Positions 1-64,000 of a stretch of DNA of 64,000 bases are shown in pieces. The DNA lies in NCBI GenBank assembly GCA_001281695.1, contig LJIE01000001.1:4048551-4112550 (forward strand), written 5' to 3'. Position numbers and translations under genes: made by a program. This DNA is from a bacterium 336/3 (GTDB lineage Bacteria; Bacteroidota; Bacteroidia; Cytophagales; Thermonemataceae). Position 1 is the first letter of the stretch. Every line of letters starts with the position of its first letter. The notes beneath the pieces were generated by a model. The model saw only the letters and a list, made by a program, of their open reading frames with translations, ran no database searches and was not told the DNA's origin.

Positions 1-144
1 GTTTTTCATTTCTTCCATCAAGGCTGGAACTTTACCTTTTTTGGCAATAAACTCCAATCTGAATGCCTCCAACGAATCTTTGGTTTCTATTTTATAGTTT
101 TGTACTTCTTCCGTGAGCTGGCTTATTTGTTCAAAAAGATTCAT
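1..144 (-). CDS. pheS: Phenylalanine--tRNA ligase alpha subunit, N-terminal fragment (cut by window edge)
   Basis: Only the first 48 codons lie in the window, reading from an ATG at 144 out through base 1. The peptide begins MNLFEQISQLTEEV and continues with a charged helical stretch ending in a KKGKVPALMEEM-type segment. This matches the N-terminal coiled-coil arm of PheS, which binds tRNA-Phe and is followed by the class II catalytic core. The catalytic motifs are outside the window, so the call rests on the arm alone. It is transcribed divergently from the barrel gene starting at 238. Confidence 0.75.
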   Translation of the reverse strand, partial: MNLFEQISQLTEEVQNYKIETKDSLEAFRLEFIAKKGKVPALMEEMKN

Positions 145-237
145 AACTGTCAATCAATAAAAAATTCCTAAATTATCATTTTGCAATTTTACTAAAAAAA
201 TGTTTATTTGTTTGTAGAAAACTCAAACTTTAGTTTT

Positions 238-1188
238 ATGAAAACTTTATTATCTCTCTTTTTTGCTCTTATTCTATCACTAAAAAGTTTTGGACAAGGA
301 TGTAGTGATGCTGGTTTTTGTACTATGGGTGCTATGCGACCAGACCAACACAGAAGTAAGTTTATCAACCTAAAATTAAATTCGTTAGAATTTACACAAC
401 ACTTTGGATATACAAAATTTGGCGATTATATCCTTTCATACATTGCCGATGTAGATTTTAAGATAAGCCCAAAGGTAACTCTTCATTTAAAGCTTCCCTA
501 TACTTTTGTTTTTAACAAAATGCCTACTGTTCATGGAATTGGAGATATTTCGTTGAGTGCAACCAAATTATTAGTACAAAAAGAAAATTTCCAAATTGCT
601 GGTACATTAGGGGGCAAAATACCCACCAATGGAAGCGACTTAAGCCATAATGGTATTCCTTTGCCAAGCTATTACCAAACCAGTTTGGGTACTTACGATT
701 TGGTAGCTGGTTTGGGGGTTAGTTATAAAGATTGGCTTTTTTCAACAGGTTATCAAATGGCATTTAATCGTATGAAAAATCAGTTTTTAAGATATACTGA
801 GAATGGTGTGTTGCATAATTCGTTTGATGGTACAGAATTTGCTGAAGAAGGAAATGCCTATGCAAATTCAAAAGAACTACAGCGTAAACCTGATGTGATG
901 TTGCGTGTGGAACGTAATTTTAGGGTGGGTCGGTTCAATGCACATCTTGGTATTTTAAATATTTACAGATTGGCTAATGATGAAGCCACTAATTTTAAAG
1001 GACAAAGAATAGAGATTGCTGAAAGCAAAGGACTCACAGTCAATGGTTTGATTGGAGCAGGCTATCGTCTTTCTGCTCATTCTGCAATCAAAGTACTTTT
1101 TGGGCGTAAATTAACTACTAAGGAACGAAACCCTGATGGTTTGAGTCGAGAGTATGTAAATAACATCAGTTACGAAATCAGGTTTTAA
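238..1188 (+). CDS. Secreted outer-membrane beta-barrel protein, function unknown
   Basis: The protein has 316 residues when started at the ATG at 238, which puts a clean signal peptide at the N-terminus (MKTLLSLFFALILSLKSFGQ, cleaved before GCSDAGFC). A TTG start at 208 would add ten residues in front of the signal peptide and is less likely. The mature part alternates short aromatic-ended strands with Gly/Asn turns and ends in an aromatic residue (YEIRF), as in outer-membrane barrels. Two cysteines directly after the cleavage site (GCSDAGFC) are distinctive. It resembles the broad Bacteroidota outer-membrane transporter-like group, but no substrate can be read from the sequence. The next gene starts 7 bp later, so they may be cotranscribed. 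Confidence 0.6.
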   Translation: MKTLLSLFFALILSLKSFGQGCSDAGFCTMGAMRPDQHRSKFINLKLNSLEFTQHFGYTKFGDYILSYIADVDFKISPKVTLHLKLPYTFVFNKMPTVHGIGDISLSATKLLVQKENFQIAGTLGGKIPTNGSDLSHNGIPLPSYYQTSLGTYDLVAGLGVSYKDWLFSTGYQMAFNRMKNQFLRYTENGVLHNSFDGTEFAEEGNAYANSKELQRKPDVMLRVERNFRVGRFNAHLGILNIYRLANDEATNFKGQRIEIAESKGLTVNGLIGAGYRLSAHSAIKVLFGRKLTTKERNPDGLSREYVNNISYEIRF

Positions 1189-1195
1189 ATATTTT

Positions 1196-2116
1196 ATGAC
1201 AAACTTAAATTTAGAAGATTTTAGAAAGCCTATTATTCATGAAAATGATGAAAATCTTAATTACAATGATGGCTTAAATATCAATTATAATCGCATACCT
1301 CTATTTTATAAAGATATACATTTTACTGGATCTACCATTCATCAAGATGGTGAAAGTTATAGAGTTATAGAATATGTGAATGGTTTGATGGAAGGCAAAA
1401 ATTGTCTTTTCTCTAATAATATGCTACTTTCCGAAGTATTTTATGACTATGGCTATGAAACACATGGCAAAACATGGTATGAAAATGGTCATCAGGAGTC
1501 TGTTTGGGAAAGATATACAGCTAAAACATGGGATGAAAAGGGTTCTTTGATTTATGAAAAATATGTAGACCCTGATACAGAAGCATCTGAAGAGTTCTTT
1601 TATTTTACTGATGGAGGTTTAAAATTTAAGCAGTTTACAAATCTTCAAATTTGTGTAAAAGAGTATTATGCTCCCAATCAAGAGCATCTTCTTACTCAAA
1701 AAATATATTTTCATACTTCACCTATCACTGATGAAGTAATTTATAATCATGAAGCTCTTGAAAAATGGTATTTTGATGTATTAGACTATGAATCTCAAAG
1801 TCTTGATATGGAGCATTTTCCAAAAGATGTGAGTTATAGAATGCACTTAATTTGGATGTGGTTTTGGGAAGTTTTAAAAAGAGATAAAGATTTATTTATC
1901 AATATTTTATATCGTTTATTACAACACCCACAAAAAAGTGTTGTCAATAGTTGTGTTCAAATTGTAGCTTATCACAGATTTTTAGAGCCTATTCAAACGC
2001 TTTATCATCAAGTTTCAGGAGACAATGATTCTTTGAACACTCTTTTTGATGAAATAAAAAAACAACAAAGCCTGATGGATACCAACAACCCAGATAGAAA
2101 AATGAAAACTCTCTAA
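1196..2116 (+). CDS. MORN/YwqK-type repeat protein
   Basis: This is a 306-residue protein without a signal peptide. Residues about 50-120 carry repeats of the type V-NGLMEGK, HGKTWYENG and WDEKGSLIYEKY, which match the MORN_2 repeats often annotated as YwqK-family antitoxin; that annotation name is not evidence of antitoxin activity. The C-terminal third (about 200-290) is predicted helical with many aromatic and charged residues and matches nothing I recognise. It lies 7 bp after the barrel gene and 3 bp before the next ORF, suggesting a three-gene transcript. Confidence 0.55.
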   Translation: MTNLNLEDFRKPIIHENDENLNYNDGLNINYNRIPLFYKDIHFTGSTIHQDGESYRVIEYVNGLMEGKNCLFSNNMLLSEVFYDYGYETHGKTWYENGHQESVWERYTAKTWDEKGSLIYEKYVDPDTEASEEFFYFTDGGLKFKQFTNLQICVKEYYAPNQEHLLTQKIYFHTSPITDEVIYNHEALEKWYFDVLDYESQSLDMEHFPKDVSYRMHLIWMWFWEVLKRDKDLFINILYRLLQHPQKSVVNSCVQIVAYHRFLEPIQTLYHQVSGDNDSLNTLFDEIKKQQSLMDTNNPDRKMKTL

Positions 2117-2119
2117 AAT

Positions 2120-2488
2120 ATGCAAATTCAGCCTTTTATTTTAGAGAAAAAACTTCATATTTTTGATGGTAGAGAGCCTGATGATTGGAATCAAAAAATT
2201 GTTTTATTGCCAGAAAATACTCTGTTCGACTTCTCTTTAGCAGAATTAGTATCTTTTAATTCTCTTCCAGAAAAGCTTGGAGTAGATATTTTTGAATACC
2301 TTAGAACCTATTACAAAAATTTATACTCACCTCTAAAAGGAAGTGACTCTCTAAGTTTGCATTATTATATTCGCCTTGATAAAGCAACTCTTCACAGTTT
2401 CCTTATCATTGTTAGTTTTGGAGAGTTTCAGCCTACAAGATACAAAGTTCATTTAGAAGGCATTTGGTTACTTGCAGGTGATAGATAG
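2120..2488 (+). CDS. Hypothetical protein
   Basis: This 122-residue ORF starts 3 bp after the MORN-repeat gene stops and ends immediately before the convergent ATP-grasp gene at 2489. The sequence is mixed alpha/beta with no signal peptide, membrane segment or cysteine. I do not recognise the family. The tight spacing suggests it is cotranscribed with, and perhaps works with, the MORN-repeat protein. Confidence 0.5.
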   Translation: MQIQPFILEKKLHIFDGREPDDWNQKIVLLPENTLFDFSLAELVSFNSLPEKLGVDIFEYLRTYYKNLYSPLKGSDSLSLHYYIRLDKATLHSFLIIVSFGEFQPTRYKVHLEGIWLLAGDR

Positions 2489-3517
2489 CTATTTTTTTAC
2501 ACTTACTGTAAAATGTTTCCAATAGGTTTTGATAATTACTGAAAAGGGTACTGGTTTTATACCATTTTTAATATTTTCTATAGCAATTTTTCCAATAATA
2601 CGCCAATGACGAATCAAATCGCGATAGGCTCTAAAAACTGTATAAGAGATGTCATAAATATGCCCCGGTTCAGAACTTACGCCATTCAATTCTAAAATCT
2701 TGATATTTTTACCTTCGTATAGATCTTCAATACTTTTTACTCTCAAATCGAATCTTCCATAGTAAAAACCATCTATGGATTCGGCGATTTTATCAAAAAC
2801 CTGATGTACATCTTCGTTGATAAAATGATTGTAATTGATAAATCGAGTACCTTTACAATGATTTCCGATAGGCTCAAGCAATATTTTTTCATCTTTTTGA
2901 GGAATTAAACTCATCAAATCCTTTTTTTCTTCCCATAGACGAGGTATTTGCATTTGACTTCTGGGGTCTTTTTCCATCAGTTTGGCAACAGGAGAAACAC
3001 CATCTCCTACTACAGAAAGAAACTCTTTACCAGTGAGGGATGTAACTTTTCCCTTGGTAGAGTTAGGCATTTTGTTGTACAAAACACCTAATTCTACCTC
3101 AAAAGAAATGTATTCTTGAATAATATATGGATTTGTATTCGTTCTGTGATATTCTTCTAATTCTTCTATACTTGTAATTTTAGCCACATGAAAGCCTCTT
3201 TCTCCTACATCAGGTTTGGCTATAATAGGAAACTCTATTTGTTCTTTTTCAAGAATTTCTTTAAGGTTTTCGAAAGTAAGATTTTCAACATATAAATATT
3301 TCGGCAAATAATTTTTGTCTATTTTATCTAGAATATCTCTTTTACTTTCGCCAAAAAAGCCTCCTAATTCTATACCAGGGTTTACTACACTAAAATAAGC
3401 AAATGAGCGTGTACGCAAAGACCAATATACCCAATAGGGCAACATAGGCAAATAAAATGCCCACCAAGTCCAATATTCAAATTTAAGTATCTTTACTAAA
3501 AATAAGGGTAAACGCAT
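2489..3517 (-). CDS. ATP-grasp family ligase-like protein with hydrophobic N-terminus
   Basis: The protein has 342 residues. Residues 15-35 are strongly aromatic and hydrophobic and probably associate with the membrane. From about residue 95 an ATP-grasp fold follows: the nucleotide-binding strand PIIAKPDVGERGFHV, the adenine-side YIIQEYIS, and the metal-binding ILELNGVSSEPGH near residue 275. ATP-grasp enzymes activate a carboxylate as acyl-phosphate and join it to an amine or thiol. The layout is closest to D-Ala-D-Ala-ligase-like members, but the substrate is unknown. It is the last gene after YHS and DoxX, 9 bp behind DoxX. Confidence 0.65.
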   Translation of the reverse strand: MRLPLFLVKILKFEYWTWWAFYLPMLPYWVYWSLRTRSFAYFSVVNPGIELGGFFGESKRDILDKIDKNYLPKYLYVENLTFENLKEILEKEQIEFPIIAKPDVGERGFHVAKITSIEELEEYHRTNTNPYIIQEYISFEVELGVLYNKMPNSTKGKVTSLTGKEFLSVVGDGVSPVAKLMEKDPRSQMQIPRLWEEKKDLMSLIPQKDEKILLEPIGNHCKGTRFINYNHFINEDVHQVFDKIAESIDGFYYGRFDLRVKSIEDLYEGKNIKILELNGVSSEPGHIYDISYTVFRAYRDLIRHWRIIGKIAIENIKNGIKPVPFSVIIKTYWKHFTVSVKK

Positions 3518-3526
3518 TATATTGGG

Positions 3527-3919
3527 TTATTTATTTAATTTACTCTTGATAATCATTAGTATTTTTTCTTTATCCAATAAAAGTAAAATACCAGAACTCA
3601 AAAGTACAACAAAAGCCAAAATAAACAAATAACCGCCATCTCCTTGAATTTCTATTCCCAATAAAAATATGTGTGAAGCTATTGCTCCTGCCATAATACC
3701 AGCACTTAGAAAAGCACCTATATATCTTACAGAAGGTATTAGGAGTAGAATAGATGCTATCAATTCGGCAACTCCTGTTCCAATTCTACCCCATGGTTCC
3801 ATACCTACTGCTGTAAAAATATAGACACTTTCAGGATTAGCCGTAAATTTAAAATAAAGGGTTTGTAGCATAATAATGGCAGCTACTAAAGAAAGTACCC
3901 AAGGCAAGTATTTTTTCAT
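3527..3919 (-). CDS. DoxX-like integral membrane protein
   Basis: This 130-residue protein has four hydrophobic segments and a short charged tail (DKEKILMIIKSKLNK). The first loop has the DoxX-family pattern LYFKFTANPESVYIF-x-AVGMEPWGR, followed by G-x-AELIASILLL. DoxX-like proteins are small inner-membrane proteins associated with redox or thiol stress, and their biochemical role is often unclear. It sits 19 bp after the YHS gene and 9 bp before the ATP-grasp gene, so the three probably form one operon. Confidence 0.7.
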   Translation of the reverse strand: MKKYLPWVLSLVAAIIMLQTLYFKFTANPESVYIFTAVGMEPWGRIGTGVAELIASILLLIPSVRYIGAFLSAGIMAGAIASHIFLLGIEIQGDGGYLFILAFVVLLSSGILLLLDKEKILMIIKSKLNK

Positions 3920-3938
3920 AATTTTTAAGATTTTAAGC

Positions 3939-4406
3939 TTATCTATATACGTTTTGCCAGTTTTTATCTGCTTTTGTTTTCAGATTTGTTTCATCCTCAT
4001 TCCAATCGTCTAAAGTATTACTGAAAAAGTCTTTATAAAACAGAAATAAACGTCCATTTTTTACTTTGTAGTTTTTTATATCTACTTCTACTTTTGTTCC
4101 TTTTGCTCCCATCGCATAAGCACACCAGCCACCATAAGCAGGTTCATATTTAGATGGATTTGCCTTAAAAGCTGTAAGGTTAGCCTGAGAACTAAAATAA
4201 TATGTAACACCCTGATAAAAGGTGCTATACTTTGAATCTCCTTTTACAGGTTTTGTTAGAGTGAAATAACTCACTACATCATAACCTTCTAAAGCCAGAC
4301 TACTTTTTGAAACATTGTAATGTTTCTTTCTTTTTGCTGTTTCGTCTTGGGCTATAATACTATTTGAAGCCAATAACAGCATGATTAACAATAAGATATT
4401 CTTCAT
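3939..4406 (-). CDS. Exported YHS-domain protein
   Basis: The protein has 155 residues with a signal peptide (first 19 residues, ending SIIAQ). The mature part has the YHS pattern of the secreted form: ALEGYDVVSYF near residue 40, GVTYYFSSQANLTAFKANP near 70, and YEPAYGGWCAYAM near 87-100. YHS domains are small, putatively metal-binding modules; the role of the secreted form is not established. It is the first gene of a probable operon with DoxX and ATP-grasp genes. Its start codon lies inside a 12-bp inverted repeat (4404-4432), and a CRP-like palindrome lies just upstream. Confidence 0.75.
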   Translation of the reverse strand: MKNILLLIMLLLASNSIIAQDETAKRKKHYNVSKSSLALEGYDVVSYFTLTKPVKGDSKYSTFYQGVTYYFSSQANLTAFKANPSKYEPAYGGWCAYAMGAKGTKVEVDIKNYKVKNGRLFLFYKDFFSNTLDDWNEDETNLKTKADKNWQNVYR

Positions 4407-4432
4407 AATTTTGTTTTTTTAACAAAATTATG
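4404..4432 (-). promoter_or_regulatory. Inverted repeat spanning -7 element and start codon of the YHS gene
   Basis: Two perfect 12-base arms (4404-4415 and 4421-4432) flank a 5-base A/T spacer. One arm contains the ATG of the YHS gene. The other contains TAATTTTG (minus strand 4430-4423), a match to the Bacteroidota -7 consensus TAnnTTTG. It may act as a repressor operator, as an mRNA hairpin if transcription starts further upstream, or as a weak terminator of the crp gene. Confidence 0.5.
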
Positions 4433-4451
4433 GGTTTATAAAATATCTTTT

Positions 4452-4467
4452 TGTCAGCTATCTGACA
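4452..4467. promoter_or_regulatory. CRP-like palindrome (TGTCA-N6-TGACA) upstream of the YHS gene
   Basis: The 16-bp perfect palindrome TGTCAGATAGCTGACA (minus-strand sense) has the half-site length and 6-bp spacing of classical CRP sites (TGTGA-N6-TCACA), with the fourth base of each half changed. Its centre at 4459.5 lies about 41-42 bp upstream of the start point implied by the -7 element at 4423-4430, the geometry of class II activator sites. It overlaps the end of the crp-type gene itself. Binding is inferred. Confidence 0.5.
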
Positions 4468-5162
4468 TTATCAAATATTTTTAAATTAGGAATAACCATC
4501 ATTTTTCTACTTTTACATAATATTTTACCTTCTTCTTCTAATTTGTTGATAGCAGAGGTAACGGATTGCCTTGAAGAGGCTATGTATTCAGCAATTTCCT
4601 GATGTGTAAGCAACATAGACATTTCGGTACTTCCATCTATGCGTTCTTTTCCATGTTTGAAGGCATATTCTTGAAAAAAATTCATCAGCCTTGTTTCTAC
4701 ATCTTTAAATACAATATCACTGTATTTTTGCTGGAAAGATATAAGCTTTTCGCCTATAAAAGATGTATATTTGAGCATTAAACAAGGATTTTTTTCTAAA
4801 ACCTGCTTAAAGTGATTGATTTCAAAGCTACATAAAGAAATAGTTTTACTCAACGCCTTTGCATATTCGTAACGTTGAGACTTTTGGTGCATGTTTGAGA
4901 AGTGAATACAACCGAATATATCGTGGTCTTGCAGTATTTCTGTGATAATTTCTTTTCCTTCATCATCCTGATAACAAACCTTCACTATTCCTTCTTTTAC
5001 AATATACAAGCGTTTTGAGTCTGTATCAGAAAAATTGATAGTTTCCTCTTTTTGAGCATTTTTGTAATTGGAGATAATACACAAATCTTTTACCTCTGAG
5101 TCGTTGAGCATCTCAAATAACTTATGATTTCTTAAATACCAATATTTTATATTTTCAGTCAT
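4458..5162 (-). CDS. Crp/Fnr-family transcriptional regulator
   Basis: This 234-residue protein has a cyclic-nucleotide-binding-like beta-roll (about residues 25-120, with YIVKEGIVKVCYQDDEGKE), a dimerisation helix (about 125-165) and a C-terminal winged HTH (about 180-225, LLTHQEIAEYIASSRQSV). There is no N-terminal cysteine cluster of the FNR Fe-S type. In the recognition helix, Arg198 aligns with Arg180 of E. coli CRP and Gln199 with Glu181. It overlaps the LysE gene by 8 bp. It probably regulates the adjacent YHS operon through the palindrome at 4452. The effector is unknown. Confidence 0.85.
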   Translation of the reverse strand: MTENIKYWYLRNHKLFEMLNDSEVKDLCIISNYKNAQKEETINFSDTDSKRLYIVKEGIVKVCYQDDEGKEIITEILQDHDIFGCIHFSNMHQKSQRYEYAKALSKTISLCSFEINHFKQVLEKNPCLMLKYTSFIGEKLISFQQKYSDIVFKDVETRLMNFFQEYAFKHGKERIDGSTEMSMLLTHQEIAEYIASSRQSVTSAINKLEEEGKILCKSRKMMVIPNLKIFDNVR

Positions 5163-5781
5163 GGTATAATGAATAGATTTGTTGTAGTCCTATCAATAGA
5201 AATAAGATAGCTAAGATTCTATTATAGAGATTATTACTTAAGAATTTAAGAATTATATTTTTATATCGTGTAATGGTAAAGACGATAGATATTAAAAGTA
5301 AAAACGCCCCTAAACCTGCTCCTAAGATAAAGAAAAAATAATCAATTTTTTCATCAATCACTAAAAAACTATATGAATTAAAAACCACTTGCACAGATAA
5401 CCAAAAAGGCATAAGTTGTGGATTTAACATTCCCAAAGAAAAACCTTTTGAAAGATTTTTCAGTAAATTTTGATGGTATTTATTTTCTTTTGGTGCTTCT
5501 GGTGCTTTATTTTTCTTAAAGAAGTAAAAAAATGCTAATACAATAAGAATAATGGCTATTATAATTTTAAGTGTTTTAAAAAATGTTGGATTGCTAATCA
5601 GAAATGAGCCTGCAAATACTGCCAAAAAGCAATATATGAACTCTGGCAAGCTACCTCCTACTGCCACCCAAAAAGCATTTTTTCGATTTTGATGAATAGC
5701 AGTATCAATCACAGATAAATTGACAGGTCCTAATTGTAATGAACCAATAAAACTTGCTATAATCGAAAATAATAAAATCAT
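5155..5781 (-). CDS. LysE-family amino-acid exporter-like membrane protein
   Basis: The 208-residue protein has six hydrophobic segments and the LysE/RhtB N-terminal signature FIGSLQLGPVNLSVI, followed by the NRKNAFWVAVGGSLPEFIY loop. LysE-type carriers export amino acids or similar small metabolites across the inner membrane. The ATG at 5781 is preferred because a start at 5805 would run into the preceding DUF3667 gene, whose stop is at 5783. The 3' end overlaps the crp-type gene by 8 bp, so translation of the pair is probably coupled. The substrate is unknown. Confidence 0.75.
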   Translation of the reverse strand: MILLFSIIASFIGSLQLGPVNLSVIDTAIHQNRKNAFWVAVGGSLPEFIYCFLAVFAGSFLISNPTFFKTLKIIIAIILIVLAFFYFFKKNKAPEAPKENKYHQNLLKNLSKGFSLGMLNPQLMPFWLSVQVVFNSYSFLVIDEKIDYFFFILGAGLGAFLLLISIVFTITRYKNIILKFLSNNLYNRILAILFLLIGLQQIYSLYHD

Positions 5782-5782
5782 T

Positions 5783-6553
5783 TTATAAAGTAGAAAAAAT
5801 ATCAAATATTGGTCTGAAAATATAGTAAACTAAAGCATTTAGACCAAATTGTAAGAAATAACTTACAAATACAACTGCAATTGCCCTAAATAACTTGGGT
5901 AATAATTTTCCATCAAAAAAAGTAATATAAACCCAAATATTGAAAAGAATCGTTGAAAAAGTATAAACTCCTAAAAGAATTTCTTTACTGGTAGGCAAAA
6001 ATTCATCAAAAGGGACTAAAAAAACTAAAAACAACAATTGTTGGGCTGTAATAAACGTGTTGAGTACAATACTTTCGCCTAAAAGAATACCATATCTTCT
6101 AAAAAAAACATACGTATAAAATGCAAAAACAGGAATAGCCACAATATTTACCATTGAAGGATAATTCTCTGAATATTTAAAAAAATCATTAAAAAATTGT
6201 TTGTATTCATTGAAAAAACTTATCTGATAAATACCTGTTTGAGTATTATTATTCATAATCGCTGTTGCCTCATTAGAGAAAAAGTGATAACGATTATTAA
6301 GTAATGAAATAAGTGTAGCTATTACAATCAGGTATTCCAAAGAGTTATATAAATATTGCCGAAAACCTCGTAGTACATTCTTTATTGCCTTGGCTGGTCT
6401 GATAGTAAGCTCTATAGCTGTATGAACTATTTTTTTTTGTCCTAAATGATAAATAGAATTCAAAAACTCTGTTACTAATCCTTTTAAGGTATAACGCTCA
6501 GAATTATAACCTAATTTCAATTCTTTAATTCGTTTTTGAGATAATTTGGGCAT
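5783..6553 (-). CDS. DUF3667-like membrane protein lacking the zinc-ribbon N-terminus
   Basis: The protein has 256 residues. Residues 20-75 carry the DUF3667 pattern (TLKGLVTEFLNSIYHL, then IRPAKAIKNVLRGFRQYLYN and a membrane segment), followed by four or five more transmembrane stretches. Typical family members begin with a CxxC zinc ribbon; here the ORF begins MPKLSQKRIKEL and has no such ribbon, so this may be a shorter subfamily. The function of the family is unknown. It is the first gene of the run with LysE and the Crp-type regulator. Confidence 0.55.
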   Translation of the reverse strand: MPKLSQKRIKELKLGYNSERYTLKGLVTEFLNSIYHLGQKKIVHTAIELTIRPAKAIKNVLRGFRQYLYNSLEYLIVIATLISLLNNRYHFFSNEATAIMNNNTQTGIYQISFFNEYKQFFNDFFKYSENYPSMVNIVAIPVFAFYTYVFFRRYGILLGESIVLNTFITAQQLLFLVFLVPFDEFLPTSKEILLGVYTFSTILFNIWVYITFFDGKLLPKLFRAIAVVFVSYFLQFGLNALVYYIFRPIFDIFSTL

Positions 6554-6632
6554 ATAATTATTCGTTTAATTGGAGTTTATATTAAAATAGACGTTTTTTT
6601 CTTATTTCCTTACAAATTTTTGTGAAAATATT

Positions 6633-6664
6633 TTTGTAAAAACAAAAATATATATCTACATTTG
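6633..6664 (+). promoter_or_regulatory. Promoter of tRNA-Arg
   Basis: TTTG at 6633-6636 and TACATTTG at 6657-6664 are separated by 20 bp and match the Bacteroidota -33 (TTTG) and -7 (TAnnTTTG) elements. The expected start point near 6670 is about 28 bp before the mature tRNA. Confidence 0.6.
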
Positions 6665-6697
6665 CACCCACTAAATTACTATCGTCTGATAGTAGCT

Positions 6698-6771
6698 GGT
6701 TCCGTAGCTCAGCTGGATAGAGCAACTGCCTTCTAAGCAGTAGGTCATTGGTTCGAATCCAATCGGAATCA
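6698..6771 (+). tRNA. tRNA-Arg (anticodon TCT)
   Basis: A complete 74-nt cloverleaf can be folded by eye. The acceptor stem pairs 6698-6704 with 6764-6770, with discriminator A at 6771. The D stem is GCTC/GAGC. The anticodon stem ACTGC/GCAGT encloses CTTCTAA with TCT at 6732-6734. The T arm has stem ATTGG/CCAAT and loop TTCGAAT. CCA is not encoded. It reads AGA codons, which are heavily used in this AT-rich genome. Confidence 0.97.
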
Positions 6772-6773
6772 CG

Positions 6774-6806
6774 AAAAAGCCCCAATTCTAAGAATTGGGG
6801 CTTTTT
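6774..6806 (+). terminator. Rho-independent terminator of tRNA-Arg
   Basis: A 12-bp GC-centred stem (AAGCCCCAATTC / GAATTGGGGCTT) with a 3-nt loop and a T run starts 3 nt after the tRNA. Confidence 0.9.
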
Positions 6807-6907
6807 ATTTTTCTTTACTTTCATCTAATATTCTCTCTGATTCTTATTAATATTTCCAATCAAAAGAATGCAAAACCAAAACGGAAGGAATAAAAAATAT
6901 AGACTAA

Positions 6908-7301
6908 TTATTTTTTTTCTAAAATAATATCAAAAACCTTTCCATCTTCTGTATTAACCATCTGTCCCTTCATATAACTCATATCAGTTTTATAAAACAA
7001 ACTTATATTAGCTGTTTCTTTTTGATTTGTGTACTCTTGAATGTTTATTCTAATAGGAGAGAAATCTTTAAATTCTTCTTTTTTTTGATTTTTTAAAAAA
7101 ATGAAGTACAGTTAATTGGAAGTTTCCCGACTCTACCTGTGTAAGTATATCTTACAGTATCATAAGTATCTTCTTTTTCTGTATTTTGCTTTGGTATAGT
7201 ATCTTGAGGCTTTTTTATTTTCTCACTTTGCTGAACAGAACTAGTCTTATCATTTTTACATGATACAAAAAATAAATAAAGTCCTATAACATCGTTTTCA
7301 T
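6908..7301 (-). pseudogene. Decayed lipoprotein gene with two frameshifts
   Basis: From an ATG at 7301 the frame reads MKTM-L and stops at once, but one base out of frame it continues as GLYLFFVSCKND, a signal peptide ending in a lipobox cysteine. That second frame runs to NCTSFF and stops inside a T7A6 homopolymer near 7094-7106. Adding one T there would continue a frame through KDFSPIRINIQEYTN to a stop at 6908. So about 130 codons of a small lipoprotein are broken twice. It lies directly downstream of the intact lipoprotein gene and may once have been part of that operon. A sequencing error could explain the homopolymer break but less easily both. Confidence 0.6.
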
Positions 7302-7371
7302 TATAAAAAGTCTTTTTTTAACTTTGACTCTGCTAACTATCATGATAACCTTAATTCCATAATAATAAATT

Positions 7372-8130
7372 TTACTCCTTTTTCTTATTATAAATAATTT
7401 CTCCAATATATTCGTTATCTTTTTTATAAATAGCTATCAGCATCTCAACATAACTACCATCTTGAGCATATCTTTTCCAAATTAAATTTATTTTGTCATT
7501 TTCTTCATAAACTTTGTCTATTTCATCATAAGCTACATCAGTGTCTATAAAGTGTAAATAATCAAAGTTTCTATAGTATTCATTAGTGTTTATTAATTTT
7601 ATGGGTGTTATATCGTTTTTTTTCTTATTTTTCAATACGACTGGATTGAAATTGGTACATCCAGTTGGCATTTGATTATCAAACGCTTTCATTACATAAT
7701 TATGTGAAAATATGAGTTCTATATCATTGTGAATTGTATTCAATTGTTTATTTTGCTTGTTATTTATGTCTAATTCGTAAACTAAATCTCCATTTACAAC
7801 ACCTTCTAAATTACCTACTTTAATTTTCACATACTTGAAGCTTTTACAAGTATCATCATTTGAGTTTAATTTATAAAAGCTTTCACTAACACCTAATATA
7901 TCTACACTATGCTTATTCAAATAAGATATATCTTTGCTATCATTACTATCATTTATTAAAATTTTAATATTATCTCCTAATAAAATACCATTTTTATTAA
8001 GTTTTTGATATACAATTTCAGATTTCATCATATTTTCATTATCAGTATTTTGTATTTGTTTTTTATTTTCTTGATTTGTACAAGAAAATGCATATAAAGT
8101 TAGGAAAATTGGTATTATTGTTTTGTTCAT
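7372..8130 (-). CDS. Lipoprotein of unknown function, possible partner of the 990-residue protein
   Basis: The protein has 252 residues with a lipoprotein signal (MNKTIIPIFLTLYAFSC, lipobox AFSC), then a very Asn/Lys/Asp-rich mature part with no domain I recognise. It starts 32 bp downstream of the stop of the 990-residue peptidoglycan-hydrolase-like protein on the same strand, so the two are probably cotranscribed. This order, large cell-wall hydrolase followed by a small lipoprotein, resembles effector/immunity pairs, but that role is only inferred from position. Confidence 0.55.
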   Translation of the reverse strand: MNKTIIPIFLTLYAFSCTNQENKKQIQNTDNENMMKSEIVYQKLNKNGILLGDNIKILINDSNDSKDISYLNKHSVDILGVSESFYKLNSNDDTCKSFKYVKIKVGNLEGVVNGDLVYELDINNKQNKQLNTIHNDIELIFSHNYVMKAFDNQMPTGCTNFNPVVLKNKKKNDITPIKLINTNEYYRNFDYLHFIDTDVAYDEIDKVYEENDKINLIWKRYAQDGSYVEMLIAIYKKDNEYIGEIIYNKKKE

Positions 8131-8162
8131 AATTTTACAATTATATCTTCATGTATCAATTA

Positions 8163-11135
8163 TTAAAAAATAGGTATTCGTATTTCTGCAACTGTAAATT
8201 TAGCATTTTTAACTCCACCCCATCTTTTGTCTCCTAATAATTTTTCTCCATCAATCATAAATAAATTTTCCGCATGATAACCTTGTGAATTTGTCCAAGC
8301 AGGGTCAAAATATCTGTAATAAACTTTATTTTCTTTTACTATTTTCTCCATAATTACCACAAAATGTTCAGTAGTTTTATCTCTATTATACATTTCTGTA
8401 CGACCGTCATCAACTCCTACAAATACAGGGTGTCCATTATTTAACTCATCATCAATAAATTTAATTCCTATTTCAAGATTTCTATAATGATTTTTTCCAT
8501 TTATTTGCTCCATTATTTGTATACTTGCCTGAGCCTCAGCATTAGCAATATCTAATTTCCCTCCTTTTTGTTTCATCATGGCTCTAGCAGCATCATAACA
8601 ACAAACTACATTTTTCTTCCCTGCATATGTTTTTTCAGACTCATATAATCCTCTCCCAGAAGTTCCCTTTACTAAAGCAGGGAATTGAGAAATAAAATCA
8701 TCAGGAGACATCACAGCATTTATACTCTTTGTTTGTATTTTGTTTATAGATAGTGTAGATATTTTATTTAAAACATTATACCCACTTCCTCCTTTACTAA
8801 AAGTTCCATCTTTTGATATATAAGCTTTTTCTTCTAACATAATAAGCTCATCTTGAAATTTTTCTATTGCTTGAATAGTTTTAGTTAATTGCTTAACAGG
8901 TATAATATCGGTATCCTTTAAAGAACTTACATAAATTGTTTCTTCATTATTGTCCAAATAGTTTATGGCTATTAACTTATTTTGTATAATTTTTACATCT
9001 TTTGTAACATTTTTTCCTTTTTTGCCTACACTATCACTAATCTGTTCTCCAACATATCTATCATCTGTTTTTTGGGTTTGCTTTTTGTCAATATTGTTAA
9101 ACCCAAAATACTTCATTAAAGCTTTTAGCATTTCATATTGTTTTGTAACCCCCAACCCCTCAAAAAGATAATTAAAAGCTTCTAATCCATACTTTTTTAA
9201 CTCGCCCCATATATCATCTGCTATTTTTGTTTTTTCTTTATCTTTTTGTTTTTGTTGTTCTTGCTTTTTTCTTTCTTGTTCTAGTTGTAATCTTTTTCTT
9301 TCCTCTTCCAATTTTCTTTTTTGCTCTAAGGCATATTCTTGTCGAGCCTTTGTTACACTTTCTTTGATTGAATTCATTAATTTTTGAAGTGTACTTCCGT
9401 CAGGGTCAATTCGTCCATCTACCCCTTTTCTATTCACTTCCAACTGAAATATCTTAATAGCCTCAATGGTTTTGGGAATATCTTTAGATGTTACTTTATC
9501 TTTAGGAAAAGAAGGAACTTTTCCATACATCAATAGCATTCTTCGTTCATATTCAGACGTTTTATAACTATATAATTGCTCTTTTTTTTCTTCTTTTGGG
9601 ATATCAGTAGTTGTATTTGGGTCTACTTGTTTTTCATCAACTATTTCTGGAGTATTTATAATAGGTGGCAAATGAACTTCTTCTAATTCAATATTTTTAA
9701 CAGGTTGTTCTTTTTGATAATCTGCTTCTGATAATAAACCTATTTCGTAAAGTTTTTCTTGTATTACAAGTACATCTTCTGTAAAATTTATCATATCCTC
9801 TTTATATGTACCATTAGGTAAACCTACTGAAAAGCCCCATCTTGATTTAGCTGGAGGGCTTGTCAATATTTCAGGCATATTTAGTTTTGTCCCTGACTCA
9901 AAATAACTTTTTCCATCTTTTTCTTTAAGTTTTGTTTTATTAGCATTTGTCAAATCTTGAGCACTTACACCATATTTATCTGATAGTTTATCTATGTTTT
10001 CTCCCTTTTGAACAATTCCTCTTTTATTTTGCGTAATGGTTTGTGAGTTAGTATTTGGTGTAGTAGTTTCTGGTTTAAGATTACTGTATTTCTGATTAGA
10101 CATTAAGTCAGGGATAGTACCTCCCATTTCTGCCAAAAAGTACAGAATATTAAGTGTTGTTCCATTTTTACCTACAACTCCATCTGTTAAACCTTTTCTT
10201 TGTATTTCAATATCTTCTAATGATTTTTTAGTAGCAGAAGGATGAGATTTTCCAGCATCTTCTATAATTTTTATTCTCTTTTTATACCATTCTGCTGTAA
10301 CAGGAGCAAGTTCAGTATCTTGAAAAGTTTGTATAGCTTCTGATACTTTATCCACATCTTCTATTTCTGTTTTTTTAAGATACCCAAGTTTTACAAGCAT
10401 TGAGCCAACTTTTTTTACATCTTCAAGAAAATTTTTACCTCCCTTACCAACACTTCCTTTTAAAGAAAAATCTCTATTCATTCTACCTACTTCAGATTTA
10501 ATATGTGTTTCATAATGAGGGTTTGAGGCAAAAACTCCTTTGTTATCATGTCGGAGCATACCATTATTTTTGATAATATCATTTCCTGTTTGCTTTCCTC
10601 CAAGCCATCCTTTTGCCATACCCAGATAATATACATCAAATCCATCTTCAATCGTTTTAATACTTTTAGCTGTTTTATTATCACCTGCATCAGTAGCACC
10701 CATATGGAAAATATTACCAGAACTTCCACGTTCATGCCTATAAACACCACCCTCTAAATATGCTTGAGCAAGAGCTATTTCAACGGGAACAACATAATTC
10801 AAATCTCCATATTTGTCATATACTTTTCTTGCTGCATTCGCAAAATGTGAACCTTTTAGTTGTAAATCAGCATTTATATTTTTTTTTGAATACCATATAT
10901 TTAACTGATTTTGAGCAACCTGTTCGTATTTTGCAAAATATTCATTTTCCTTTCCTTTTTCAATTTCTTTTTTAGGTAATTCTTGTCCTTTTAAAGTTTT
11001 TGTGGTTTGTTCTTGCTGTTTTAAAGCTGTTGCTAATTGTTTATCCATATTGTTAGTAACCATTGGAACTTTTTGTTCTTGGTTATTAACTACCCCACTA
11101 TCAACAATATTTTGTTTGGTATCTAAAGAGTACAT
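8163..11135 (-). CDS. Large modular cell-wall hydrolase-like protein (lysozyme-like, repeats, LysM, papain-like peptidase)
   Basis: The protein has 990 residues and no signal peptide. Residues about 63-225 resemble a glucosaminidase/lysozyme-like fold (VPVEIALAQAYLEGG, then SGNIFHMGATDAG). A LysM module occupies about 372-421 (GIVQKGENIDKLSDKYGVS). Three related blocks beginning SVG (about 228-345, 436-600 and 700-815) share SVG-x-GK/N, DV-x-x-IQ-x-KL and AI-x-FQ patterns like peptidoglycan-binding modules. A Lys/Glu/Gln-rich coiled coil lies at about 605-650. The C-terminus (824-990) looks like a C39/papain-type peptidase with Cys845/846, His924 in EHFVVI and Asp944 in YFDPAW. Absence of a Sec signal suggests export by a specialised machine. 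It is divergent from an injection-system-type AAA+ ATPase. Confidence 0.65.
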   Translation of the reverse strand: MYSLDTKQNIVDSGVVNNQEQKVPMVTNNMDKQLATALKQQEQTTKTLKGQELPKKEIEKGKENEYFAKYEQVAQNQLNIWYSKKNINADLQLKGSHFANAARKVYDKYGDLNYVVPVEIALAQAYLEGGVYRHERGSSGNIFHMGATDAGDNKTAKSIKTIEDGFDVYYLGMAKGWLGGKQTGNDIIKNNGMLRHDNKGVFASNPHYETHIKSEVGRMNRDFSLKGSVGKGGKNFLEDVKKVGSMLVKLGYLKKTEIEDVDKVSEAIQTFQDTELAPVTAEWYKKRIKIIEDAGKSHPSATKKSLEDIEIQRKGLTDGVVGKNGTTLNILYFLAEMGGTIPDLMSNQKYSNLKPETTTPNTNSQTITQNKRGIVQKGENIDKLSDKYGVSAQDLTNANKTKLKEKDGKSYFESGTKLNMPEILTSPPAKSRWGFSVGLPNGTYKEDMINFTEDVLVIQEKLYEIGLLSEADYQKEQPVKNIELEEVHLPPIINTPEIVDEKQVDPNTTTDIPKEEKKEQLYSYKTSEYERRMLLMYGKVPSFPKDKVTSKDIPKTIEAIKIFQLEVNRKGVDGRIDPDGSTLQKLMNSIKESVTKARQEYALEQKRKLEEERKRLQLEQERKKQEQQKQKDKEKTKIADDIWGELKKYGLEAFNYLFEGLGVTKQYEMLKALMKYFGFNNIDKKQTQKTDDRYVGEQISDSVGKKGKNVTKDVKIIQNKLIAINYLDNNEETIYVSSLKDTDIIPVKQLTKTIQAIEKFQDELIMLEEKAYISKDGTFSKGGSGYNVLNKISTLSINKIQTKSINAVMSPDDFISQFPALVKGTSGRGLYESEKTYAGKKNVVCCYDAARAMMKQKGGKLDIANAEAQASIQIMEQINGKNHYRNLEIGIKFIDDELNNGHPVFVGVDDGRTEMYNRDKTTEHFVVIMEKIVKENKVYYRYFDPAWTNSQGYHAENLFMIDGEKLLGDKRWGGVKNAKFTVAEIRIPIF

Positions 11136-11155
11136 ATTCCTTAAATTATTTTCTA

Positions 11156-11163
11156 TAAATTTG
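11156..11163 (+). promoter_or_regulatory. Possible -7 element of the AAA+ ATPase gene
   Basis: TAAATTTG matches the TAnnTTTG consensus 33 bp upstream of the ATPase ATG, within the 61-bp divergent gap. No convincing -33 element is visible at the usual spacing. Confidence 0.3.
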
Positions 11164-11196
11164 TTCTAAAATTACTCCAATTTTACATACTTATTT

Positions 11197-12585
11197 ATGA
11201 CTGACAATTTAGAGAATTTTTATAATTTTTTCAAGCAAGAAAGCTTTTGGTTTTTTAGTGTTATAAAGAGACAATTATTTTTACTTAAATCCCAAGAGGA
11301 TTTATCTATATTACCAAGTCCAGAATTATCTAGTTTTCAAACACTCTATAATCAATTTATTATAAAAAACAGCCTAACTGAACAAGAGAGGCTTGTTTTA
11401 ATGTTAGCGATTATTCCTGAAATACAACCTGATTTATTAGATTTTTTACTTTCAGAGAATTTAACAGCATTGGGAAGATACCAAGATAACTCAAAGTTAG
11501 GCTTTATTCCTTCTGGTTATACTGCTTTATTTCTATTAGCCAATAACCCTCAAGACATGGGAGAAGCTTATTTTTATAATTACCCAATCATCAAAAAACT
11601 GCTTGATAGAGGATTTATCAATTTAGAAAAAAATCCAAGTAACCCATCTAACAATTCTTTAATTCATGGTAGATTAGTAATTTCTATTGAAATTTTACAT
11701 CTTATTGCCTCCAATGAACCCTTTTCTCCAAAATACTCACAAGAGTTCCCTGCCAGCCTATACACTACAGAAGAAACTTGGGATGATTTGATTCTCAACC
11801 CTTCTGTGAGAGAATGTTTGATGGATGTAAAGGCTTGGATGAAACATTATCCCACTCTCAATAAAGATGAAAACTACAAAGGTTCTAAAGGTTTCAAGGC
11901 TCTTTTTTGGGGTGAATCTGGAACTGGGAAAACTGTCAGTGTGGGTATTTTGGGAAAAGAAGTTGGTAAAGATGTGTATAGAATTGACCTTTCTCAAATT
12001 GTGTCTAAATATGTGGGAGAAACAGAGAAAAACCTTAAATATGTGTTTGATTTGGCTCAAAACAAAGATTGGATTTTATTTTTTGATGAAGGAGATGCTT
12101 TATTGGGTAAAAGAACTGATAACAAATCAGCCAATGACCGTTATGGAAACCAAGAAATTGCCTATTTACTTCAAAGAATGGAAGATTTTGATGGGATTTT
12201 GTTTTTGTGTACCAACAAAAGAGATAATTTGGATGAGGCTTTCAAAAGACGTTTTCATTTGAGATTTGAGTTTAGTCAGCCCTTTTCTTCTATTCGTTTT
12301 GAAATATGGGCAAAGGCATTTGAGGAATTTTATTTCAACAATGTACCCATGGAGTATACAGCAGAAAAACTCAAAGATATGAATGGAGCTTGGATAAAGA
12401 GTTTTGCTCGTTATTGTAAAGTTCAAGCTTTAGAAGATACAACAGACAAAGCTTATGTATTTGACAGAGAAAAATTTTATAGGACACTGAGAAACTTCTA
12501 CATTGCTCAGGGCAAGGGTTATCATGATGTTACAGCCATTTGTAAGGAACTAAGCCTTCCTATGTGGAAAGATATTATTGTGTAA
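11197..12585 (+). CDS. AAA+ ATPase of the contractile-injection-system (Afp15-like) type
   Basis: The protein has 462 residues. The N-terminal half (about 45-175) is predicted helical with LTEQERLVLMLAIIP and the characteristic FIPSGYTALFLLANN, resembling the N-domains of ATPases encoded in Bacteroidota extracellular contractile injection loci. The AAA+ core has Walker A GESGTGKT at 239-246, Walker B ILFFDEGD at 293-300, a sensor-1 Asn340 in CTNKRDN and an arginine finger at 351-352. In such systems this ATPase assists particle assembly; its exact role is not settled. No sheath, tube or baseplate gene lies in this window, so the gene is an orphan or remote from its cluster. Confidence 0.75.
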   Translation: MTDNLENFYNFFKQESFWFFSVIKRQLFLLKSQEDLSILPSPELSSFQTLYNQFIIKNSLTEQERLVLMLAIIPEIQPDLLDFLLSENLTALGRYQDNSKLGFIPSGYTALFLLANNPQDMGEAYFYNYPIIKKLLDRGFINLEKNPSNPSNNSLIHGRLVISIEILHLIASNEPFSPKYSQEFPASLYTTEETWDDLILNPSVRECLMDVKAWMKHYPTLNKDENYKGSKGFKALFWGESGTGKTVSVGILGKEVGKDVYRIDLSQIVSKYVGETEKNLKYVFDLAQNKDWILFFDEGDALLGKRTDNKSANDRYGNQEIAYLLQRMEDFDGILFLCTNKRDNLDEAFKRRFHLRFEFSQPFSSIRFEIWAKAFEEFYFNNVPMEYTAEKLKDMNGAWIKSFARYCKVQALEDTTDKAYVFDREKFYRTLRNFYIAQGKGYHDVTAICKELSLPMWKDIIV

Positions 12586-12617
12586 AACAAAAGCCTCGTT
12601 TAAACGAGGCTTTTGTT
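12586..12617. terminator. Bidirectional terminator between the ATPase and ctp genes
   Basis: A perfect 32-bp palindrome (arm AACAAAAGCCTCGTTT) lies directly after the ATPase stop and overlaps the last two bases of the convergent S41 protease gene. A-rich and T-rich flanks allow it to serve both strands. Confidence 0.85.
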
Positions 12618-14277
12618 ATTTCTTCTTTAAAATTTCTTTATACTTAGCAGGGTTTTTTAATATTTTAACAGCTTCTTGTAGTTCTTTGTCATTATCAAAT
12701 TTAGCTTCAGTTTCTCCTTTTTCTAAATAATATCTTGTACAAATCTCCTCTTCCAGAAGCTCTCTAATTTCATTTTTGAAAGTTATCAAATCAACTTCTT
12801 TATTTTTAGAAATACGTCCTTTAAGCGTATTCAAGTCGTTTTGTATTAAATCATAAGTTTTATCTTTTTTAGCTGCATCTATCAAATCTTTATAGCTTTT
12901 TTCCATTTCGGTGGTATAAGCATAATCTTTATTTTTTACCCATGTTACAAATGCCTGATATTCTGCATCTGAAAGAGCAAACTCTCTTGCAGGTTTGATT
13001 TGACTATTTTTAAGAGCATACTCATTGGCATATTCAAAAATAAGGTTTTTAGTTACAAGACTTTGAGCAATGGGGCTTAGATTTTCTTTCTCAATAATTA
13101 CATCTGGCTCCAAACCAGCACCATCATAAACTGTTCTTCCACCTTTAGTTTTGAAAGCTCTTCGTAATGAATCAGGTATTTTAGCTACTTTACCTTGGTC
13201 ATCTCTGTTGCTATAATCCAAAGCCTGAATACATCTGCCACTAGGCACATAATATTTAGCTACTGTTATTTTTACTTGCGAATTATAAGTAAGTGGTCTT
13301 GTACTTTGTACCAAGCCTTTTCCGAAAGAACGTTGTCCCACAAGTACTCCTCTATCGTAATCTTGAATTACTCCTGAAACAATCTCGGATGCAGATGCAC
13401 TTCTGCCGTTTACAAGTACTACTAATGGAATATCTGTATCAATGGGTTGCCTAAGTGATTTGTAAGTTTTATTCCATTCTGCAATTTTCCCTTTCGTGAA
13501 AACAACATCTAAATCTTTGGGTAAGAATAAATTACATATATTTACAGATTCATTTAAAAGTCCTCCAGGGTTTCCTCTCAAATCTAAAATAATACTTTTG
13601 GCTCCTTTACTTTTTAATTCTTCTACACTTTTACGAATACTCTCTGCTGCACCTTGTGTAAATTCACTTAAATAGACATATCCTATACCATCTTCTATTA
13701 TTCCATGAAAAGGAATATTATCAACTTTAATTCTTTCTCTTTTTATTTTGATTTTCTCTGTTTGTGTAGAACCATAATGTCTGATAAGCAATTCTATTTC
13801 AGTATCAGGTTGCCCTTTGAGCAAACGGCTAATATCACTTTGATTTTTACCAGTTACTTTTACTTCGCCGATTTGCAATATTTCGTCTCCAATTTTTAAT
13901 CCACTTTTGAGAGCTGGAGAGTTTTCCATAGGCATAATAACTGTTACTTTTCCATTTCGTGTGCCTACAGTTGCCCCAATACCTCCATATTCGCCTGTGG
14001 TCATGGTCCTGTAATCTTCTATTTGGTCTTCAGAAATATAGACCGTATAAGGGTCTAAAGATTTGAGCATGGCATCCAAGCCAGTACGCATAATTTTATT
14101 GGGATTCACTTCATCCACATAATAATTGTTCACTTCTTTGTAGAGTGTTGTGAAAATATCAATGTTTTTGGCTATTTCGAAGGCATTGTCTTGTGGGTCT
14201 TTTTTAAATGCTAAAAAAGTAGTAACAGCCAGTGCTAATAGCACCAAAGTAGTTAGATTTCTCCTAATAGTTTTCAT
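12616..14277 (-). CDS. S41-family C-terminal processing peptidase
   Basis: The protein has 553 residues. A membrane anchor or signal lies at 7-24. A PDZ domain spans about 95-178 (YGGIGATVGTRNGKVTV, ALKSGLKIGDEIL). The S41 catalytic domain spans about 185-380 with LDLRGNPGGLL, Ser293 in GRSASASE and Lys320 in FGKGL as the Ser/Lys dyad. A C-terminal helical region follows. Such proteases cleave periplasmic or envelope proteins from their C-termini. It is convergent with the AAA+ ATPase and shares its terminator. A -7-like TAtaTTTG lies at 14310-14303 on the minus strand. Confidence 0.9.
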   Translation of the reverse strand: MKTIRRNLTTLVLLALAVTTFLAFKKDPQDNAFEIAKNIDIFTTLYKEVNNYYVDEVNPNKIMRTGLDAMLKSLDPYTVYISEDQIEDYRTMTTGEYGGIGATVGTRNGKVTVIMPMENSPALKSGLKIGDEILQIGEVKVTGKNQSDISRLLKGQPDTEIELLIRHYGSTQTEKIKIKRERIKVDNIPFHGIIEDGIGYVYLSEFTQGAAESIRKSVEELKSKGAKSIILDLRGNPGGLLNESVNICNLFLPKDLDVVFTKGKIAEWNKTYKSLRQPIDTDIPLVVLVNGRSASASEIVSGVIQDYDRGVLVGQRSFGKGLVQSTRPLTYNSQVKITVAKYYVPSGRCIQALDYSNRDDQGKVAKIPDSLRRAFKTKGGRTVYDGAGLEPDVIIEKENLSPIAQSLVTKNLIFEYANEYALKNSQIKPAREFALSDAEYQAFVTWVKNKDYAYTTEMEKSYKDLIDAAKKDKTYDLIQNDLNTLKGRISKNKEVDLITFKNEIRELLEEEICTRYYLEKGETEAKFDNDKELQEAVKILKNPAKYKEILKKK

Positions 14278-14331
14278 AGGCTTTATGTTTTTCAGAATAA
14301 CTCAAATATAATAAATTTATTGTATCAAAAA

Positions 14332-14370
14332 GTACATCACCAGCAGTAAGTTTTACCACTGGTGATGTAC
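14332..14370 (-). terminator. Terminator of the small membrane-protein gene
   Basis: On the minus strand a 12-bp stem (GTACATCACCAG / CTGGTGATGTAC) is followed by TTTTTG. It lies 20 bp beyond the stop of the 57-residue gene and upstream of the S41 protease gene. Confidence 0.75.
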
Positions 14371-14389
14371 AATAATGATTTTTTAAAGA

Positions 14390-14563
14390 TTATGAGGGTT
14401 TTCTATTCTTAAAAGCTAAAAAAGCAAATACAATCCCTAAAGGTAAGGGTATCCAAAAAGTATCTTTTAGTTCTGTGAGATTGCTATTGGTTGAACCAAT
14501 TTGGTACATGGCTGCTGAAGCAAAGAAACATACACCAGCAAGAATAGGAGCTAATTTTTTCAT
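14390..14563 (-). CDS. Small membrane protein, 57 residues
   Basis: This short ORF begins MKKLAPILAGVCFFASAAMY and ends FLAFKNRKPS. It has two hydrophobic segments (residues about 4-20 and 38-51) separated by a polar loop with Asn, Thr and Asp, so it is predicted to be a hairpin inner-membrane protein or a signal-anchored one. It has its own downstream hairpin terminator at 14332-14370, which argues for a real transcript. It lies between rpmB and the S41 protease gene on the same strand. I do not recognise a named family. Confidence 0.6.
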   Translation of the reverse strand: MKKLAPILAGVCFFASAAMYQIGSTNSNLTELKDTFWIPLPLGIVFAFLAFKNRKPS

Positions 14564-14611
14564 AAGCATATTTGTTTTAAATTTTCTTTTTGAATATGAT
14601 AAATTTGAAAC

Positions 14612-14646
14612 AAAAAGGCAAGAATTTATACAAATTCTTGCCTTTT
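14612..14646 (-). terminator. Terminator of rpmB
   Basis: The stem AAAAGGCAAGAATTT / AAATTCTTGCCTTTT with a short loop lies about 22 bp beyond the rpmB stop on the minus strand. A T-rich stretch follows. Confidence 0.8.
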
Positions 14647-14667
14647 CAATGCTTTTTAAGAATCAAA

Positions 14668-14907
14668 TTATGCGTGTAAAGTACCTTTTTTCGCAGCATC
14701 TCTGATTGCTTGTTCAATGCCTTTTTTATTGATAGTACGAAGTGCTTTGGCAGAAACTCTAAGAGTTATCCAAAGGTCTTCATCTGCTAAATAAAACTTT
14801 TTAGTTTTAAGGTTGATATCAAACCTTCTTTTTGTTTTATTGTTAGCGTGAGAAACGTTATTCCCTACCCTAGGCTTTTTTCCTGATAATTGACAAACTC
14901 TCGCCAT
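14668..14907 (-). CDS. rpmB: 50S ribosomal protein L28
   Basis: The 79-residue protein has the L28 signature MARVCQLSGKKPRVGNNVSH followed by ANNKTKRRF, and a Lys/Arg-rich C-terminus (KALRTINKKG). Length and order agree with bacterial L28. It has a clear promoter at 14946-14976 and its own terminator at 14612-14646, so it appears to be a single-gene transcript; rpmG is about 49 kb away in this window. Confidence 0.97.
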   Translation of the reverse strand: MARVCQLSGKKPRVGNNVSHANNKTKRRFDINLKTKKFYLADEDLWITLRVSAKALRTINKKGIEQAIRDAAKKGTLHA

Positions 14908-14945
14908 AACCTTATAATTAATAAATGTTTTTACAAATTGGAGTG

Positions 14946-14976
14946 CAAATATAGTCTTTGTTTTGGAAATTACAAA
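14946..14976 (-). promoter_or_regulatory. Promoter of rpmB
   Basis: On the minus strand TTTG (14976-14973), a 19-bp spacer and TAtaTTTG (14953-14946) match the Bacteroidota consensus, about 40 bp upstream of the rpmB ATG. Confidence 0.75.
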
Positions 14977-14982
14977 AAAATA

Positions 14983-15168
14983 TTATTTTTTTTCTTTTCT
15001 CTTAAATCCATAAGGACAGTGCTTACATCCATTCTGACAGCAATATCCCCTTTTCAGGTGATATTGTTCTGTAAAGACCATGAAACCTTGTTCATTAAAA
15101 TAGAAATCTCCCTCCTCAGCCACTGGGTTATTATTGGACTTTTTCTTGCCCGAATATAAAAAATCCAT
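14983..15168 (-). CDS. DUF5522-family small cysteine-rich protein
   Basis: This 61-residue protein has the cysteine cluster GYCCQNGCKHCPYGF near its C-terminus (four cysteines plus His), preceded by FYFNEQGFMVFTEQYHLKRG. This is the conserved core of DUF5522, a short family common in Bacteroidota; the cysteines probably bind a metal. Function is unknown. It is encoded between rpmB and the divergent rocD gene. Its first bases overlap the rocD upstream region, so the two may share control sequences. Confidence 0.75.
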   Translation of the reverse strand: MDFLYSGKKKSNNNPVAEEGDFYFNEQGFMVFTEQYHLKRGYCCQNGCKHCPYGFKRKEKK

Positions 15169-15176
15169 AATTTTTG

Positions 15177-15184
15177 TATCTTTG
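15177..15184 (+). promoter_or_regulatory. Possible -7 element of rocD
   Basis: TATCTTTG fits TAnnTTTG, 50 bp before the rocD ATG. No good -33 element is seen at the standard distance. Confidence 0.4.
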
Positions 15185-15190
15185 TGAACG

Positions 15191-15209
15191 TTTTGTGTCT
15201 AACACAAAA
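15191..15209 (+). promoter_or_regulatory. Inverted repeat in the rocD leader
   Basis: TTTTGTGT and ACACAAAA are separated by CTA, directly downstream of the proposed -7 element. It could be an operator at the start point or a hairpin in the 5' end of the mRNA. Confidence 0.35.
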
Positions 15210-15233
15210 TACAACGCAAAAGTTTAAAATTTT

Positions 15234-16469
15234 ATGACAACGACTACACACATTTCGACACAAGAGGCTATTGCTTTAGAAGACCGTTATGGAGCTCACA
15301 ACTATCACCCATTGCCTGTGGTGCTTTCTAAAGGAGAGGGTGTTTTTCTTTGGGATGTAGAAGGAAAACGTTATTTCGATTTTCTTTCGGCATATAGTGC
15401 TGTCAATCAAGGTCATTGTCATCCTCGTATTATTCAGGCTCTTATAGAGCAAGCTCAAACACTTACCCTTACTTCAAGAGCATTTCATAATGACAAGTTA
15501 GGCGTTTTTGAAAAATATATCACAGAATATTTTGGTTACGACAAAGTTCTGATGATGAACTCTGGTGCTGAAGCCAATGAAACAGCTTTAAAGTTAGCTC
15601 GTAAATGGGGTTATCAGAAAAAAGGTATTCCTGAAAACAAAGCCATTATTTTGGCTGTAAAACGCAATTTTCATGGTAGAACGCTTGCTATTATTTCTGC
15701 TTCTACTGACAAGACTGCTACCAAAGATTTTGGTCCTTTTATGGATGGTTTCCAAGTAATTGAATATAATGACATCACAGCTCTTGAAACAGCTCTCCAA
15801 AATCCTCATGTTTGTGGTTTTTGGGTAGAACCTATTCAAGGTGAAGCAGGAGTTTTTGTACCAGATGATGGATATTTGGCTAAATCTGCCGAATTATGTA
15901 AGAAACATAATGTTTTATTCATGGTAGATGAAGTACAAACTGGTGTAGGCAGAACAGGAAAACTGATTGCTTCTCATCATGAAAATGTACAACCCGATAT
16001 GCTTATTTTAGGAAAAGCTCTTTCTGGAGGAACCTATCCTGTTTCAGCAGTTTTGGCAAATGATGAAGTGATGCTTTGTATCAAACCTGGTGAACATGGT
16101 TCTACATTTGGCGGTAACCCAATTGCTTGTGCTGTAGCCATGGCTGCCTTAGAAGTGATTAAGGATGAGAAACTTATAGAGAATGCAGATAAAATGGGTG
16201 AGATATTTAGAGGCAGAATGAGAGCTTTGATGCAACGTTACCCTGAAAAAGTATCAGCTGTTCGTGGAAAAGGTTTGCTCAATGCCATTGATATCAAAGA
16301 AAAAGATGGAAAAACAGCTTGGGATGTTTGTTTGGCTATGAAAGAAGTCGGTTTGCTTGCCAAACCGACTCATGGAGATAAAATTCGTTTTGCTCCTCCT
16401 CTTATCATTACTGAAAGCCAAATGGATGAAGCTTGTAGTATTATTGAAACAATCATTGCAAATTACTAA
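15234..16469 (+). CDS. rocD: Ornithine--oxo-acid aminotransferase
   Basis: The protein has 411 residues of the class III PLP aminotransferase fold. The PLP lysine is Lys261 in [10 protein letters not shown], with Asp232 in [13 protein letters not shown] holding the pyridine nitrogen. [19 protein letters not shown] and [13 protein letters not shown] are typical of ornithine aminotransferase. It transfers the delta-amino group of ornithine to 2-oxoglutarate, giving glutamate semialdehyde for proline or glutamate metabolism in the cytoplasm. It is a single gene with a strong terminator downstream. Confidence 0.93.
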
Positions 16470-16474
16470 ACTAC

Positions 16475-16502
16475 AAAAAGCCAGCTTTTAGCTGGCTTTT
16501 TT
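16475..16502. terminator. Bidirectional terminator after rocD
   Basis: AAAAAGCCAGC, loop TTTTA, GCTGGCTTTTTT. It serves rocD on the plus strand and the convergent deacetylase-like gene on the minus strand. The same stem and loop recur at 18752-18777. Confidence 0.85.
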
Positions 16503-16507
16503 ATTGA

Positions 16508-17458
16508 CTATCTCTTTTTAGGCTTCAAAACAGGCTCATAAACTATATTCTGTCCACAAAGAGTATTTAAGCAAGTTACCAAGTTTTTGGTATGTAAGCC
16601 CAAAACTGAATTGTAATCATCTTTTCGATAGCCTCCAAACAGACCAAGTATCAAGGGAAGAGGTTTTTGTCGCTTTTCATCCAATTTCTTGACAAAGTCA
16701 TAGACAATATGGGCACATTCTATCCATTCGGCTGTGGTACACTGCCCTTTGGTATCATCATCTTCATGGCTATCAGCTCCATGACAAAAAACCACATATT
16801 CAATGCGTTTTTCGTTGATAGCATCTCTCAACAAACCCAACTCACGCCTTAAATTGCTGATAAACTTTTGGTGTTTGTCTTCAGGATTGATATTACCAAT
16901 TCCTTTGGGAATAGCCAAATTCAAATCAGAAACAAACTTTCGAGCATCTTCGATGCTGTTTCCGAAATGCCCATCAAGGTCTATATAAGCACCTCGTTTG
17001 CCAGTTTCCCTAAAAACTTTGACAGAAGCAATTACCTGCCCCGAAAAAGTACAATATCCCAAACCATGCTCTGGTAAGGCATGGTGGAAACCACAAGCAG
17101 GGTTAAAAGTTACTTTTTCTGGGTTTTCCAAAGCAAATTTAATAGCATGATACAAACTGGCATTGGTGTATCGAATAGTTTCGGCGAATTGTGGCGACCA
17201 GTCCAGATTGCTACTTTTAGTCCAAAGACGTTTTCCTGCAAAGAAACCATCTACATACTCTCTTGTATGAGCTAAATAAAACTCTTCTTGTGAGAAGGGT
17301 TTGAAATCGTCTTTGATGGTAAAATGCCCAGATAGTTTGTTTCTTTCAAGAAAGTTCAGTAACAATTTAGGCTTTTGGGGAGATTTGGACACATTCTTCC
17401 CATTATTCTTCAATACCATATTTTCATGGTAGAAGGTATATATTTGTGCATTTCGCAT
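16508..17458 (-). CDS. Histone-deacetylase-superfamily protein, copy 1
   Basis: The protein has 316 residues from the ATG at 17458, chosen because the paralogue at 18687 starts at the same residue (MRxxQxYTFYxExMVLK). HDAC-fold residues are all present: the tandem histidines in GFHHA, the zinc ligands Asp and His in DLDGHFGN, the third ligand Asp in GADSHEDD, and the Gly-Gly-Tyr in FGGYRKDD. Relatives deacetylate acetyl-lysine, acetylpolyamines or other acylamides; the substrate is not predictable here. A promoter at 17689-17719 gives a leader of about 225 nt. Confidence 0.8.
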   Translation of the reverse strand: MRNAQIYTFYHENMVLKNNGKNVSKSPQKPKLLLNFLERNKLSGHFTIKDDFKPFSQEEFYLAHTREYVDGFFAGKRLWTKSSNLDWSPQFAETIRYTNASLYHAIKFALENPEKVTFNPACGFHHALPEHGLGYCTFSGQVIASVKVFRETGKRGAYIDLDGHFGNSIEDARKFVSDLNLAIPKGIGNINPEDKHQKFISNLRRELGLLRDAINEKRIEYVVFCHGADSHEDDDTKGQCTTAEWIECAHIVYDFVKKLDEKRQKPLPLILGLFGGYRKDDYNSVLGLHTKNLVTCLNTLCGQNIVYEPVLKPKKR

Positions 17459-17590
17459 GATTTTCAGGTTTAAATATCTCAAATAGGAAATACATCTCCA
17501 TAAGCATATAGAGATGAAAAAATGAAATACCTTGCCTGAAACAGCTAAAATCTGTCAGTGATAAAAATTACTTAAAAGAAAATGAAATGC

Positions 17591-17614
17591 TCAAACAAGG
17601 TACTATTTGTTTGA
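17591..17614 (-). promoter_or_regulatory. Hairpin overlapping the end of a leader ORF
   Basis: Perfect 8-bp arms TCAAACAA and TTGTTTGA with an 8-nt loop lie inside the leader of deacetylase copy 1. One arm contains the last sense codons of the short ORF at 17603-17668, an arrangement seen in translation-sensitive leaders. Confidence 0.35.
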
Positions 17615-17668
17615 ACTATCGGGTGGAAAAAGACGGGCAAAGCCGAGAATAATACAAAACTGTTTCAT
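17603..17668 (-). CDS. Possible 21-residue leader peptide ORF
   Basis: ATG at 17668 to TAG at 17603 encodes a 21-residue peptide beginning MKQFCIILGFARLFPP. It starts about 15 nt after the start point predicted from the promoter at 17689-17719. Its last codons form one arm of the hairpin at 17591-17614. No family is recognised. It may be translated as a leader peptide or be a chance ORF in a structured RNA. Confidence 0.3.
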   Translation of the reverse strand: MKQFCIILGFARLFPPDSSNK

Positions 17669-17688
17669 AGTTATACACTTTTATGTTG

Positions 17689-17719
17689 CAAAGATAATTG
17701 CTTTCTCAATTATCTACAA
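17689..17719 (-). promoter_or_regulatory. Promoter of deacetylase-like copy 1
   Basis: On the minus strand TTTG (17719-17716), a 19-bp spacer and TAtcTTTG (17696-17689) form a full Bacteroidota promoter match. It lies in the gap between the two paralogues, so copy 1 can be expressed independently. Confidence 0.65.
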
Positions 17720-17742
17720 ATTATTTTGTTATTATTAGCAAT

Positions 17743-18687
17743 CTACTTAGGCATCAAAACAGGCTCAAATTTAATTTCTTGCCCACAAAGTGTATTGAGA
17801 CAAATTACTAAATCTTTGACATGTAAACCCAAAACTGAATCATAATCGTCTTTACGGTAGCCTCCAAACAAGCATAATACAAGCGGAATAGACTTGTTCA
17901 GCTTTTCATCTATTTTCTTGACAAAATCATAGAATATCTCAGCACACATTATCCATTCTTGCGTATTACATTGTCCTCTAGTATCATCATCTTCATGACT
18001 ATCAGCACCATGACAAAAAACAAGATAGTTAATTTGATCTTCTAAAATAGCTGTTTCAAGAATGTTCAACTCTCTCTTAAAATTATCAATGTATCTCTCG
18101 TGGCTTCCAGAAGGATTGATATTTCCAAAACCTTTGGGAATAGCCTCATTCAAATCTTCTACAAAATTTCTAGAATCTTCAATACTATTACCAAAATGCC
18201 CGTCTAAATCTATATAAGCTCCTTTCATACCTGTTTCCCTGAATATTTTTATAGAAGCTATCACCTGTCCTGAAAAAGTACAATACCCCATACCATACAT
18301 GGGTTGAGCATGGTGGAAACCACTCACAGGACTAAAACAAACACTTTCTGGATTTTTTAAGGCAAACTTAATTGCCTCATATAAACTCGCATTGGTGTAT
18401 TGAACGGTTTCTACAAATTGAGGTGACCATTCCAAATTATTACTTTCCGCCAAAGGCTTTTTACCTACAAAGAAACTATCTACATAATTCTGAGTATGAG
18501 CTATATAAAACTCTTCTTTTGTGAAAGACTCAAAGTTTTGATGGATTTCAAGATATTTGAGAAGTTCATTTTTTTCAAGGAAGTCGAGAAACCACTTAGG
18601 TTTTTGAGGCGATTTAGAAAAGTTTTTTTCACTCTCTTTCAAAACCATTTTCTCATTATAAAAAGTGTATAATTGAGATTTTCGCAT
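17743..18687 (-). CDS. Histone-deacetylase-superfamily protein, copy 2
   Basis: This 314-residue protein aligns with copy 1 end to end almost without gaps. Conserved blocks include FSKSPQKPK, NASLYEAIKFAL, GFHHAQP, GYCTFSGQVIAS, DLDGHFGNSIED and FCHGADSHEDDDT. All zinc ligands and the catalytic histidines and tyrosine are kept, so both copies look active. Divergence is concentrated in residues 30-110 and 200-235. It probably arose by tandem duplication. A -7-like TAatTTTG lies at 18736-18729 on the minus strand, without a well-spaced -33 element. Confidence 0.8.
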   Translation of the reverse strand: MRKSQLYTFYNEKMVLKESEKNFSKSPQKPKWFLDFLEKNELLKYLEIHQNFESFTKEEFYIAHTQNYVDSFFVGKKPLAESNNLEWSPQFVETVQYTNASLYEAIKFALKNPESVCFSPVSGFHHAQPMYGMGYCTFSGQVIASIKIFRETGMKGAYIDLDGHFGNSIEDSRNFVEDLNEAIPKGFGNINPSGSHERYIDNFKRELNILETAILEDQINYLVFCHGADSHEDDDTRGQCNTQEWIMCAEIFYDFVKKIDEKLNKSIPLVLCLFGGYRKDDYDSVLGLHVKDLVICLNTLCGQEIKFEPVLMPK

Positions 18688-18751
18688 AGACCATATTTTT
18701 ATAAATATGTTGATTTATAGCTATCTTACAAAATTAAGTTTTATAAAACAA

Positions 18752-18777
18752 CAAAGCCAGCTTTTAGCTGGCTTTTT
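18752..18777 (-). terminator. Terminator of the CHAT-protease gene
   Basis: AAAGCCAGC, loop TTTTA, GCTGGCTTT, flanked by a T run. It lies just beyond the stop of the 1,410-residue gene on the minus strand, and is the same hairpin as at 16475-16502. Confidence 0.75.
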
Positions 18778-18782
18778 GTACT

Positions 18783-21700
18783 TTAGTTCATCCCTATCAT
18801 ATTGAATGCTCCCCAATACAATGGGTTTTTATATTTGAGTTTTATCACTTTTTGAGCTTCTCTGAAAGCCTCTCGTTTATTACCTGTTTTTGCCCATTTC
18901 TGATAAAATGCTATCATCATATTGGCTGTGGCTTCATCATCTACTTTAAACAAACTGAAAATAACCGTTTTAGCTCCTGCAATCATAAATGAACGTTGCA
19001 AACCGTAAACGCCCTCTCCTACTTTATTTTGTCCTACACCTGTTTCGCATGCCGAAATAATTACCAATTCTGTTTTGGAAAGAGGTAAATCAATTACTTC
19101 GTAGGCTGTCAAAACGCCCTCTTTTGTATGATAATCTGTTTTTTCAGACTCCATTAAATCTCCTGCTCCTTCTAGAAGCAAACCTGCTCTCAATAAAGGA
19201 TTCTGACTTGTTTGGTTTTTCTGTAAACCAAATTCATCTGATTCGGGTGTATTTTCTTCAAAAAAACCATGTGTAGCCAAATGTAAAATAGTAGGATTTT
19301 GTACACTTTTTACTTTTTGTTCAGAAGCATCTTTACCAGTAAAGAGCTCAAAATCAATCTTTTTACCTTTCAAAATATTTCCAATTTGTTTTACTTCTTT
19401 TTCTGTACCTTTCAAATCTACCACTTTTGAACCTTTTATTTTGGAATAATAACTTGGATTGCCTACTAAAAATGCTCTTTGATTTTCTTTGTTGATAGGC
19501 GATTCGGGCTTCAGAGATTCTTCTGTTGAACTTAAATACCAAATATCCTGATAATCAAAAACATATACTTTTCCATTGAGTAATGTCGCTACATTCAATT
19601 CATTGTAAATACCATCAGGAGAAAAATAAATTTTCTTGTTTTTTCCTGTTTTTTCTTCAATATTTTTCCAAAGTTTATTGTAAGAGTTTTTATCATTTTT
19701 CTTGAAACGAATGGAATTTCGATAAAAATTCAAAGCTTCTTTTTCTAATTCATTTCCATTGGATAACAATACATATTCAGGAGCTTTTTGTGTATTAGGT
19801 GTTAAAATTAAGGCTGCATAATGCACCGAATCTGTAAATCCATTTTCAAACCATCTGAAACGTACAATTTCTACTGCCACTTCATTTTTTTTCAGGTTTT
19901 TCTGAACATCTTGCCATTTTACCACATTTTTCTGGAAACTATTTTTGAACGTTGTAGATTTTTCAAGAAGCTGTTTTTCAAGCTTTTCAACTGATATAAT
20001 TAATTTCTCGACTTCTTTATCTTCTTCTTTTACATTTGCCATCAAAGATGCTAATTCCTCTTTTTGGTCAATCCATTGCTGATAAACAACCTTTACAGAA
20101 TCATTTTCTGTTTGATTAATGCTCTGACGAAGTTTATTTGAGTATTTTAAAAGTAAACCCTTGTTTGCCAAAGTATTGTTGTATAATTCTCCCAAAAGCT
20201 CTGGATTTGTTTTTGCCTGAGCAAAAGCCAAACTATGGAAGAACTCAAAGTCACTTTGAATTTCTTGCCAGTAACGTTCTTTTTCTTGTTCGCTAAGAGC
20301 AGGGAAATAACTTTGCACAAAACCCTGATATTTTTTAAGATTTTCAAGTGTAATTTGATTGGCTTTTGCATAATCCTGATTGCTAAATGCCAATCGGGCT
20401 ATTTTGCTTTGAGCCTTTACAAAAGAGGGATGTGATTTATCAAAAGCTTTTTTGTAAATTTCTCCTGCTTGTGTGTAATAACGTTCAGCATCTGTATTTT
20501 TCTTATTTTTAAGAGCAATATCACCTCTCAATAAATCTATTTCAGCTTTTTCTATGTTTCGTTTACTTGTTTTTTCTACCCAAATAGCAGAAGCTTGTGC
20601 CAGTAATGCATCTGCTTTTGTCAAACTATCTGCATCAGCATAGATAACAGCCAAATTTTTGAGTGTTTCGGCATAAAGTTGGTGTTTCTCTCCAAGTTTT
20701 TTCAGAGCTATTTCTTTACTTTTTTCTAAAAGGTTTATAATTTCTTCTTTAGGTGTTTTTTTAAGCAAGAACCTAACATTTGCCAAACTTGTAAGTGTTG
20801 GAATCATGGCTACACTTTCTTCTCCAAGTGTATTTTTTTTGATAGTAGAAATGTCTAAAAGTGCTTTTTCAGCTTTGTATAAACTAAATACATTTTGATA
20901 AAACTCTGTCATTTGCTCCAAATAATCAGCATAAATGAGTGTATTCTTGCCATATACTTTTTCTGTGATTTCTTCCGAAACTCTCATCTGTTTCTCTACT
21001 GCATCATATTTCCCTTGAATTAAATACAGTTTAGCTAACAAATTGAGTGGTGCGATTAGTTTAGGCGTTTTTTTGCCATAACGCAATTCATAATTGTTAA
21101 TGGCTTGACGAAGTAAATTTTCAGCTTTCTTAAAATCTGCTTTTACCATATAAATCTGAGCTAAATCTTCCATTGATTTGGTTGATTCAGTAAGTGCTTT
21201 TTCTTTTTTACGTTGATAAATACGCCCTGCCTGACGCAAAAGGTCTTCAGATTCTTCGTACAAACCCATTTTAGCATATACTCTTGCTTTTAGGGAAAGA
21301 GCATTGGCATACTGAACTGAACGTTTTCCATATTTTTTACGAAGTAAAACTCCTGCTTTTTGAGCGTTTTCTTCTGCTTCAGTATAATTATGTTTTCTAA
21401 GCAACAAGCCTGCTTTTTTCAGAAGGTGTTCTCCAAAAGCTGCTCCCTTTTCTCCATATCTTTTAAGTATCTCATTTTCTACAAAAGCAAGATATTTACC
21501 CGCCTCTTCATAACTTTCAGTAATGTCCAAATAACGTTGCAAATGGTCGTTTACCTCAATATAATTTTTATGTGATGGCAACCACTCTTCCACAAAAAAT
21601 AAATACTGCTTTTTGGCATAATATTCTTTTACTTCTGGTAATGCCGATGTATGAGAAATTTGGAAATCAGCCCAACGAATACGAGCCAGATTTGTATTCA

Positions 21701-23015
21701 AAGCATCTTCTCCAAAATTTTCTAAATACCCCAAATATGCTCCTTTTAACTCTTCATCAGCTTGACTGATGTCTTGCTCTGTTTTCAAATCATGTATTTG
21801 AGATAAGTATTCGTAGCCTGTTATACGTAAAGCGTGTTTTTGAGGTAGTAAGCTATCCGAAAGGCTGATAATATTTTGAAAAACAGGTTTGGCTTTATCT
21901 GATTTTTGGGCTACAAAAAGATTTTCAGCTTCCTGAAATTCTTTTTTAATTCTGTAATAATGATTTTTTTGAGGATAGTATTTATCCATCGTTTTTTGGA
22001 ATAATGCAGCTATTTTATCTTTTTTCTCTTTTGTTTCAAGTGGTTGTGTGATAGTTGTATCTACATTTTGTTTTACTTCTAATGTGTCTGTATCATCATC
22101 TTTATCATTATCAGGTTCATCTTTATCTGTAACTTCCGAACTGCTTAGTTTTTTATTATTTTTTTGAAGTTGTAAAACTTTCAGTTGTGCCTCTAAACTA
22201 AGTGTGTGAGTAGGATTTAGGCTTTGTGCAACTAATTTATAAAATGGGATAGCCTTTTGAGGTTCTGAAAGGTTTTCGTAGTTTTGAGCTATCCAAAAAT
22301 TATATTGAGCCAGTTCAGGGCTACTTTTTCCCGCCAGTTTTTTAATTCTTTCAGCATCTTTTTTAAACAAAGAATCTGCAAGCAGATAATCACCTTTCTC
22401 TGCAATTATCTGTAATTTAATTATTTGCAATTCAACAAATTGTTGCTCCCTGTAATTGATATCATTTTTAGAGGTTTTTTCTTTATTACCCAAATAGTTT
22501 ACTTTTTTATTCTGAGCTTTTTCCCAAAAAGGAATCAGCCAAGCAATTTGTTTTTCTGCTTCATTGAGTTTCCCTGTTGCCAAACAAATTTTCACATAAC
22601 GAGTACGTGCATCTGCGAGTAACAAAGAATCTTGAGCAGGAAGTTTCATCGGCTTTTCTAGCAACAAAGAGGCATCTTTGTATTTATTAGCTTTCATGAG
22701 CATATCAGCATAACGCAAAGCCGTCATACTTGCCAGATAAGGCTCTTTATCATCTAACTTAATTTTCGAAAAAGATTTTTCAAATCCCACAAAGTTCTTT
22801 TGAGATTCATAAATCATAGATTTCAGAATCCAATACCACGATTCTGGCAATTTTTCTTTGGTATTTTCTTTCAATTCTTTTTCTAAACTTGCAAGAGCTT
22901 TGTCGTACTTACCCGATTGATAATTTTTAAGCGTCTTGGCATAGGCATTTTCGTAAGTTTGGGCAAAAGAAGTACCCAATAAACTAACGAAGAAAAGGGT
23001 GTAAATCCATTTCAT
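18783..23015 (-). CDS. Exported TPR-CHAT domain peptidase-like protein
   Basis: The protein has 1,410 residues from the ATG at 23015, which begins a signal peptide (MKWIYTLFFVSLLGTSFAQ). A longer TTG-start frame would overlap kbl and hide that signal. TPR-like helical repeats fill most of residues 20-950, interrupted by an acidic stretch near 300 (DEPDNDKDDDTDT). The C-terminal CHAT domain (about 1100-1410) has the dyad His1249 in LHLATHGFF and Cys1323 in ISACETG. CHAT peptidases are caspase-like; the TPRs probably bind partners. The signal peptide places it in the periplasm or at the surface. A possible -7 element, TAaaTTTG, lies at 23121-23114. Confidence 0.85.
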   Translation of the reverse strand: MKWIYTLFFVSLLGTSFAQTYENAYAKTLKNYQSGKYDKALASLEKELKENTKEKLPESWYWILKSMIYESQKNFVGFEKSFSKIKLDDKEPYLASMTALRYADMLMKANKYKDASLLLEKPMKLPAQDSLLLADARTRYVKICLATGKLNEAEKQIAWLIPFWEKAQNKKVNYLGNKEKTSKNDINYREQQFVELQIIKLQIIAEKGDYLLADSLFKKDAERIKKLAGKSSPELAQYNFWIAQNYENLSEPQKAIPFYKLVAQSLNPTHTLSLEAQLKVLQLQKNNKKLSSSEVTDKDEPDNDKDDDTDTLEVKQNVDTTITQPLETKEKKDKIAALFQKTMDKYYPQKNHYYRIKKEFQEAENLFVAQKSDKAKPVFQNIISLSDSLLPQKHALRITGYEYLSQIHDLKTEQDISQADEELKGAYLGYLENFGEDALNTNLARIRWADFQISHTSALPEVKEYYAKKQYLFFVEEWLPSHKNYIEVNDHLQRYLDITESYEEAGKYLAFVENEILKRYGEKGAAFGEHLLKKAGLLLRKHNYTEAEENAQKAGVLLRKKYGKRSVQYANALSLKARVYAKMGLYEESEDLLRQAGRIYQRKKEKALTESTKSMEDLAQIYMVKADFKKAENLLRQAINNYELRYGKKTPKLIAPLNLLAKLYLIQGKYDAVEKQMRVSEEITEKVYGKNTLIYADYLEQMTEFYQNVFSLYKAEKALLDISTIKKNTLGEESVAMIPTLTSLANVRFLLKKTPKEEIINLLEKSKEIALKKLGEKHQLYAETLKNLAVIYADADSLTKADALLAQASAIWVEKTSKRNIEKAEIDLLRGDIALKNKKNTDAERYYTQAGEIYKKAFDKSHPSFVKAQSKIARLAFSNQDYAKANQITLENLKKYQGFVQSYFPALSEQEKERYWQEIQSDFEFFHSLAFAQAKTNPELLGELYNNTLANKGLLLKYSNKLRQSINQTENDSVKVVYQQWIDQKEELASLMANVKEEDKEVEKLIISVEKLEKQLLEKSTTFKNSFQKNVVKWQDVQKNLKKNEVAVEIVRFRWFENGFTDSVHYAALILTPNTQKAPEYVLLSNGNELEKEALNFYRNSIRFKKNDKNSYNKLWKNIEEKTGKNKKIYFSPDGIYNELNVATLLNGKVYVFDYQDIWYLSSTEESLKPESPINKENQRAFLVGNPSYYSKIKGSKVVDLKGTEKEVKQIGNILKGKKIDFELFTGKDASEQKVKSVQNPTILHLATHGFFEENTPESDEFGLQKNQTSQNPLLRAGLLLEGAGDLMESEKTDYHTKEGVLTAYEVIDLPLSKTELVIISACETGVGQNKVGEGVYGLQRSFMIAGAKTVIFSLFKVDDEATANMMIAFYQKWAKTGNKREAFREAQKVIKLKYKNPLYWGAFNMIGMN

Positions 23016-23136
23016 AAATTCAGTGTAGTTTTGTTTAATGCAATTTACAAAAGTTTCTGATATTTTGTCTTTTACATGATTTTTCTGATATTTACAAGCC
23101 TTTCGGACATACGCAAATTTAAACTCACTTATTGAT

Positions 23137-24321
23137 ATGTACACCAATCAAAGTACCTTAGCACAAGAGTTGCAAGACATTGAAAACAATGGTCTTTTCA
23201 AAAAAGAAAGAATTATTACTACTCCACAAGGAGCTGATATTGAAGCCAATGGTAAAGAAGTGATTAATTTTTGTGCAAACAACTATTTGGGGCTTTCATC
23301 ACACCCAAAAGTAGTTGAAGCAGCCAAAGCAGCCATTGACTCTCATGGTTTTGGAATGTCATCTGTTCGTTTTATTTGTGGAACACAAGATATTCATAAA
23401 ACCCTCGAAAAGAAGATTTCTGAGTTTTTGGGTACAGAAGATACCATTTTGTATGCTGCTGCCTTCGATGCCAATGGAGGTGTTTTTGAGCCTTTGTTCA
23501 ACGAACAGGATGCTATTATTTCCGATGAACTCAATCATGCTTCTATCATTGATGGTGTAAGACTTTGTAAAGCTCAACGCTTCCGTTACAAACATAACGA
23601 TATGGCAGATTTGGAAGCCAAACTCCAAGAAGCTAAAAATACAAGAAACAAGATTATTGTAACAGATGGCGTTTTCTCGATGGATGGAACGATTGCCCAA
23701 TTAGATAAAATTGTAGAATTAGCCGAAAAATACCAAGCCCTTGTGATGATTGACGAATGCCATGCTTCTGGTTTTATGGGAAAAACAGGCAGAGGTACAC
23801 ACGAACACAGAGGCGTGATGGGTAAAATTGACATCATTACAGGTACTTTGGGTAAGGCTTTGGGTGGAGCGATGGGTGGTTTTACAAGTGGTAAAAAAGA
23901 AATGATTGAGCTTTTACGCCAGCGTTCAAGACCTTATTTGTTCTCGAATGCCCTTGCTCCTGCCATTGTAGGTGCTTCGATTGCTGTATTGGATATGCTT
24001 TCTGAAACGACAACCCTCAGAGATAAACTTGAAGAAAACACCAAATATTTCCGTAGCAAAATTACAGAAGCAGGTTTTGATATAAAACCAGGTGAACATG
24101 CCATTGTACCTATTATGCTCTATGATGCTGTACTTGCTCAGAAAATGGCTGAAAAACTTTTGGATAAAGGTATTTATGTGGTTGGTTTCTTCTACCCTGT
24201 TGTACCCAAAGGGCAAGCCCGTATTCGTGTACAAATCTCAGCAGGACACGACAGACACCACCTCGATAAAGCCATCGCAGCATTTACCGAAGTTGGCAAA
24301 GAGTTGGGAGTTTTGAAATAA
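23137..24321 (+). CDS. kbl: Glycine C-acetyltransferase (2-amino-3-ketobutyrate CoA ligase)
   Basis: The protein has 394 residues of the alpha-oxoamine synthase PLP family. The PLP lysine is Lys240 in [54 protein letters not shown] and [17 protein letters not shown] are typical of Kbl rather than BioF or serine palmitoyltransferase. It cleaves 2-amino-3-oxobutyrate with CoA to glycine and acetyl-CoA in threonine catabolism, or runs in reverse. No threonine dehydrogenase is adjacent. It is divergent from the CHAT gene across 121 bp. Confidence 0.9.
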
Positions 24322-24346
24322 TTGAAAATCTAAACATAAATTCTCT

Positions 24347-25594
24347 ATGAAAACTCTAAAAAAAGTTTTTGTTTTCATTTGGATGGGTATGGGGGTATTT
24401 TCTTGTGTAAAAAATACCCCTGAAGAGTTAGATGAACCCATACTACCTCCAGTTGTTACAAGTTTTTCTCCTATTGAGGGAAAAATAGGTGATACCATTA
24501 CTATTGTAGGAGAAAACTTCAGTAATCTGCTTTCTCAAAATGTAGTAAAATTTAATGGAGAGTCTTCCATTGTTGTTGAGGCAAATACGACCCAACTTAA
24601 AGCTATTGTACCCATAGGAGCTACTACAGGTTTAATTTCTGTAAGTACGGATGCTTCTAATGTAGCCAATAGTCCAACAGAGTTTAGAGTTATCCAAGAT
24701 AAATGGGTGTTGAAAAATGATAATTTAACAAATATCCCATTAGCCAGTATAACTCATATGAACATATTCTATGAATATAATGGAAAAGGATATATAGTCA
24801 CTCAAAGTAAAATAATGGAATATACTCCTGTTTCAAATATTTGGGAAGAAGAAACATCTCTTCCAACTTCTTTGGCTTCTTGGCATACTTTTAGTTTTTT
24901 AATTGGTAATAAATTATATGTAGGAAACAAAGAAATAATCGCAGGAAACTGTAATAATGTAGGCAGTTTTTGGGAATATAATATTGATACTAATTTATGG
25001 ATTCAAAAAACAAGTTTTGCAGGTTCATGTAGAAACATTCCTATTGCTTTTTCTATTGGAAATAAAGGATATGTCGGTTTAGGTGATTCAACTGTACCAC
25101 CAGAATCTATTACTAGTTTTTGGGAATATGACCCAATTACAAATCAGTGGATACGTAAAGCAAATTTTCCAGTAGGTTACACAAGAAGAGGTATTAATTT
25201 TATAAGCAATGGAAAAGCATATATAACAGCCTTAGAAGGTACTCAAGATACATGGGAGTACACCCCCGAAGATAATACTTGGCGTAAAAAATCTGATTTT
25301 CCTGGTACAAAAAGAGGTGATGCATTTGCTTTTACTATTGGTAATAGAGGTTTTATGGGTTGTGGGGAACAAAGAGATAATATTGGGGCTGGTTTTCTCA
25401 AAGATTTCTGGGAATACAACACCACAACAGATACTTGGATTCGTAAAACTGATTTTCCTAGTATAGCTCGTATTTGGGCTGGTTCATTTAGCATAAATGG
25501 GAAAGGGTATATATTTGGTGGAACTGCTAAAACCCCTATAGGAAGCCCTCAACCCTATTATAACATATACGATTTTTGGGAATATACTCCATAA
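24347..25594 (+). CDS. IPT/TIG and Kelch-like repeat lipoprotein
   Basis: The protein has 415 residues. The lipoprotein signal ends VFSC near residue 20. An IPT/TIG immunoglobulin-like domain follows at about 33-115 (PVVTSFSPIEGKIGDTITI, GENFS, VKFNG). The rest is six or so Kelch-type blades marked by FWEYN/D, TNxWIxKT/A and GKxYI. The surface-exposed propeller probably binds sugar or protein; there are no catalytic residues to judge by. It lies 25 bp after kbl on the same strand and has a terminator behind it. Confidence 0.75.
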   Translation: MKTLKKVFVFIWMGMGVFSCVKNTPEELDEPILPPVVTSFSPIEGKIGDTITIVGENFSNLLSQNVVKFNGESSIVVEANTTQLKAIVPIGATTGLISVSTDASNVANSPTEFRVIQDKWVLKNDNLTNIPLASITHMNIFYEYNGKGYIVTQSKIMEYTPVSNIWEEETSLPTSLASWHTFSFLIGNKLYVGNKEIIAGNCNNVGSFWEYNIDTNLWIQKTSFAGSCRNIPIAFSIGNKGYVGLGDSTVPPESITSFWEYDPITNQWIRKANFPVGYTRRGINFISNGKAYITALEGTQDTWEYTPEDNTWRKKSDFPGTKRGDAFAFTIGNRGFMGCGEQRDNIGAGFLKDFWEYNTTTDTWIRKTDFPSIARIWAGSFSINGKGYIFGGTAKTPIGSPQPYYNIYDFWEYTP

Positions 25595-25599
25595 AAAAC

Positions 25600-25632
25600 A
25601 AGGCTGAGAAAATTCTCAGCCTTACTTTTTTA
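25600..25632. terminator. Bidirectional terminator between the Kelch lipoprotein and pyrC genes
   Basis: AAGGCTGAGAA / TTCTCAGCCTT stem followed by ACTTTTTT on the plus strand and an A-rich 5' flank that gives a T run on the minus strand. Its distal end overlaps the last codons of pyrC. Confidence 0.8.
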
Positions 25633-26964
25633 CCTCTCAAACAACATTCTTTCGCCTTTTTTGCTTTCATCAAAAACACCATTGTGGTATGCCAAATGCC
25701 CTGAGACAATTGTAGCATAAATACTTGCTCCAAAAGTATGCCCCTCCAGAGGCGACCAGCCACACTGGTATAAAATATTACTTTTATTTACCTGTAAAGG
25801 CGTGTTCAAATCTACTACTGCCAAATCTGCCCAGTATCCTTCTCTGATGTAGCCTCTATTCTCAATTTTAAAGCAGATAGCCACATTATGGGCCATTTTT
25901 TGTACAATTTTCTCTAAAGAAATTTTGCCCTGTTTGTAGAAATCGAGCATCATAAGCAACGGATGCTGGATAAGTGGCAGACCAGCAGGTGCTTGCCAGT
26001 ATTTTTGAGATTTTTCTTGAGCAGTATGAGGAGCATGGTCAGTGGCTATTACATCAAAATGGTCGTCTAAAAGAGCCTGAAACAACAAGGGCTGATGTCT
26101 AGCATCTTTGATGGCAGGGTTACATTTAATATTATGTCCCAAACGTTCATAATCATTTTTATTAAACCACAAATGGTGTACACACACCTCCGAAGTAATA
26201 TGTTTCTGCTTCAAAGGAATATCATTTTGAAACACCTTAATTTCTTCAGAACTTGAAATATGCAAAATGTGTAAACGAGTTTTGTATTTTTTAGCTAATT
26301 CTGCTGCAAACGAAGAAGATTTGAGACAAGCTACTTCATCTCTGATTTCGGGATGACAATACGCAGGAACATCATCTCCAAAACGTTCTTTATAAATAGC
26401 CACTTGAGCCTTGATAGTTGCTTCATCTTCGCAATGAGTGGCAATAAGCATAGGCGTTTGGCTAAAAACCTTCTCTAAAATACTGGCATTATCCACAAGC
26501 ATATTTCCTGTAGAACTTCCCATAAAAATCTTAATTCCACACACATCTCTTCTGTTGGTTTTGAGTACCTCCTCCAAATTATCATTCGATACACCCATAT
26601 AAAATGAATAATTGGCAAGAGATGTTCTTGCTCCAATGGCATATTTATCTGCTAAAAGTTCTTGCGTGAGGGCATTGGGTACAGTATTGGGCATTTCCAT
26701 GAAGCTTGTTACTCCACCTGCCACAGCAGCCTTGGCTTCGGAGTAGATAGTTGCCTTGTGTGTAAGCCCTGGTTCTCTGAAATGTACTTGGTCATCTATC
26801 ACCCCAGGTAACACCATTTTTCCACTCAAATCCAAAACTTTTTGAGCTTCAGAAGCAGCAATTTGAGGAGCAATTTTTTCAATTCGTCCGTTTTTAATCA
26901 GGATGTCAGCTTGCGAAATTTTATTTTCGTTTACAATTTGACAATTGGTTAATAGTAAGCTCAT
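25630..26964 (-). CDS. pyrC: Dihydroorotase (class I type)
   Basis: The protein has 444 residues of the amidohydrolase fold. Motifs are DDQVHFREPG (57-66), the lysine in GIKIFMGSS that is carbamylated in the family, metal-binding histidines in IATHCED and LHILHIS, and the catalytic Asp in VIATDHAPHT. It cyclises N-carbamoyl-aspartate to dihydroorotate in pyrimidine synthesis. The usual first metal motif is HxH; here it is Gln59-Val-His61, a variant I believe is common in Bacteroidota dihydroorotases. carA of the same pathway is at 47.7 kb. Confidence 0.85.
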   Translation of the reverse strand: MSLLLTNCQIVNENKISQADILIKNGRIEKIAPQIAASEAQKVLDLSGKMVLPGVIDDQVHFREPGLTHKATIYSEAKAAVAGGVTSFMEMPNTVPNALTQELLADKYAIGARTSLANYSFYMGVSNDNLEEVLKTNRRDVCGIKIFMGSSTGNMLVDNASILEKVFSQTPMLIATHCEDEATIKAQVAIYKERFGDDVPAYCHPEIRDEVACLKSSSFAAELAKKYKTRLHILHISSSEEIKVFQNDIPLKQKHITSEVCVHHLWFNKNDYERLGHNIKCNPAIKDARHQPLLFQALLDDHFDVIATDHAPHTAQEKSQKYWQAPAGLPLIQHPLLMMLDFYKQGKISLEKIVQKMAHNVAICFKIENRGYIREGYWADLAVVDLNTPLQVNKSNILYQCGWSPLEGHTFGASIYATIVSGHLAYHNGVFDESKKGERMLFER

Positions 26965-27017
26965 ATATTTTTGAAGATTTTTAGGTAGATTAGCAGTCGT
27001 AAAGTTAGAACAAGACT

Positions 27018-27941
27018 ATGAAAATGCACAGAAAAAAAATACAGATTTTAACCACAACTCTTTTATTTGTGTTTTTGTTTGTGTTTTCTAATACTTTATA
27101 TGCTCAACAAGATTCTACTACCCACAAAGATACCCTCAACAAAAAACGATTATTTTGGGTAGTTGGTACTTCCACAGTATTGTATAGTGGAACTTTAGTT
27201 GGTTTAAATGAGCTTTGGTATAAAAACAGTCCCAGAACCTCCTTTCATTTTTTTAATGACAATGCTCAATGGCGACAAATTGATAAAATCGGGCATGCTT
27301 ATTCAGCTTATCACGTTAGTAGGTTGAGTACAGAGCTTTTCAGATGGTCTGGCTTAAAACCCAAAAATGCTGTGCTGTGGGGAGCGATCACCAGCCAACT
27401 CATGATGACACCCATTGAGATTTTTGATGGTTTCTCGGCTGAATATGGGGCTTCTTGGGGCGATGTGGTGGCTAACTTTTCGGGTGGGTTGCTTTGGTGG
27501 GGACAACACCAGATTTGGAATGAGCCACACATTCATTTCAAATACTCATTTCAGCAAAGCCCTTATGCACAATTTCGTCCTAATGTTTTAGGTAAAAACT
27601 TGAGAGAACAGTTGCTTAAAGATTATAATGGTCAAACTTATTGGTTATCTGTAGATTTACACCATTTTTTAAGAAAAGAAAAATTCCCACGCTGGCTCAA
27701 TTTGGCTGTGGGTACAGGTGCCAACAGAATGGTATTTGCTAGAGAACCTGAAAATAATCTGAATGGATACAGCTCTTATCGTCAATATTATTTGAGTTTT
27801 GATATTCATTTACCCAACATCAGAACAAGAAGTAAATTCTTGAAGAAAGTTTTTTGGACTTTAGGCACTATTCGTTTACCTGCTCCTGCTTTAGAATTTA
27901 ATAAAATAGATAAAGTTAAATGGCATTGGTTGTATTTTTAG
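27018..27941 (+). CDS. DUF2279-family exported protein
   Basis: The protein has 307 residues with a signal peptide (about residues 1-29, ending LYAQ). The conserved middle part reads DKIGHAYSAYHVSRL, then GAITSQLMMTPIEIFDGFS and YGASWGDVVANFSGG, characteristic of DUF2279. The conserved His, Asp and Ser/Asn in hydrophobic helices suggest a membrane-embedded or membrane-adjacent fold, with a C-terminal strand-rich region ending in an aromatic residue (WHWLYF). Function is unknown. It is divergent from pyrC with 53 bp between. Confidence 0.7.
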   Translation: MKMHRKKIQILTTTLLFVFLFVFSNTLYAQQDSTTHKDTLNKKRLFWVVGTSTVLYSGTLVGLNELWYKNSPRTSFHFFNDNAQWRQIDKIGHAYSAYHVSRLSTELFRWSGLKPKNAVLWGAITSQLMMTPIEIFDGFSAEYGASWGDVVANFSGGLLWWGQHQIWNEPHIHFKYSFQQSPYAQFRPNVLGKNLREQLLKDYNGQTYWLSVDLHHFLRKEKFPRWLNLAVGTGANRMVFAREPENNLNGYSSYRQYYLSFDIHLPNIRTRSKFLKKVFWTLGTIRLPAPALEFNKIDKVKWHWLYF

Positions 27942-27972
27942 CTATAAAAATTGAAATCATTTTTTATAATCC

Positions 27973-28743
27973 ATGATACCAGAGTTTCAAAACCTTCTTT
28001 TGCTTTTAGAAAGCAAAGATGAACAAAATAGGGCATTAGCTTTCCTGCAATTTCAACACTACAAAGAGGAATTTGAAAGTCATTTTGGTTTTGAATACAA
28101 CAAAAATACCACAGAGTTGATAGACTTTTTATTGGCAAATGAAGTTTTGGATTTAAAAATGCCTTTGTTGGAAATTCAGGAATTAGATTTAAATCATAAA
28201 CATATTACAAATATTCCAAAGGGGGTTAGCTTGCTCAAAAATCTACACACCTTAAATTTAGAGGAAAATCAAATCCAACATATTCCTACAGGAGTTTTTG
28301 AATTGAAGAATTTACAATTATTATTTTTAGGTTGTAACGAAATTCAAGAGATTCCAAAAGAAATTGGCGAACTTACAAATCTAAAAACACTATGCTTATT
28401 TGTAAATCTTATAGAAGAATTGCCCAAAGAAATCGTAAAGCTTAAAAACTTGCTATATTTAAGTTTAGAAAACACTCGCATTCAAGAAGTTCCAGTAGAA
28501 ATTACTGAACTCAAAAATTTACAGGAATTGGATTTACGCAATAACATAATCCAAGAAGTACCAAAAGAGATTAGAAAACTCAAAAACCTGATAAAATTAC
28601 GATTGAGTAGTAATTTTATTACAAATCTCCCAGTAGAAATTGGAGAACTAAAAAATCTGCGACGTTTGCATTTAGAATACAATCATATTGATAACATTTC
28701 TGAAATCAAGATGCTTTTGCCAAATTGTGAAATTATTTTTTAA
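27973..28743 (+). CDS. Leucine-rich-repeat protein
   Basis: The protein has 256 residues. A helical N-terminal part (1-60) is followed by eight or nine 23-residue leucine-rich repeats from about 65 to 240, of the type ELKNLQELDLRNNIIQEVPKE. No signal peptide is present, so it is probably cytoplasmic and acts as a protein-binding scaffold. No catalytic domain is attached. It follows the DUF2279 gene by 31 bp and is convergent with nth. Confidence 0.85.
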   Translation: MIPEFQNLLLLLESKDEQNRALAFLQFQHYKEEFESHFGFEYNKNTTELIDFLLANEVLDLKMPLLEIQELDLNHKHITNIPKGVSLLKNLHTLNLEENQIQHIPTGVFELKNLQLLFLGCNEIQEIPKEIGELTNLKTLCLFVNLIEELPKEIVKLKNLLYLSLENTRIQEVPVEITELKNLQELDLRNNIIQEVPKEIRKLKNLIKLRLSSNFITNLPVEIGELKNLRRLHLEYNHIDNISEIKMLLPNCEIIF

Positions 28744-28754
28744 ACAATAGTATT

Positions 28755-29405
28755 TTAATCTTCTTCGTGCTCTGTATTGAAATAATGACAAGCCTCTTGT
28801 AATGCACAGGTTTTACATTTGGGTTTACGAGCCACACAAATATATCTGCCATGCAAAATAAGCCAATGATGTGCTTTGGGTATCAATTCCTCTGGAATGT
28901 ATTTTACCAGTTCTTTTTCTACTGCCAAAGGAGTGGTTGCTTTTTTGCCTACAAGTCCCAGACGATGCGAAACCCTGAAAACATGTGTATCTACTGCCAT
29001 AGCAGGCTGATTATAAATCACTGAAACTATCACATTGGCTGTTTTTCTACCCACACCTTGAAGTGTTTGGAGTTCTTCGATGGTACTCGGAACTTCACTG
29101 TTATAGACTTCTACAAGCCTTTTGGCTGCTTCAATCAGGTGTTTGGTTTTGTTATTGGGATAAGAAATGCTTTTGATATAAGGAAAAAGCTCATCAAAGG
29201 TTGTTTTGGCTAAATCTTGGGGAGTTGGAAAAGCTTCAAAAAGTGTTGGAGTAACTAAATTGACTCTTTTATCGGTACATTGTGCAGAAAGAACCACTGC
29301 TACAAGTAACTGAAAAGGGTTTTCGTAAGCAAGTTCTGTTTGTGGCTCAGGAAAATTTTCTGTGAAATAATCCATTAAAAATTGATAGCGTTGTTTCTTT
29401 GTCAT
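28755..29405 (-). CDS. nth: Endonuclease III
   Basis: The protein has 216 residues. The helix-hairpin-helix LQGVGRKTANV contains the catalytic Lys121, and Asp139 lies in MAVDTHVFR. A C-terminal [4Fe-4S] motif C-x6-C-x2-C-x5-C is complete (CVARKPKCKTCALQEAC). It removes oxidised pyrimidines from DNA and cuts the abasic site. Length is normal for the family. It is convergent with the LRR gene. Confidence 0.95.
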   Translation of the reverse strand: MTKKQRYQFLMDYFTENFPEPQTELAYENPFQLLVAVVLSAQCTDKRVNLVTPTLFEAFPTPQDLAKTTFDELFPYIKSISYPNNKTKHLIEAAKRLVEVYNSEVPSTIEELQTLQGVGRKTANVIVSVIYNQPAMAVDTHVFRVSHRLGLVGKKATTPLAVEKELVKYIPEELIPKAHHWLILHGRYICVARKPKCKTCALQEACHYFNTEHEED

Positions 29406-29508
29406 AGCTGGTTGAAGGATATTTTACAAAGAAAAGAAACAAACGCTATCAAAAAAAAGTTTTCAGAAGTTTAAAGTGGTATCTAGTGTACTTTTTCAGC
29501 AGTATATT

Positions 29509-30114
29509 TTAACAGTAAGCCATTAAGTATTCACCAAAATTCAAGTCATATTTTTCTGCTTGCTTACGCAAATTTATAAGAGCATAACGCATACGACCTA
29601 AAGCTGTGTTGATGCTTACGTTTGTTTTTTGTGCAATTTCTTGGAAACTCATATCCGAAAAATGACGCATTACAAGTACATCTTTCTGAGTTTTAGGAAG
29701 GCTTTCAATAAGTTTTCCTAATTTTTCGTTTAGTTCCGTTCTGATTTTCACTTTCTCAACAGACTCTTCAGAGAAATTCAGGTGGTTATTTACTTCTTTT
29801 CTTTCTTCAAGTTCTACCCAAGTAGCTTTTTTATTCTTACGGAAGTAGTCGATGGCAAGGTTATGAGCAATTCGGCAAGCCCAAGGCAAAAATTTACCTT
29901 CTTCGTTGTAGCTACCTTGTTGTACTGTACGAACGATTTTCACGAATGTATCTTGTAACAAATCTTCTGCAAGGTCTCTATCTTTAACAATATTGTAAAT
30001 TACTGCATATATTTTGCTTTTATGCTTTTGTAATAATTTAGTAAAGGCTTTTTCGTCATTATTTTTAGCATACAAAGCTATAAGAACGCCATCGGTAAGA
30101 ACTGGATTTTTCAT
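29509..30114 (-). CDS. ECF-type RNA polymerase sigma factor
   Basis: The 201-residue form starts at the ATG at 30114 (MKNPVLTDGVLIALYAKNN); an upstream extension to 30189 lacks family similarity. Region 2 (about 20-85) has FTKLLQKHKSKIYAVIYNIV, DLAEDLLQDTFVKI and WACRIAHNLAIDYFRK. Region 4 (about 135-190) has SLPKTQKDVLVMRHFSDMSF followed by QEIAQKTNVSINTALGRMR. No anti-sigma gene is adjacent, so the controlling signal is unknown. The upstream gap contains paired GGACAAA motifs and a GTCCG/CGGAC dyad. Confidence 0.92.
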   Translation of the reverse strand: MKNPVLTDGVLIALYAKNNDEKAFTKLLQKHKSKIYAVIYNIVKDRDLAEDLLQDTFVKIVRTVQQGSYNEEGKFLPWACRIAHNLAIDYFRKNKKATWVELEERKEVNNHLNFSEESVEKVKIRTELNEKLGKLIESLPKTQKDVLVMRHFSDMSFQEIAQKTNVSINTALGRMRYALINLRKQAEKYDLNFGEYLMAYC

Positions 30115-30305
30115 ATCACAAATACTTAGGTACACCAAAGTATTTGTCAAAATCATTCCAAAAGTCAAAATATTTGATGCCAAAATCAAAAAAATGCCAA
30201 ATAAGCCAAAAAAAGCATATTTATTTTTAAAAAAAATATTTGTGTTTGTACAATAAGTATGATGAGTGTCCGTTTGCGGACAAAAAAATGTACGCTTTTA
30301 GGACA

Positions 30306-30349
30306 AAAAAAACACCAACATAAGACTTTTGCTATGCGGGTGTTTTTTA
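30306..30349 (-). terminator. Terminator of the oxygenase-gatC transcript
   Basis: On the minus strand AAAAAACACC pairs with GGTGTTTTTT around a 24-nt loop that contains a small CATA/TATG inner stem. The T run leads into the sigma-gene upstream region. It lies about 25 bp after the gatC stop. Confidence 0.65.
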
Positions 30350-30373
30350 TTATCTTTTTATATTATTTAAAGT

Positions 30374-30661
30374 TTATTCAATTACTTTAGGCACTCTAAA
30401 ATAATTGGCATCTCTTTTAGGGGCATTTAATAAGCCTTTTTCGTGGTCTAAAGAAGTTTTTGCCACATCTTCTCGGAGTACATTAATTTCCTGAGAGATA
30501 TGAATAAGAGGCTGAACATTGTCCGTATCAATTTCATTGAGTTTTTCCATCCAACTCAATATTTTGCTCATTTCTCCAATCATTTTTGTTTCAGATTGCT
30601 CTTCAAACTCCAATCGTGCCAAATGAGCTATATTTTGCAAGGTTTGTTTATCTATGTTCAT
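30374..30661 (-). CDS. gatC: Asp-tRNA(Asn)/Glu-tRNA(Gln) amidotransferase subunit C
   Basis: The 95-residue protein has the GatC pattern: IAHLARLEFEEQSETKM at residues 11-27, ILSWMEKLNEIDTDNVQPL near 34-52, and LREDVAKTSLDHEKGLLNAP. GatC wraps around GatA and stabilises the GatCAB complex, which converts Glu-tRNA(Gln) and Asp-tRNA(Asn) to the amidated forms. gatA and gatB are not in the window. Its start lies 2 bp after the stop of the 2OG oxygenase gene, so the two are translated from one message. Confidence 0.93.
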   Translation of the reverse strand: MNIDKQTLQNIAHLARLEFEEQSETKMIGEMSKILSWMEKLNEIDTDNVQPLIHISQEINVLREDVAKTSLDHEKGLLNAPKRDANYFRVPKVIE

Positions 30662-30663
30662 GA

Positions 30664-31479
30664 CTATTTAAGCGTTACACCAAATTTACGTAATTGTCTT
30701 TTGATAAAATTTTTAAGCGTTTCTTTTGCAGAAGTAGCTATTTTTTTAGTTAGTGTATCATCAGGGCGAGCCTTGAAAATCGTATCGTGATATTTGACAG
30801 CACCTTCACGAATATCAGTATAGAAATAAGTGTAGATAGATTTGCGTGTCATTCCTTCAGGGACTGTAATTTTTGAGTATCCATGATACGAAATTTCGTT
30901 GGTTTCAAAAATAACAGCTCTATTGAACAATGGAGCTACTTTTTTATCGCAGTTGGTCATATCAGCATTCCACATTTCAAGATCGCCACCGTATTCCGGT
31001 TTCCAGTCTTTGTTCATGTAGATAAGCATATTGAGCCTTCTATGTACATTTTTTTCTGCATGGATGTTGAAATCAATGTGTACATCCAAAAAACTACCAT
31101 TTTTTCCTTCATGCAAACCACAACCCAAATTATCATCTGTTACAAAAACTTCTTCAATGCCTGTAACAGTTGCCATCCATTGGGCAAATTCTTTGCTCAT
31201 CAAATCTCTACGCAATTCGGCAAAAGCAGGGTGAAAATCGCCAAAATTAGCTCCCTCAGATTTATTTTCATTCAAACCTGCATAATGTTTGGCAAGTTTT
31301 TCGGTAGGTGGAAATTGAGAGTGTAATGTTTCCGCTATCTCACTTTTCAGGAAATTATCCATGATGATGTGTGTATAGGGCTTTGCATTCTGAAAATCTT
31401 GTTTCAGAGCATTCACTTTTTCTATACTAAAATATGCTTCGTTAAAACTGGGGCTAGCTGTAAATTGTTGGCTTGTCAT
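30664..31479 (-). CDS. 2-oxoglutarate/Fe(II)-dependent oxygenase
   Basis: The protein has 271 residues from the ATG at 31479. The jelly-roll motif has the iron ligands His and Asp in LDVHIDFN, the YGGDLEMW strand, the distal His in EISYHGYSKI and the 2-oxoglutarate-binding Arg in TRKSIYTYFYT. Relatives hydroxylate proline or other residues, or small molecules; the substrate here is not evident. It is two bases upstream of gatC, an unusual pairing that hints at a translation-related or merely constitutive role. Confidence 0.8.
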   Translation of the reverse strand: MTSQQFTASPSFNEAYFSIEKVNALKQDFQNAKPYTHIIMDNFLKSEIAETLHSQFPPTEKLAKHYAGLNENKSEGANFGDFHPAFAELRRDLMSKEFAQWMATVTGIEEVFVTDDNLGCGLHEGKNGSFLDVHIDFNIHAEKNVHRRLNMLIYMNKDWKPEYGGDLEMWNADMTNCDKKVAPLFNRAVIFETNEISYHGYSKITVPEGMTRKSIYTYFYTDIREGAVKYHDTIFKARPDDTLTKKIATSAKETLKNFIKRQLRKFGVTLK

Positions 31480-31538
31480 ACAATTCTTTATTTTAAAATA
31501 CAAAAATAAGATATTTTTAGAGATTGAATGATATTTTT

Positions 31539-32750
31539 TTAAGAAACTAAGAAACCCGCTAATAAACCTAATAACACCAAAAAAGGAGGTGGAATTTTAG
31601 TAAACTGCAAAATAATGAAGCTGATAACAACCACCAAAATATCCAAAGTCATGTCAGATGTGGGTTTAGAGAAAATGGGTTCAGCCATCAGTACTACTGC
31701 CGTAATTACAAGCCCTACGCTTACAGCATTGATACCTTCTAAAGAAGCCCTGACAGGTCTGTATTTTTTAAGTTCATCCCAAAATTGTATCACAAAGAAA
31801 ATCAGCAATGTCCCTGGCATAAAAACACCAAAGGCAGCTAAAAATGCTCCTAAAAACTGCCCCCAAATATTAAAATCGTTCCCCATAGCCAAAGCACCAA
31901 TAAATGCAGCAAAGGAAAAGGTAGGACCTGGAAGAATTTGATTGAGATTATAACCCAAATCAAATTCTTCTCGACTGATAAGTTTTTTGATATATACAAA
32001 CTCTGTAAGCATCAGAGGGATAAGCACTTGCCCTCCTCCAAAAATAATTGTACCCGTCCTGAAAAAGTTTTCGGAAAGCCTGAAAGGTAAGCCAAAATCG
32101 TAACGGCGTGTGAGTTCACTCAACACTCCTAAAACCACAAAAATAATAATAAAATAAGTTAAATTTCTCCAACGAATTTTTACATTTTTGTCTTCTACTC
32201 GTTCATATCGTTTAAATTTGGTAGTCGTTACAATCCCACCAAACAAAATAAGTAAAGGCAAAAACCATTGAGGGTGATAGTAATAAGCTGCTATAGCTGA
32301 AAAAATCATCAAAACCATACTTGTCTTGGTTTTAATGATTTTCTGAATAATTTGGAAAGCTGCTGATAAGATAAAGCCCGCCCCCAAAGCCTGTGTGAAA
32401 CGAGCAAAAGCAAAACTAATTTGTTGTTCTTGTAAATAAGTAACAAGTATTGCAGCCAATGTCATAATCATAACTGCAGGAAAAATCCAAACAATAAGGG
32501 TGAGATAAGCTAACCGAGCCCCTCCAATTTTGTAAGCAATACCTGTAATAGTTTGAGTAGAGGTAGGACCTGGAAGCATCTGACAGAGAGCATAAATTTC
32601 GAGAAGAGCTTCTTCTGTCAGGTAGTTTCTTTTTTCTACAAAAATTTTAAGAAAAAGTGCCAAATGAGCCTGTGGACCTCCAAAGGCTGTCCAAGACATC
32701 ACAAAGATTTCTTTGAGGAAAATGAAATATCGGATTTTCCGAACATTCAT
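31539..32750 (-). CDS. chrA: Chromate transporter (ChrA, two-domain CHR)
   Basis: The protein has 403 residues and about ten to twelve hydrophobic segments. Two homologous CHR domains are visible, each with a paired signature: AFGGPQAHLALF and MLPGPTSTQT in the first (about 20-60), IIFGGGQVLIPLM and ILPGPTFSFAAFIG in the second (about 230-285). CHR transporters export chromate or import sulfate-like anions. The gene may be cotranscribed with the upstream hypothetical gene, 7 bp away. Confidence 0.88.
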   Translation of the reverse strand: MNVRKIRYFIFLKEIFVMSWTAFGGPQAHLALFLKIFVEKRNYLTEEALLEIYALCQMLPGPTSTQTITGIAYKIGGARLAYLTLIVWIFPAVMIMTLAAILVTYLQEQQISFAFARFTQALGAGFILSAAFQIIQKIIKTKTSMVLMIFSAIAAYYYHPQWFLPLLILFGGIVTTTKFKRYERVEDKNVKIRWRNLTYFIIIFVVLGVLSELTRRYDFGLPFRLSENFFRTGTIIFGGGQVLIPLMLTEFVYIKKLISREEFDLGYNLNQILPGPTFSFAAFIGALAMGNDFNIWGQFLGAFLAAFGVFMPGTLLIFFVIQFWDELKKYRPVRASLEGINAVSVGLVITAVVLMAEPIFSKPTSDMTLDILVVVISFIILQFTKIPPPFLVLLGLLAGFLVS

Positions 32751-32757
32751 TTGTTTA

Positions 32758-33483
32758 TTACTGTGGATTTTGTTTACGATATTCTTCTTTTGTTACCATT
32801 TTATCCATACGAACATCCAAATGGTTATATCTTTCTTTCACCAAATTATCCATCTCTTTGAGTTTATGAGCTGTAGTTTTTTGAGTAAGATAAGCATATC
32901 CTACACTCAAAAATGAAATCATCATTGCTAAAATGGTAATAATCCATAAACCTGTGTTACTTTGCTCTCCTGTATTAGTTTTGGGTCTTTCTAAAGGGAT
33001 AACAGTTTCTTCTAAATCAGGATTGGTATTATCTGTTTTGACTTCTGGATTTTGGGTATTTTCTTCTGTAGGTAGTGAAAGGTTTGAATCTAATAATGTT
33101 GATAAAGAATCTAAACCTTTTTGCCATTTAGTCAAAAATGTAGCATTTTTATTGATACGAGGAGCTAATTTTTTAAGTTCATTCAGAACTTCTTTTTTCA
33201 ATTGTTTGATTTTATCCGTCTCAGCAGGAATTTGTTGATAAGTTTTATTTTTATAAACAGTTATCATGTTTTTTGAAGCACGTGAAGCATTGGGTACAGA
33301 TTTTTCCAAAGATTGCAGATTTGAGCAATCCAACTGATTGGCTATTTCTGCTTTTCCTTGCATAACGTGGTTAAATCTAATGGCTTGACAAAGTATTTCT
33401 AATTTTGCTTTTTCAAATTCGGTTTGCCCCAAAACCTGAAAGTTATATAAAATACATATTAGAAATAAGGCTATTTTTTTCAT
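32758..33483 (-). CDS. Exported hypothetical protein with C-terminal membrane anchor and coiled coil
   Basis: The protein has 241 residues. A signal peptide (1-19, ending VLGQ) is followed by a helical region with two cysteines (about 32 and 53), an acidic Thr/Asn/Pro-rich linker (about 140-170), one transmembrane segment (about 178-200) and a short charged helix (KLKEMDNLVKERYNHLDVRM). The predicted topology is periplasmic domain outside and a short tail inside. No family recognised. It precedes chrA by 7 bp. Confidence 0.55.
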   Translation of the reverse strand: MKKIALFLICILYNFQVLGQTEFEKAKLEILCQAIRFNHVMQGKAEIANQLDCSNLQSLEKSVPNASRASKNMITVYKNKTYQQIPAETDKIKQLKKEVLNELKKLAPRINKNATFLTKWQKGLDSLSTLLDSNLSLPTEENTQNPEVKTDNTNPDLEETVIPLERPKTNTGEQSNTGLWIITILAMMISFLSVGYAYLTQKTTAHKLKEMDNLVKERYNHLDVRMDKMVTKEEYRKQNPQ

Positions 33484-33543
33484 ACTAAAGTGAAATGTCT
33501 GTTTAATTGTTTTCGTAAAACTAAATAATTTCTATCTTAATTA

Positions 33544-34866
33544 TCAATGATGTAGCTCAAATTCTTCTATTTCTTTTACTTCCATGAGCATTTCAGCGTT
33601 TATTTTAGTCATTTCGACTTTTTTCAACTCATTGATAAGTAAAGGGTCGTATTTGGCAACTACTCTTACATAATTTTCAGTAAAACCTTCCATCATACCA
33701 TTTTCAATATCTTTTTCAAATAAGACAGTAGCTACTCTACCCATGTTTTGCTCATAAAAATACCTTCTTTTTTTATCTGAAAGAATGTGAAGCATTTTAG
33801 AACGTTCTTGGCGTTGTTGTTGGGGAACAACTTCATCCATTGCCAAAGCTGCCGTGTTATCCCTTTCAGAATAGGTAAATACATGCAAATATGAAATATC
33901 TAATTCATTTAAGAAATTATAAGTATCTAAAAAATCTTCTTGAGTTTCTGAGGGGAAACCTACAATTACATCCACGCCAATACAACAATGGGGCATCAAA
34001 GATTTTATTTTGGCAACTCTTTCCACATATAATTCTCTCAAATACCTTCTGTGCATAGCTTTTAATATTTTATTGCTACCAGATTGCAAAGGTATATGAA
34101 AATGGGGTACAAATCGTTTTGATTGGGCTACAAACTCAATTATTTCATTGGTGAGCAAATTAGGCTCTATACTCGATATTCTGAAACGTTCTATTCCTTC
34201 TATTTCGTCCAAAGCTTTGAGTAAATCTACAAAACGCTCTTGTCTTTTCCCTTCTTGTATCCCAAAGTCTCCAATATTTACCCCTGTGAGTACCACTTCT
34301 TTTACATCTGTTTTGGCTATTTCTTTGGCTTGGCGTACAATATTTTCGATGGTATCACTACGGCTTTTTCCTCTGGCAAGTGGAATGGTACAAAATGAAC
34401 AATTGTAATTACAGCCATCTTGTACTTTTAAGAAAGTTCTTGTTCTATCGCCATAAGAATATGAGCTACAATAAGTTTGAGCTACTTCTTTGATATCAGA
34501 AGCAAAAACCTGCGTTTTTTCTTTACGTTCAAATGTCCCTAATAAATCTATCAACTGAAATTTTTCGGTGGCACCCAAAACAGCATCCACACCCTCTATT
34601 TCCGCAATTTCTTTGGGTTTGAGTTGTGCATAACAACCTATAATACTTACAAAGGCATTTGGGGAAATTTTACGAGCCTCTTTTACAATTTTTTTACACT
34701 TTTTATCTGCATTATCCGTAACCGAACAAGTATTGATAACAAAAATATCAGGGCTATCATTAAAATCAACCTTCTTAAAACCTCTTTCTTCAAAATTTCT
34801 TGAAATAGAAGAAGTTTCGGAGTAGTTCAGTTTACAACCCAGTGTATAAAAGGCTACTTTTTTCAT
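33544..34866 (-). CDS. mtaB: tRNA t6A37 methylthiotransferase
   Basis: The protein has 440 residues. The N-terminal UPF0004 domain (1-130) has three cluster cysteines (TLGCKLN, INTCSVT, IIGCYAQ). The radical SAM domain has CNYNCSFC near residues 149-156 and the HFHIPLQSGS strand. A C-terminal TRAM-like domain follows. The first motif GCKLNYSE and the overall order fit MtaB (YqeV) rather than MiaB or RimO. It adds a methylthio group to t6A at tRNA position 37. Confidence 0.92.
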   Translation of the reverse strand: MKKVAFYTLGCKLNYSETSSISRNFEERGFKKVDFNDSPDIFVINTCSVTDNADKKCKKIVKEARKISPNAFVSIIGCYAQLKPKEIAEIEGVDAVLGATEKFQLIDLLGTFERKEKTQVFASDIKEVAQTYCSSYSYGDRTRTFLKVQDGCNYNCSFCTIPLARGKSRSDTIENIVRQAKEIAKTDVKEVVLTGVNIGDFGIQEGKRQERFVDLLKALDEIEGIERFRISSIEPNLLTNEIIEFVAQSKRFVPHFHIPLQSGSNKILKAMHRRYLRELYVERVAKIKSLMPHCCIGVDVIVGFPSETQEDFLDTYNFLNELDISYLHVFTYSERDNTAALAMDEVVPQQQRQERSKMLHILSDKKRRYFYEQNMGRVATVLFEKDIENGMMEGFTENYVRVVAKYDPLLINELKKVEMTKINAEMLMEVKEIEEFELHH

Positions 34867-34938
34867 AATTATTTCAAATTTTAGCCCGCAAAGAAACGTA
34901 TTTTTCGTTGAATTTCAAAACTATAAGTCCAATAGATT

Positions 34939-35511
34939 TTACTGATAAAACTTCTTTCTATGTATCAATTCTTCTACAGCTTCGGGTACTAAATACCGAA
35001 TAGATTTTCCAGATTTAATACTATCACGAATATAAGTAGCAGAAATATCTAACAAAGGTGCTTTGACTAACGTAACTTTGGGATGTGTATGAAATTCTGT
35101 TTCAGCAACATTAGGTCTGGGATAAACATAAAGGCTATAATATTCTAGTATCTTATCATAGTTTTTCCATGTTTTAAAATTAGTCAGATTATCACTTCCC
35201 ATGATAATTGCAAATTCATGTTTAGGATGTTTTTCTTGGAGATGAGCCAGTGTATCAATGGTATAACTCGGAATAGGTAGTCGAAATTCTATATCACATG
35301 CTTTGAGTTTTGGATTATCATAAATGGCTTTTTCAACCATATCATATCTGTCAAATTCATGTAAGAGGGTGTTTTTCTTTTTGTGTGGATTTTGAGGAGA
35401 TATAACCAACCAAACTTGTTCCAAATCTGTATATTCTACCATATTATTGGCTAAAATCAGATGTCCTACATGGATTGGATTGAAAGAGCCAAAAAATAAG
35501 CCTATTTTCAT
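34939..35511 (-). CDS. nadD: Nicotinate-nucleotide adenylyltransferase
   Basis: The protein has 190 residues. It has the nucleotidyltransferase GLFFGSFNPIHVGHL motif (HxGH) at residues 4-18, the SPQNPHKK loop, IMGSDNLTNFKTWKNYD, and the C-terminal ISATYIRDSIKSGK (the ISxTxIR motif). It adenylylates nicotinate mononucleotide in NAD synthesis. It lies 72 bp upstream of mtaB on the same strand. Confidence 0.95.
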   Translation of the reverse strand: MKIGLFFGSFNPIHVGHLILANNMVEYTDLEQVWLVISPQNPHKKKNTLLHEFDRYDMVEKAIYDNPKLKACDIEFRLPIPSYTIDTLAHLQEKHPKHEFAIIMGSDNLTNFKTWKNYDKILEYYSLYVYPRPNVAETEFHTHPKVTLVKAPLLDISATYIRDSIKSGKSIRYLVPEAVEELIHRKKFYQ

Positions 35512-35560
35512 AATGAATGCTTTTGGGAAAGTGCATAATTAAGAAAAATCTGGAAAAAAT

Positions 35561-35592
35561 AAAAACGACAATACGAAGGTATTGTCGTTTTT
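35561..35592 (-). terminator. Distal terminator of phhA
   Basis: A perfect 13-bp stem beginning AAAAACGACAATAC with a short loop and T runs on both strands lies between phhA and nadD, about 130 bp after the phhA stop. Confidence 0.75.
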
Positions 35593-35656
35593 CTAAAGCA
35601 ACTTTTGAGTTGCTAAACACCACTAAAACTATTTTGATTCAAAGGTATAGATAAAA

Positions 35657-35686
35657 AATTTCACCTAAAAATGACTTTAGGTGAAA
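35657..35686 (-). terminator. Proximal terminator of phhA
   Basis: ATTTCACCTAAA pairs with TTTAGGTGAAAT around a 6-nt loop. On the minus strand TTTTTT follows directly. It lies 37 bp after the phhA stop, so phhA has two hairpins in series. Confidence 0.65.
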
Positions 35687-35722
35687 TGTATATTTTACTC
35701 GGTGAAATTAGATGTTACTTTA

Positions 35723-36490
35723 TTAGAAAACCAACTCTTTATTCTCCACTACAGCTTTAGTTACTAACTTATCTATTTCAGGAACAGATGAATATAATTG
35801 TTCATAAGAATCAATTACAAAATATTTCATCTGAAATTTATCTTTGATATAAGGAGTATCCAAAATGCCTTGTATGTCAAAAGGAACTCTTTGAGGAATA
35901 TCACTATACAATGAATAATCTGTTTCACCTGACGAAGACAAAATACCTGCTCCATAAATACGAAGTCCTTCTTTTTCTTGTATCAAACCAAATTCTACGG
36001 TGTACCAGTACAAACGAGCTATAAGCTCAATAGCTACTTCACTTTCGATGTATTTGAGTGCAATTTTACTCAAATCCACTAAGAAGTTACATAAAGGTTT
36101 ATTTGTAAGCAATGGCACATGCCCGAAAACATCATGAAACATATCAGGCTCTTCCAAATAATCTAATTGGTCTTTTCTACGAAGCCATGTAGTAGCACAA
36201 AAGTTGCCATCACGCATGAGTTCGAAAAATTCTTTGTTGGGAATCAGTCCAGGAACAACATAAATTCTCCAACCTGTATGAGCTTTAAGTTTTTCGTTTA
36301 CTTGCTCAAAATTCGGAATACGGTCAGCAACGAAACCAACTCTTTTGATACCTTCAAGGTACTCTTGAGTAGCTTTCCCTGGTAGGGCTTTCATCTGACG
36401 TTCAAACAAGGTCTGCCAAACTTCAAAATCATCGGCAGTATATTTATCATATTCTTGATGCATAAAAGTAAGTAAGTGGATGTTTCCCAT
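35723..36490 (-). CDS. phhA: Phenylalanine 4-monooxygenase
   Basis: The protein has 255 residues of the aromatic amino acid hydroxylase catalytic domain without a regulatory ACT domain, as usual for bacterial forms. Iron ligands are His119 and His124 (PDMFHDVFGHVPLL) and Glu166 (YWYTVEFGL). It uses tetrahydropterin and oxygen to convert phenylalanine to tyrosine. It has a good promoter at 36507-36537 and is followed by two terminators, so it is a single-gene unit. Confidence 0.94.
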   Translation of the reverse strand: MGNIHLLTFMHQEYDKYTADDFEVWQTLFERQMKALPGKATQEYLEGIKRVGFVADRIPNFEQVNEKLKAHTGWRIYVVPGLIPNKEFFELMRDGNFCATTWLRRKDQLDYLEEPDMFHDVFGHVPLLTNKPLCNFLVDLSKIALKYIESEVAIELIARLYWYTVEFGLIQEKEGLRIYGAGILSSSGETDYSLYSDIPQRVPFDIQGILDTPYIKDKFQMKYFVIDSYEQLYSSVPEIDKLVTKAVVENKELVF

Positions 36491-36506
36491 ATTTTATTAT
36501 AGTTTA

Positions 36507-36537
36507 CAAAGTTAAATTTTTTATTCGATAATGCAAA
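36507..36537 (-). promoter_or_regulatory. Promoter of phhA
   Basis: On the minus strand TTTG (36537-36534), a 19-bp spacer and TAacTTTG (36514-36507), 17 bp upstream of the phhA ATG. This implies a short leader. Confidence 0.7.
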
Positions 36538-36576
36538 AAACCTTGCTTATTGGACTGAATAATTCAGCTAATTTTA

Positions 36577-36584
36577 TAGTTTTG
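36577..36584 (+). promoter_or_regulatory. Possible -7 element of the asparagine synthetase gene
   Basis: TAGTTTTG matches TAnnTTTG and lies 31 bp before the MCGI start codon at 36615. A TTG at 36550 is 24 bp upstream, longer than ideal. Transcription from here excludes the upstream in-frame extension from translation. Confidence 0.35.
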
Positions 36585-36614
36585 ACTCATTATTTTATTG
36601 TTTTTACGTCTCTT

Positions 36615-38393
36615 ATGTGTGGTATTCATTGTATCGTTGATATAAGTTTTTCTCTTAATCATGCCTCCATTGAAAAAATGGTAGCTCAATCTAAACACAG
36701 AGGGCAAGACCATACAAGCATCCTTTCCACTCAAACTGAAAATTATCAAATTTCTTTAGGACATAATCTGCTTAAAATCAATAATATTACTGATAAAAGT
36801 CAGCAACCTTTTACTGATGAGAATTATACCCTCATTTTTAATGGTGAAATTTACAATTGGAAAGATTTAGATAAAGAATTTAACTTTTTAAACCAAAGTA
36901 ATTCAGATACTGAAACGTTATTTTATTATTTACAATTGGTAGCTCAAGACCTCAATATTTGGGGGAAGCTCAAAGGCATTTTTGCTTTTGTTTTTTGGGA
37001 TAAAAAACAAAATATTTTACTTTCTGCGAGAGATACTTATGGAGTGAAGCCTTTATATTTTGCACTAAATAACAATTGTTTAACTTTTTCCTCAGAAATC
37101 AACTCTTTGATTGCTTCAGGGCTTGTAGATAAGGCACTTCACTCACCTTCTATACAAGAGTATTTACAATACAAATTTCCTTTATTGCCCAATACTGTTT
37201 TTAAAAATATTCAACACCATCCCTGCCATTTACAATTTTGGGATTTAACAAAAAAGCCTTTAGAATTACCAAGAGGTTTTTTGGATAAAGTTGAAAATAC
37301 TATTCCAACAGAATCTAATAAAATTTTAACTCAAACCAATATTTTATTAGAAAATGCTATTCATCATCAATATTCTGAGCATTTTCCACCTGCTCTGCTA
37401 TTAAGTGGAGGTGTGGATTCTACTCTTTTACTGGCTAAAAGTACAGAACTAGGCTACAAACTACCTTGTTTGAGCATTGTTTGTCATGAAAAAAACTTTA
37501 CGCAAGACTCCTATTTTGCAAAACTTGCAGCCAAACAATATAATACTCATTTACAAGAAGTTGAACTACAAGAAAGACATTTAGAATTACTTCCCACTCT
37601 ATTTCAAGAGGCAGACCAACCTATTGGAGATGGAGCAATATTTACAACTTACCTCATTTGTAAAGAAGCAAAAAAAGACTTCAGGGTACTTTGGAGTGGT
37701 GCTGGTGCTGATGAACTGTTTGGGGGTTATAACAGACATTGGGCTTTTTGTCAGTACCTTAAATACCCTTCTTTTTGGCTCATGGCTAAAAAAATTGCTC
37801 GGTTTTTGCCTTTTGGTCGTTTAGGAAAACGCTTTTTAAAGGGTATTGACACCTCCCCTTCTAAGACATTTATCAATTTTTGCAGTTTGGATATTTTAGA
37901 AAATAGAACTGCTACAAATACACAAATCCAAACGCTTGATGATGCCCTCCAATGGGATAGAGAGCAGTATTTGCAGGGTGATGTACTCAGTTTAACAGAT
38001 TTTTGGTCAATGAAACATACCATCGAGGTTCGTGTTCCTTATTTAGATGATGATTTGGCAAATTTTGCAAGACAAATTCCTGCTAACACACTTCTCAGGC
38101 ATGGCAGAAAATGGATTTTAAAACATTTGCTTGAACAGAAAGGAGGAAAAATTTATACTCAAAGAAAAAAAGAAGGTTTTGGACTTCCTTTTGGGCATTG
38201 GCTACATAATCCTAAAAATAGTTTTTTATGGGATTTTACTAATAACTCACAAAACGCTATCTTTGAGTATGTTCCAAAAGGACGATTTAACTATATTCTT
38301 CAAAAACACTTGAGTAAACAAGAAGACTACACTCAGGAATTATTTGCTTTGTGTGCTTTGGGTTGGTGGTTGGAAAAATATCCAAAAGTATAA
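36615..38393 (+). CDS. asnB: Asparagine synthetase (glutamine-hydrolysing) type, altered glutaminase pocket
   Basis: The protein has 592 residues from the ATG at 36615; this start is fixed because Cys2 must be the N-terminal nucleophile (MCGIHC). The glutaminase domain (2-190) keeps FNGEIYN and Asp98, but HRGPD reads HRGQD (28-32) and the usual H-x-R-L motif reads HNLLKI (50-55), so the Arg equivalent to Arg49 of E. coli AsnB is Leu. The synthetase domain has the PP-loop LLLSGGVDST at 261-270. It makes asparagine from aspartate, ATP and glutamine or ammonia; a related amidotransferase function is possible. Confidence 0.8.
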   Translation: MCGIHCIVDISFSLNHASIEKMVAQSKHRGQDHTSILSTQTENYQISLGHNLLKINNITDKSQQPFTDENYTLIFNGEIYNWKDLDKEFNFLNQSNSDTETLFYYLQLVAQDLNIWGKLKGIFAFVFWDKKQNILLSARDTYGVKPLYFALNNNCLTFSSEINSLIASGLVDKALHSPSIQEYLQYKFPLLPNTVFKNIQHHPCHLQFWDLTKKPLELPRGFLDKVENTIPTESNKILTQTNILLENAIHHQYSEHFPPALLLSGGVDSTLLLAKSTELGYKLPCLSIVCHEKNFTQDSYFAKLAAKQYNTHLQEVELQERHLELLPTLFQEADQPIGDGAIFTTYLICKEAKKDFRVLWSGAGADELFGGYNRHWAFCQYLKYPSFWLMAKKIARFLPFGRLGKRFLKGIDTSPSKTFINFCSLDILENRTATNTQIQTLDDALQWDREQYLQGDVLSLTDFWSMKHTIEVRVPYLDDDLANFARQIPANTLLRHGRKWILKHLLEQKGGKIYTQRKKEGFGLPFGHWLHNPKNSFLWDFTNNSQNAIFEYVPKGRFNYILQKHLSKQEDYTQELFALCALGWWLEKYPKV

Positions 38394-38396
38394 TTT

Positions 38397-39281
38397 ATGA
38401 ACCGAAAAGATTTTTTAAAGGTTTTAGGATTAGCATCTTTATCTTTCAGTATGAATTCTTTAAAAGACCTCAATAATTACGCTGAAGAGTTACCAGCCAC
38501 AGAAAAAACACCTTTGCTTTTTTTAGGGCATGGCAGCCCCATGAATGCCATTGAGGAAAATCAGTTTGTGGAAGGCTTTAGAAAAACAGCTAAAACTTTC
38601 TCAAAACCAAAAGCCATTATTTGTATCTCAGCTCATTGGCTTACTCGTGGTACAAAGGTAACAGCAATGCTCAATCCTCGTACCATTCATGATTTTGGAG
38701 GGTTTCCCAAAGAGTTATTTGAAGTACAATACCCTGCAAAAGGTAGTCCCGAATTAGCCAAACAGGCTAAAGAAATTTTGCTACCCACAGAAGTAGAGTT
38801 GGATAGTCAATGGGGACTCGACCACGGAGCTTGGAGTGTCCTCAAACATTTTTATCCTGAAGCAGATGTGCCTGTCATTCAACTGAGTATAGATTACTAC
38901 AAACCTGCTTCTTATCATTTTGAGCTTGCTCAAAAGTTACAATCTCTTAGAGAGAAAGGCGTTTTGATTGTAGGAAGTGGAAATATTATTCATAATTTGG
39001 GTTTGGTAGATTTTAGAAATATTAATACCGATAATTACGGTTATGATTGGGCTATTGAGGCAAGAGAATTAACCAACAAGTATTTATTGGATGGAGATTT
39101 CAATGCTTTGGTAGAATATCAGAAATTACCCAAGTCTATTCAATTGGCTGTACCCACACCCGACCATTATTTACCACTGATTTATACTCTTGGACTCAAA
39201 ACAAAACAAGAAAATTTGAGCCTATTTAACGATAAATTGGTAGGTGGTTCACTTAGTATGACTTCTGTGAAAATTAGTTAG
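38397..39281 (+). CDS. ygiD: 4,5-DOPA-extradiol-dioxygenase-type protein
   Basis: The protein has 294 residues. A Tat-like or signal-like N-terminus (MNRKDFLKVLGLASLSFSMN) precedes the class III extradiol dioxygenase fold. Family motifs are LFLGHGSPMNAIEEN, ISAHWLTRGT, IHDFGGFPKELFEVQYPA, GLDHGAWSVLKHFYP and GSGNIIHNLG, with the metal histidines in GHGS, AHW and DHG. YgiD-type enzymes cleave catechol rings such as L-DOPA in vitro; the natural substrate is uncertain. It starts 3 bp after asnB stops, so they form one operon. Confidence 0.85.
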   Translation: MNRKDFLKVLGLASLSFSMNSLKDLNNYAEELPATEKTPLLFLGHGSPMNAIEENQFVEGFRKTAKTFSKPKAIICISAHWLTRGTKVTAMLNPRTIHDFGGFPKELFEVQYPAKGSPELAKQAKEILLPTEVELDSQWGLDHGAWSVLKHFYPEADVPVIQLSIDYYKPASYHFELAQKLQSLREKGVLIVGSGNIIHNLGLVDFRNINTDNYGYDWAIEARELTNKYLLDGDFNALVEYQKLPKSIQLAVPTPDHYLPLIYTLGLKTKQENLSLFNDKLVGGSLSMTSVKIS

Positions 39282-39852
39282 ATTCTATTTTTTCCAAAAT
39301 CTTTTTCTTCAACATCTGTTTATCTTCAGTATTTTCTATTTCAATAGATTTTTGAATATTTTCAAGGGCTTCTTGATATTGCTCCATTGCAAATAGAATC
39401 TCTGATTTTGTAAGAAATCCTATGCTTGCTTGAGGAAATTTGATTTGAAATTTTTCGATGCTTTTTAGAGCATGGTTTAACATTCCTATTTTTAGATAAT
39501 CGTCAGCTATATCGTTCAAAATAGTTAAATCCAAACTCAACTCTTCACTGAAATTTTCTAAACCTTCTAACAACTGTCTTCCAAGGTTATTAATACCTAA
39601 ATCTACATTGTTGAATCCATGCCACAAAAGATTTTTACTTTCTAAAAAGTAAACAAACCACTCTCCCCAACCCCAAGGAAAATATTCTAATTTATCTAAC
39701 TTACTGGGGCTATTAGGCATTTCCGAGGCAAAAACAAGTGTTTTATACAGAATCTCTAATGCAGCCGAAGAGGCACAATTACAATAATTAAGTTCTTTTT
39801 TTAAAAATTTTCGAATACTCTCTAAATCATTGGGATTGATTATGATACCCAT
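39274..39852 (-). CDS. TPR-like hypothetical protein
   Basis: The protein has 192 residues and no signal peptide. The N-terminal half is mixed, with two close cysteines (YCNCASS) and a Trp-rich PWGWGEWFVYFLES. The C-terminal half (about 105-190) has TPR-like helices (DDYLKIGMLNHALKSIEKF, EILFAMEQYQEALENIQKS). No specific family recognised. It overlaps the upstream lipoprotein gene by 13 bp and is convergent with the dioxygenase gene, overlapping it by 8 bp. Confidence 0.5.
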   Translation of the reverse strand: MGIIINPNDLESIRKFLKKELNYCNCASSAALEILYKTLVFASEMPNSPSKLDKLEYFPWGWGEWFVYFLESKNLLWHGFNNVDLGINNLGRQLLEGLENFSEELSLDLTILNDIADDYLKIGMLNHALKSIEKFQIKFPQASIGFLTKSEILFAMEQYQEALENIQKSIEIENTEDKQMLKKKILEKIESN

Positions 39853-40439
39853 ATTAAATCAGTCTTGTCTGTTTCTATAATCCATTTGTCATTTACTTTT
39901 TTCAAGAAATATAAAATGCCTCCTCCACATTCTCCCCCACATACCGAAGCAACATAAATACAAGCTCTATCTTTATTTGTATTGAATACCACTCTTGAAA
40001 AAGAGATATTTTCTTTAATCATAATATTTTTGGGATAAAACTCTCTATTCCAATCATACTCAAATACATATTGTTCTCTATATTTCGATTTAATTTTAGG
40101 TATTTGAAACTCTTCTGTTTTCGCAGAATCTGCCAATTTAATCACTAAAGGATAGTATATAGAATCTTCTTCACCATTATAAGAATGTTTAAGCGTCAAT
40201 TCACCATTTATTCTTTTGGTAGCATTTTTTTTCAGGTTTACATTCCAAAGACTATCACCAAAGAAAATATATTTTTTTACTGTATCTTGTTTGGCTTCAA
40301 CTTTTTTATCATAAAATTGGCATTTGTATTCTATGATGGTAGTTATTACTTTGTATTCTTCTTCTAATACTTTTTCCTCCGCATTCACACACGAAAAGCA
40401 TAATATTATTGTGCTAAAGTAAATTAAAAATTTTTTCAT
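39840..40439 (-). CDS. Lipoprotein of unknown function
   Basis: The protein has 199 residues from the ATG at 40439, which starts a lipoprotein signal (MKKFLIYFSTIILCFSC). The mature domain is strand-rich and ends with a Cys/Gly-rich stretch (VASVCGGECGGGILYFLKK), suggesting a disulfide or metal site. I do not recognise the family. The 3' end overlaps the TPR-like gene by 13 bp. Confidence 0.5.
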   Translation of the reverse strand: MKKFLIYFSTIILCFSCVNAEEKVLEEEYKVITTIIEYKCQFYDKKVEAKQDTVKKYIFFGDSLWNVNLKKNATKRINGELTLKHSYNGEEDSIYYPLVIKLADSAKTEEFQIPKIKSKYREQYVFEYDWNREFYPKNIMIKENISFSRVVFNTNKDRACIYVASVCGGECGGGILYFLKKVNDKWIIETDKTDLIWVS

Positions 40440-40500
40440 TGTTTTTTCATAATAAAGGGCAAATAGAATTTGCCCCATTTTAATATAAATTTTTCAGTTT

Positions 40501-43500
40501 TTAAAAATCATATCCTAAAGAAATGAGCCAAGTAGGTTTATCCGAAATAATAAAATCTTCTATTTTCCAAGCTGCATCTACCTTTAGATAATACCCTAAG
40601 AATAAAGTTCTTGCACCAAACCCATAACTTGCAAGCCAAGGACTTTTAAAATTATTGACAATTGCTAAAAAAGGCTGACTATCAATGATAGTTGTGTTCA
40701 AATCGTTCTGACGTTTCCAAGGAGCTGAGTTATCCCAAGCAGAACCAATATCGCCAAAAGCAGTAAATTGTAGATTTTTAAAGAAATTTGAAGATATAGA
40801 ATTTTGAAATAAGTATTTAACAATGGGAACTCTAAACTCTGCATTGAACAAAATAAAGTTTTTACCTGAAAGGCTGTTATAGCCAAAACCTCTCAAGTTA
40901 GTGGCAAACTCATGAAATAATAAATCTGCATTACCATTTTCAGGGTCTAAATTAAGAGGTTCTGCACCTCCAATTGCCAAATTTGCTGATTGGTTAAAGC
41001 TATTATCCATACCACCTAACATATATTGTTTAGGAGCTCTTCCTCCAAATCTACCACCACTCAAACGAGTTGCAAATACAATTTCCTTACTCAAAGATTG
41101 ATAGTTTCTAATATCCACCAATATTTTATCAAAGCCTTCATTAATATTTGAAAAAGAAGGATTAAACTCATAATAAGCTTTGATACGAGTACCTTCTACC
41201 ATATTTAAACCTTTAGGAATGGTGTTATCAAAGCTAAACTCGGCTCTACTATGTACATAACTTACATAATTAGGCTCTCGAAGTAGCTGAAGCAAGTCAA
41301 CAGAGCGTTTATCCATATATCCTGCACTTAAACTCACTCTTGCAGAGTTTGTAAAAGGATATGAAGCAGTCATTGAAAAACGATTGGTTGCATAACGTTG
41401 AGCTACACCTACATTTGGCTGATTTACATACAAGCTTTTACGGTCGTAACGTCCTATTAAATCTATTCTATTTTTTAAGAACTGATATTCAGCAAAATAA
41501 TTGCTACTTCTTAAATCCGAGAGTCCAAATAAACCAGCTTTCATTTTATGGTCTTCAAGCATATCACTAAGTTCGACTTCAAAAAGTAATCCAAAACCTC
41601 TTAAAGGATCAATAATGGGTGTTGTTACACTGCTTTCTGCTGTAAACAAAGGTTCATAAGGATATGCCCCCTTAATATCTATATCTGTTTTTGTTTTATT
41701 TTTGTTGATACTTGTATTTCGATAATCTTTTTTATTAGTTTCTGGGTTTGCCTTTATTTCTTTTACAACTTCAGGATCAAATTGATAATCATCTGTATCA
41801 ATTATATTAGGGTCATAAGGGCGTTCGGGTAGAGTATCTTTCTTTATTTCTTGAGGAATTTCTTCCTTTGGAGGCTCTTGTGTTTCGGGTTCAGTTAGTC
41901 CTTTTTGTTGCATATACTCCAAACGAGGCGTAATAATAGCCTTTTCATTTTTTGCAAAATCAAAGTTTCTCTTCAAAAACATTCTGTCTTTACGTTTTTG
42001 CCATGCCCTAAATGCAAAGTCGTTGGTAGTAGCTGAAAAGCCATACTTTTTAATATTTTGTCTACTATTGGTAATTTGTCTGATTTCTTTAGAAACTAAA
42101 TCCAAGCTATACAAATTATTAATCCCTGTTTTTCCACTCAAAAACAAAATTGTTTTTTCATCAAAATAAGAAGGTTGTAATTCTTTTTGAGGAGTATTGG
42201 TGAGTCTTACTAATTTATTAGATGACTCTTGAGGATTATAGTAAAACAAATCATAATTATCATTAATTGTTTGAAAATTACCCGCAGGCACATTCAAACT
42301 ATCAGCTATTCTATTTGAGGAAAATATAAGCGTTTCATTAGAACTTCCTAAAAATATTGGGTCTGTATCATCATACAAATCTGTTGAGATACGTTTCATA
42401 TTTCTTACTCTCAAATCGTACATGTAGATGTCATTCATCCCTGCTTGAACATCTGCAAATCCAACTCTATCACTGCTAATAGCTAAGGTACTTCCATCTG
42501 CCGAAATATCAAATCCTGTTACCTGATTAAAAAAAGCAAAATGTATTTCATTAACTGTTTTCTTTTTCTTTCCCAAAATCTGCATCACTTTGAACTGTGT
42601 CTTCCCTTTCTTTTTATAACATACAGCCAACTTATTATCATCCGACCATGCTAACAAAGGTACTTTTTCGTTTATTCTTTGGCTATTGAGTCTAAATCCT
42701 CCTCTTAAAACCACCTTACGACTCATTGTTTGTAGATTTCTTATAACAACTGCGTAATGTCCATTTCTATTCTCAGAATAGGCAACATATTTACCATCAG
42801 GTGAAATCTTTATATCATTAAAAATCTTTTGTTTATGATTATTCTTTTTAAATCTTAGGTCATATTCAAGAGCACTATGATCATCCATAGCTTTTTTTCC
42901 CATTTCTTCGTAGAACTTTTGCCACTCTTCCATAAAAACTTCATAAGGCATGCCCAATGTATTGGCAATGGCTTTTTCCTCATCTAAAATAATTTTTGTT
43001 AGATTCAAGATGCTAGAGATATTAGACTCTCCATATTTTATAGCAATATAGTTCCAAATGGAGTGTCCTACATATTGAGCTTCTTTTCCTGATAATTTGT
43101 GTGGACGTTTAAGTTGTCTATATTTTATAGAATTTCTCATATAATCATCCATTTCAGCACTCCAAGGTTCTGCAATATAAGCAGCCACTCCTGGCATAAA
43201 CCAATCTGGTAGAGAAAGTAATGCCCCATTTTTCAGAATTTCTCTGATACTTCCTCCATACATCATTTCATTTCCAAAAATTTGAGCTATCCCAAAAGAA
43301 ATTTCTTTTTTAAATTCTGCTAAACTACCTGTAAATGGTATTTCTATTTTAGGTTTGATGAAGTTGGTTTGCCCACCAACTGTTCTGCTATTTTCATTTT
43401 CTAAACCTACATTACTTTGTTGCAAGTCTGTTATAGAGTTATAAATAAAGAGTTTTGTTTTGGCAGAAGGATTATGTCCCAAAACAGTGGCTATTCTATC

Positions 43501-43713
43501 AAACTCATTTTCTGCATATAAAATGGCAAAGTCAGCTATTCCACTACCATAATCGTAATAATATACCTCAAAGTTTGGTGAGGTTTTCATACGCCAATCA
43601 AACTCTTTAAATTGAACTCGATTTTTACCAAAAGGTCTTTGAGTAATACCCTCTACTTGGGCTTTTAAAAAGAATGGAAATATAATAAGCAGAAAAAAAA
43701 GATAAATTTTCAT
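40501..43713 (-). CDS. TolB-like beta-propeller fused to Omp85-type C-terminal barrel
   Basis: The protein has 1,070 residues. A signal peptide (1-18, ending LKAQ) is followed by a domain (about 20-290) resembling a gluzincin-type peptidase fold without an HExxH motif. WD40/TolB-like propeller repeats follow (about 295-600; SPDGKYVAYSENRNG, SADGSTLAISSDR, TLIFSSNR). After an acidic Pro-rich linker (about 615-690), a C-terminal part (700-1070) has the surface-antigen barrel pattern, including RGFGYNSLSGKNF and FNAEFRVPIV. The protein is probably anchored in the outer membrane with the propeller in the periplasm. Substrate and role are unknown. Confidence 0.7.
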   Translation of the reverse strand: MKIYLFFLLIIFPFFLKAQVEGITQRPFGKNRVQFKEFDWRMKTSPNFEVYYYDYGSGIADFAILYAENEFDRIATVLGHNPSAKTKLFIYNSITDLQQSNVGLENENSRTVGGQTNFIKPKIEIPFTGSLAEFKKEISFGIAQIFGNEMMYGGSIREILKNGALLSLPDWFMPGVAAYIAEPWSAEMDDYMRNSIKYRQLKRPHKLSGKEAQYVGHSIWNYIAIKYGESNISSILNLTKIILDEEKAIANTLGMPYEVFMEEWQKFYEEMGKKAMDDHSALEYDLRFKKNNHKQKIFNDIKISPDGKYVAYSENRNGHYAVVIRNLQTMSRKVVLRGGFRLNSQRINEKVPLLAWSDDNKLAVCYKKKGKTQFKVMQILGKKKKTVNEIHFAFFNQVTGFDISADGSTLAISSDRVGFADVQAGMNDIYMYDLRVRNMKRISTDLYDDTDPIFLGSSNETLIFSSNRIADSLNVPAGNFQTINDNYDLFYYNPQESSNKLVRLTNTPQKELQPSYFDEKTILFLSGKTGINNLYSLDLVSKEIRQITNSRQNIKKYGFSATTNDFAFRAWQKRKDRMFLKRNFDFAKNEKAIITPRLEYMQQKGLTEPETQEPPKEEIPQEIKKDTLPERPYDPNIIDTDDYQFDPEVVKEIKANPETNKKDYRNTSINKNKTKTDIDIKGAYPYEPLFTAESSVTTPIIDPLRGFGLLFEVELSDMLEDHKMKAGLFGLSDLRSSNYFAEYQFLKNRIDLIGRYDRKSLYVNQPNVGVAQRYATNRFSMTASYPFTNSARVSLSAGYMDKRSVDLLQLLREPNYVSYVHSRAEFSFDNTIPKGLNMVEGTRIKAYYEFNPSFSNINEGFDKILVDIRNYQSLSKEIVFATRLSGGRFGGRAPKQYMLGGMDNSFNQSANLAIGGAEPLNLDPENGNADLLFHEFATNLRGFGYNSLSGKNFILFNAEFRVPIVKYLFQNSISSNFFKNLQFTAFGDIGSAWDNSAPWKRQNDLNTTIIDSQPFLAIVNNFKSPWLASYGFGARTLFLGYYLKVDAAWKIEDFIISDKPTWLISLGYDF

Positions 43714-43742
43714 ATTTTGCCTTGTTTCTTAGTGGTTTCGAT

Positions 43743-44783
43743 TTATTGAGGCTGTATCAAATCTTTGTCTAACAACACTTTATATTCTATATGTTCAAAA
43801 AAATGTTTGGCTAAATAAGGTGCTAAAGAAACCCCTTTACTACCCAAACCATTAAAAATTCCTAATCCTTGATATTTTGGATGCATTCCTACAATAGGTC
43901 TTCTACCTTTTGCAGCAGGTCTGATACCTGCTTTCTGACCTATCACCTCAAAATCTTTTTTCAGCAAATTTCTTGCCTTTTCTACCAATTCTTCTTTTGC
44001 TTTTTCAGTATTTTCCCAATCCAACGGATCCCAACTATATGTGGATGCTACTCTATACATCTGATCTCCTAATGGAACAATACTTACTCCTTGATTCACA
44101 ATTCCTTGAAAGCTTGCATCTTTTATCAAAATATCTATCATTTCTCCTTTTACCAAACTAAAAGGCAAATTTGTAAAATAAGGATTTTTTGTTGCTTCAA
44201 CTCCCTCACAAAAAATAATTTTAGAGGTTGAAAATCCTTTGTAATACAATTTATCATTAATTTCTAAAGCAGAATAGTCAAAATCTTCTTCTAAATATGA
44301 ATCTTTTTCTTGAATAAAACAACGATAAGCCTCTAATAGTTTAGGCAAATCTACCCAACCCGAATATTTAGTTTCTAACCCTCCTAAATCATTATAAATA
44401 TCTGATAAATAGTGCTTATCATCTACTTCAACTTCTATATACATACCCAAAATTGGGTTTGCAGTTTTACCCAACCAATCATTTTGTTCTTGGATAGAAC
44501 GATATGGGCGATAAATAGGTGTCTTATGAAAAAATTGAATTTCAAGATTTTTTTCAAGATTTTCATAAAAATCTTTCATGAAAGGAAACAGCTCATCTGC
44601 TTTCCATGTTTTTACCAAACCCTTACCTGTCAATGGGTTGAAAATCCCACCAGCCACCAAAGAAGAACATTTTTTTTGTTGTGAACCAATCACTAAAACT
44701 GATTTATGGTTCTCTAGTAAAGTATAAGAAAATACTGTTCCCGCTATTCCCTGCCCTACTACTATGTAATCATAATGTTTCAT
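43743..44783 (-). CDS. FAD-dependent oxidoreductase (DAO family)
   Basis: The protein has 346 residues. The N-terminal FAD motif is DYIVVGQGIAGTVFSYTL (GxGxxG), with SSLVAGGIFNPLTGKGLVK matching the DAO family of glycine/D-amino-acid oxidases. The C-terminal signature is AGIRPAAKGRRPIVG followed by GLGSKGVSLAPYLAK. It probably oxidises an amine or amino acid; the substrate is not clear. It lies 11 bp after gldB on the same strand, suggesting cotranscription. Confidence 0.75.
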   Translation of the reverse strand: MKHYDYIVVGQGIAGTVFSYTLLENHKSVLVIGSQQKKCSSLVAGGIFNPLTGKGLVKTWKADELFPFMKDFYENLEKNLEIQFFHKTPIYRPYRSIQEQNDWLGKTANPILGMYIEVEVDDKHYLSDIYNDLGGLETKYSGWVDLPKLLEAYRCFIQEKDSYLEEDFDYSALEINDKLYYKGFSTSKIIFCEGVEATKNPYFTNLPFSLVKGEMIDILIKDASFQGIVNQGVSIVPLGDQMYRVASTYSWDPLDWENTEKAKEELVEKARNLLKKDFEVIGQKAGIRPAAKGRRPIVGMHPKYQGLGIFNGLGSKGVSLAPYLAKHFFEHIEYKVLLDKDLIQPQ

Positions 44784-44794
44784 GGTTGTGAGGT

Positions 44795-45850
44795 CTATTC
44801 GCCTTTATAACCAGATTCCTGCAAAACTTCTTGAGCATTTTCTAGTTTCATTACTTTTTGTAAGTCAAGATTTTTCTTCTGAGCATATCTTTTAAGAATC
44901 TCTAAACCTGTCCAACGAGCTATCCCACCAGGGCAATCTTGGCTAATAGGCAAAGTAAAAGGAGATTCATCCACATAATCTCTTTTTATTCGATTTGCTG
45001 TTTCAAAAAACAGCTTTTTATCTAAATAATGCTTCCAAATTACACTTTTATTTTTAGCAATATATTCCATTTGTACTGGTGTATAACCCAAAACTGTAGA
45101 ATCAGCAAGACAAGGAATAACACTTTGTGTAAAGAAATATGTTTTAGCATATACAAGCATATCATTAAGCATAATGGGATTGTTGGGATTATATTCATTA
45201 AAATAACCACTCATCATTTCTGCCACAAATATAGGAATGTTTTTAGCCACATAACGTTTTGCCAAGTATTTAGGCACTGCCTCTGGTAACGGATATTTAT
45301 AGTCTGTACCCAAAAACCAATCAAGTCCTATTACTAATATTTCATTATTTCTTGATACAAATATATCAGTTGCTTTATTTAAAGGAAAAGAACCAATACC
45401 TGACACACTAAAATACACCATAGGAGCTTTGAACTCAGGATAAAAAGCCTTGATATTTTTAAATAATTTTACAATTTCTTTCTCAAGTTCAGAAATATTA
45501 ATTTTTTTCTCATAATCCATCATTAGACTATCTAAACTTGGCTCTTTAGCCATAGCTAAAAGCATTTCTTCTGCAACATCTCCTTTTTGGTTAGGCATTG
45601 TCTGTCTTTCCAAATAGAGTTGATTATAAAGTGGGTTTTCTTTTAAAGCAGTCTTTATTTCTTCCAAAGTATTGGCTTGCAAAATCTGTTTGTCTATTCT
45701 TTTAAAGAAAACATCTAATTTTACATCTTCTACGTTGGTTTGAGGTTTGGGCAAACAAGTGTTCAACTTGAAAGAGTCTGTTTTTTCATTTTTTTCTTTA
45801 CACGAAGTAAATAAAACAATGAATACACATATATAAAGGTATTTGAACAT
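44795..45850 (-). CDS. gldB: Gliding motility lipoprotein GldB
   Basis: The protein has 351 residues with a lipoprotein signal (MFKYLYICVFIVLFTSC). The middle part has the GldB pattern: a short strand before IVIGLDWFLG (here ILVIGLDWFLGTDYKYP), then VPKYLAKRYVAKNIPIFVAEMM. GldB is a lipoprotein needed for gliding and type IX secretion in Flavobacterium johnsoniae; its exact role is not defined. gldF is about 3 kb further along, and no other gld genes are in the window. Confidence 0.75.
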   Translation of the reverse strand: MFKYLYICVFIVLFTSCKEKNEKTDSFKLNTCLPKPQTNVEDVKLDVFFKRIDKQILQANTLEEIKTALKENPLYNQLYLERQTMPNQKGDVAEEMLLAMAKEPSLDSLMMDYEKKINISELEKEIVKLFKNIKAFYPEFKAPMVYFSVSGIGSFPLNKATDIFVSRNNEILVIGLDWFLGTDYKYPLPEAVPKYLAKRYVAKNIPIFVAEMMSGYFNEYNPNNPIMLNDMLVYAKTYFFTQSVIPCLADSTVLGYTPVQMEYIAKNKSVIWKHYLDKKLFFETANRIKRDYVDESPFTLPISQDCPGGIARWTGLEILKRYAQKKNLDLQKVMKLENAQEVLQESGYKGE

Positions 45851-45986
45851 AGTTGGTTGGGCTAAATAGCTATTTTATTTTTTGATTAAAAATTTAAAGT
45901 TCAAAAATAAAAAAATAAAAGAAAAGTTTGGCTTTATAAGCAAAAAATCGTACTTTTTGCAAAGTAATAAAATTTTAGATGATACG

Positions 45987-46781
45987 ATGTACTCCAAAGA
46001 ACAAATTACACAGATATTATTTTTAGATATAGAAACAGCAAGAAATACAAAAACATACCATGAGCTTTCAGAAGGGATGAAAAAAATGTGGGAATTAAAG
46101 TCTCAAACCCTTGAGCCTAAAGATGGTAGCATGAGTCCAGAAGAGAAATATTATGACAAAGCTGCTATTTATGCTGAATTTGGTCGAGTTATCTGTATCA
46201 GTTGTGGCTTTATTTATGAAAAAGACGGTGAAATGCACTTCAAAGCAAAATCATTTTATGGAAGTGATGAGAAAAAAGTTTTAGAAGATTTTAAACTTTT
46301 TTTAGATAGTTATACAGAATTATTGGGTAAATCAGGGTTTTATGATAAAAGAACGGATCAAGCCAAAAAGAAGTTTCATTATTTGGCTGCTCACAATGGG
46401 AAGGAATTTGACATTCCCTATATGGGCAGAAGATATTTAGTAAATCAGTTGGTACTTCCTCAAATGATTGAGGTGAGAGGTAAAAAACCTTGGGAAATGC
46501 CACACATCGTAGATACAATGGAATTATGGAAATTTGGAGATGGAAAGAATTTTACAAAATTAGAGCTATTGTGTAACTTGTTTGGAATACCTACCCCAAA
46601 AGATGATATTGATGGTAGTCAAGTGGGAGAAGTATTTTGGGAAGAACAAAATTATGAAAGAATTGCTATTTATTGTGAAAAAGACGTACTCGCAACAGCT
46701 CAATTAATGCTTAAGTACAATCTTTTTCCTCTTATTGAAGAAGATAAAATTCATTTTGCAGAAAAAACAGCAAATGTATGA
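45987..46781 (+). CDS. PolB-type 3'-5' exonuclease (DEDDy)
   Basis: The protein has 264 residues from the ATG at 45987 (MYSKEQITQILFLDIET); the upstream extension starts at TTG and lacks similarity. Exo motifs are FLDIETA (I), AAHNGKEFDIPYMGRR (II) and YCEKDVLATAQL (III, with the Tyr and Asp of the DEDDy type). It fits the predicted exonuclease family related to DNA polymerase B proofreading domains (PF10108), without an attached polymerase. It overlaps siaB by 4 bp (ATGA), so translation is coupled. Confidence 0.8.
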   Translation: MYSKEQITQILFLDIETARNTKTYHELSEGMKKMWELKSQTLEPKDGSMSPEEKYYDKAAIYAEFGRVICISCGFIYEKDGEMHFKAKSFYGSDEKKVLEDFKLFLDSYTELLGKSGFYDKRTDQAKKKFHYLAAHNGKEFDIPYMGRRYLVNQLVLPQMIEVRGKKPWEMPHIVDTMELWKFGDGKNFTKLELLCNLFGIPTPKDDIDGSQVGEVFWEEQNYERIAIYCEKDVLATAQLMLKYNLFPLIEEDKIHFAEKTANV

Positions 46782-47323
46782 GTGTACAAGTCAATACATT
46801 TTTAGAGAATAATCTCGAAATGCAACAAAAAGGAACACTGATGTTTTATAAAGGCATTTTTTCGTATTCTATTATTGTTGAACTAGGTCAGCATATTCGT
46901 AACGATTTACCTTTTTCTCCTACACTAAGAGAAAAAATATTCTCCATATTTATAGAATTAGCTCAGAATGTAAGTAGTTACTCTGAAGAACAAGCTTGCA
47001 CAAACTTTGTGAAAAAAAACTCAGGAATAGGTAGTTTTCATTTATTAGAGAATAGTCAACATATTTATCTCAATACTATTAACAGCTCACAACCAGATAA
47101 AATCAATAATATTCATAAAAGAGTAGCTATAATCAATACTCTTGATAGAAAAGGGCTAAGAGAACTAAAAATGACTTTTAGAGAACAAGCAATTGATGCT
47201 CATACCAATAGTGGCAATGTAGGTTTAATTGAAGTAGCCCTCAAATCGGGGAATATCATTCATACTCATACAGCTTCTACTGATAGAGAATACATATCCA
47301 TTACCACTAAAATTTTAAAATAA
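46778..47323 (+). CDS. siaB: SiaB-family protein kinase
   Basis: The protein has 181 residues of the SiaB (DUF6272) family, recognisable by MLFYKGIFSYSIIVELGQHI, the GHKL-like N-box IFIELAQNVSSYSEEQ and GIGSFHLLE. In Pseudomonas SiaB phosphorylates SiaC, and the phosphatase SiaA removes the phosphate to control biofilm and c-di-GMP signalling. It overlaps the exonuclease gene by 4 bp and is followed 16 bp later by siaC. Confidence 0.82.
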   Translation: MSVQVNTFLENNLEMQQKGTLMFYKGIFSYSIIVELGQHIRNDLPFSPTLREKIFSIFIELAQNVSSYSEEQACTNFVKKNSGIGSFHLLENSQHIYLNTINSSQPDKINNIHKRVAIINTLDRKGLRELKMTFREQAIDAHTNSGNVGLIEVALKSGNIIHTHTASTDREYISITTKILK

Positions 47324-47339
47324 TAAAACACCACATCTT

Positions 47340-47729
47340 ATGAACGATTTAGTTATAAAAGGTGAGAAAAAAACCTATTTTACACCAGATGTAAACTTTT
47401 CTGCTAAAACAGGCATCTGTGAAATCGCAGGAGAATCTTATCAAGAAGAAACTTTCGAGTTTTTTAATAAATTGGTTGCATGGATAGAAGAGTTTATTTT
47501 TAAAGTAAAAAAACCTATTGTTTTCAACTTTAAACTAAGTTACTTCAATACTTCTTCTGCAAGAGCTATCCTAGAAATGCTCATACTCTTAAAAAAATAT
47601 AAAGAATCAGGTGGCAATGTTGAAATCAACTGGTACTACCAAGACGAAGAAGATAGTACCTATGAAGAAGCTGAAGATATGCAATCACAAACAGGATTGC
47701 GTTTCAATATGATTCACTATGTTTTATAA
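47340..47729 (+). CDS. siaC: SiaC-family regulatory phosphoprotein
   Basis: The protein has 129 residues of the SiaC (DUF1987) fold, related to STAS-like partner-switch proteins. The phospho-acceptor region is FKLSYFNTSSARAILEML with Thr71 as the likely target by analogy to Pseudomonas SiaC. It would be phosphorylated by SiaB and dephosphorylated by a SpoIIE-type phosphatase, possibly the one at 61.4-63.4 kb. The downstream partner is unknown. It is convergent with carA, 3 bp apart. Confidence 0.85.
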   Translation: MNDLVIKGEKKTYFTPDVNFSAKTGICEIAGESYQEETFEFFNKLVAWIEEFIFKVKKPIVFNFKLSYFNTSSARAILEMLILLKKYKESGGNVEINWYYQDEEDSTYEEAEDMQSQTGLRFNMIHYVL

Positions 47730-47732
47730 AAT

Positions 47733-48833
47733 CTAAACAGATAACATTTGCACAAAGTCATCAAATAAATATCGGGAATCGTGTGTCCCTGGCGAAGCCT
47801 CTGGATGATACTGTACAGAAAAAGCTTTTTTATCTTTTCTTCTGATACCTTCAATACTCTCATCATTCAAATTTACGTGTGTAATCTCTATAATTGTTGA
47901 CTTCTCTATATCTTCTTTATTTACACCAAATCCATGATTTTGTGAAGTAATTTCACTTTTCCCTGTAATGAGATTTTTTACTGGATGATTCAATCCTCTA
48001 TGTCCATTGTGCATTTTATGTGTTCCTATTCCACTCGCCAAAGCCAAAATTTGATGGCCTAAGCATATCCCAAAAAGAGGTTTATCTGTGTCTAAAATTT
48101 GTTTGACTGTCTCAACAGCATAAGGCATGGCTGCAGGGTCGCCAGGTCCATTTGAGATAAAATATCCATCAGGCGAAAATTTTTGCATTTCTGCCAAAGG
48201 AGTTTTGGCAGGAAATACTTGCATATACACATTTCTTTCAGAAAAACAACGCAAAATATTCTCTTTTACTCCTAAATCTAAGACAGCTACTTTATATTTA
48301 GCCTCAGGATTGCCATAATAATATGTTTGGGTAGTGCTTACTTTAGAAGAAAGCTCCAAACCACTCATAGGGGGCGTTTCTTGAAGTTTCTTTTTTAAGA
48401 ATTCAATATCTAAATTTTCAGAAGAAATGACACCATTCATAGCACCTTTGTGGCGAATATGTTTCACCAAAGCCCTTGTGTCTATGCCTGTAATGGCTAC
48501 AACATTGCTTTTTTCCAAGTAATTTTGTAAATTATCTGTGGCTTGATATCTCGAATATACAGAAGAGAAAGCATTACAAATCATTCCACTAATCGTTGGA
48601 GCTTTCGATTCTTGTTCAGAGTCTGTTACACCATAATTACCAATATGAGGTGTTGTATTGACTACAATTTGTCCAAAATAAGAAGGGTCTGTATAAATTT
48701 CTTGATAACCCGTCATTCCTGTATTGAAGCAAATTTCGCCTGTACTGATACCCTTTTTACCAACAGCAAATCCATTGAACAAAGTGCCATCTTCTAACAA
48801 TAAAATAGCAGGAGATAAAAAATTATACTTCAT
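47733..48833 (-). CDS. carA: Carbamoyl-phosphate synthase small subunit
   Basis: The protein has 366 residues. The N-terminal CPSase domain has AILLLEDGTLFNG and GEICFNTGMTGYQEI; the C-terminal class I glutamine amidotransferase has the nucleophile Cys in FGICLGHQIL and the His/Glu pair in SVQYHPEASPG. It supplies ammonia from glutamine to CarB for carbamoyl-phosphate, used in pyrimidines and arginine. carB is not in the window. Confidence 0.96.
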   Translation of the reverse strand: MKYNFLSPAILLLEDGTLFNGFAVGKKGISTGEICFNTGMTGYQEIYTDPSYFGQIVVNTTPHIGNYGVTDSEQESKAPTISGMICNAFSSVYSRYQATDNLQNYLEKSNVVAITGIDTRALVKHIRHKGAMNGVISSENLDIEFLKKKLQETPPMSGLELSSKVSTTQTYYYGNPEAKYKVAVLDLGVKENILRCFSERNVYMQVFPAKTPLAEMQKFSPDGYFISNGPGDPAAMPYAVETVKQILDTDKPLFGICLGHQILALASGIGTHKMHNGHRGLNHPVKNLITGKSEITSQNHGFGVNKEDIEKSTIIEITHVNLNDESIEGIRRKDKKAFSVQYHPEASPGTHDSRYLFDDFVQMLSV

Positions 48834-48863
48834 AACATTCTTTTTATGGATACATTGAATATT

Positions 48864-49631
48864 TTACCACTTCCGACTCTCCAATACTATTTTTGTAGAA
48901 AAAAGCATGAGAGTTATTGCACTTGCAAAATAAATAATATTTCTAGAGTCTATTAGTCCTTTACTTAGTGCTGTATAATGAAAATCTAAACCAATCTGTT
49001 TCACAAAATAAGCCCAATCAGCCGTTTCATCTAATCTTGAAAGCCCTTCAAATCCAAAATACAAAACAAAGCATAAGAATACTGCCAATACAAAAGCTAC
49101 AATTTGGTCTTTGGTAATAGATGATGAAAATATACCAATAGCTGTAAAAGTCATTCCCAAAAGTAATAAACCAATATAAGAACCTGCTATTCCGGCCACA
49201 TCCATTGTGGTTTTAAGCACTACTAAACCATTCTTATCTTTGATTTCTACCATCGAAAGATCATAAACAGAGTAGAAATAGATAAAAGTAGGAAGCAAAG
49301 CAAATACAAGCAAAATACAAGCTGCAAAGTATTTTCCTAAAATAATGTTCCAGTCAGTCAGTGGTCTTGTAAAAAGCAGTTCTATCGTTCCTGTTTTCTT
49401 TTCTTCTGCAAAACTTCTCATAGTTATGGCAGGAATCAGAAACATGAAAATAAAAGGGGAAACTGAGAAAAATTTATTCAAATCGGCATAACCATAGTTC
49501 AAAATGGTAAGCCCTCCAATATCTAAAACCCAAACCATCATCCCCATAGCTATCAGGAATGCACCTACAACTATATAAGCTATGAGTGAGCTAAAAAAAG
49601 AGCGTATTTCTTTTTGTAAAATAACCAACAT
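48864..49631 (-). CDS. gldF: Gliding-associated ABC transporter permease GldF
   Basis: The protein has 255 residues and six transmembrane segments. MLVILQKEIRSFFSSLIAYI, the FLIPAITMRSFAEEKKTGTI region and the ELLFTRPLTDWNIILGKY loop match the GldF subfamily of ABC-2 permeases. GldF acts with GldA and GldG as an ABC exporter associated with gliding, although it is dispensable in some gliders. gldA and gldG are not adjacent here. It lies 30 bp upstream of carA on the same strand. Confidence 0.88.
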   Translation of the reverse strand: MLVILQKEIRSFFSSLIAYIVVGAFLIAMGMMVWVLDIGGLTILNYGYADLNKFFSVSPFIFMFLIPAITMRSFAEEKKTGTIELLFTRPLTDWNIILGKYFAACILLVFALLPTFIYFYSVYDLSMVEIKDKNGLVVLKTTMDVAGIAGSYIGLLLLGMTFTAIGIFSSSITKDQIVAFVLAVFLCFVLYFGFEGLSRLDETADWAYFVKQIGLDFHYTALSKGLIDSRNIIYFASAITLMLFSTKIVLESRKW

Positions 49632-49765
49632 GAAAAGGTGAATTAGCGGATTGAAATGCTCCGCAAAACTATGATATTTTTTACTTTTACAAAAAGAGTT
49701 ATCAATATAATTTTTTTATTCTTTTAAATATACTTTTTATTTCAAAGTTATTTTAAATAAAAACA

Positions 49766-50467
49766 TTACTCAAATAATACTTTGATAATATCATCTCTTT
49801 TTTCTCTCGATATAGGTATCTGATGTTTTTCGATTTCGAGCATATTGCCATTGAGTACCAAAGCACTTTTTTTAGAAACAATATAAGATTTATGGACTCT
49901 TATAAACTGATTCTGAGGCAAGGCTTCTTCCATATTTTTCATGCGTTCAAGTGTAACATACACCCCTGAACCACATATAATTTTTACATACTCCTTAAGC
50001 CCTTCTACAAAAAGAATATCATCAAAATAGATTTTTCGTATTTTACCATCTACTTTTACACTGATATAATCTTTTTTTTCTGTTTCTAAAACAGATTCTT
50101 TTTTATGAGTTTCAAGTAGTTTTTTAGCCTTTTGGATGCTTTGTAAAAACCTTTCAAAAGAAAATGGTTTGACTAAATAGTCCACAGCATTGAGTTCAAA
50201 AGCTTCTACTGCAAACTCTGTATACGCTGTTGTAAAAATAGTAAGAGGAGGATTTTTAATTACTTTCAGTAAGTTTGTTCCACTTAAAAGTGGCATTTGT
50301 ATATCTAAAAACAAAATATCAATTTCTTGATTTTGTAGAACTTCTATGGCTTTAAGAGGTTGTTTCACTTTATCCACAATTATAAAATCTTCTAATTGTT
50401 TGATGTATTCTTCCATCAAATTGAGAGCTAAATACTCATCATCAACCAATAAAACTTTCACAGACAT
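49766..50467 (-). CDS. LytTR-family response regulator
   Basis: The protein has 233 residues. The receiver (1-120) has acidic VDDE, the phospho-acceptor Asp in ILFLDIQMPLLSG and Lys in YLVKPF. The C-terminal LytTR DNA-binding domain (about 130-230) has IYFDDILFVEGLKEYVKI and FIRVHKSYIVS. It lies 3 bp after the paired sensor kinase gene. LytTR regulators bind direct repeats about 21 bp apart; such repeats are seen at 51530-51558 upstream of the kinase gene. Confidence 0.93.
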   Translation of the reverse strand: MSVKVLLVDDEYLALNLMEEYIKQLEDFIIVDKVKQPLKAIEVLQNQEIDILFLDIQMPLLSGTNLLKVIKNPPLTIFTTAYTEFAVEAFELNAVDYLVKPFSFERFLQSIQKAKKLLETHKKESVLETEKKDYISVKVDGKIRKIYFDDILFVEGLKEYVKIICGSGVYVTLERMKNMEEALPQNQFIRVHKSYIVSKKSALVLNGNMLEIEKHQIPISREKRDDIIKVLFE

Positions 50468-50470
50468 ATT

Positions 50471-51472
50471 TTATAAGGGTAACTGAAGATATGATTCAAA
50501 TATATTTTTATGTACAGATGTTCTAAAAACAGCATTTTCTTTATAATGTAATGTCAATCTTTTTTTGATATTTGCAAGTCCCACTCCGCCTACTTTATCT
50601 TTTTGTTTATTTTCTATAAATGTATTTGTAGTCTTAAAAACTAATTTATCAGCTAAAATATCAATACTTATCCGAATATAACCATTTTCGTTAATTTCTA
50701 TATCACTGTGTTTAAAGCAATTTTCTACTATTGGAATCAGAACCATTGGAATAATTGTTTGTTCTTGAATTTTTCCGTTTATCTCTAATTTTACATGAAG
50801 CGGGGTTTCTTGACGTAATTGAAATAATTCTATGAATCTTTCTATATTTTGAATTTCTTTCTGTAAAGCAACTTTTTCTTGTGAGCTCTCATAAATCACA
50901 TACCTCAACAAATCTGAAAGTAGTAAAATCATTTTAGGGGCTAAATCAGACTTGACTACTGTAAGCGAATAAATATTATTAAGCGTATTAAATAAAAAGT
51001 GAGGGTTGATTTGAGCCTTTAAAAACTGTATTTCTGCCTGATTTTGCTCTTGAATAATTTTGATGTATTGCCTTTCGGCTGTAATTTTTTGCCTCAACAG
51101 TTCTAAAAATAAGCTCAAACCCATCAATGTAATAATGGTAAACACCGAAACCACCACTATTCGATTACCTGAAGCTAAAATAGGTACTTCTGGGATAGGA
51201 TATATTTTGTTGAATAAATACCTCATACCTATAAGTATTCCTACTATCAAAAAGAACATAATGATATAATGTATATACTTTTTTTGAGGAATCAGTTTTT
51301 TAGCGACCCAAGTATTGGTGTAAAAACCCGTAATATTAAAAATAGTGTGAATTGTTGCCATCAAAATGCCTTGTTTCCAACCATAATAACTCGTAAAAAA
51401 AGCTATGGGAATGGTTATTAAAAATATCCATCCTAAAGTATGTAATGAAATTACAAAATTTCGGGTCGTCAT
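50471..51472 (-). CDS. LytS-type sensor histidine kinase
   Basis: The protein has 333 residues. Four transmembrane segments (about 5-130) are followed by a short coiled coil and the His_kinase (PF06580) motif QINPHFLFNTLNNIYSL with the phospho-acceptor His. The ATPase domain has IPIVENCFKHSD and GGVGLANIKKRL. It phosphorylates the LytTR regulator encoded 3 bp downstream. No extracytoplasmic sensor domain is present, so the signal is probably in or near the membrane. Confidence 0.92.
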   Translation of the reverse strand: MTTRNFVISLHTLGWIFLITIPIAFFTSYYGWKQGILMATIHTIFNITGFYTNTWVAKKLIPQKKYIHYIIMFFLIVGILIGMRYLFNKIYPIPEVPILASGNRIVVVSVFTIITLMGLSLFLELLRQKITAERQYIKIIQEQNQAEIQFLKAQINPHFLFNTLNNIYSLTVVKSDLAPKMILLLSDLLRYVIYESSQEKVALQKEIQNIERFIELFQLRQETPLHVKLEINGKIQEQTIIPMVLIPIVENCFKHSDIEINENGYIRISIDILADKLVFKTTNTFIENKQKDKVGGVGLANIKKRLTLHYKENAVFRTSVHKNIFESYLQLPL

Positions 51473-51529
51473 ATTTTAAGTTTGTTTTTTCTAAAGATAT
51501 AAGGAATACCTTATTTCATTCATGTTTTT

Positions 51530-51610
51530 TCAACCAATTGTTATTTTTGCTCAACCAAAATCTTTTTTTAATTCCTTGCAGTTCGTTGAAAAATTCTATC
51601 CATAGGTTGA
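51530..51610. promoter_or_regulatory. TCAACC repeats, probable LytTR operator
   Basis: TCAACCAA occurs at 51530-51537 and 51551-51558, exactly 21 bp apart, and an inverted GGTTGA lies at 51605-51610. On the minus strand the sites read TTGGTTGA, overlapping the GTT core of LytTR sites. They lie 58-86 bp upstream of the kinase gene and upstream of the divergent lipoprotein gene at 51680. Confidence 0.45.
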
Positions 51611-51679
51611 ATAATATTCTTAAGCTGATTTTTTTGAATTTACTTTGATTCAATCATTCACCCAAAATCATTTACAACC

Positions 51680-52396
51680 ATGAAAAAGACATTCTTAAAT
51701 TCAACTCTTACAGCTTTATTGCTTACATCTATCACAATATTTTCATCTTGTAAAAAAGAAGAGGCAGATACTACGCCCACTCAAGATGAAGCTGTTGATA
51801 TTGTAACAAACGCCTTAGATACTGATGTTGCAGGGCAAACATCCGATTTTGAACAAACAGCCAAAACATCTGTAACTTATGCAAAAAATTCATATTGTGG
51901 ATTCTCAAAAGATTCAGTTGTTAGCAAATCTTTTACTGGAACGAATCTTTCTTACAATTATCAATTGAATTGGAATTGGGCAGTAGTCTGTACTCAAAAT
52001 GTTCCTAATACTATTAATTTCAATTTAACTACAAATGGTAAATATGAAACCTTACGTATCAAATCTGATGATAACAGCACCACCAATATAGCCGTTACAA
52101 ACCTCTTAACAGGCTCTAATTATGTAGCTAATGGTAGCACCATTAGAAATGGGACACAAACATCTAAAGTACGCAACATGTCCCAATTTACAAGCAAATT
52201 AGAGATTACTTATGCTAATATTAATATCAATAAGGTTTCTCCTTATAGAATTCAGTCAGGTAATGCATCTTTTAGTCTTACTGGTCAAACAATTAAAGGA
52301 ACAAACTATGCATACAGTGGAACAATTACATTTCTAGGCAATCAAAGTGCTACACTTACTTTTGCTAATGGAAGCAGTTTCACTATTCAATTATAA
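51680..52396 (+). CDS. Lipoprotein of unknown function
   Basis: The protein has 238 residues. The lipoprotein signal ends IFSSC near residue 24, followed by a Lys/Glu/Asp/Thr-rich tether (KKEEADTTPTQDE). The rest is a Ser/Thr/Asn-rich strand domain with two cysteines (about 74 and 104) and terminal GTITFLGNQSATLTFANG. No family recognised. It is divergent from the LytTR two-component operon across a 207-bp gap containing repeats, so it is a likely regulatory target. Confidence 0.6.
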   Translation: MKKTFLNSTLTALLLTSITIFSSCKKEEADTTPTQDEAVDIVTNALDTDVAGQTSDFEQTAKTSVTYAKNSYCGFSKDSVVSKSFTGTNLSYNYQLNWNWAVVCTQNVPNTINFNLTTNGKYETLRIKSDDNSTTNIAVTNLLTGSNYVANGSTIRNGTQTSKVRNMSQFTSKLEITYANININKVSPYRIQSGNASFSLTGQTIKGTNYAYSGTITFLGNQSATLTFANGSSFTIQL

Positions 52397-52407
52397 TTAT
52401 CAAAATC

Positions 52408-52431
52408 CCTTCCTGAACATTTTCAGGAAGG
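52408..52431 (+). terminator. Hairpin after the lipoprotein gene
   Basis: CCTTCCTGAA pairs with TTCAGGAAGG around CATT. The following CTTCTTC is only moderately T-rich, so termination may be partial and allow read-through into the hydroxylase gene at 52458. Confidence 0.6.
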
Positions 52432-52457
52432 CTTCTTCAACGTTTAAATAAAAAAAT

Positions 52458-53609
52458 ATGGAAACTTTTCTCATAATCTTAGGAATCGCTATTATTTTCC
52501 TTGTTGCAAGATATTTTGTATTTGTCAGTATTCCGTTTGTATATTTTTATAAGCTTTTTCCAAAAAAATACGCTCCTAATAAAATTCAAACCAAAGATGC
52601 TACAACTTCCCAAATTCATACAGAGATTGAACACTCTGTGATTTCAAGTATGGCTTTTGCATTGGTGGGTGCTATTGTTTCATTTAGCCCCTTTAAAAAC
52701 TATACACTTATTTACAGTGATATTGAAAAATACAGTTATTGGTGGATTTTTGCAAGTTTATTGATTGCCTTCATCATCCACGACACTTATTTTTATTGGA
52801 TGCACAGAATATTTCACCATCCCAAACTATTTAAGATTACCCATTTAATTCATCACAAATCAACCAATCCTTCACCTTGGGCATCTTATTCGTTCAATAT
52901 TACTGAAGCATTTGCAGAAGCATTTATATTGGTCATTTTGACCTGTATGTTACCAATGCATAGAATAACTATTTTCACGTTTGCATTTTCCTCTTTTTTA
53001 ATCAACATTTATGGACATTTGGGTTATGAAATAGCTCCAAAATGGTTTAGAAACTCTTTTTTATTCAGAATACTCAACACTTCTGTTTATCATAATATGC
53101 ACCATAGCAAATTCAAGGGCAATTATAGTTTATATTTCAGGTTTTGGGATAAAGTTATGAAAACAGAAATACCCAACTATGAACAAGCGTATGATGAAAT
53201 TCAAGAAAGGCGTTTTCCTAAAAAAACACAAAGCAATTATACTTCTAAAGCAGCCGTTGTTCTTTTATTTTTGCTTCCAAGTATTGGCATTTCGCAGATA
53301 GAAGGCAAATGGATGGATAAAACAACAGGGGCAGTTGTCCAAATTTATAAAGAAGCAGGAACATACACAGGAAGAGCTATCAAAGCAGGTAATCCCACAG
53401 AAGATAAGAAGCTTGAAGGCAAAAAGCTTATTATTTTGAAAAATTTTGAACAAAAGAGTAGCAACAAATGGTGTTGTGGAGATATTTTCTTGCCTCGTAT
53501 GAAGGTTTATGCCAAAGGCAGTATTATATTACTCAATGCTTCTGTGGCAAAAGTAACAGGCAGATATTTAGCATTTTCTCAGTCTTTCGTTTGGCACAAA
53601 ATAGAATAA
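52458..53609 (+). CDS. Sterol desaturase/fatty acid hydroxylase fused to a DUF2147 domain
   Basis: The protein has 383 residues. Residues 1-250 are a fatty acid hydroxylase membrane protein with the three histidine boxes HDTYFYWMHRIFHH (108-121), HLIHH (129-133) and HNMHH (212-216), which hold a di-iron centre. Residues about 265-279 (AAVVLLFLLPSIGIS) look like a former signal peptide. Residues 281-383 form a DUF2147 domain (IEGKWMDKTTGAVVQIYKE, then WCCGDIF). The internal hydrophobic stretch would place the DUF2147 domain in the periplasm. It has its own terminator; the substrate lipid is unknown. Confidence 0.85.
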   Translation: METFLIILGIAIIFLVARYFVFVSIPFVYFYKLFPKKYAPNKIQTKDATTSQIHTEIEHSVISSMAFALVGAIVSFSPFKNYTLIYSDIEKYSYWWIFASLLIAFIIHDTYFYWMHRIFHHPKLFKITHLIHHKSTNPSPWASYSFNITEAFAEAFILVILTCMLPMHRITIFTFAFSSFLINIYGHLGYEIAPKWFRNSFLFRILNTSVYHNMHHSKFKGNYSLYFRFWDKVMKTEIPNYEQAYDEIQERRFPKKTQSNYTSKAAVVLLFLLPSIGISQIEGKWMDKTTGAVVQIYKEAGTYTGRAIKAGNPTEDKKLEGKKLIILKNFEQKSSNKWCCGDIFLPRMKVYAKGSIILLNASVAKVTGRYLAFSQSFVWHKIE

Positions 53610-53634
53610 AAAAGGGCTTTTAAAAGCCCTTTTT
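53608..53634. terminator. Bidirectional terminator
   Basis: AAAAAAGGGCTTTT pairs with AAAAGCCCTTTTT, starting at the hydroxylase stop codon and lying 5 bp beyond the end of the convergent TonB-receptor gene. Confidence 0.85.
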
Positions 53635-53638
53635 AGTT

Positions 53639-56476
53639 TTATCTTCCGTTCATCATTCTATCCACACGTTGTTGTTCTTGCCTTTGGGCTGCCAAACGAT
53701 TGATATTATAAGTAAAGGACAACATAAAATAACGCTGTAAAACAACATTTGAAACGTCTTGAATGTAGGTTTCAGAAACGGTTCTTGAGATACCCACATT
53801 TTGTTTCAACCCGTCATAAACTCTCAACTTGATTTCTCCTCTTTTATCTTTGAAAACCTGTTTGGCTATACTAGCATTCCAAATGGTATAATTTTGGTTA
53901 AATCCATCTGCTAAACCAGAGTTTACAAAATAATCTACTTCGGTTCCTAAAATCAAACCATTACGAAAAGTATAAGTAATATCAGCTATCACAGAGTTTG
54001 TAAAATAGTTCACATTGTTTTGTGGTTGTAGAGAATACTCCGCCATATTATAGTTGATATTTCCTGATAAGTTAAAATCTAAATTTTCTTTATAGTTCCA
54101 AACCAATTTTGCCCCTTGTCCTACAATATATGTACTTGAAGTATTTTCTGCATTATTGATAAAGCTTTTGTTTTTATTCCAAGCCAAATTTGTATTCAAG
54201 CTTAAAACTAAAGAATTACCCTTTAATGGCAAACCAACACCAGCAAAAGCCAAAGCATTCCAAACACCATCTGTATTTTGATAACCATTAACTTGACCTC
54301 CAAATCGTGTAACGGTTGTAGTATTAGCTATTTTATTGGCTGTATTAGATACACTTGCAAAAGCAAAAAAGCTACTAAACTTATTGATATTAAATGAAAC
54401 AAAGTTTGCTCGAATTGTATTAACAACCTCTTGTTTCAAATCTGGATTACCTTGTGTAATATTCAGAGGGTTTGTATTATCTTGTACAGGTTGCAATTGA
54501 GTAGATGATGGCTGATTAGTACTTCCTCTATAATCTATACGCAAACGTCTGTTTTTACCAAAATTATATCTGAATTGTGCATTCGGAAATAAATTGATAA
54601 ATTCTCTACTAAACTTGCTATCTCTTGTAAGGTCTAAATTGTTTTGAGTGGCATACTGAGCAGCAAAACCAAAAGTATAGTTATATTTAAGTTTGGTAGT
54701 AATGAAGTTTAATCCTAAACGATTTGAAAAAAACTTATTGTCAAAGTCATTGGTAAGTTGTGTATTTGGGATTGTATAATCCTCTGTCACTTCATTAAAA
54801 TCAAAAACTCTTCTATCTGTTAAATTTCTATTATTTGTACCTTCATAGTTAAACTCTAAAGAGTGCTTTCTTGATAGTGGTTCAGTGTAAGAGAGTCCTC
54901 CTCTGAAAGTGATATTGCCGTTATCTTGTTTTGTTTGCTGACGAGTATTAGAGTCTATAGACACACCATTTATCAGTAACACATTTCTTATATTATTCAA
55001 CTCCTCATTGTTTTGGGTAGAACCACTGATTGTTACGTTTGCAGAAAATGCACGTCCTCTTTTTCTAAACTTATGTCTATACAATAACAAGTTACTATAT
55101 GTTAGTTGAGCATTATCACTTAGATTACTGGTATTTGAAGTATTTAATTCAGTAAGCTCATCAGATATTGTTCTGCCTATAGTCAAATTATTATAGTCTG
55201 TTTGTGTAATAGAGATATTAGGTACAATACGCAATGAATTTAAGCTATCTATTTGATAGTCAATCCTCATACTCAATCTGTGATTATTTGTTTTAGTGGT
55301 ATTATTATTATCTTGAAATGTAAAAAAAGTACTATCTGAAAGGATTGTTTGTCTCTTCGTATTCTGTACAACATCTAATTCACTATTATTGAAAAAATAA
55401 TTTCCATTTACTTTCCATTTAGCATTTTTCCCAAATTCATCATTAAAGTTCAATCCAGCTGACCATACTGTTGTAATACCGTTGTTATTATTGGTATTCG
55501 ATGCTCCAAAAGAGCTTGCTAATCTTTGTAAGTTACCTCCACCTATACGAGTATTTCCCCCACCTGAGTTTTGCCCACCAAATGAATTTCCTAAGGTAAA
55601 ATTTTGACTATTAATATTGTTTGCAGAAGCTATTAAAGATATTTGTTGATCATTATTGAAGCGATTGAGAGTAAGATTTCCTTCGTAGCGTTCTTCTGTA
55701 CCTGCTCCAACTATAGCTCTCCCAAAAGTGCCCTTTTTCATATCTTTTTTGGTAGTGATATTGATAACTTTTTCTCTATTACCATCATCTACACCTGTAA
55801 ACTGTGATTGGTCAGACATTTGATCTATCAATTGCACCTTTTCAATCATGTTGGCAGGTAGGTTTTTAGTTGCAGCTTTGGGGTCATCTCCAAAAAAAGG
55901 TTTTCCATCTACCAAAATCTTTCTAACTTGCTCACCTTGAGCTTTTACTGTACCATCTTTCGAAACTTCTACACCAGGTAGTTTTTTCAGTAAATCTTCA
56001 GTAGTTGCATTAGGTTTAGTTTTGAAAGCAGCAGCATTAAATTCAACTGTATCTTGTTTAATTTCCACTGGAGCAACTTCTCCTTTTACCACTATTCCTT
56101 CTATACTTTCAGGTTCTAATTCCAAGTTTCCTAAAAGTACATCAGGGCTTTGACTTGTAATAGAGAAATTCTTTTTGAATACATTAGAGCCTATCATTTT
56201 GATAAGTATTCTGTAAGAACCCTCCCCAAGACCTTTGTACTCAAAATTACCTTGATCATCGCTCATCGTAAAGCCTATAACTGTAGAGTCTGGTAATTTT
56301 TGAATACTGATGGTAGCTCCCGGTACAAAAATTTTGTCTTTGCTATCTAATACTCTTCCTTTTACTGAACCCTTAATCTGAGCAAAAGTAGATGTACTTA
56401 TCAATATCCCTAAAATAATATTAAAAATATTCTTCATCATAACTGGTTGTTTATTTATGGTATTTCTTTTGTTCAT
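53639..56476 (-). CDS. TonB-dependent-receptor-like outer-membrane protein
   Basis: The protein has 945 residues. A signal peptide (MMKNIFNIILGILISTSTFAQ) begins 12 residues in; the ATG at 56476 is kept because it overlaps the preceding stop codon. A carboxypeptidase-regulatory-like domain lies at about 35-115 (GRVLDSKDKIFVPGATI). A plug domain follows at about 135-240 (ATTEDLLKKLPGVEV, KILVDGKPFFGDDP). The C-terminal part is an OMP_b-brl_3-type barrel. It probably takes up a ligand or acts with the GLPGLI protein upstream. Confidence 0.85.
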   Translation of the reverse strand: MNKRNTINKQPVMMKNIFNIILGILISTSTFAQIKGSVKGRVLDSKDKIFVPGATISIQKLPDSTVIGFTMSDDQGNFEYKGLGEGSYRILIKMIGSNVFKKNFSITSQSPDVLLGNLELEPESIEGIVVKGEVAPVEIKQDTVEFNAAAFKTKPNATTEDLLKKLPGVEVSKDGTVKAQGEQVRKILVDGKPFFGDDPKAATKNLPANMIEKVQLIDQMSDQSQFTGVDDGNREKVINITTKKDMKKGTFGRAIVGAGTEERYEGNLTLNRFNNDQQISLIASANNINSQNFTLGNSFGGQNSGGGNTRIGGGNLQRLASSFGASNTNNNNGITTVWSAGLNFNDEFGKNAKWKVNGNYFFNNSELDVVQNTKRQTILSDSTFFTFQDNNNTTKTNNHRLSMRIDYQIDSLNSLRIVPNISITQTDYNNLTIGRTISDELTELNTSNTSNLSDNAQLTYSNLLLYRHKFRKRGRAFSANVTISGSTQNNEELNNIRNVLLINGVSIDSNTRQQTKQDNGNITFRGGLSYTEPLSRKHSLEFNYEGTNNRNLTDRRVFDFNEVTEDYTIPNTQLTNDFDNKFFSNRLGLNFITTKLKYNYTFGFAAQYATQNNLDLTRDSKFSREFINLFPNAQFRYNFGKNRRLRIDYRGSTNQPSSTQLQPVQDNTNPLNITQGNPDLKQEVVNTIRANFVSFNINKFSSFFAFASVSNTANKIANTTTVTRFGGQVNGYQNTDGVWNALAFAGVGLPLKGNSLVLSLNTNLAWNKNKSFINNAENTSSTYIVGQGAKLVWNYKENLDFNLSGNINYNMAEYSLQPQNNVNYFTNSVIADITYTFRNGLILGTEVDYFVNSGLADGFNQNYTIWNASIAKQVFKDKRGEIKLRVYDGLKQNVGISRTVSETYIQDVSNVVLQRYFMLSFTYNINRLAAQRQEQQRVDRMMNGR

Positions 56477-57252
56477 TAATTCCTTCTACTTCCACCCATC
56501 ATAGCTCTGCGTTGCTTGATAATTTCTTCAAACTCTTCTTGGGTAACTTTTTGGGCATCAGCAGGTATTTTTACTGTATCCAAAGAGACATCAATTTTAT
56601 CTACTTTTTTAGCCTCAAAGCCAATGTCTGTACCTTCAACAGCTAAAATCACAACTCCATCTATCAAAATAGCAGGAATTTTAGGGGCATTTGCTCCTCC
56701 TCTACCCATACGCATCATGGCAGTTTGTCCCATGGGCGAAAAAGTAAAACCCAATTCTGTTGTGTACCAAATAGTAAAAGTATCATCTTCAGTTTTAAGC
56801 GTTGCTTTTTTACAGTTATAACCTAATATTTTTTTAGTTTTTTTATCTTCTTTGATGTCTGTATTTGCCTTTAATTCTTTTTCTATCATATACTTATCAA
56901 CATTTACAGAATCTTTGGGCAATGATGTGACAGTAGCAGTTTTTTTACTCGTAAAATCCCAAAAAACTTCAGGGATAAATCTTCTCATTCTGTTACTTTG
57001 TTGTGTAGTGGCTGTGTTGCTTCTTTGTCCACCAAAATTTCCAAAGTTAATAACAGTTTCAACTTTTCCATTATTTCCATTTACATGCAGTTTTTGTACA
57101 AAATTGAAGACATCTGGTGCATTAGGGTTTGCTTCAGCACCTTCTCTACTGATACGAATTGTTGCTTCATACTCAATAACTCCAACAAATTTGCTTTGAG
57201 CAAATAACATGCTTTGGCAAAGCATCAAAAAAATTAAAGCGATTTTTTTCAT
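56476..57252 (-). CDS. GLPGLI-family exported protein
   Basis: The protein has 258 residues with a signal peptide (1-18, ending LFAQ). The characteristic part near residues 140-205 has KTKKILGYNCKKATLK, TIWYTTELGFTFSPMGQ and the core IPAILIDGVVILAVE. The family is found next to outer-membrane barrels in Bacteroidota and its role is unknown. Stop and next start share a base (TAATG), so translation with the receptor gene is coupled. Confidence 0.85.
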   Translation of the reverse strand: MKKIALIFLMLCQSMLFAQSKFVGVIEYEATIRISREGAEANPNAPDVFNFVQKLHVNGNNGKVETVINFGNFGGQRSNTATTQQSNRMRRFIPEVFWDFTSKKTATVTSLPKDSVNVDKYMIEKELKANTDIKEDKKTKKILGYNCKKATLKTEDDTFTIWYTTELGFTFSPMGQTAMMRMGRGGANAPKIPAILIDGVVILAVEGTDIGFEAKKVDKIDVSLDTVKIPADAQKVTQEEFEEIIKQRRAMMGGSRRN

Positions 57253-57568
57253 CTTATTTTCTGTTTTTTTATTTTTTTCTACTAGAACGAGACCTTTATA
57301 TATTTATTGTTAAGAACTTTGTAGTAAAACAAAGCTGTATCACCTTAGACTATTTTTATTTACAAAGGTTTAATCTTATTGAAAATAAGTTTTATTTATG
57401 CTTAAATTTAGATAATGACACATGATAATGTTATGAAATATTATTTAAAATGGACAAAATTAAATCTAGGTGGACAAACCTTTATGATTAATACAACGTT
57501 ATTGTTTGTTTTGAAACTTATTTGTGTTTAGGAATAACTTTTTCCATTTTTTTCACTAAATTATTTTT
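57253..57568. other. Intergenic region between GLPGLI and coaX genes
   Basis: This 316-bp AT-rich gap holds divergent promoters for GLPGLI and coaX. A -7-like TAatTTTG lies at 57462-57455 (minus). An 8-bp direct repeat TGGACAAA lies at 57451-57458 and 57471-57478. Two small hairpins lie at 57317-57334 (CTTTGT/ACAAAG) and 57375-57389 (CTTATT/AATAAG). No coding signal is seen. Confidence 0.5.
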
Positions 57569-58291
57569 ATGATAAATGCTGTTATAGATATTGGTAACAC
57601 AAGATATAAAGTAGCTATATTTCAAGAGAAAACTTTGCTAAATCACTTTGAGACTATAGAAGAACATGAGTGTATTCAATTTATAGAAGAAAGTCAGGCT
57701 AAAAATATCATTGTAAGTTCTGTAAGAGAGAATATCTCTATTTTTACAAAAAAACTTTCTATTACACCTTTTATTTTATCTCCCGACTTGCCTGTACCTA
57801 TCCAAAATAAATACAAAAGTCCTCAAACTTTAGGAATGGATAGGCTTGCAGCAGCTATTGGAGCAAAAAGTTTCTTCCCAAATCAACCTTGTCTAATTAT
57901 TGATTTAGGTACTTGTATTACTTATGATTTTGTTACAGCCGAAAATGAATTTATGGGCGGAATGATAGCCCCAGGTGTTCGCATGCGTCTGAAAGCTATG
58001 CATCATTTTACACAAAAATTGCCTTTGGTAGATTGGGAGCCAGAAAAAGAAGTAAAAATTACAGGAGCATCTACTCAAGAAGCTATCCTAAGTGGTGCAG
58101 TCAATGGTGTGAAAGGAGAAATTTTCAGCACCAGACAATATTATCAGACTCTGCACCCTGATTTACAAACAATTTTATGTGGTGGAGATAGCCTTTACTT
58201 TGAAAGTATCAAAAAAGGTAATACCTTTGCCGTTCCAAAATTAGTCCTTTTTGGACTGAATCAGATTTTAGCATATAATATTAACCTATAA
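57569..58291 (+). CDS. coaX: Type III pantothenate kinase
   Basis: The protein has 240 residues of the ASKHA fold. Motifs are AVIDIGNTRYKVAIF (phosphate 1, residues 4-18), the pantothenate-binding TLGMDRLAAAIGA near 91-103, LIIDLGTCITYDF, GGMIAPGVRMRLKAM, and ILSGAVNGVKGE. It phosphorylates pantothenate in the first step of coenzyme A synthesis. It is followed 25 bp later by a barrel-protein gene on the same strand. Confidence 0.95.
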   Translation: MINAVIDIGNTRYKVAIFQEKTLLNHFETIEEHECIQFIEESQAKNIIVSSVRENISIFTKKLSITPFILSPDLPVPIQNKYKSPQTLGMDRLAAAIGAKSFFPNQPCLIIDLGTCITYDFVTAENEFMGGMIAPGVRMRLKAMHHFTQKLPLVDWEPEKEVKITGASTQEAILSGAVNGVKGEIFSTRQYYQTLHPDLQTILCGGDSLYFESIKKGNTFAVPKLVLFGLNQILAYNINL

Positions 58292-58316
58292 ACCATTAAT
58301 ATATTTATATTTTCCT

Positions 58317-59582
58317 ATGAAAATTTCATCTTTTATTTTTTTATTATGGATTGCCTTTCATTGGGTACAAGCACAAAACTCACCATTTACAGGCTTTGGC
58401 ATAGGTTCACTTTCTAATGACGGTAATATTGCTCAACAAATCAATGGAAGTACAGGTGTTAGTTCGAGTGGTGGATATTATGTGAATTTAATCAATCCAG
58501 CTCTACTTGTCCGAAATACAAGTGTAACATTTGATGCAAGCTATAATCTTCGTTTTCAACAATTAAAATCCAATCAAAGTTTTCAAAATTTTACTACTGG
58601 AAACATCAACTCTATAGCTTTAGCTTTACCTGTTCATAAAAAATGGACGGCTGCTATTGGTCTAAAGCCTTATAGTAATATAGATTATTTAATAGAAAAC
58701 TCCAATAAAGTAGAAAACTCAGATTTTTTTGCCTATTACACCTACCAAGGTGAAGGAGGTCTGAATAATTTATTTTTCTCTAATGGTATTAAGCTTACCA
58801 AAGATTTAAGTGTTGGTTTGAAATTTTCATACTTATTTGGCAATCTTACTCAAGAGTCTGTAAGTGAGCTCATTTCAGCAGGACAAAATAGTAGAATTGC
58901 ATACTCAAGAAGAAATAACATCAATCAAATTACTTTTTCACCAGCCTTTGCATATCGTTATGCAATAGAAAAAGATAGAAAATTCTTAAATATTGGACTT
59001 GTATATGATTTAGCTTCTAATGCTAAAACTCGCCGTTTTGAAGGTTTTGAAAAACGTGATGTTTTTTCAGGTGGTGTACTTCCTACATTCATTGATACAT
59101 TAGTTACCATCAAAGGCAAAACATTCTTACCTTCTCGTATCAAAGCAGGTGTTTCTTATGAGTATTTTAATAAATTTTTGATTAGTGCAGAAATTTCAAC
59201 CCAAAATTGGAGTTCTTACAAATCTTTTGATGTTTCAGAGCCTGAACTTACCAATCGTGTTCAAATGGCTTTGGGTACGGAATGGACACCTGATCACCGT
59301 TCTAATAATTTTTGGCAAAGAAGTACTTATCGTTTTGGTATAAATCATACTCCCAGCATTTTAAAAATTAGTGGAAAAAATATTAGTGAAACAAATATTA
59401 GTTTAGGAACATCTCTTGCTTTTTCTGGTGGGCAGGGGAAACTCACTTATGTACACCTAGGAGCAACCGCAGGACAAAGGGGTAGTATTTCTAACAATAA
59501 TCTACAAGAGAGATTTATTGAAGCAAAATTAGGCGTTTCTATTAGTGACGTTCTTTGGTTCTATCGCCCCAAAATTGATTAA
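58317..59582 (+). CDS. FadL/PorV-like outer-membrane barrel protein
   Basis: The protein has 421 residues with a signal peptide (1-19, ending VQAQ). The mature N-terminus has FTGFGIGSLSNDG and SSGGYYVNLINPALLV, the NPA-type motif seen in FadL/OmpP1 and PorV proteins, followed by amphipathic strands to the C-terminus (FYRPKID). It is probably an outer-membrane channel for a hydrophobic ligand or an accessory surface protein. It follows coaX by 25 bp and has a terminator behind it. Confidence 0.65.
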   Translation: MKISSFIFLLWIAFHWVQAQNSPFTGFGIGSLSNDGNIAQQINGSTGVSSSGGYYVNLINPALLVRNTSVTFDASYNLRFQQLKSNQSFQNFTTGNINSIALALPVHKKWTAAIGLKPYSNIDYLIENSNKVENSDFFAYYTYQGEGGLNNLFFSNGIKLTKDLSVGLKFSYLFGNLTQESVSELISAGQNSRIAYSRRNNINQITFSPAFAYRYAIEKDRKFLNIGLVYDLASNAKTRRFEGFEKRDVFSGGVLPTFIDTLVTIKGKTFLPSRIKAGVSYEYFNKFLISAEISTQNWSSYKSFDVSEPELTNRVQMALGTEWTPDHRSNNFWQRSTYRFGINHTPSILKISGKNISETNISLGTSLAFSGGQGKLTYVHLGATAGQRGSISNNNLQERFIEAKLGVSISDVLWFYRPKID

Positions 59583-59590
59583 TATAAATA

Positions 59591-59623
59591 AAAAAGTGCT
59601 ACCGAAACAGTAGCACTTTTTTT
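59591..59623. terminator. Bidirectional terminator
   Basis: AAAAAGTGCTAC pairs with GTAGCACTTTTT around CGAAACA, followed by a T run. It lies between the coaX/barrel genes and the convergent MuiA-like gene. Confidence 0.85.
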
Positions 59624-59642
59624 AGGTGTTCTTCTGCTTAAA

Positions 59643-61274
59643 CTAATATGTAACTTGCATATCTTTTGGATAACGAATACTATATCGCAATTTAAGTGTT
59701 TTTGTTTCTGAAGGATTTACTTCTATTTTCCAAGTTAGCTTTCCTGTTATAGGGTCAGCTTTTGCTCCTGTTGCTTCTAAAAGTTCTACTTCAATCTTAC
59801 TATTGTTTGAGATAGGAATTTGGTCTTCTAAACGAATCACAATTTTTTCTTTCTTGGTATTACGAATACGTATTTCAAACCCAAATTCTTCTTTGATATG
59901 TGAACTTAATCTTTTCTTGGTTGTCAAATCTTTGATTTGCTCACGCTCTATAATTACTTTTTTATCTCTACCCAACGATACTACTAATGTATCTTTTGTA
60001 TTTCTTGCATTCAGATAAGTTTCACCAACAAAAGCTCCTTCAAAATATACATTTGCTTTACCAGAAACCAAGTTATATTTTTCCCAATCTACCAAACGAG
60101 CTGTTAAAAATGCATCTCTATCCAATTTAGGAGCAGAACCATAACTATAAATAGTTGTCATGTCAAATTTCTGTACATCCACCAATTGAGGTCTTCCATC
60201 AGAAGGGATTGTATAAGGCAATGCTATTTCAAATTCTGTTGCAAGAGTATTTTCTTGTACCTTTGTAAAGTCTGCAATAGTTTCAGAAGGTTTTTCTTCA
60301 AGCTTTATATCATCTACATCTACTGAAGAACCTGTAATAGCTGTCTGAGCTACAGATCTTTCTTTTCGTGATTCAGCACTACGCATATTAGAGTAGCCAT
60401 AAGTTGCTGCTACAAACTGGCTTACATACCAAACTGCTAATTCAGGCTTATTACCCCCTACAGAGGGGTTTCCAGAAGAAAGTGATATTTGGACATTATT
60501 CCAATCTAAGCCTGTATTCTGATATACATTAGCTCTATACATCAATTGAGCAGGGTTTTTGGTATCTTTGGTTCTAATATCATAAATTGGTTGCCATCCA
60601 GCATCGGGAACAATATAAGAAATCTCAAAATTTGCTGTAACGGGAGCATCAGCTTTTACAGTTACAAGCACCTCACTACTCGGTTTATTGGCTTGAGCAT
60701 TTTCTTCATAAATTTGCTTACGAGTTTGTTGTTCTTTTTCTTGATTTTGTTTTAGTTGCTTATTAAGTTCTAAAACTTTTTGGTTAATTTCCCCCAGTCT
60801 TTGTCTATAAAAATCTGCTATTTCTTTCAATTTTTGAGCTGAAACGCCTGTTTGGTCACCACCTACTTGTTTGTTAGCCAAAATCATAGCTTCTTCTTCT
60901 TGATAAATCTTTTTTTGTACTTGTAGGCTATTCAAAGCATCTTGTAATGCTTCTAAGTCTTGCTCTAACTTTTTAATCTTCTCTGTTTTAGCTTGACTTT
61001 TCAAGTAATTAATGCGATGTTTTACAGCCATAATTGTAATAGCTCCTTTGGCATTTACCTGAAGGCTTTGTTGTTGGAGTTTTGCTGGCAATTCCTCAAA
61101 GACCAAAGTGCTTGTACCTGCTCCTATGCTCACCTGAGCTTCATTATTTACTTCTGCTTGTGTAAGAAATACTCTTACTTGCTTAATTTTAGAGCCAACA
61201 TTTTTCTCTATAATTTGTTGAGCATTTACGTTGTAGGCCCACATAGCTCCTAATAATATCAATATCTTTTTCAT
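59643..61274 (-). CDS. MuiA-like exported protein with DUF4139 domain
   Basis: The protein has 543 residues from the ATG at 61274, which begins the signal peptide (MKKILILLGAMWAYNVNAQ). An N-terminal strand domain (20-75, VRVFLTQAEVNNEAQ) is followed by a long coiled coil (about 75-190) and a DUF4139 domain (about 210-540; VPDAGWQPIYDIRTKD, YQNTGLDWNNVQISLSSGNP). MuiA-family proteins were linked to alginate mucoidy; their molecular role is unknown. It is likely periplasmic or surface-associated. Confidence 0.8.
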   Translation of the reverse strand: MKKILILLGAMWAYNVNAQQIIEKNVGSKIKQVRVFLTQAEVNNEAQVSIGAGTSTLVFEELPAKLQQQSLQVNAKGAITIMAVKHRINYLKSQAKTEKIKKLEQDLEALQDALNSLQVQKKIYQEEEAMILANKQVGGDQTGVSAQKLKEIADFYRQRLGEINQKVLELNKQLKQNQEKEQQTRKQIYEENAQANKPSSEVLVTVKADAPVTANFEISYIVPDAGWQPIYDIRTKDTKNPAQLMYRANVYQNTGLDWNNVQISLSSGNPSVGGNKPELAVWYVSQFVAATYGYSNMRSAESRKERSVAQTAITGSSVDVDDIKLEEKPSETIADFTKVQENTLATEFEIALPYTIPSDGRPQLVDVQKFDMTTIYSYGSAPKLDRDAFLTARLVDWEKYNLVSGKANVYFEGAFVGETYLNARNTKDTLVVSLGRDKKVIIEREQIKDLTTKKRLSSHIKEEFGFEIRIRNTKKEKIVIRLEDQIPISNNSKIEVELLEATGAKADPITGKLTWKIEVNPSETKTLKLRYSIRYPKDMQVTY

Positions 61275-61367
61275 TTTTGTAATTGTTTTTATAGTAAGAT
61301 GTTTTTCTTTTTCAGTTTCCATAAAAAAATTATATATTTTTTAAAAAATTCTTGAATTAATAAAAAA

Positions 61368-61394
61368 AGGCTTAAAAATTAAATTTTTAAGCCT
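61368..61394 (-). terminator. Terminator of the SpoIIE-phosphatase gene
   Basis: AGGCTTAAAAATT pairs with AATTTTTAAGCCT; the gene's own stop codon (61379-61381) lies within the hairpin. On the minus strand the stem is followed by TTTTTTT. Confidence 0.75.
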
Positions 61395-63361
61395 AAAACC
61401 AATATATCGTCAGTTTGTGGATATTTCATTTGCCATGCTTCAAAATGTTGTTCAAATAGTTTTTTCTGTTCTACCAGTTCCTCCTTATGTATTTCTTCCA
61501 ATAATGCTTTGAACCTTTTTGAGCTGTATTTCCTGTATTTTTCTCCCCCTAATTGGTCTTGAAAACCATCTGTAGCCATATAAATAACTGCCTTTGAAGA
61601 TTTTAGTTGAATTTCCTGAGTTTTAAATTCTGGCACTTCTATCCAATCTCTATGTTTTCCTCCTAAATAGTATTTATCAGCCTTATATTCTTTTAGTTCA
61701 TCATCCCAAACAAATAAAGAAATCATTGAACCTGCATAACAAATTTTCCTCTCTTGGAGCGATACTCTACAAATCCCTATCTCCATTCCATCCATATTTG
61801 CTGTCTTCTCTTTATTAAGGACATCATTCAAAGAAATATTTAATACTTCCAAAATAGATGCTGGCTCATAAATCTCTCTCTCTATAACAATTTTATCTAA
61901 CAAGTCATTGCCTATCATGCTCATAAAACCACCAGGAACTCCATGTCCAGTACAATCTACCACTGCAACTATTACCTGTCCATAATAAATAGATTTTGGA
62001 TTATTGATGGCATATACCCAGTGAAAATCCCCACTTACTATATCTTTCGGTTTATATACTAGGAAACTCTCTTTAAAATAATCTAAATAATCTTTTTCTT
62101 GTGGTAGAATCGCTTGCTGAATACGTTGAGCATATAATATACTAGCCTTCGTATTTCTATTCTGATTCTCTATTTCTTGCTTTTGCTCCATCAATAACAC
62201 ATTACTCTTTGCTTTCTCCTGATTATTTTTCCACAAAAGTAAGGTCAGCACAGTTAATAATATAGCAACTATTGAAGATGCCAAAATAATATCTTCTCTT
62301 CTACGAATTTGTGCATTATTTAACTCTTGTTCTTTAATACGTTGGACTTGCTCTTTTTCATCATCAAATATTGCTTGTGAAACTGCTATTTTATCATTTG
62401 ATTTTTGACTATATAAAGAATCTCGATAAGTATTAGCAAGTTTTTCATATTTAAAAGCATTTACATAATCATTTTTTTGTTCATACAACTCAGACATATA
62501 TTCGTAAGCTCTTCTGATGGCAACCTTAATATTATTTTTCTGAGCAATACTAATCGCTTCTTCATAAGTTTTTAAAGCTTTGTCATATTCTTTTCTTTTA
62601 TGATGAACTCTAGCTATTCCGTTTAAGACTCTTGGCAATGTATATTGATCATTTTGCTTAATTCGTAAGGCATATACTTTATCATAATATAACATAGCTT
62701 TGTCTAAACTATCTTGATGTAGATAACTTTCAGCTATAAATCCTAATAAATCTGAGATATTTCTTTCACTTTTTAATTTTTCAGCTTTGATGAGTGTTCT
62801 TAAAGATATTTCTAAAGCCTTAGAATAATTTCGTTGATGAATATATAGATTAGCTATATTTTTCATAGTTGTTACTATCCCATCTTCATCTTTAATATCT
62901 TCTTTGATTGCTAATGATAAATTAAAGTAAGCTCTTGCCTTATCATAAAATTCTTGTTCTACATAAACATTGCCTAAGTCGTTGTATCTAAAAGCAATGA
63001 ATCGTTTGTTCCCTAATTTTTCATATAATCGTAATGATTTTAAATGAGACTCCACAGATGATGCATGTTCTCCTTCTCTATAATATAATAGTCCCATATA
63101 CCCATAGCTTTCAGCCATTCCATTTTTATAATTAATCTTTTGGGCTAAAATATTAGCATCTTTTGCATATTGTAAAGCTTGTTTGATATCATTATTTCTG
63201 AGGGCAAAAGATAGCTGATTTTGTATATCAACTTTTATAGAGTCAGATATATTTTGTGTAAGTGCTTGTTGTAAGCTATCTATTTTTTTAGTTTGTCCCC
63301 AACTATTTTGGATAGATATAGCATATACAAATAAAATAAAGGAGAGATATAAAAAATTCAT
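61379..63361 (-). CDS. TPR sensor with SpoIIE-type PP2C phosphatase domain
   Basis: The protein has 660 residues from the ATG at 63361 (MNFLYLSFILFVYAIS); a TTG two codons upstream is possible. A signal peptide is followed by six or seven TPRs (about 30-330), one transmembrane helix (about 358-378), a short coiled coil, and a SpoIIE phosphatase domain (about 425-660; KDIVSGDFHWVY, VVDCTGHGVPGGFMSMIG, KTDDILVLG-type end with TDD). The periplasmic TPRs would sense a partner and control the cytoplasmic phosphatase, which could act on SiaC-like phosphoproteins. Confidence 0.87.
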   Translation of the reverse strand: MNFLYLSFILFVYAISIQNSWGQTKKIDSLQQALTQNISDSIKVDIQNQLSFALRNNDIKQALQYAKDANILAQKINYKNGMAESYGYMGLLYYREGEHASSVESHLKSLRLYEKLGNKRFIAFRYNDLGNVYVEQEFYDKARAYFNLSLAIKEDIKDEDGIVTTMKNIANLYIHQRNYSKALEISLRTLIKAEKLKSERNISDLLGFIAESYLHQDSLDKAMLYYDKVYALRIKQNDQYTLPRVLNGIARVHHKRKEYDKALKTYEEAISIAQKNNIKVAIRRAYEYMSELYEQKNDYVNAFKYEKLANTYRDSLYSQKSNDKIAVSQAIFDDEKEQVQRIKEQELNNAQIRRREDIILASSIVAILLTVLTLLLWKNNQEKAKSNVLLMEQKQEIENQNRNTKASILYAQRIQQAILPQEKDYLDYFKESFLVYKPKDIVSGDFHWVYAINNPKSIYYGQVIVAVVDCTGHGVPGGFMSMIGNDLLDKIVIEREIYEPASILEVLNISLNDVLNKEKTANMDGMEIGICRVSLQERKICYAGSMISLFVWDDELKEYKADKYYLGGKHRDWIEVPEFKTQEIQLKSSKAVIYMATDGFQDQLGGEKYRKYSSKRFKALLEEIHKEELVEQKKLFEQHFEAWQMKYPQTDDILVLGLKI

Positions 63362-63432
63362 ACACAATATCTAATATGAACTACAAATTTATGATTTAGA
63401 TTGAGATTAAAAAAAATAATTGTCTGAAAATG

Positions 63433-63462
63433 TTTGTGATAATATGTTTTTTTGTATATTTG
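63433..63462 (+). promoter_or_regulatory. Promoter of rpmG
   Basis: TTTG (63433-63436), an 18-bp spacer and TATATTTG (63455-63462) give a full Bacteroidota promoter match, 45 bp upstream of the rpmG ATG. Confidence 0.75.
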
Positions 63463-63507
63463 CAACTCTTTACGAAAATCAGATTTATTAAATAAACATA
63501 TAAAAAG

Positions 63508-63693
63508 ATGGCAAAGAAGAAAGAAACCAGAGTGCAGGTTATCTTGGAATGTACAGAGCACAAAACTTCTGGTATGCCCGGAATGTCTCGTTATATTACT
63601 ACCAAGAATAAGAAAAACACAACGGCTCGTTTAGAGTTGAAAAAATACAACCCTATTCTGAGAAAATATACCGTTCATAAAGAAATCAAGTAA
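63508..63693 (+). CDS. rpmG: 50S ribosomal protein L33 (zinc-free type)
   Basis: The protein has 61 residues and the L33 pattern ([48 protein letters not shown]). Zinc-binding L33 has two CxxC pairs; here only the first cysteine remains ([13 protein letters not shown]), so it is a zinc-independent form. It is followed by the DUF4295 gene, with which it shares a promoter and terminator. Confidence 0.96.
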
Positions 63694-63711
63694 TTTTAAA
63701 ATTTCACTCCA

Positions 63712-63867
63712 ATGGCAAAGAAAGTTGTTGCAACCTTGAAGAAAGAAGACCCTAATGCAAAAGCATTTGCTAAGGTTATTAGAGCTGTAAAATCTGACAA
63801 AACAGGTTCTTACGTTTTCAAAGAAGAAATGATCCCTGTAGATCAAGTAAAAGACATTCTTAAATAA
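63712..63867 (+). CDS. DUF4295-family small protein
   Basis: This 51-residue ORF begins MAKKVVATLKKEDPNAKAFA and ends VDQVKDILK, with the conserved KSDKTGSYVFKEEMI centre. DUF4295 proteins are short basic proteins encoded directly after rpmG in many Bacteroidota and are likely ribosome- or RNA-associated. It starts 18 bp after rpmG. The high Lys content and conserved position support a real gene. Confidence 0.85.
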   Translation: MAKKVVATLKKEDPNAKAFAKVIRAVKSDKTGSYVFKEEMIPVDQVKDILK

Positions 63868-63895
63868 TTTGTTTTTTACAAGATACTAGAACTAG

Positions 63896-63927
63896 AACCT
63901 TCTAATAATTTTTAGGAGGTTTTTTTA
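63896..63927 (+). terminator. Terminator of rpmG-DUF4295 operon
   Basis: AACCTTCTAA pairs with TTAGGAGGTT (one T-G wobble), followed by TTTTTTATTTT, 28 bp after the DUF4295 stop. Confidence 0.8.
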
Positions 63928-64000
63928 TTTTCTTTAATTCTTAAGATTAAGGATATAATAATCTTCTAGGATAGGCAAAAAAGAACCTCCAAGTATCTTC

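Follow-up and report, generated by a model that had tools for sequence, protein, structure and literature searches.

A predicted eCIS effector and its divergent AAA+ ATPase, 2.2 Mb from the contractile locus of bacterium 336/3

Described systems and the layout of the module

Pvc15 is a characterised loader of an extracellular contractile injection system (eCIS), reported to stabilise and load effectors that are picked by an N-terminal signal (PMC11495950). The same study regards the function of the Pvc15 N-domain as an open matter and poses the question of whether the 'key' resides in the signal peptide, in Pvc15 itself or in the two together (PMC11495950). In the Bacteroidota, AlgoCIS is described with two lumen cargos, Cgo1 and Cgo2, which have a common central DUF4157 and different C-termini; the main text of that report mentions no ATPase (PMC8894135). 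A further likeness is offered by the EATs, among which LysM, DUF4157, peptidase and wall-hydrolase domains, antibacterial activity and some immunity genes are described. They differ in that reports place them chiefly within eCIS operons or close by; for most of those tested as antibacterial there was no recognisable immunity gene, and the word 'ATPase' occurs nowhere in either main text (PMC8213781, PMC11297309). The BtaeB-BtaiB pair belongs to another delivery machine, the T6SS, and the likeness found to the locus described here concerns its C-terminal domain. Literature searches found neither a role of the N-domain in cargo choice nor loader-effector pairs outside the structural locus in print.

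The module under study occupies positions 6908..12585 of a 64,000-nt window, the whole stretch of DNA that was analysed, from bacterium 336/3 (Thermonemataceae, Cytophagales; GCA_001281695.1, LJIE01000001.1:4,048,551-4,112,550, forward strand). Its layout bears out a preliminary description: an AAA+ ATPase gene stands 61 bp from a divergent gene for a 990-residue Sec-less enzyme, which is followed by two lipoprotein genes, the first intact and the second broken. The features, including domains and the bordering tRNA gene, are as follows, where P0002 is a related protein and the main locus is the genome's own eCIS locus.

6698..6772, + strand: tRNA-Arg (TCT), border of the module (ARAGORN)
6908..7330, - strand: fragment of a second, broken lipoprotein gene, with pieces in two frames
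7372..8130, - strand: lipoprotein, candidate periplasmic immunity protein, with lipobox AFSC17, 32 bp downstream of the enzyme
8163..11135, - strand: 990-residue Sec-less enzyme, predicted effector
8163..8768, - strand: C-terminal papain-like protease domain of the enzyme, residues 790-990 (Cys845/846, His924, Asp944)
9108..11135, - strand: conserved scaffold of the enzyme, residues 1-676, common to the main-locus paralog and P0002
9867..10028, - strand: LysM domain of the enzyme, residues 370-423
10473..10868, - strand: glucosaminidase/lysozyme-like region of the enzyme, residues 90-221, a motif-level reading, conserved in relatives
11136..11196, no strand: 61-bp divergent intergenic region, which can be aligned with its counterpart between the two main-locus genes and is probably a shared promoter region
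11197..12585, + strand: AAA+ ATPase, predicted effector loader (PF00004, E 1.9e-23)
11197-11742, + strand: N-domain of the ATPase, residues 1-182, as used in the N-domain/motor chimera analysis
11767-12585, + strand: motor of the ATPase, residues 191-462, as used in the same analysis

The ATPase family and the genome's eCIS locus

The 462-aa window ATPase has a single PF00004 match in Pfam, and its residues G239, K245, D297/E298 and R351/R352 are invariant across 10 aligned copies; these are the positions of Walker A, Walker B and the arginine fingers. It shares with Pvc15/Afp15 the link to eCIS and a distinct N-domain on an AAA ATPase; Pvc15 differs in having tandem AAA domains, whereas the window ATPase has one (PMC11495950).

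Across genomes the family goes with contractile-sheath matches, so that the early assignment of the ATPase to the eCIS type (Afp15-like) proved right, and no placement outside the eCIS clade was found. A sheath match was present in all 12 ATPase genomes of a set of 59 (its own genome and relatives; Fisher 1.6e-9), with the line for a full-length ATPase at 1e-50 and drawn after the hits were known, and in 37 of the 38 ATPase genomes of a set of 296 from the class (Fisher 7e-39), with the line at 1e-45 and fixed ahead of the sheath search. The two sets have the own genome and a few others in common. Sheaths were called at E 0.001, and the Pfam cut-off was also passed in 10 of the 16 sheath genomes in the smaller set and 22 of the 44 in the larger. 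Exceptions in the larger set are G319, which has the ATPase and no detected sheath, and 7 genomes with a sheath match that lack the ATPase.

A recognised ATPase ORF is present at 103 of the 108 loci given, the 80 named loci being the best 80 of 574 found. Structural eCIS markers lie within ~10 kb at 65 of these 103 (64 of them via Pfam-identified markers): tape-measure at 62, a marker like C1:1796212 at 40, baseplate-J at 30 and sheath at 4. The C1:1796212-like marker belongs to no Pfam family. No structural marker is present at 25 further loci whose flanks exceed 3 kb on each side, nor at 13 with shorter flanks. At 39 loci without structural genes, Sec-less neighbours of at least 700 aa are enriched (10 vs 4.3 expected, p 0.003), and Sec-less neighbours of at least 300 aa are not (19 vs 16.9 expected, p 0.29).

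A genome-wide search for eCIS families located sheath, tubes, spike, gp25, baseplate J and a Pvc16-like protein at one locus, C1:1799162-1809752, on the same contig and 2.2 Mb from the window (Pfam: sheath PF04984 and PF17482, gp19 tube, CIS_tube, Phage_base_V, gp25, Baseplate_J and Pvc16_N). The tape-measure gene, CIS_TMP, lies at C1:1855806. This eCIS locus is closed by an ATPase (C1:1810905-1812239) and an enzyme (C1:1812291-1815137), divergent like the window pair and 63% and 62% identical to it, respectively, so that injection genes do neighbour the paralogous pair. The preliminary description had called the ATPase an orphan, which holds for the window, where there are no injection genes, and fails for the genome; of its three options, a split locus, a satellite effector island and a separate system with a related ATPase, the satellite island fits best.

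One sheath gene was detected in the genome as against four ATPases of this kind. Each of the four stands back to back with the gene of a protein that has no apparent Sec signal and a LysM-like match (3 of the 4 matches just under the Pfam cut-off). The composition of these partners varies, for example LysM only or LysM plus CHAT. Three of the four ATPase copies lie away from structural genes, each with its own partner, in contrast to Pvc15, which is an accessory gene of an operon (PMC11495950).

A better-than-even case can be made that the pair in the window duplicates the one closing the eCIS locus, that its ATPase loads the predicted effector into the shared syringe and that the lipoprotein protects the producer. 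The N-domain would bind the N-terminal scaffold of its cognate effector, and a generic AAA motor would feed this cargo into the common syringe. After injection, LysM and the other wall-binding parts would act at the peptidoglycan, the papain-like domain would cut a target there or beyond, and the lipoprotein would serve the producer as an immunity factor. More tentatively, and somewhat short of an even chance, scattered plug-in cassettes may arm contractile systems, each effector coming with its own loader, in which a cargo-reading N-domain is joined to an exchangeable AAA motor, all these motors docking on one common syringe. If so, the N-domain would supply the 'key' missing from accounts of effector loading, and the domain-swap experiment would already have been carried out here by evolution.

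N-domain and motor of the loader ATPases

The window and main-locus ATPases are 68% identical in the N-domain and 54% in the motor, whereas the main-locus ATPase and a third copy, k1846, are 32% identical in the N-domain (22% in another alignment) and 98% in the motor. The motor DNA of the latter two is also 98% identical, with 0 nucleotide differences over main-ATPase residues 225-399; their codons differ at 20 of 42 shared N-domain residues, compared with 0 of 175 in that motor stretch. Trees of the two parts conflict with 100% support each, placing the main-locus ATPase with the window copy by N-domain and with k1846 by motor. Judged from these sequences, the main-locus ATPase is a natural chimera, in which N-domain and motor have separate histories.

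It is also conceivable, if unlikely, that the N-domain differences arose by fast neutral or diversifying change, or reflect docking to different kinds of particle, and hold no information on cargo, the motors having been kept alike by gene conversion. N-domains do change faster in general, with a between-genome mean identity of 0.24 vs 0.42 for motors. Among 108 within-genome ATPase pairs from 14 genomes (selected copies with weak and partial matches left out, at most 5 candidates per genome scored in the class search, and the G087 pair compared over 12 N-domain positions only), motor identity reaches 90% or more in 4, and in all 4 the N-domains are at most 56% identical. The three such pairs from other genomes (G004, G052 and G158) are sisters in both trees; therefore, motor homogenisation or fast N-domain change suffices for them, with no swap. 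Across genomes, N-domain and cargo do not go together in the one family where this was tested: L067/L068 and L074 have homologous neighbours and N-domains only 21% identical. In L067/L068 and L069/L071, the two same-genome pairs besides window and main locus that have homologous neighbours, motors are more alike than N-domains. Permutation p values in the L067/L068/L074 test (0.0007 for the N-domain and 0.0095 for the motor) were given no weight and concern 5 same-cargo pairs with hand-assigned partners.

The own genome argues against purely neutral change, through both the conflict between its fully supported trees and the codon contrast between main-locus and k1846 copies. In addition, the window and main-locus ATPases, whose partners have a common scaffold, are the only pair among the 108 with N-domains more alike than motors. 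Different particle types are also unlikely in this genome because one sheath gene was detected. Under the favoured reading, in which paired loaders serve a shared syringe, the combination of one detected sheath gene, four loaders and a ready-made chimera makes the cargo-choice question reducible to a few tests. The arrangement also suggests that eCIS effectors may lie far from the structural locus, where they could be found via their ATPases and where operon-centred screens could miss them.

The 990-residue enzyme and its lipoprotein neighbour

The window enzyme is identical to P0002, which is encoded on another contig, at 546 of 670 scaffold positions (81%), and to the main-locus paralog at 431 of 676 over residues 1-677. 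Similarity to both ends abruptly near residue 677, being about 20% to P0002 beyond, and the C-terminus of P0002 matches that of the main-locus paralog (138/208). In this the window enzyme resembles polymorphic toxins, in which one N-terminal carrier is kept while the C-terminal domains are unrelated. In a difference from the AlgoCIS cargos (PMC8894135), Pfam finds no DUF4157 in the window enzyme, whereas three distant scaffold relatives (P0006-P0008) carry this eCIS core domain (PF13699).

Wall-related parts of the enzyme comprise LysM, a PG-binding-like region and a glucosaminidase-like region. The last is kept at motif level because the lysozyme-like N-terminus has no Pfam match and residues 1-245 have no PDB sequence match at E 0.1. 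The full-length AlphaFold model is poor (mean pLDDT 54), and structure matches spanned only the C-terminal domain and LysM stretches, so the remaining parts were barely tested. A scan of the genome contigs with the enzyme alignment gave 234 pattern matches and 0 relatives.

The C-terminal domain is homologous over its whole length, in sequence and fold, to that of BtaeB, a T6SS effector of B. fragilis. The identity of BtaeB-BtaiB comes from the title of PDB entry 9jdd, with 9jg8 and 9jg9 as sequence matches; full-text literature searches by name, entry codes and subject gave nothing recognisably on BtaeB. Cys846 and His924 align with the Cys and His of 9jdd and are conserved in P0009-P0011, and Asp944 stands opposite a Glu in 9jdd. 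One relative of the domain, P0011, carries LysM plus DUF4157. A topoisomerase-cutting papain-like toxin, Cpe1, had been raised as a candidate by a C39 match and was dropped once that entry was identified as BtaeB. Among solved structures, the nearest to the domain is that of an antibacterial effector in a crystal with its immunity protein, and the match links T6SS and eCIS via one toxin domain. The homology to BtaeB and the swapped C-terminal domain strengthen the earlier proposal that the enzyme is an effector.

The lipoprotein at 7372..8130 may be regarded as a candidate immunity factor. It has 4 homologues at 35-77% identity, and pairs of a Sec-less protein and a lipoprotein likewise lie beside ATPases at k1846, L065 and L072. 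The main-locus effector has no adjoining lipoprotein, and in the 16 kb read around a distant lipoprotein relative in G056 there is no such effector domain or ATPase. Searched with the lipoprotein profile, none of the 9jdd chains gives a match, the best PDB sequence match (E 0.0057) being an unrelated enzyme subunit, and the lipoprotein model (pLDDT 66.6) has no PDB fold match below E 0.001.

It is improbable that the 990-residue protein is instead a structural tip or baseplate enzyme that drills the wall, comparable to phage spike lysozyme, with the ATPase as its assembly chaperone. Its LysM, PG-binding-like and glucosaminidase-like parts would suit a tail-tip lysin, and the paralog comes after the structural genes; however, such an enzyme should not need four loaders with partners of unrelated composition, nor would a C-terminal swap on a kept scaffold or a match to a T6SS effector be expected. 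Still more doubtful is a role as an endolysin-like protein by which the producer is lysed for particle release, with the lipoprotein as its brake. eCIS particles depend on producer lysis for release, and wall-binding modules, a hydrolase and the lack of an apparent Sec signal are consistent with this role, but four different partners per genome are unexpected for a lysis gene, the papain-like domain is closest, of the structures solved, to an effector with an immunity partner, and the main-locus copy stands without a lipoprotein. Least probable is a decaying duplicate with no present role, to which the broken second lipoprotein gene and the absence of both full-length ATPase and enzyme from the three same-genus genomes searched could point, since the reading frames of the ATPase, the enzyme and the first lipoprotein are all intact, the ATPase retains its Walker A, Walker B and arginine-finger residues, and the P0002 scaffold retains its 81% identity over 670 residues.

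Insertion of the module at the tRNA-Arg gene was approached through the adjoining gene at 12616-14277, which was traced into 7 genomes; because gene order around it is not kept, no empty site was demonstrable among the 4 relatives' loci inspected. By eye, the product of this adjoining gene resembles a C-terminal-processing protease.

The window cassette and its contractile relatives

The window cassette consists of an ATPase that is the predicted loader, a large divergent protein that is the predicted effector (the window enzyme), and downstream lipoprotein genes. The coordinates in the preliminary description proved correct; the parts and the bordering tRNA gene are:

11197-12585, + strand: AAA+ ATPase, 462 residues
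8163-11135, - strand: large protein, 990 residues, divergent from the ATPase with 61 bp between
7372-8130, - strand: lipoprotein, 252 residues, 32 bp downstream of the large protein
Beyond the 252-residue lipoprotein: broken lipoprotein-like remnant
6698-6772: tRNA-Arg

Pfam searches of the ATPase and enzyme return the AAA motor, a single LysM and a peptidoglycan-binding motif below threshold, and inspection found no hydrophobic stretch at the N-terminus of the enzyme. Elsewhere in the window, two tandem, closely similar ORFs (16508-17482 and 17743-18687) resemble the histone-deacetylase/acetoin-utilisation family by eye.

Its distribution ties the ATPase family to contractile systems, in keeping with the preliminary reading of an extracellular contractile injection system (eCIS)-type ATPase. 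Among 59 genomes, comprising this one and its relatives, a sheath match occurs in 12/12 genomes with a full-length ATPase homologue (E at most 1e-50) and 4/47 others (Fisher 1.6e-9); among 296 genomes of the class (ATPase E at most 1e-45), the counts are 37/38 and 7/258 (Fisher 7e-39). Sheaths were called at E 0.001, and the Pfam cut-off is also passed in 10/16 and 22/44 of the sheath genomes, respectively. Structural eCIS markers lie in 65/103 ATPase loci of roughly 10 kb each (named loci being the best 80 of 574), 64 of these 65 resting on Pfam-identified markers, chiefly the tape-measure protein (62 loci). Marine Cytophagales plasmids (Persicobacter, Aureibacter) bear ATPase copies in up to four places per record, and loader-effector cassettes may therefore be mobile.

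One detected sheath gene and four predicted loaders in the genome

The ATPase had been described as an orphan with no sheath, tube or baseplate genes, which is true of the window, at C1:4048551-4112550, but not of the 4.7 Mb genome, where a syringe with a paralogous ATPase/enzyme pair (the main locus) lies on the same contig, C1:

C1:1799162-1809752: eCIS structural genes, comprising sheath (PF04984 + PF17482), gp19-type tube, CIS_tube, Phage_base_V spike, gp25, Baseplate_J and Pvc16_N
C1:1855806: CIS_TMP tape-measure protein
C1:1810905-1812239: main-locus ATPase, 63% identical to the window ATPase
C1:1812291-1815137: main-locus enzyme, 948 residues, divergent from its ATPase, 62% identical over window residues 1-717
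C1:1846055: third ATPase (k1846); its divergent partner, a LysM protein of 444 residues, is followed by a lipoprotein
C1:1761780: fourth ATPase (k1761); its divergent partner of 579 residues has LysM and a CHAT domain (PF12770, E 8.5e-23)

Only one sheath gene was detected in this genome, alongside four full-length ATPases. By inspection, 0/4 ATPase partners carry a Sec signal. LysM exceeds the Pfam cut-off only in the window enzyme, the three other partners scoring 19.4-20.4 against 20.9. At the k1761 locus (C1:1759977-1763177), the CHAT domain in the 579-residue partner of this eCIS-type ATPase is caspase-like, which makes a caspase-like protease a possible injected cargo.

Probable exchange of parts in enzyme and loader

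Sequence comparison indicates that the window enzyme is a carrier whose C-terminus has been swapped. Its relative P0002, on a 987-kb JGI contig, matches it at 546/670 positions to residue 677 and then at about 20%, while the P0002 C-terminus aligns with the end of the main-locus enzyme (138/208). Pfam recognises nothing in this alternative C-terminus; in genome G052, a stretch homologous to it (49% over 181 residues) lies next to an ATPase and is weakly YkuD-like (E 0.062, under cut-off). The window C-terminus is common to P0009 (56%), P0010 and P0011 (LysM + DUF4157), whose N-terminal parts differ. Distant scaffold relatives (P0006-P0008) carry PF13699, and one is named 'eCIS core domain-containing protein'. 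Also in G052, a 572-aa protein (C1, L076 8069-10593) has a window-type glucosaminidase-like region (35% over 139 aa) and, by eye, a peptidase M15-like C-terminus, followed by a lipoprotein gene; an ATPase of the window family was not found in the 20 kb read.

The two halves of the loader, N-domain and motor, also have discordant histories. Window and main-locus ATPases share 68% identity in the N-domain and 54% in the motor; main-locus and k1846 ATPases share 32% (53/167; 22% in another alignment) and 98% (248/253), respectively. The main-locus/k1846 motor DNA is 98.2% identical with a sharp edge near residue 182 and zero nucleotide differences across main-ATPase residues 225-399; in the N-domain of this pair, 20/42 shared residues use different codons. 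The trees clash, the N-domain pairing window with main and the motor pairing main with k1846 (support 100 each). Because motors are normally better conserved than N-domains (between-genome mean identity 0.42 vs 0.24), the most economical explanation has the main-locus loader retaining the N-domain that goes with its enzyme and acquiring a k1846-type motor.

Among 108 within-genome pairs of fetched ATPases from 14 genomes, only the window/main pair has N-domains more alike than motors. Motors are at least 90% identical in 4/108 pairs (this genome, G004, G052 and G158), with N-domains at most 56% in all four. The silent-site edge is clear in the G004 and G052 pairs and softer in G158; all three pairs are sisters in both trees, which points to homogenised motors or fast-changing N-domains and does not prove a swap. 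In the one case tested across genomes, the N-domain did not follow partner family. In two further same-genome pairs whose neighbours are homologous, the motors are more similar than the N-domains.

Loading, immunity and cargo choice

PMC11495950 describes effector loading as requiring the characterised eCIS loader Pvc15, which reads an N-terminal signal. By analogy, the N-domain of the window ATPase would likely recognise the divergent partner by the latter's N-terminal scaffold, and the ATPase motor would likely feed that partner into the main-locus-encoded particle. The wall-binding modules would come into action at the cell wall of the prey and the papain-like domain would cleave a target; in the producer, the lipoprotein would be exported to the periplasm and neutralise the enzyme. 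Similar pairs of Sec-less protein and lipoprotein adjoin such ATPases at k1846, G052 L065 and G004 L072. Arguing against immunity, no lipoprotein stands next to the main-locus effector, and a profile of the window lipoprotein hits none of the chains in the B. fragilis T6SS effector-immunity entry BtaeB-BtaiB (PDB 9jdd). Also against it, a distant relative (28%) in G056 (C39, L161 7984-8835) adjoins a gene that by eye looks WD-repeat-like, and no window-type effector domain or ATPase was found within the 16 kb read; given this relative, the lipoprotein family may have roles beyond immunity.

The eCIS, loader ATPase, polymorphic effector and papain-like toxin domain are each of a known kind. As far as our literature search reaches, what is new is the arrangement, in which loader-effector cassettes, several of them away from the structural genes, would serve one detected sheath and have loaders with reshuffled N-domains and motors. 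It makes directly testable a question that is stated as open: which component of the loading machinery selects the cargo. Large neighbours 33-43 bp from ATPases in G158 (L196, L197) and G257 (L183) have acidic N-termini; near their residues 35-60, a W-P-x-(L/V)...K stretch looks shared by eye and is a candidate loading signal.
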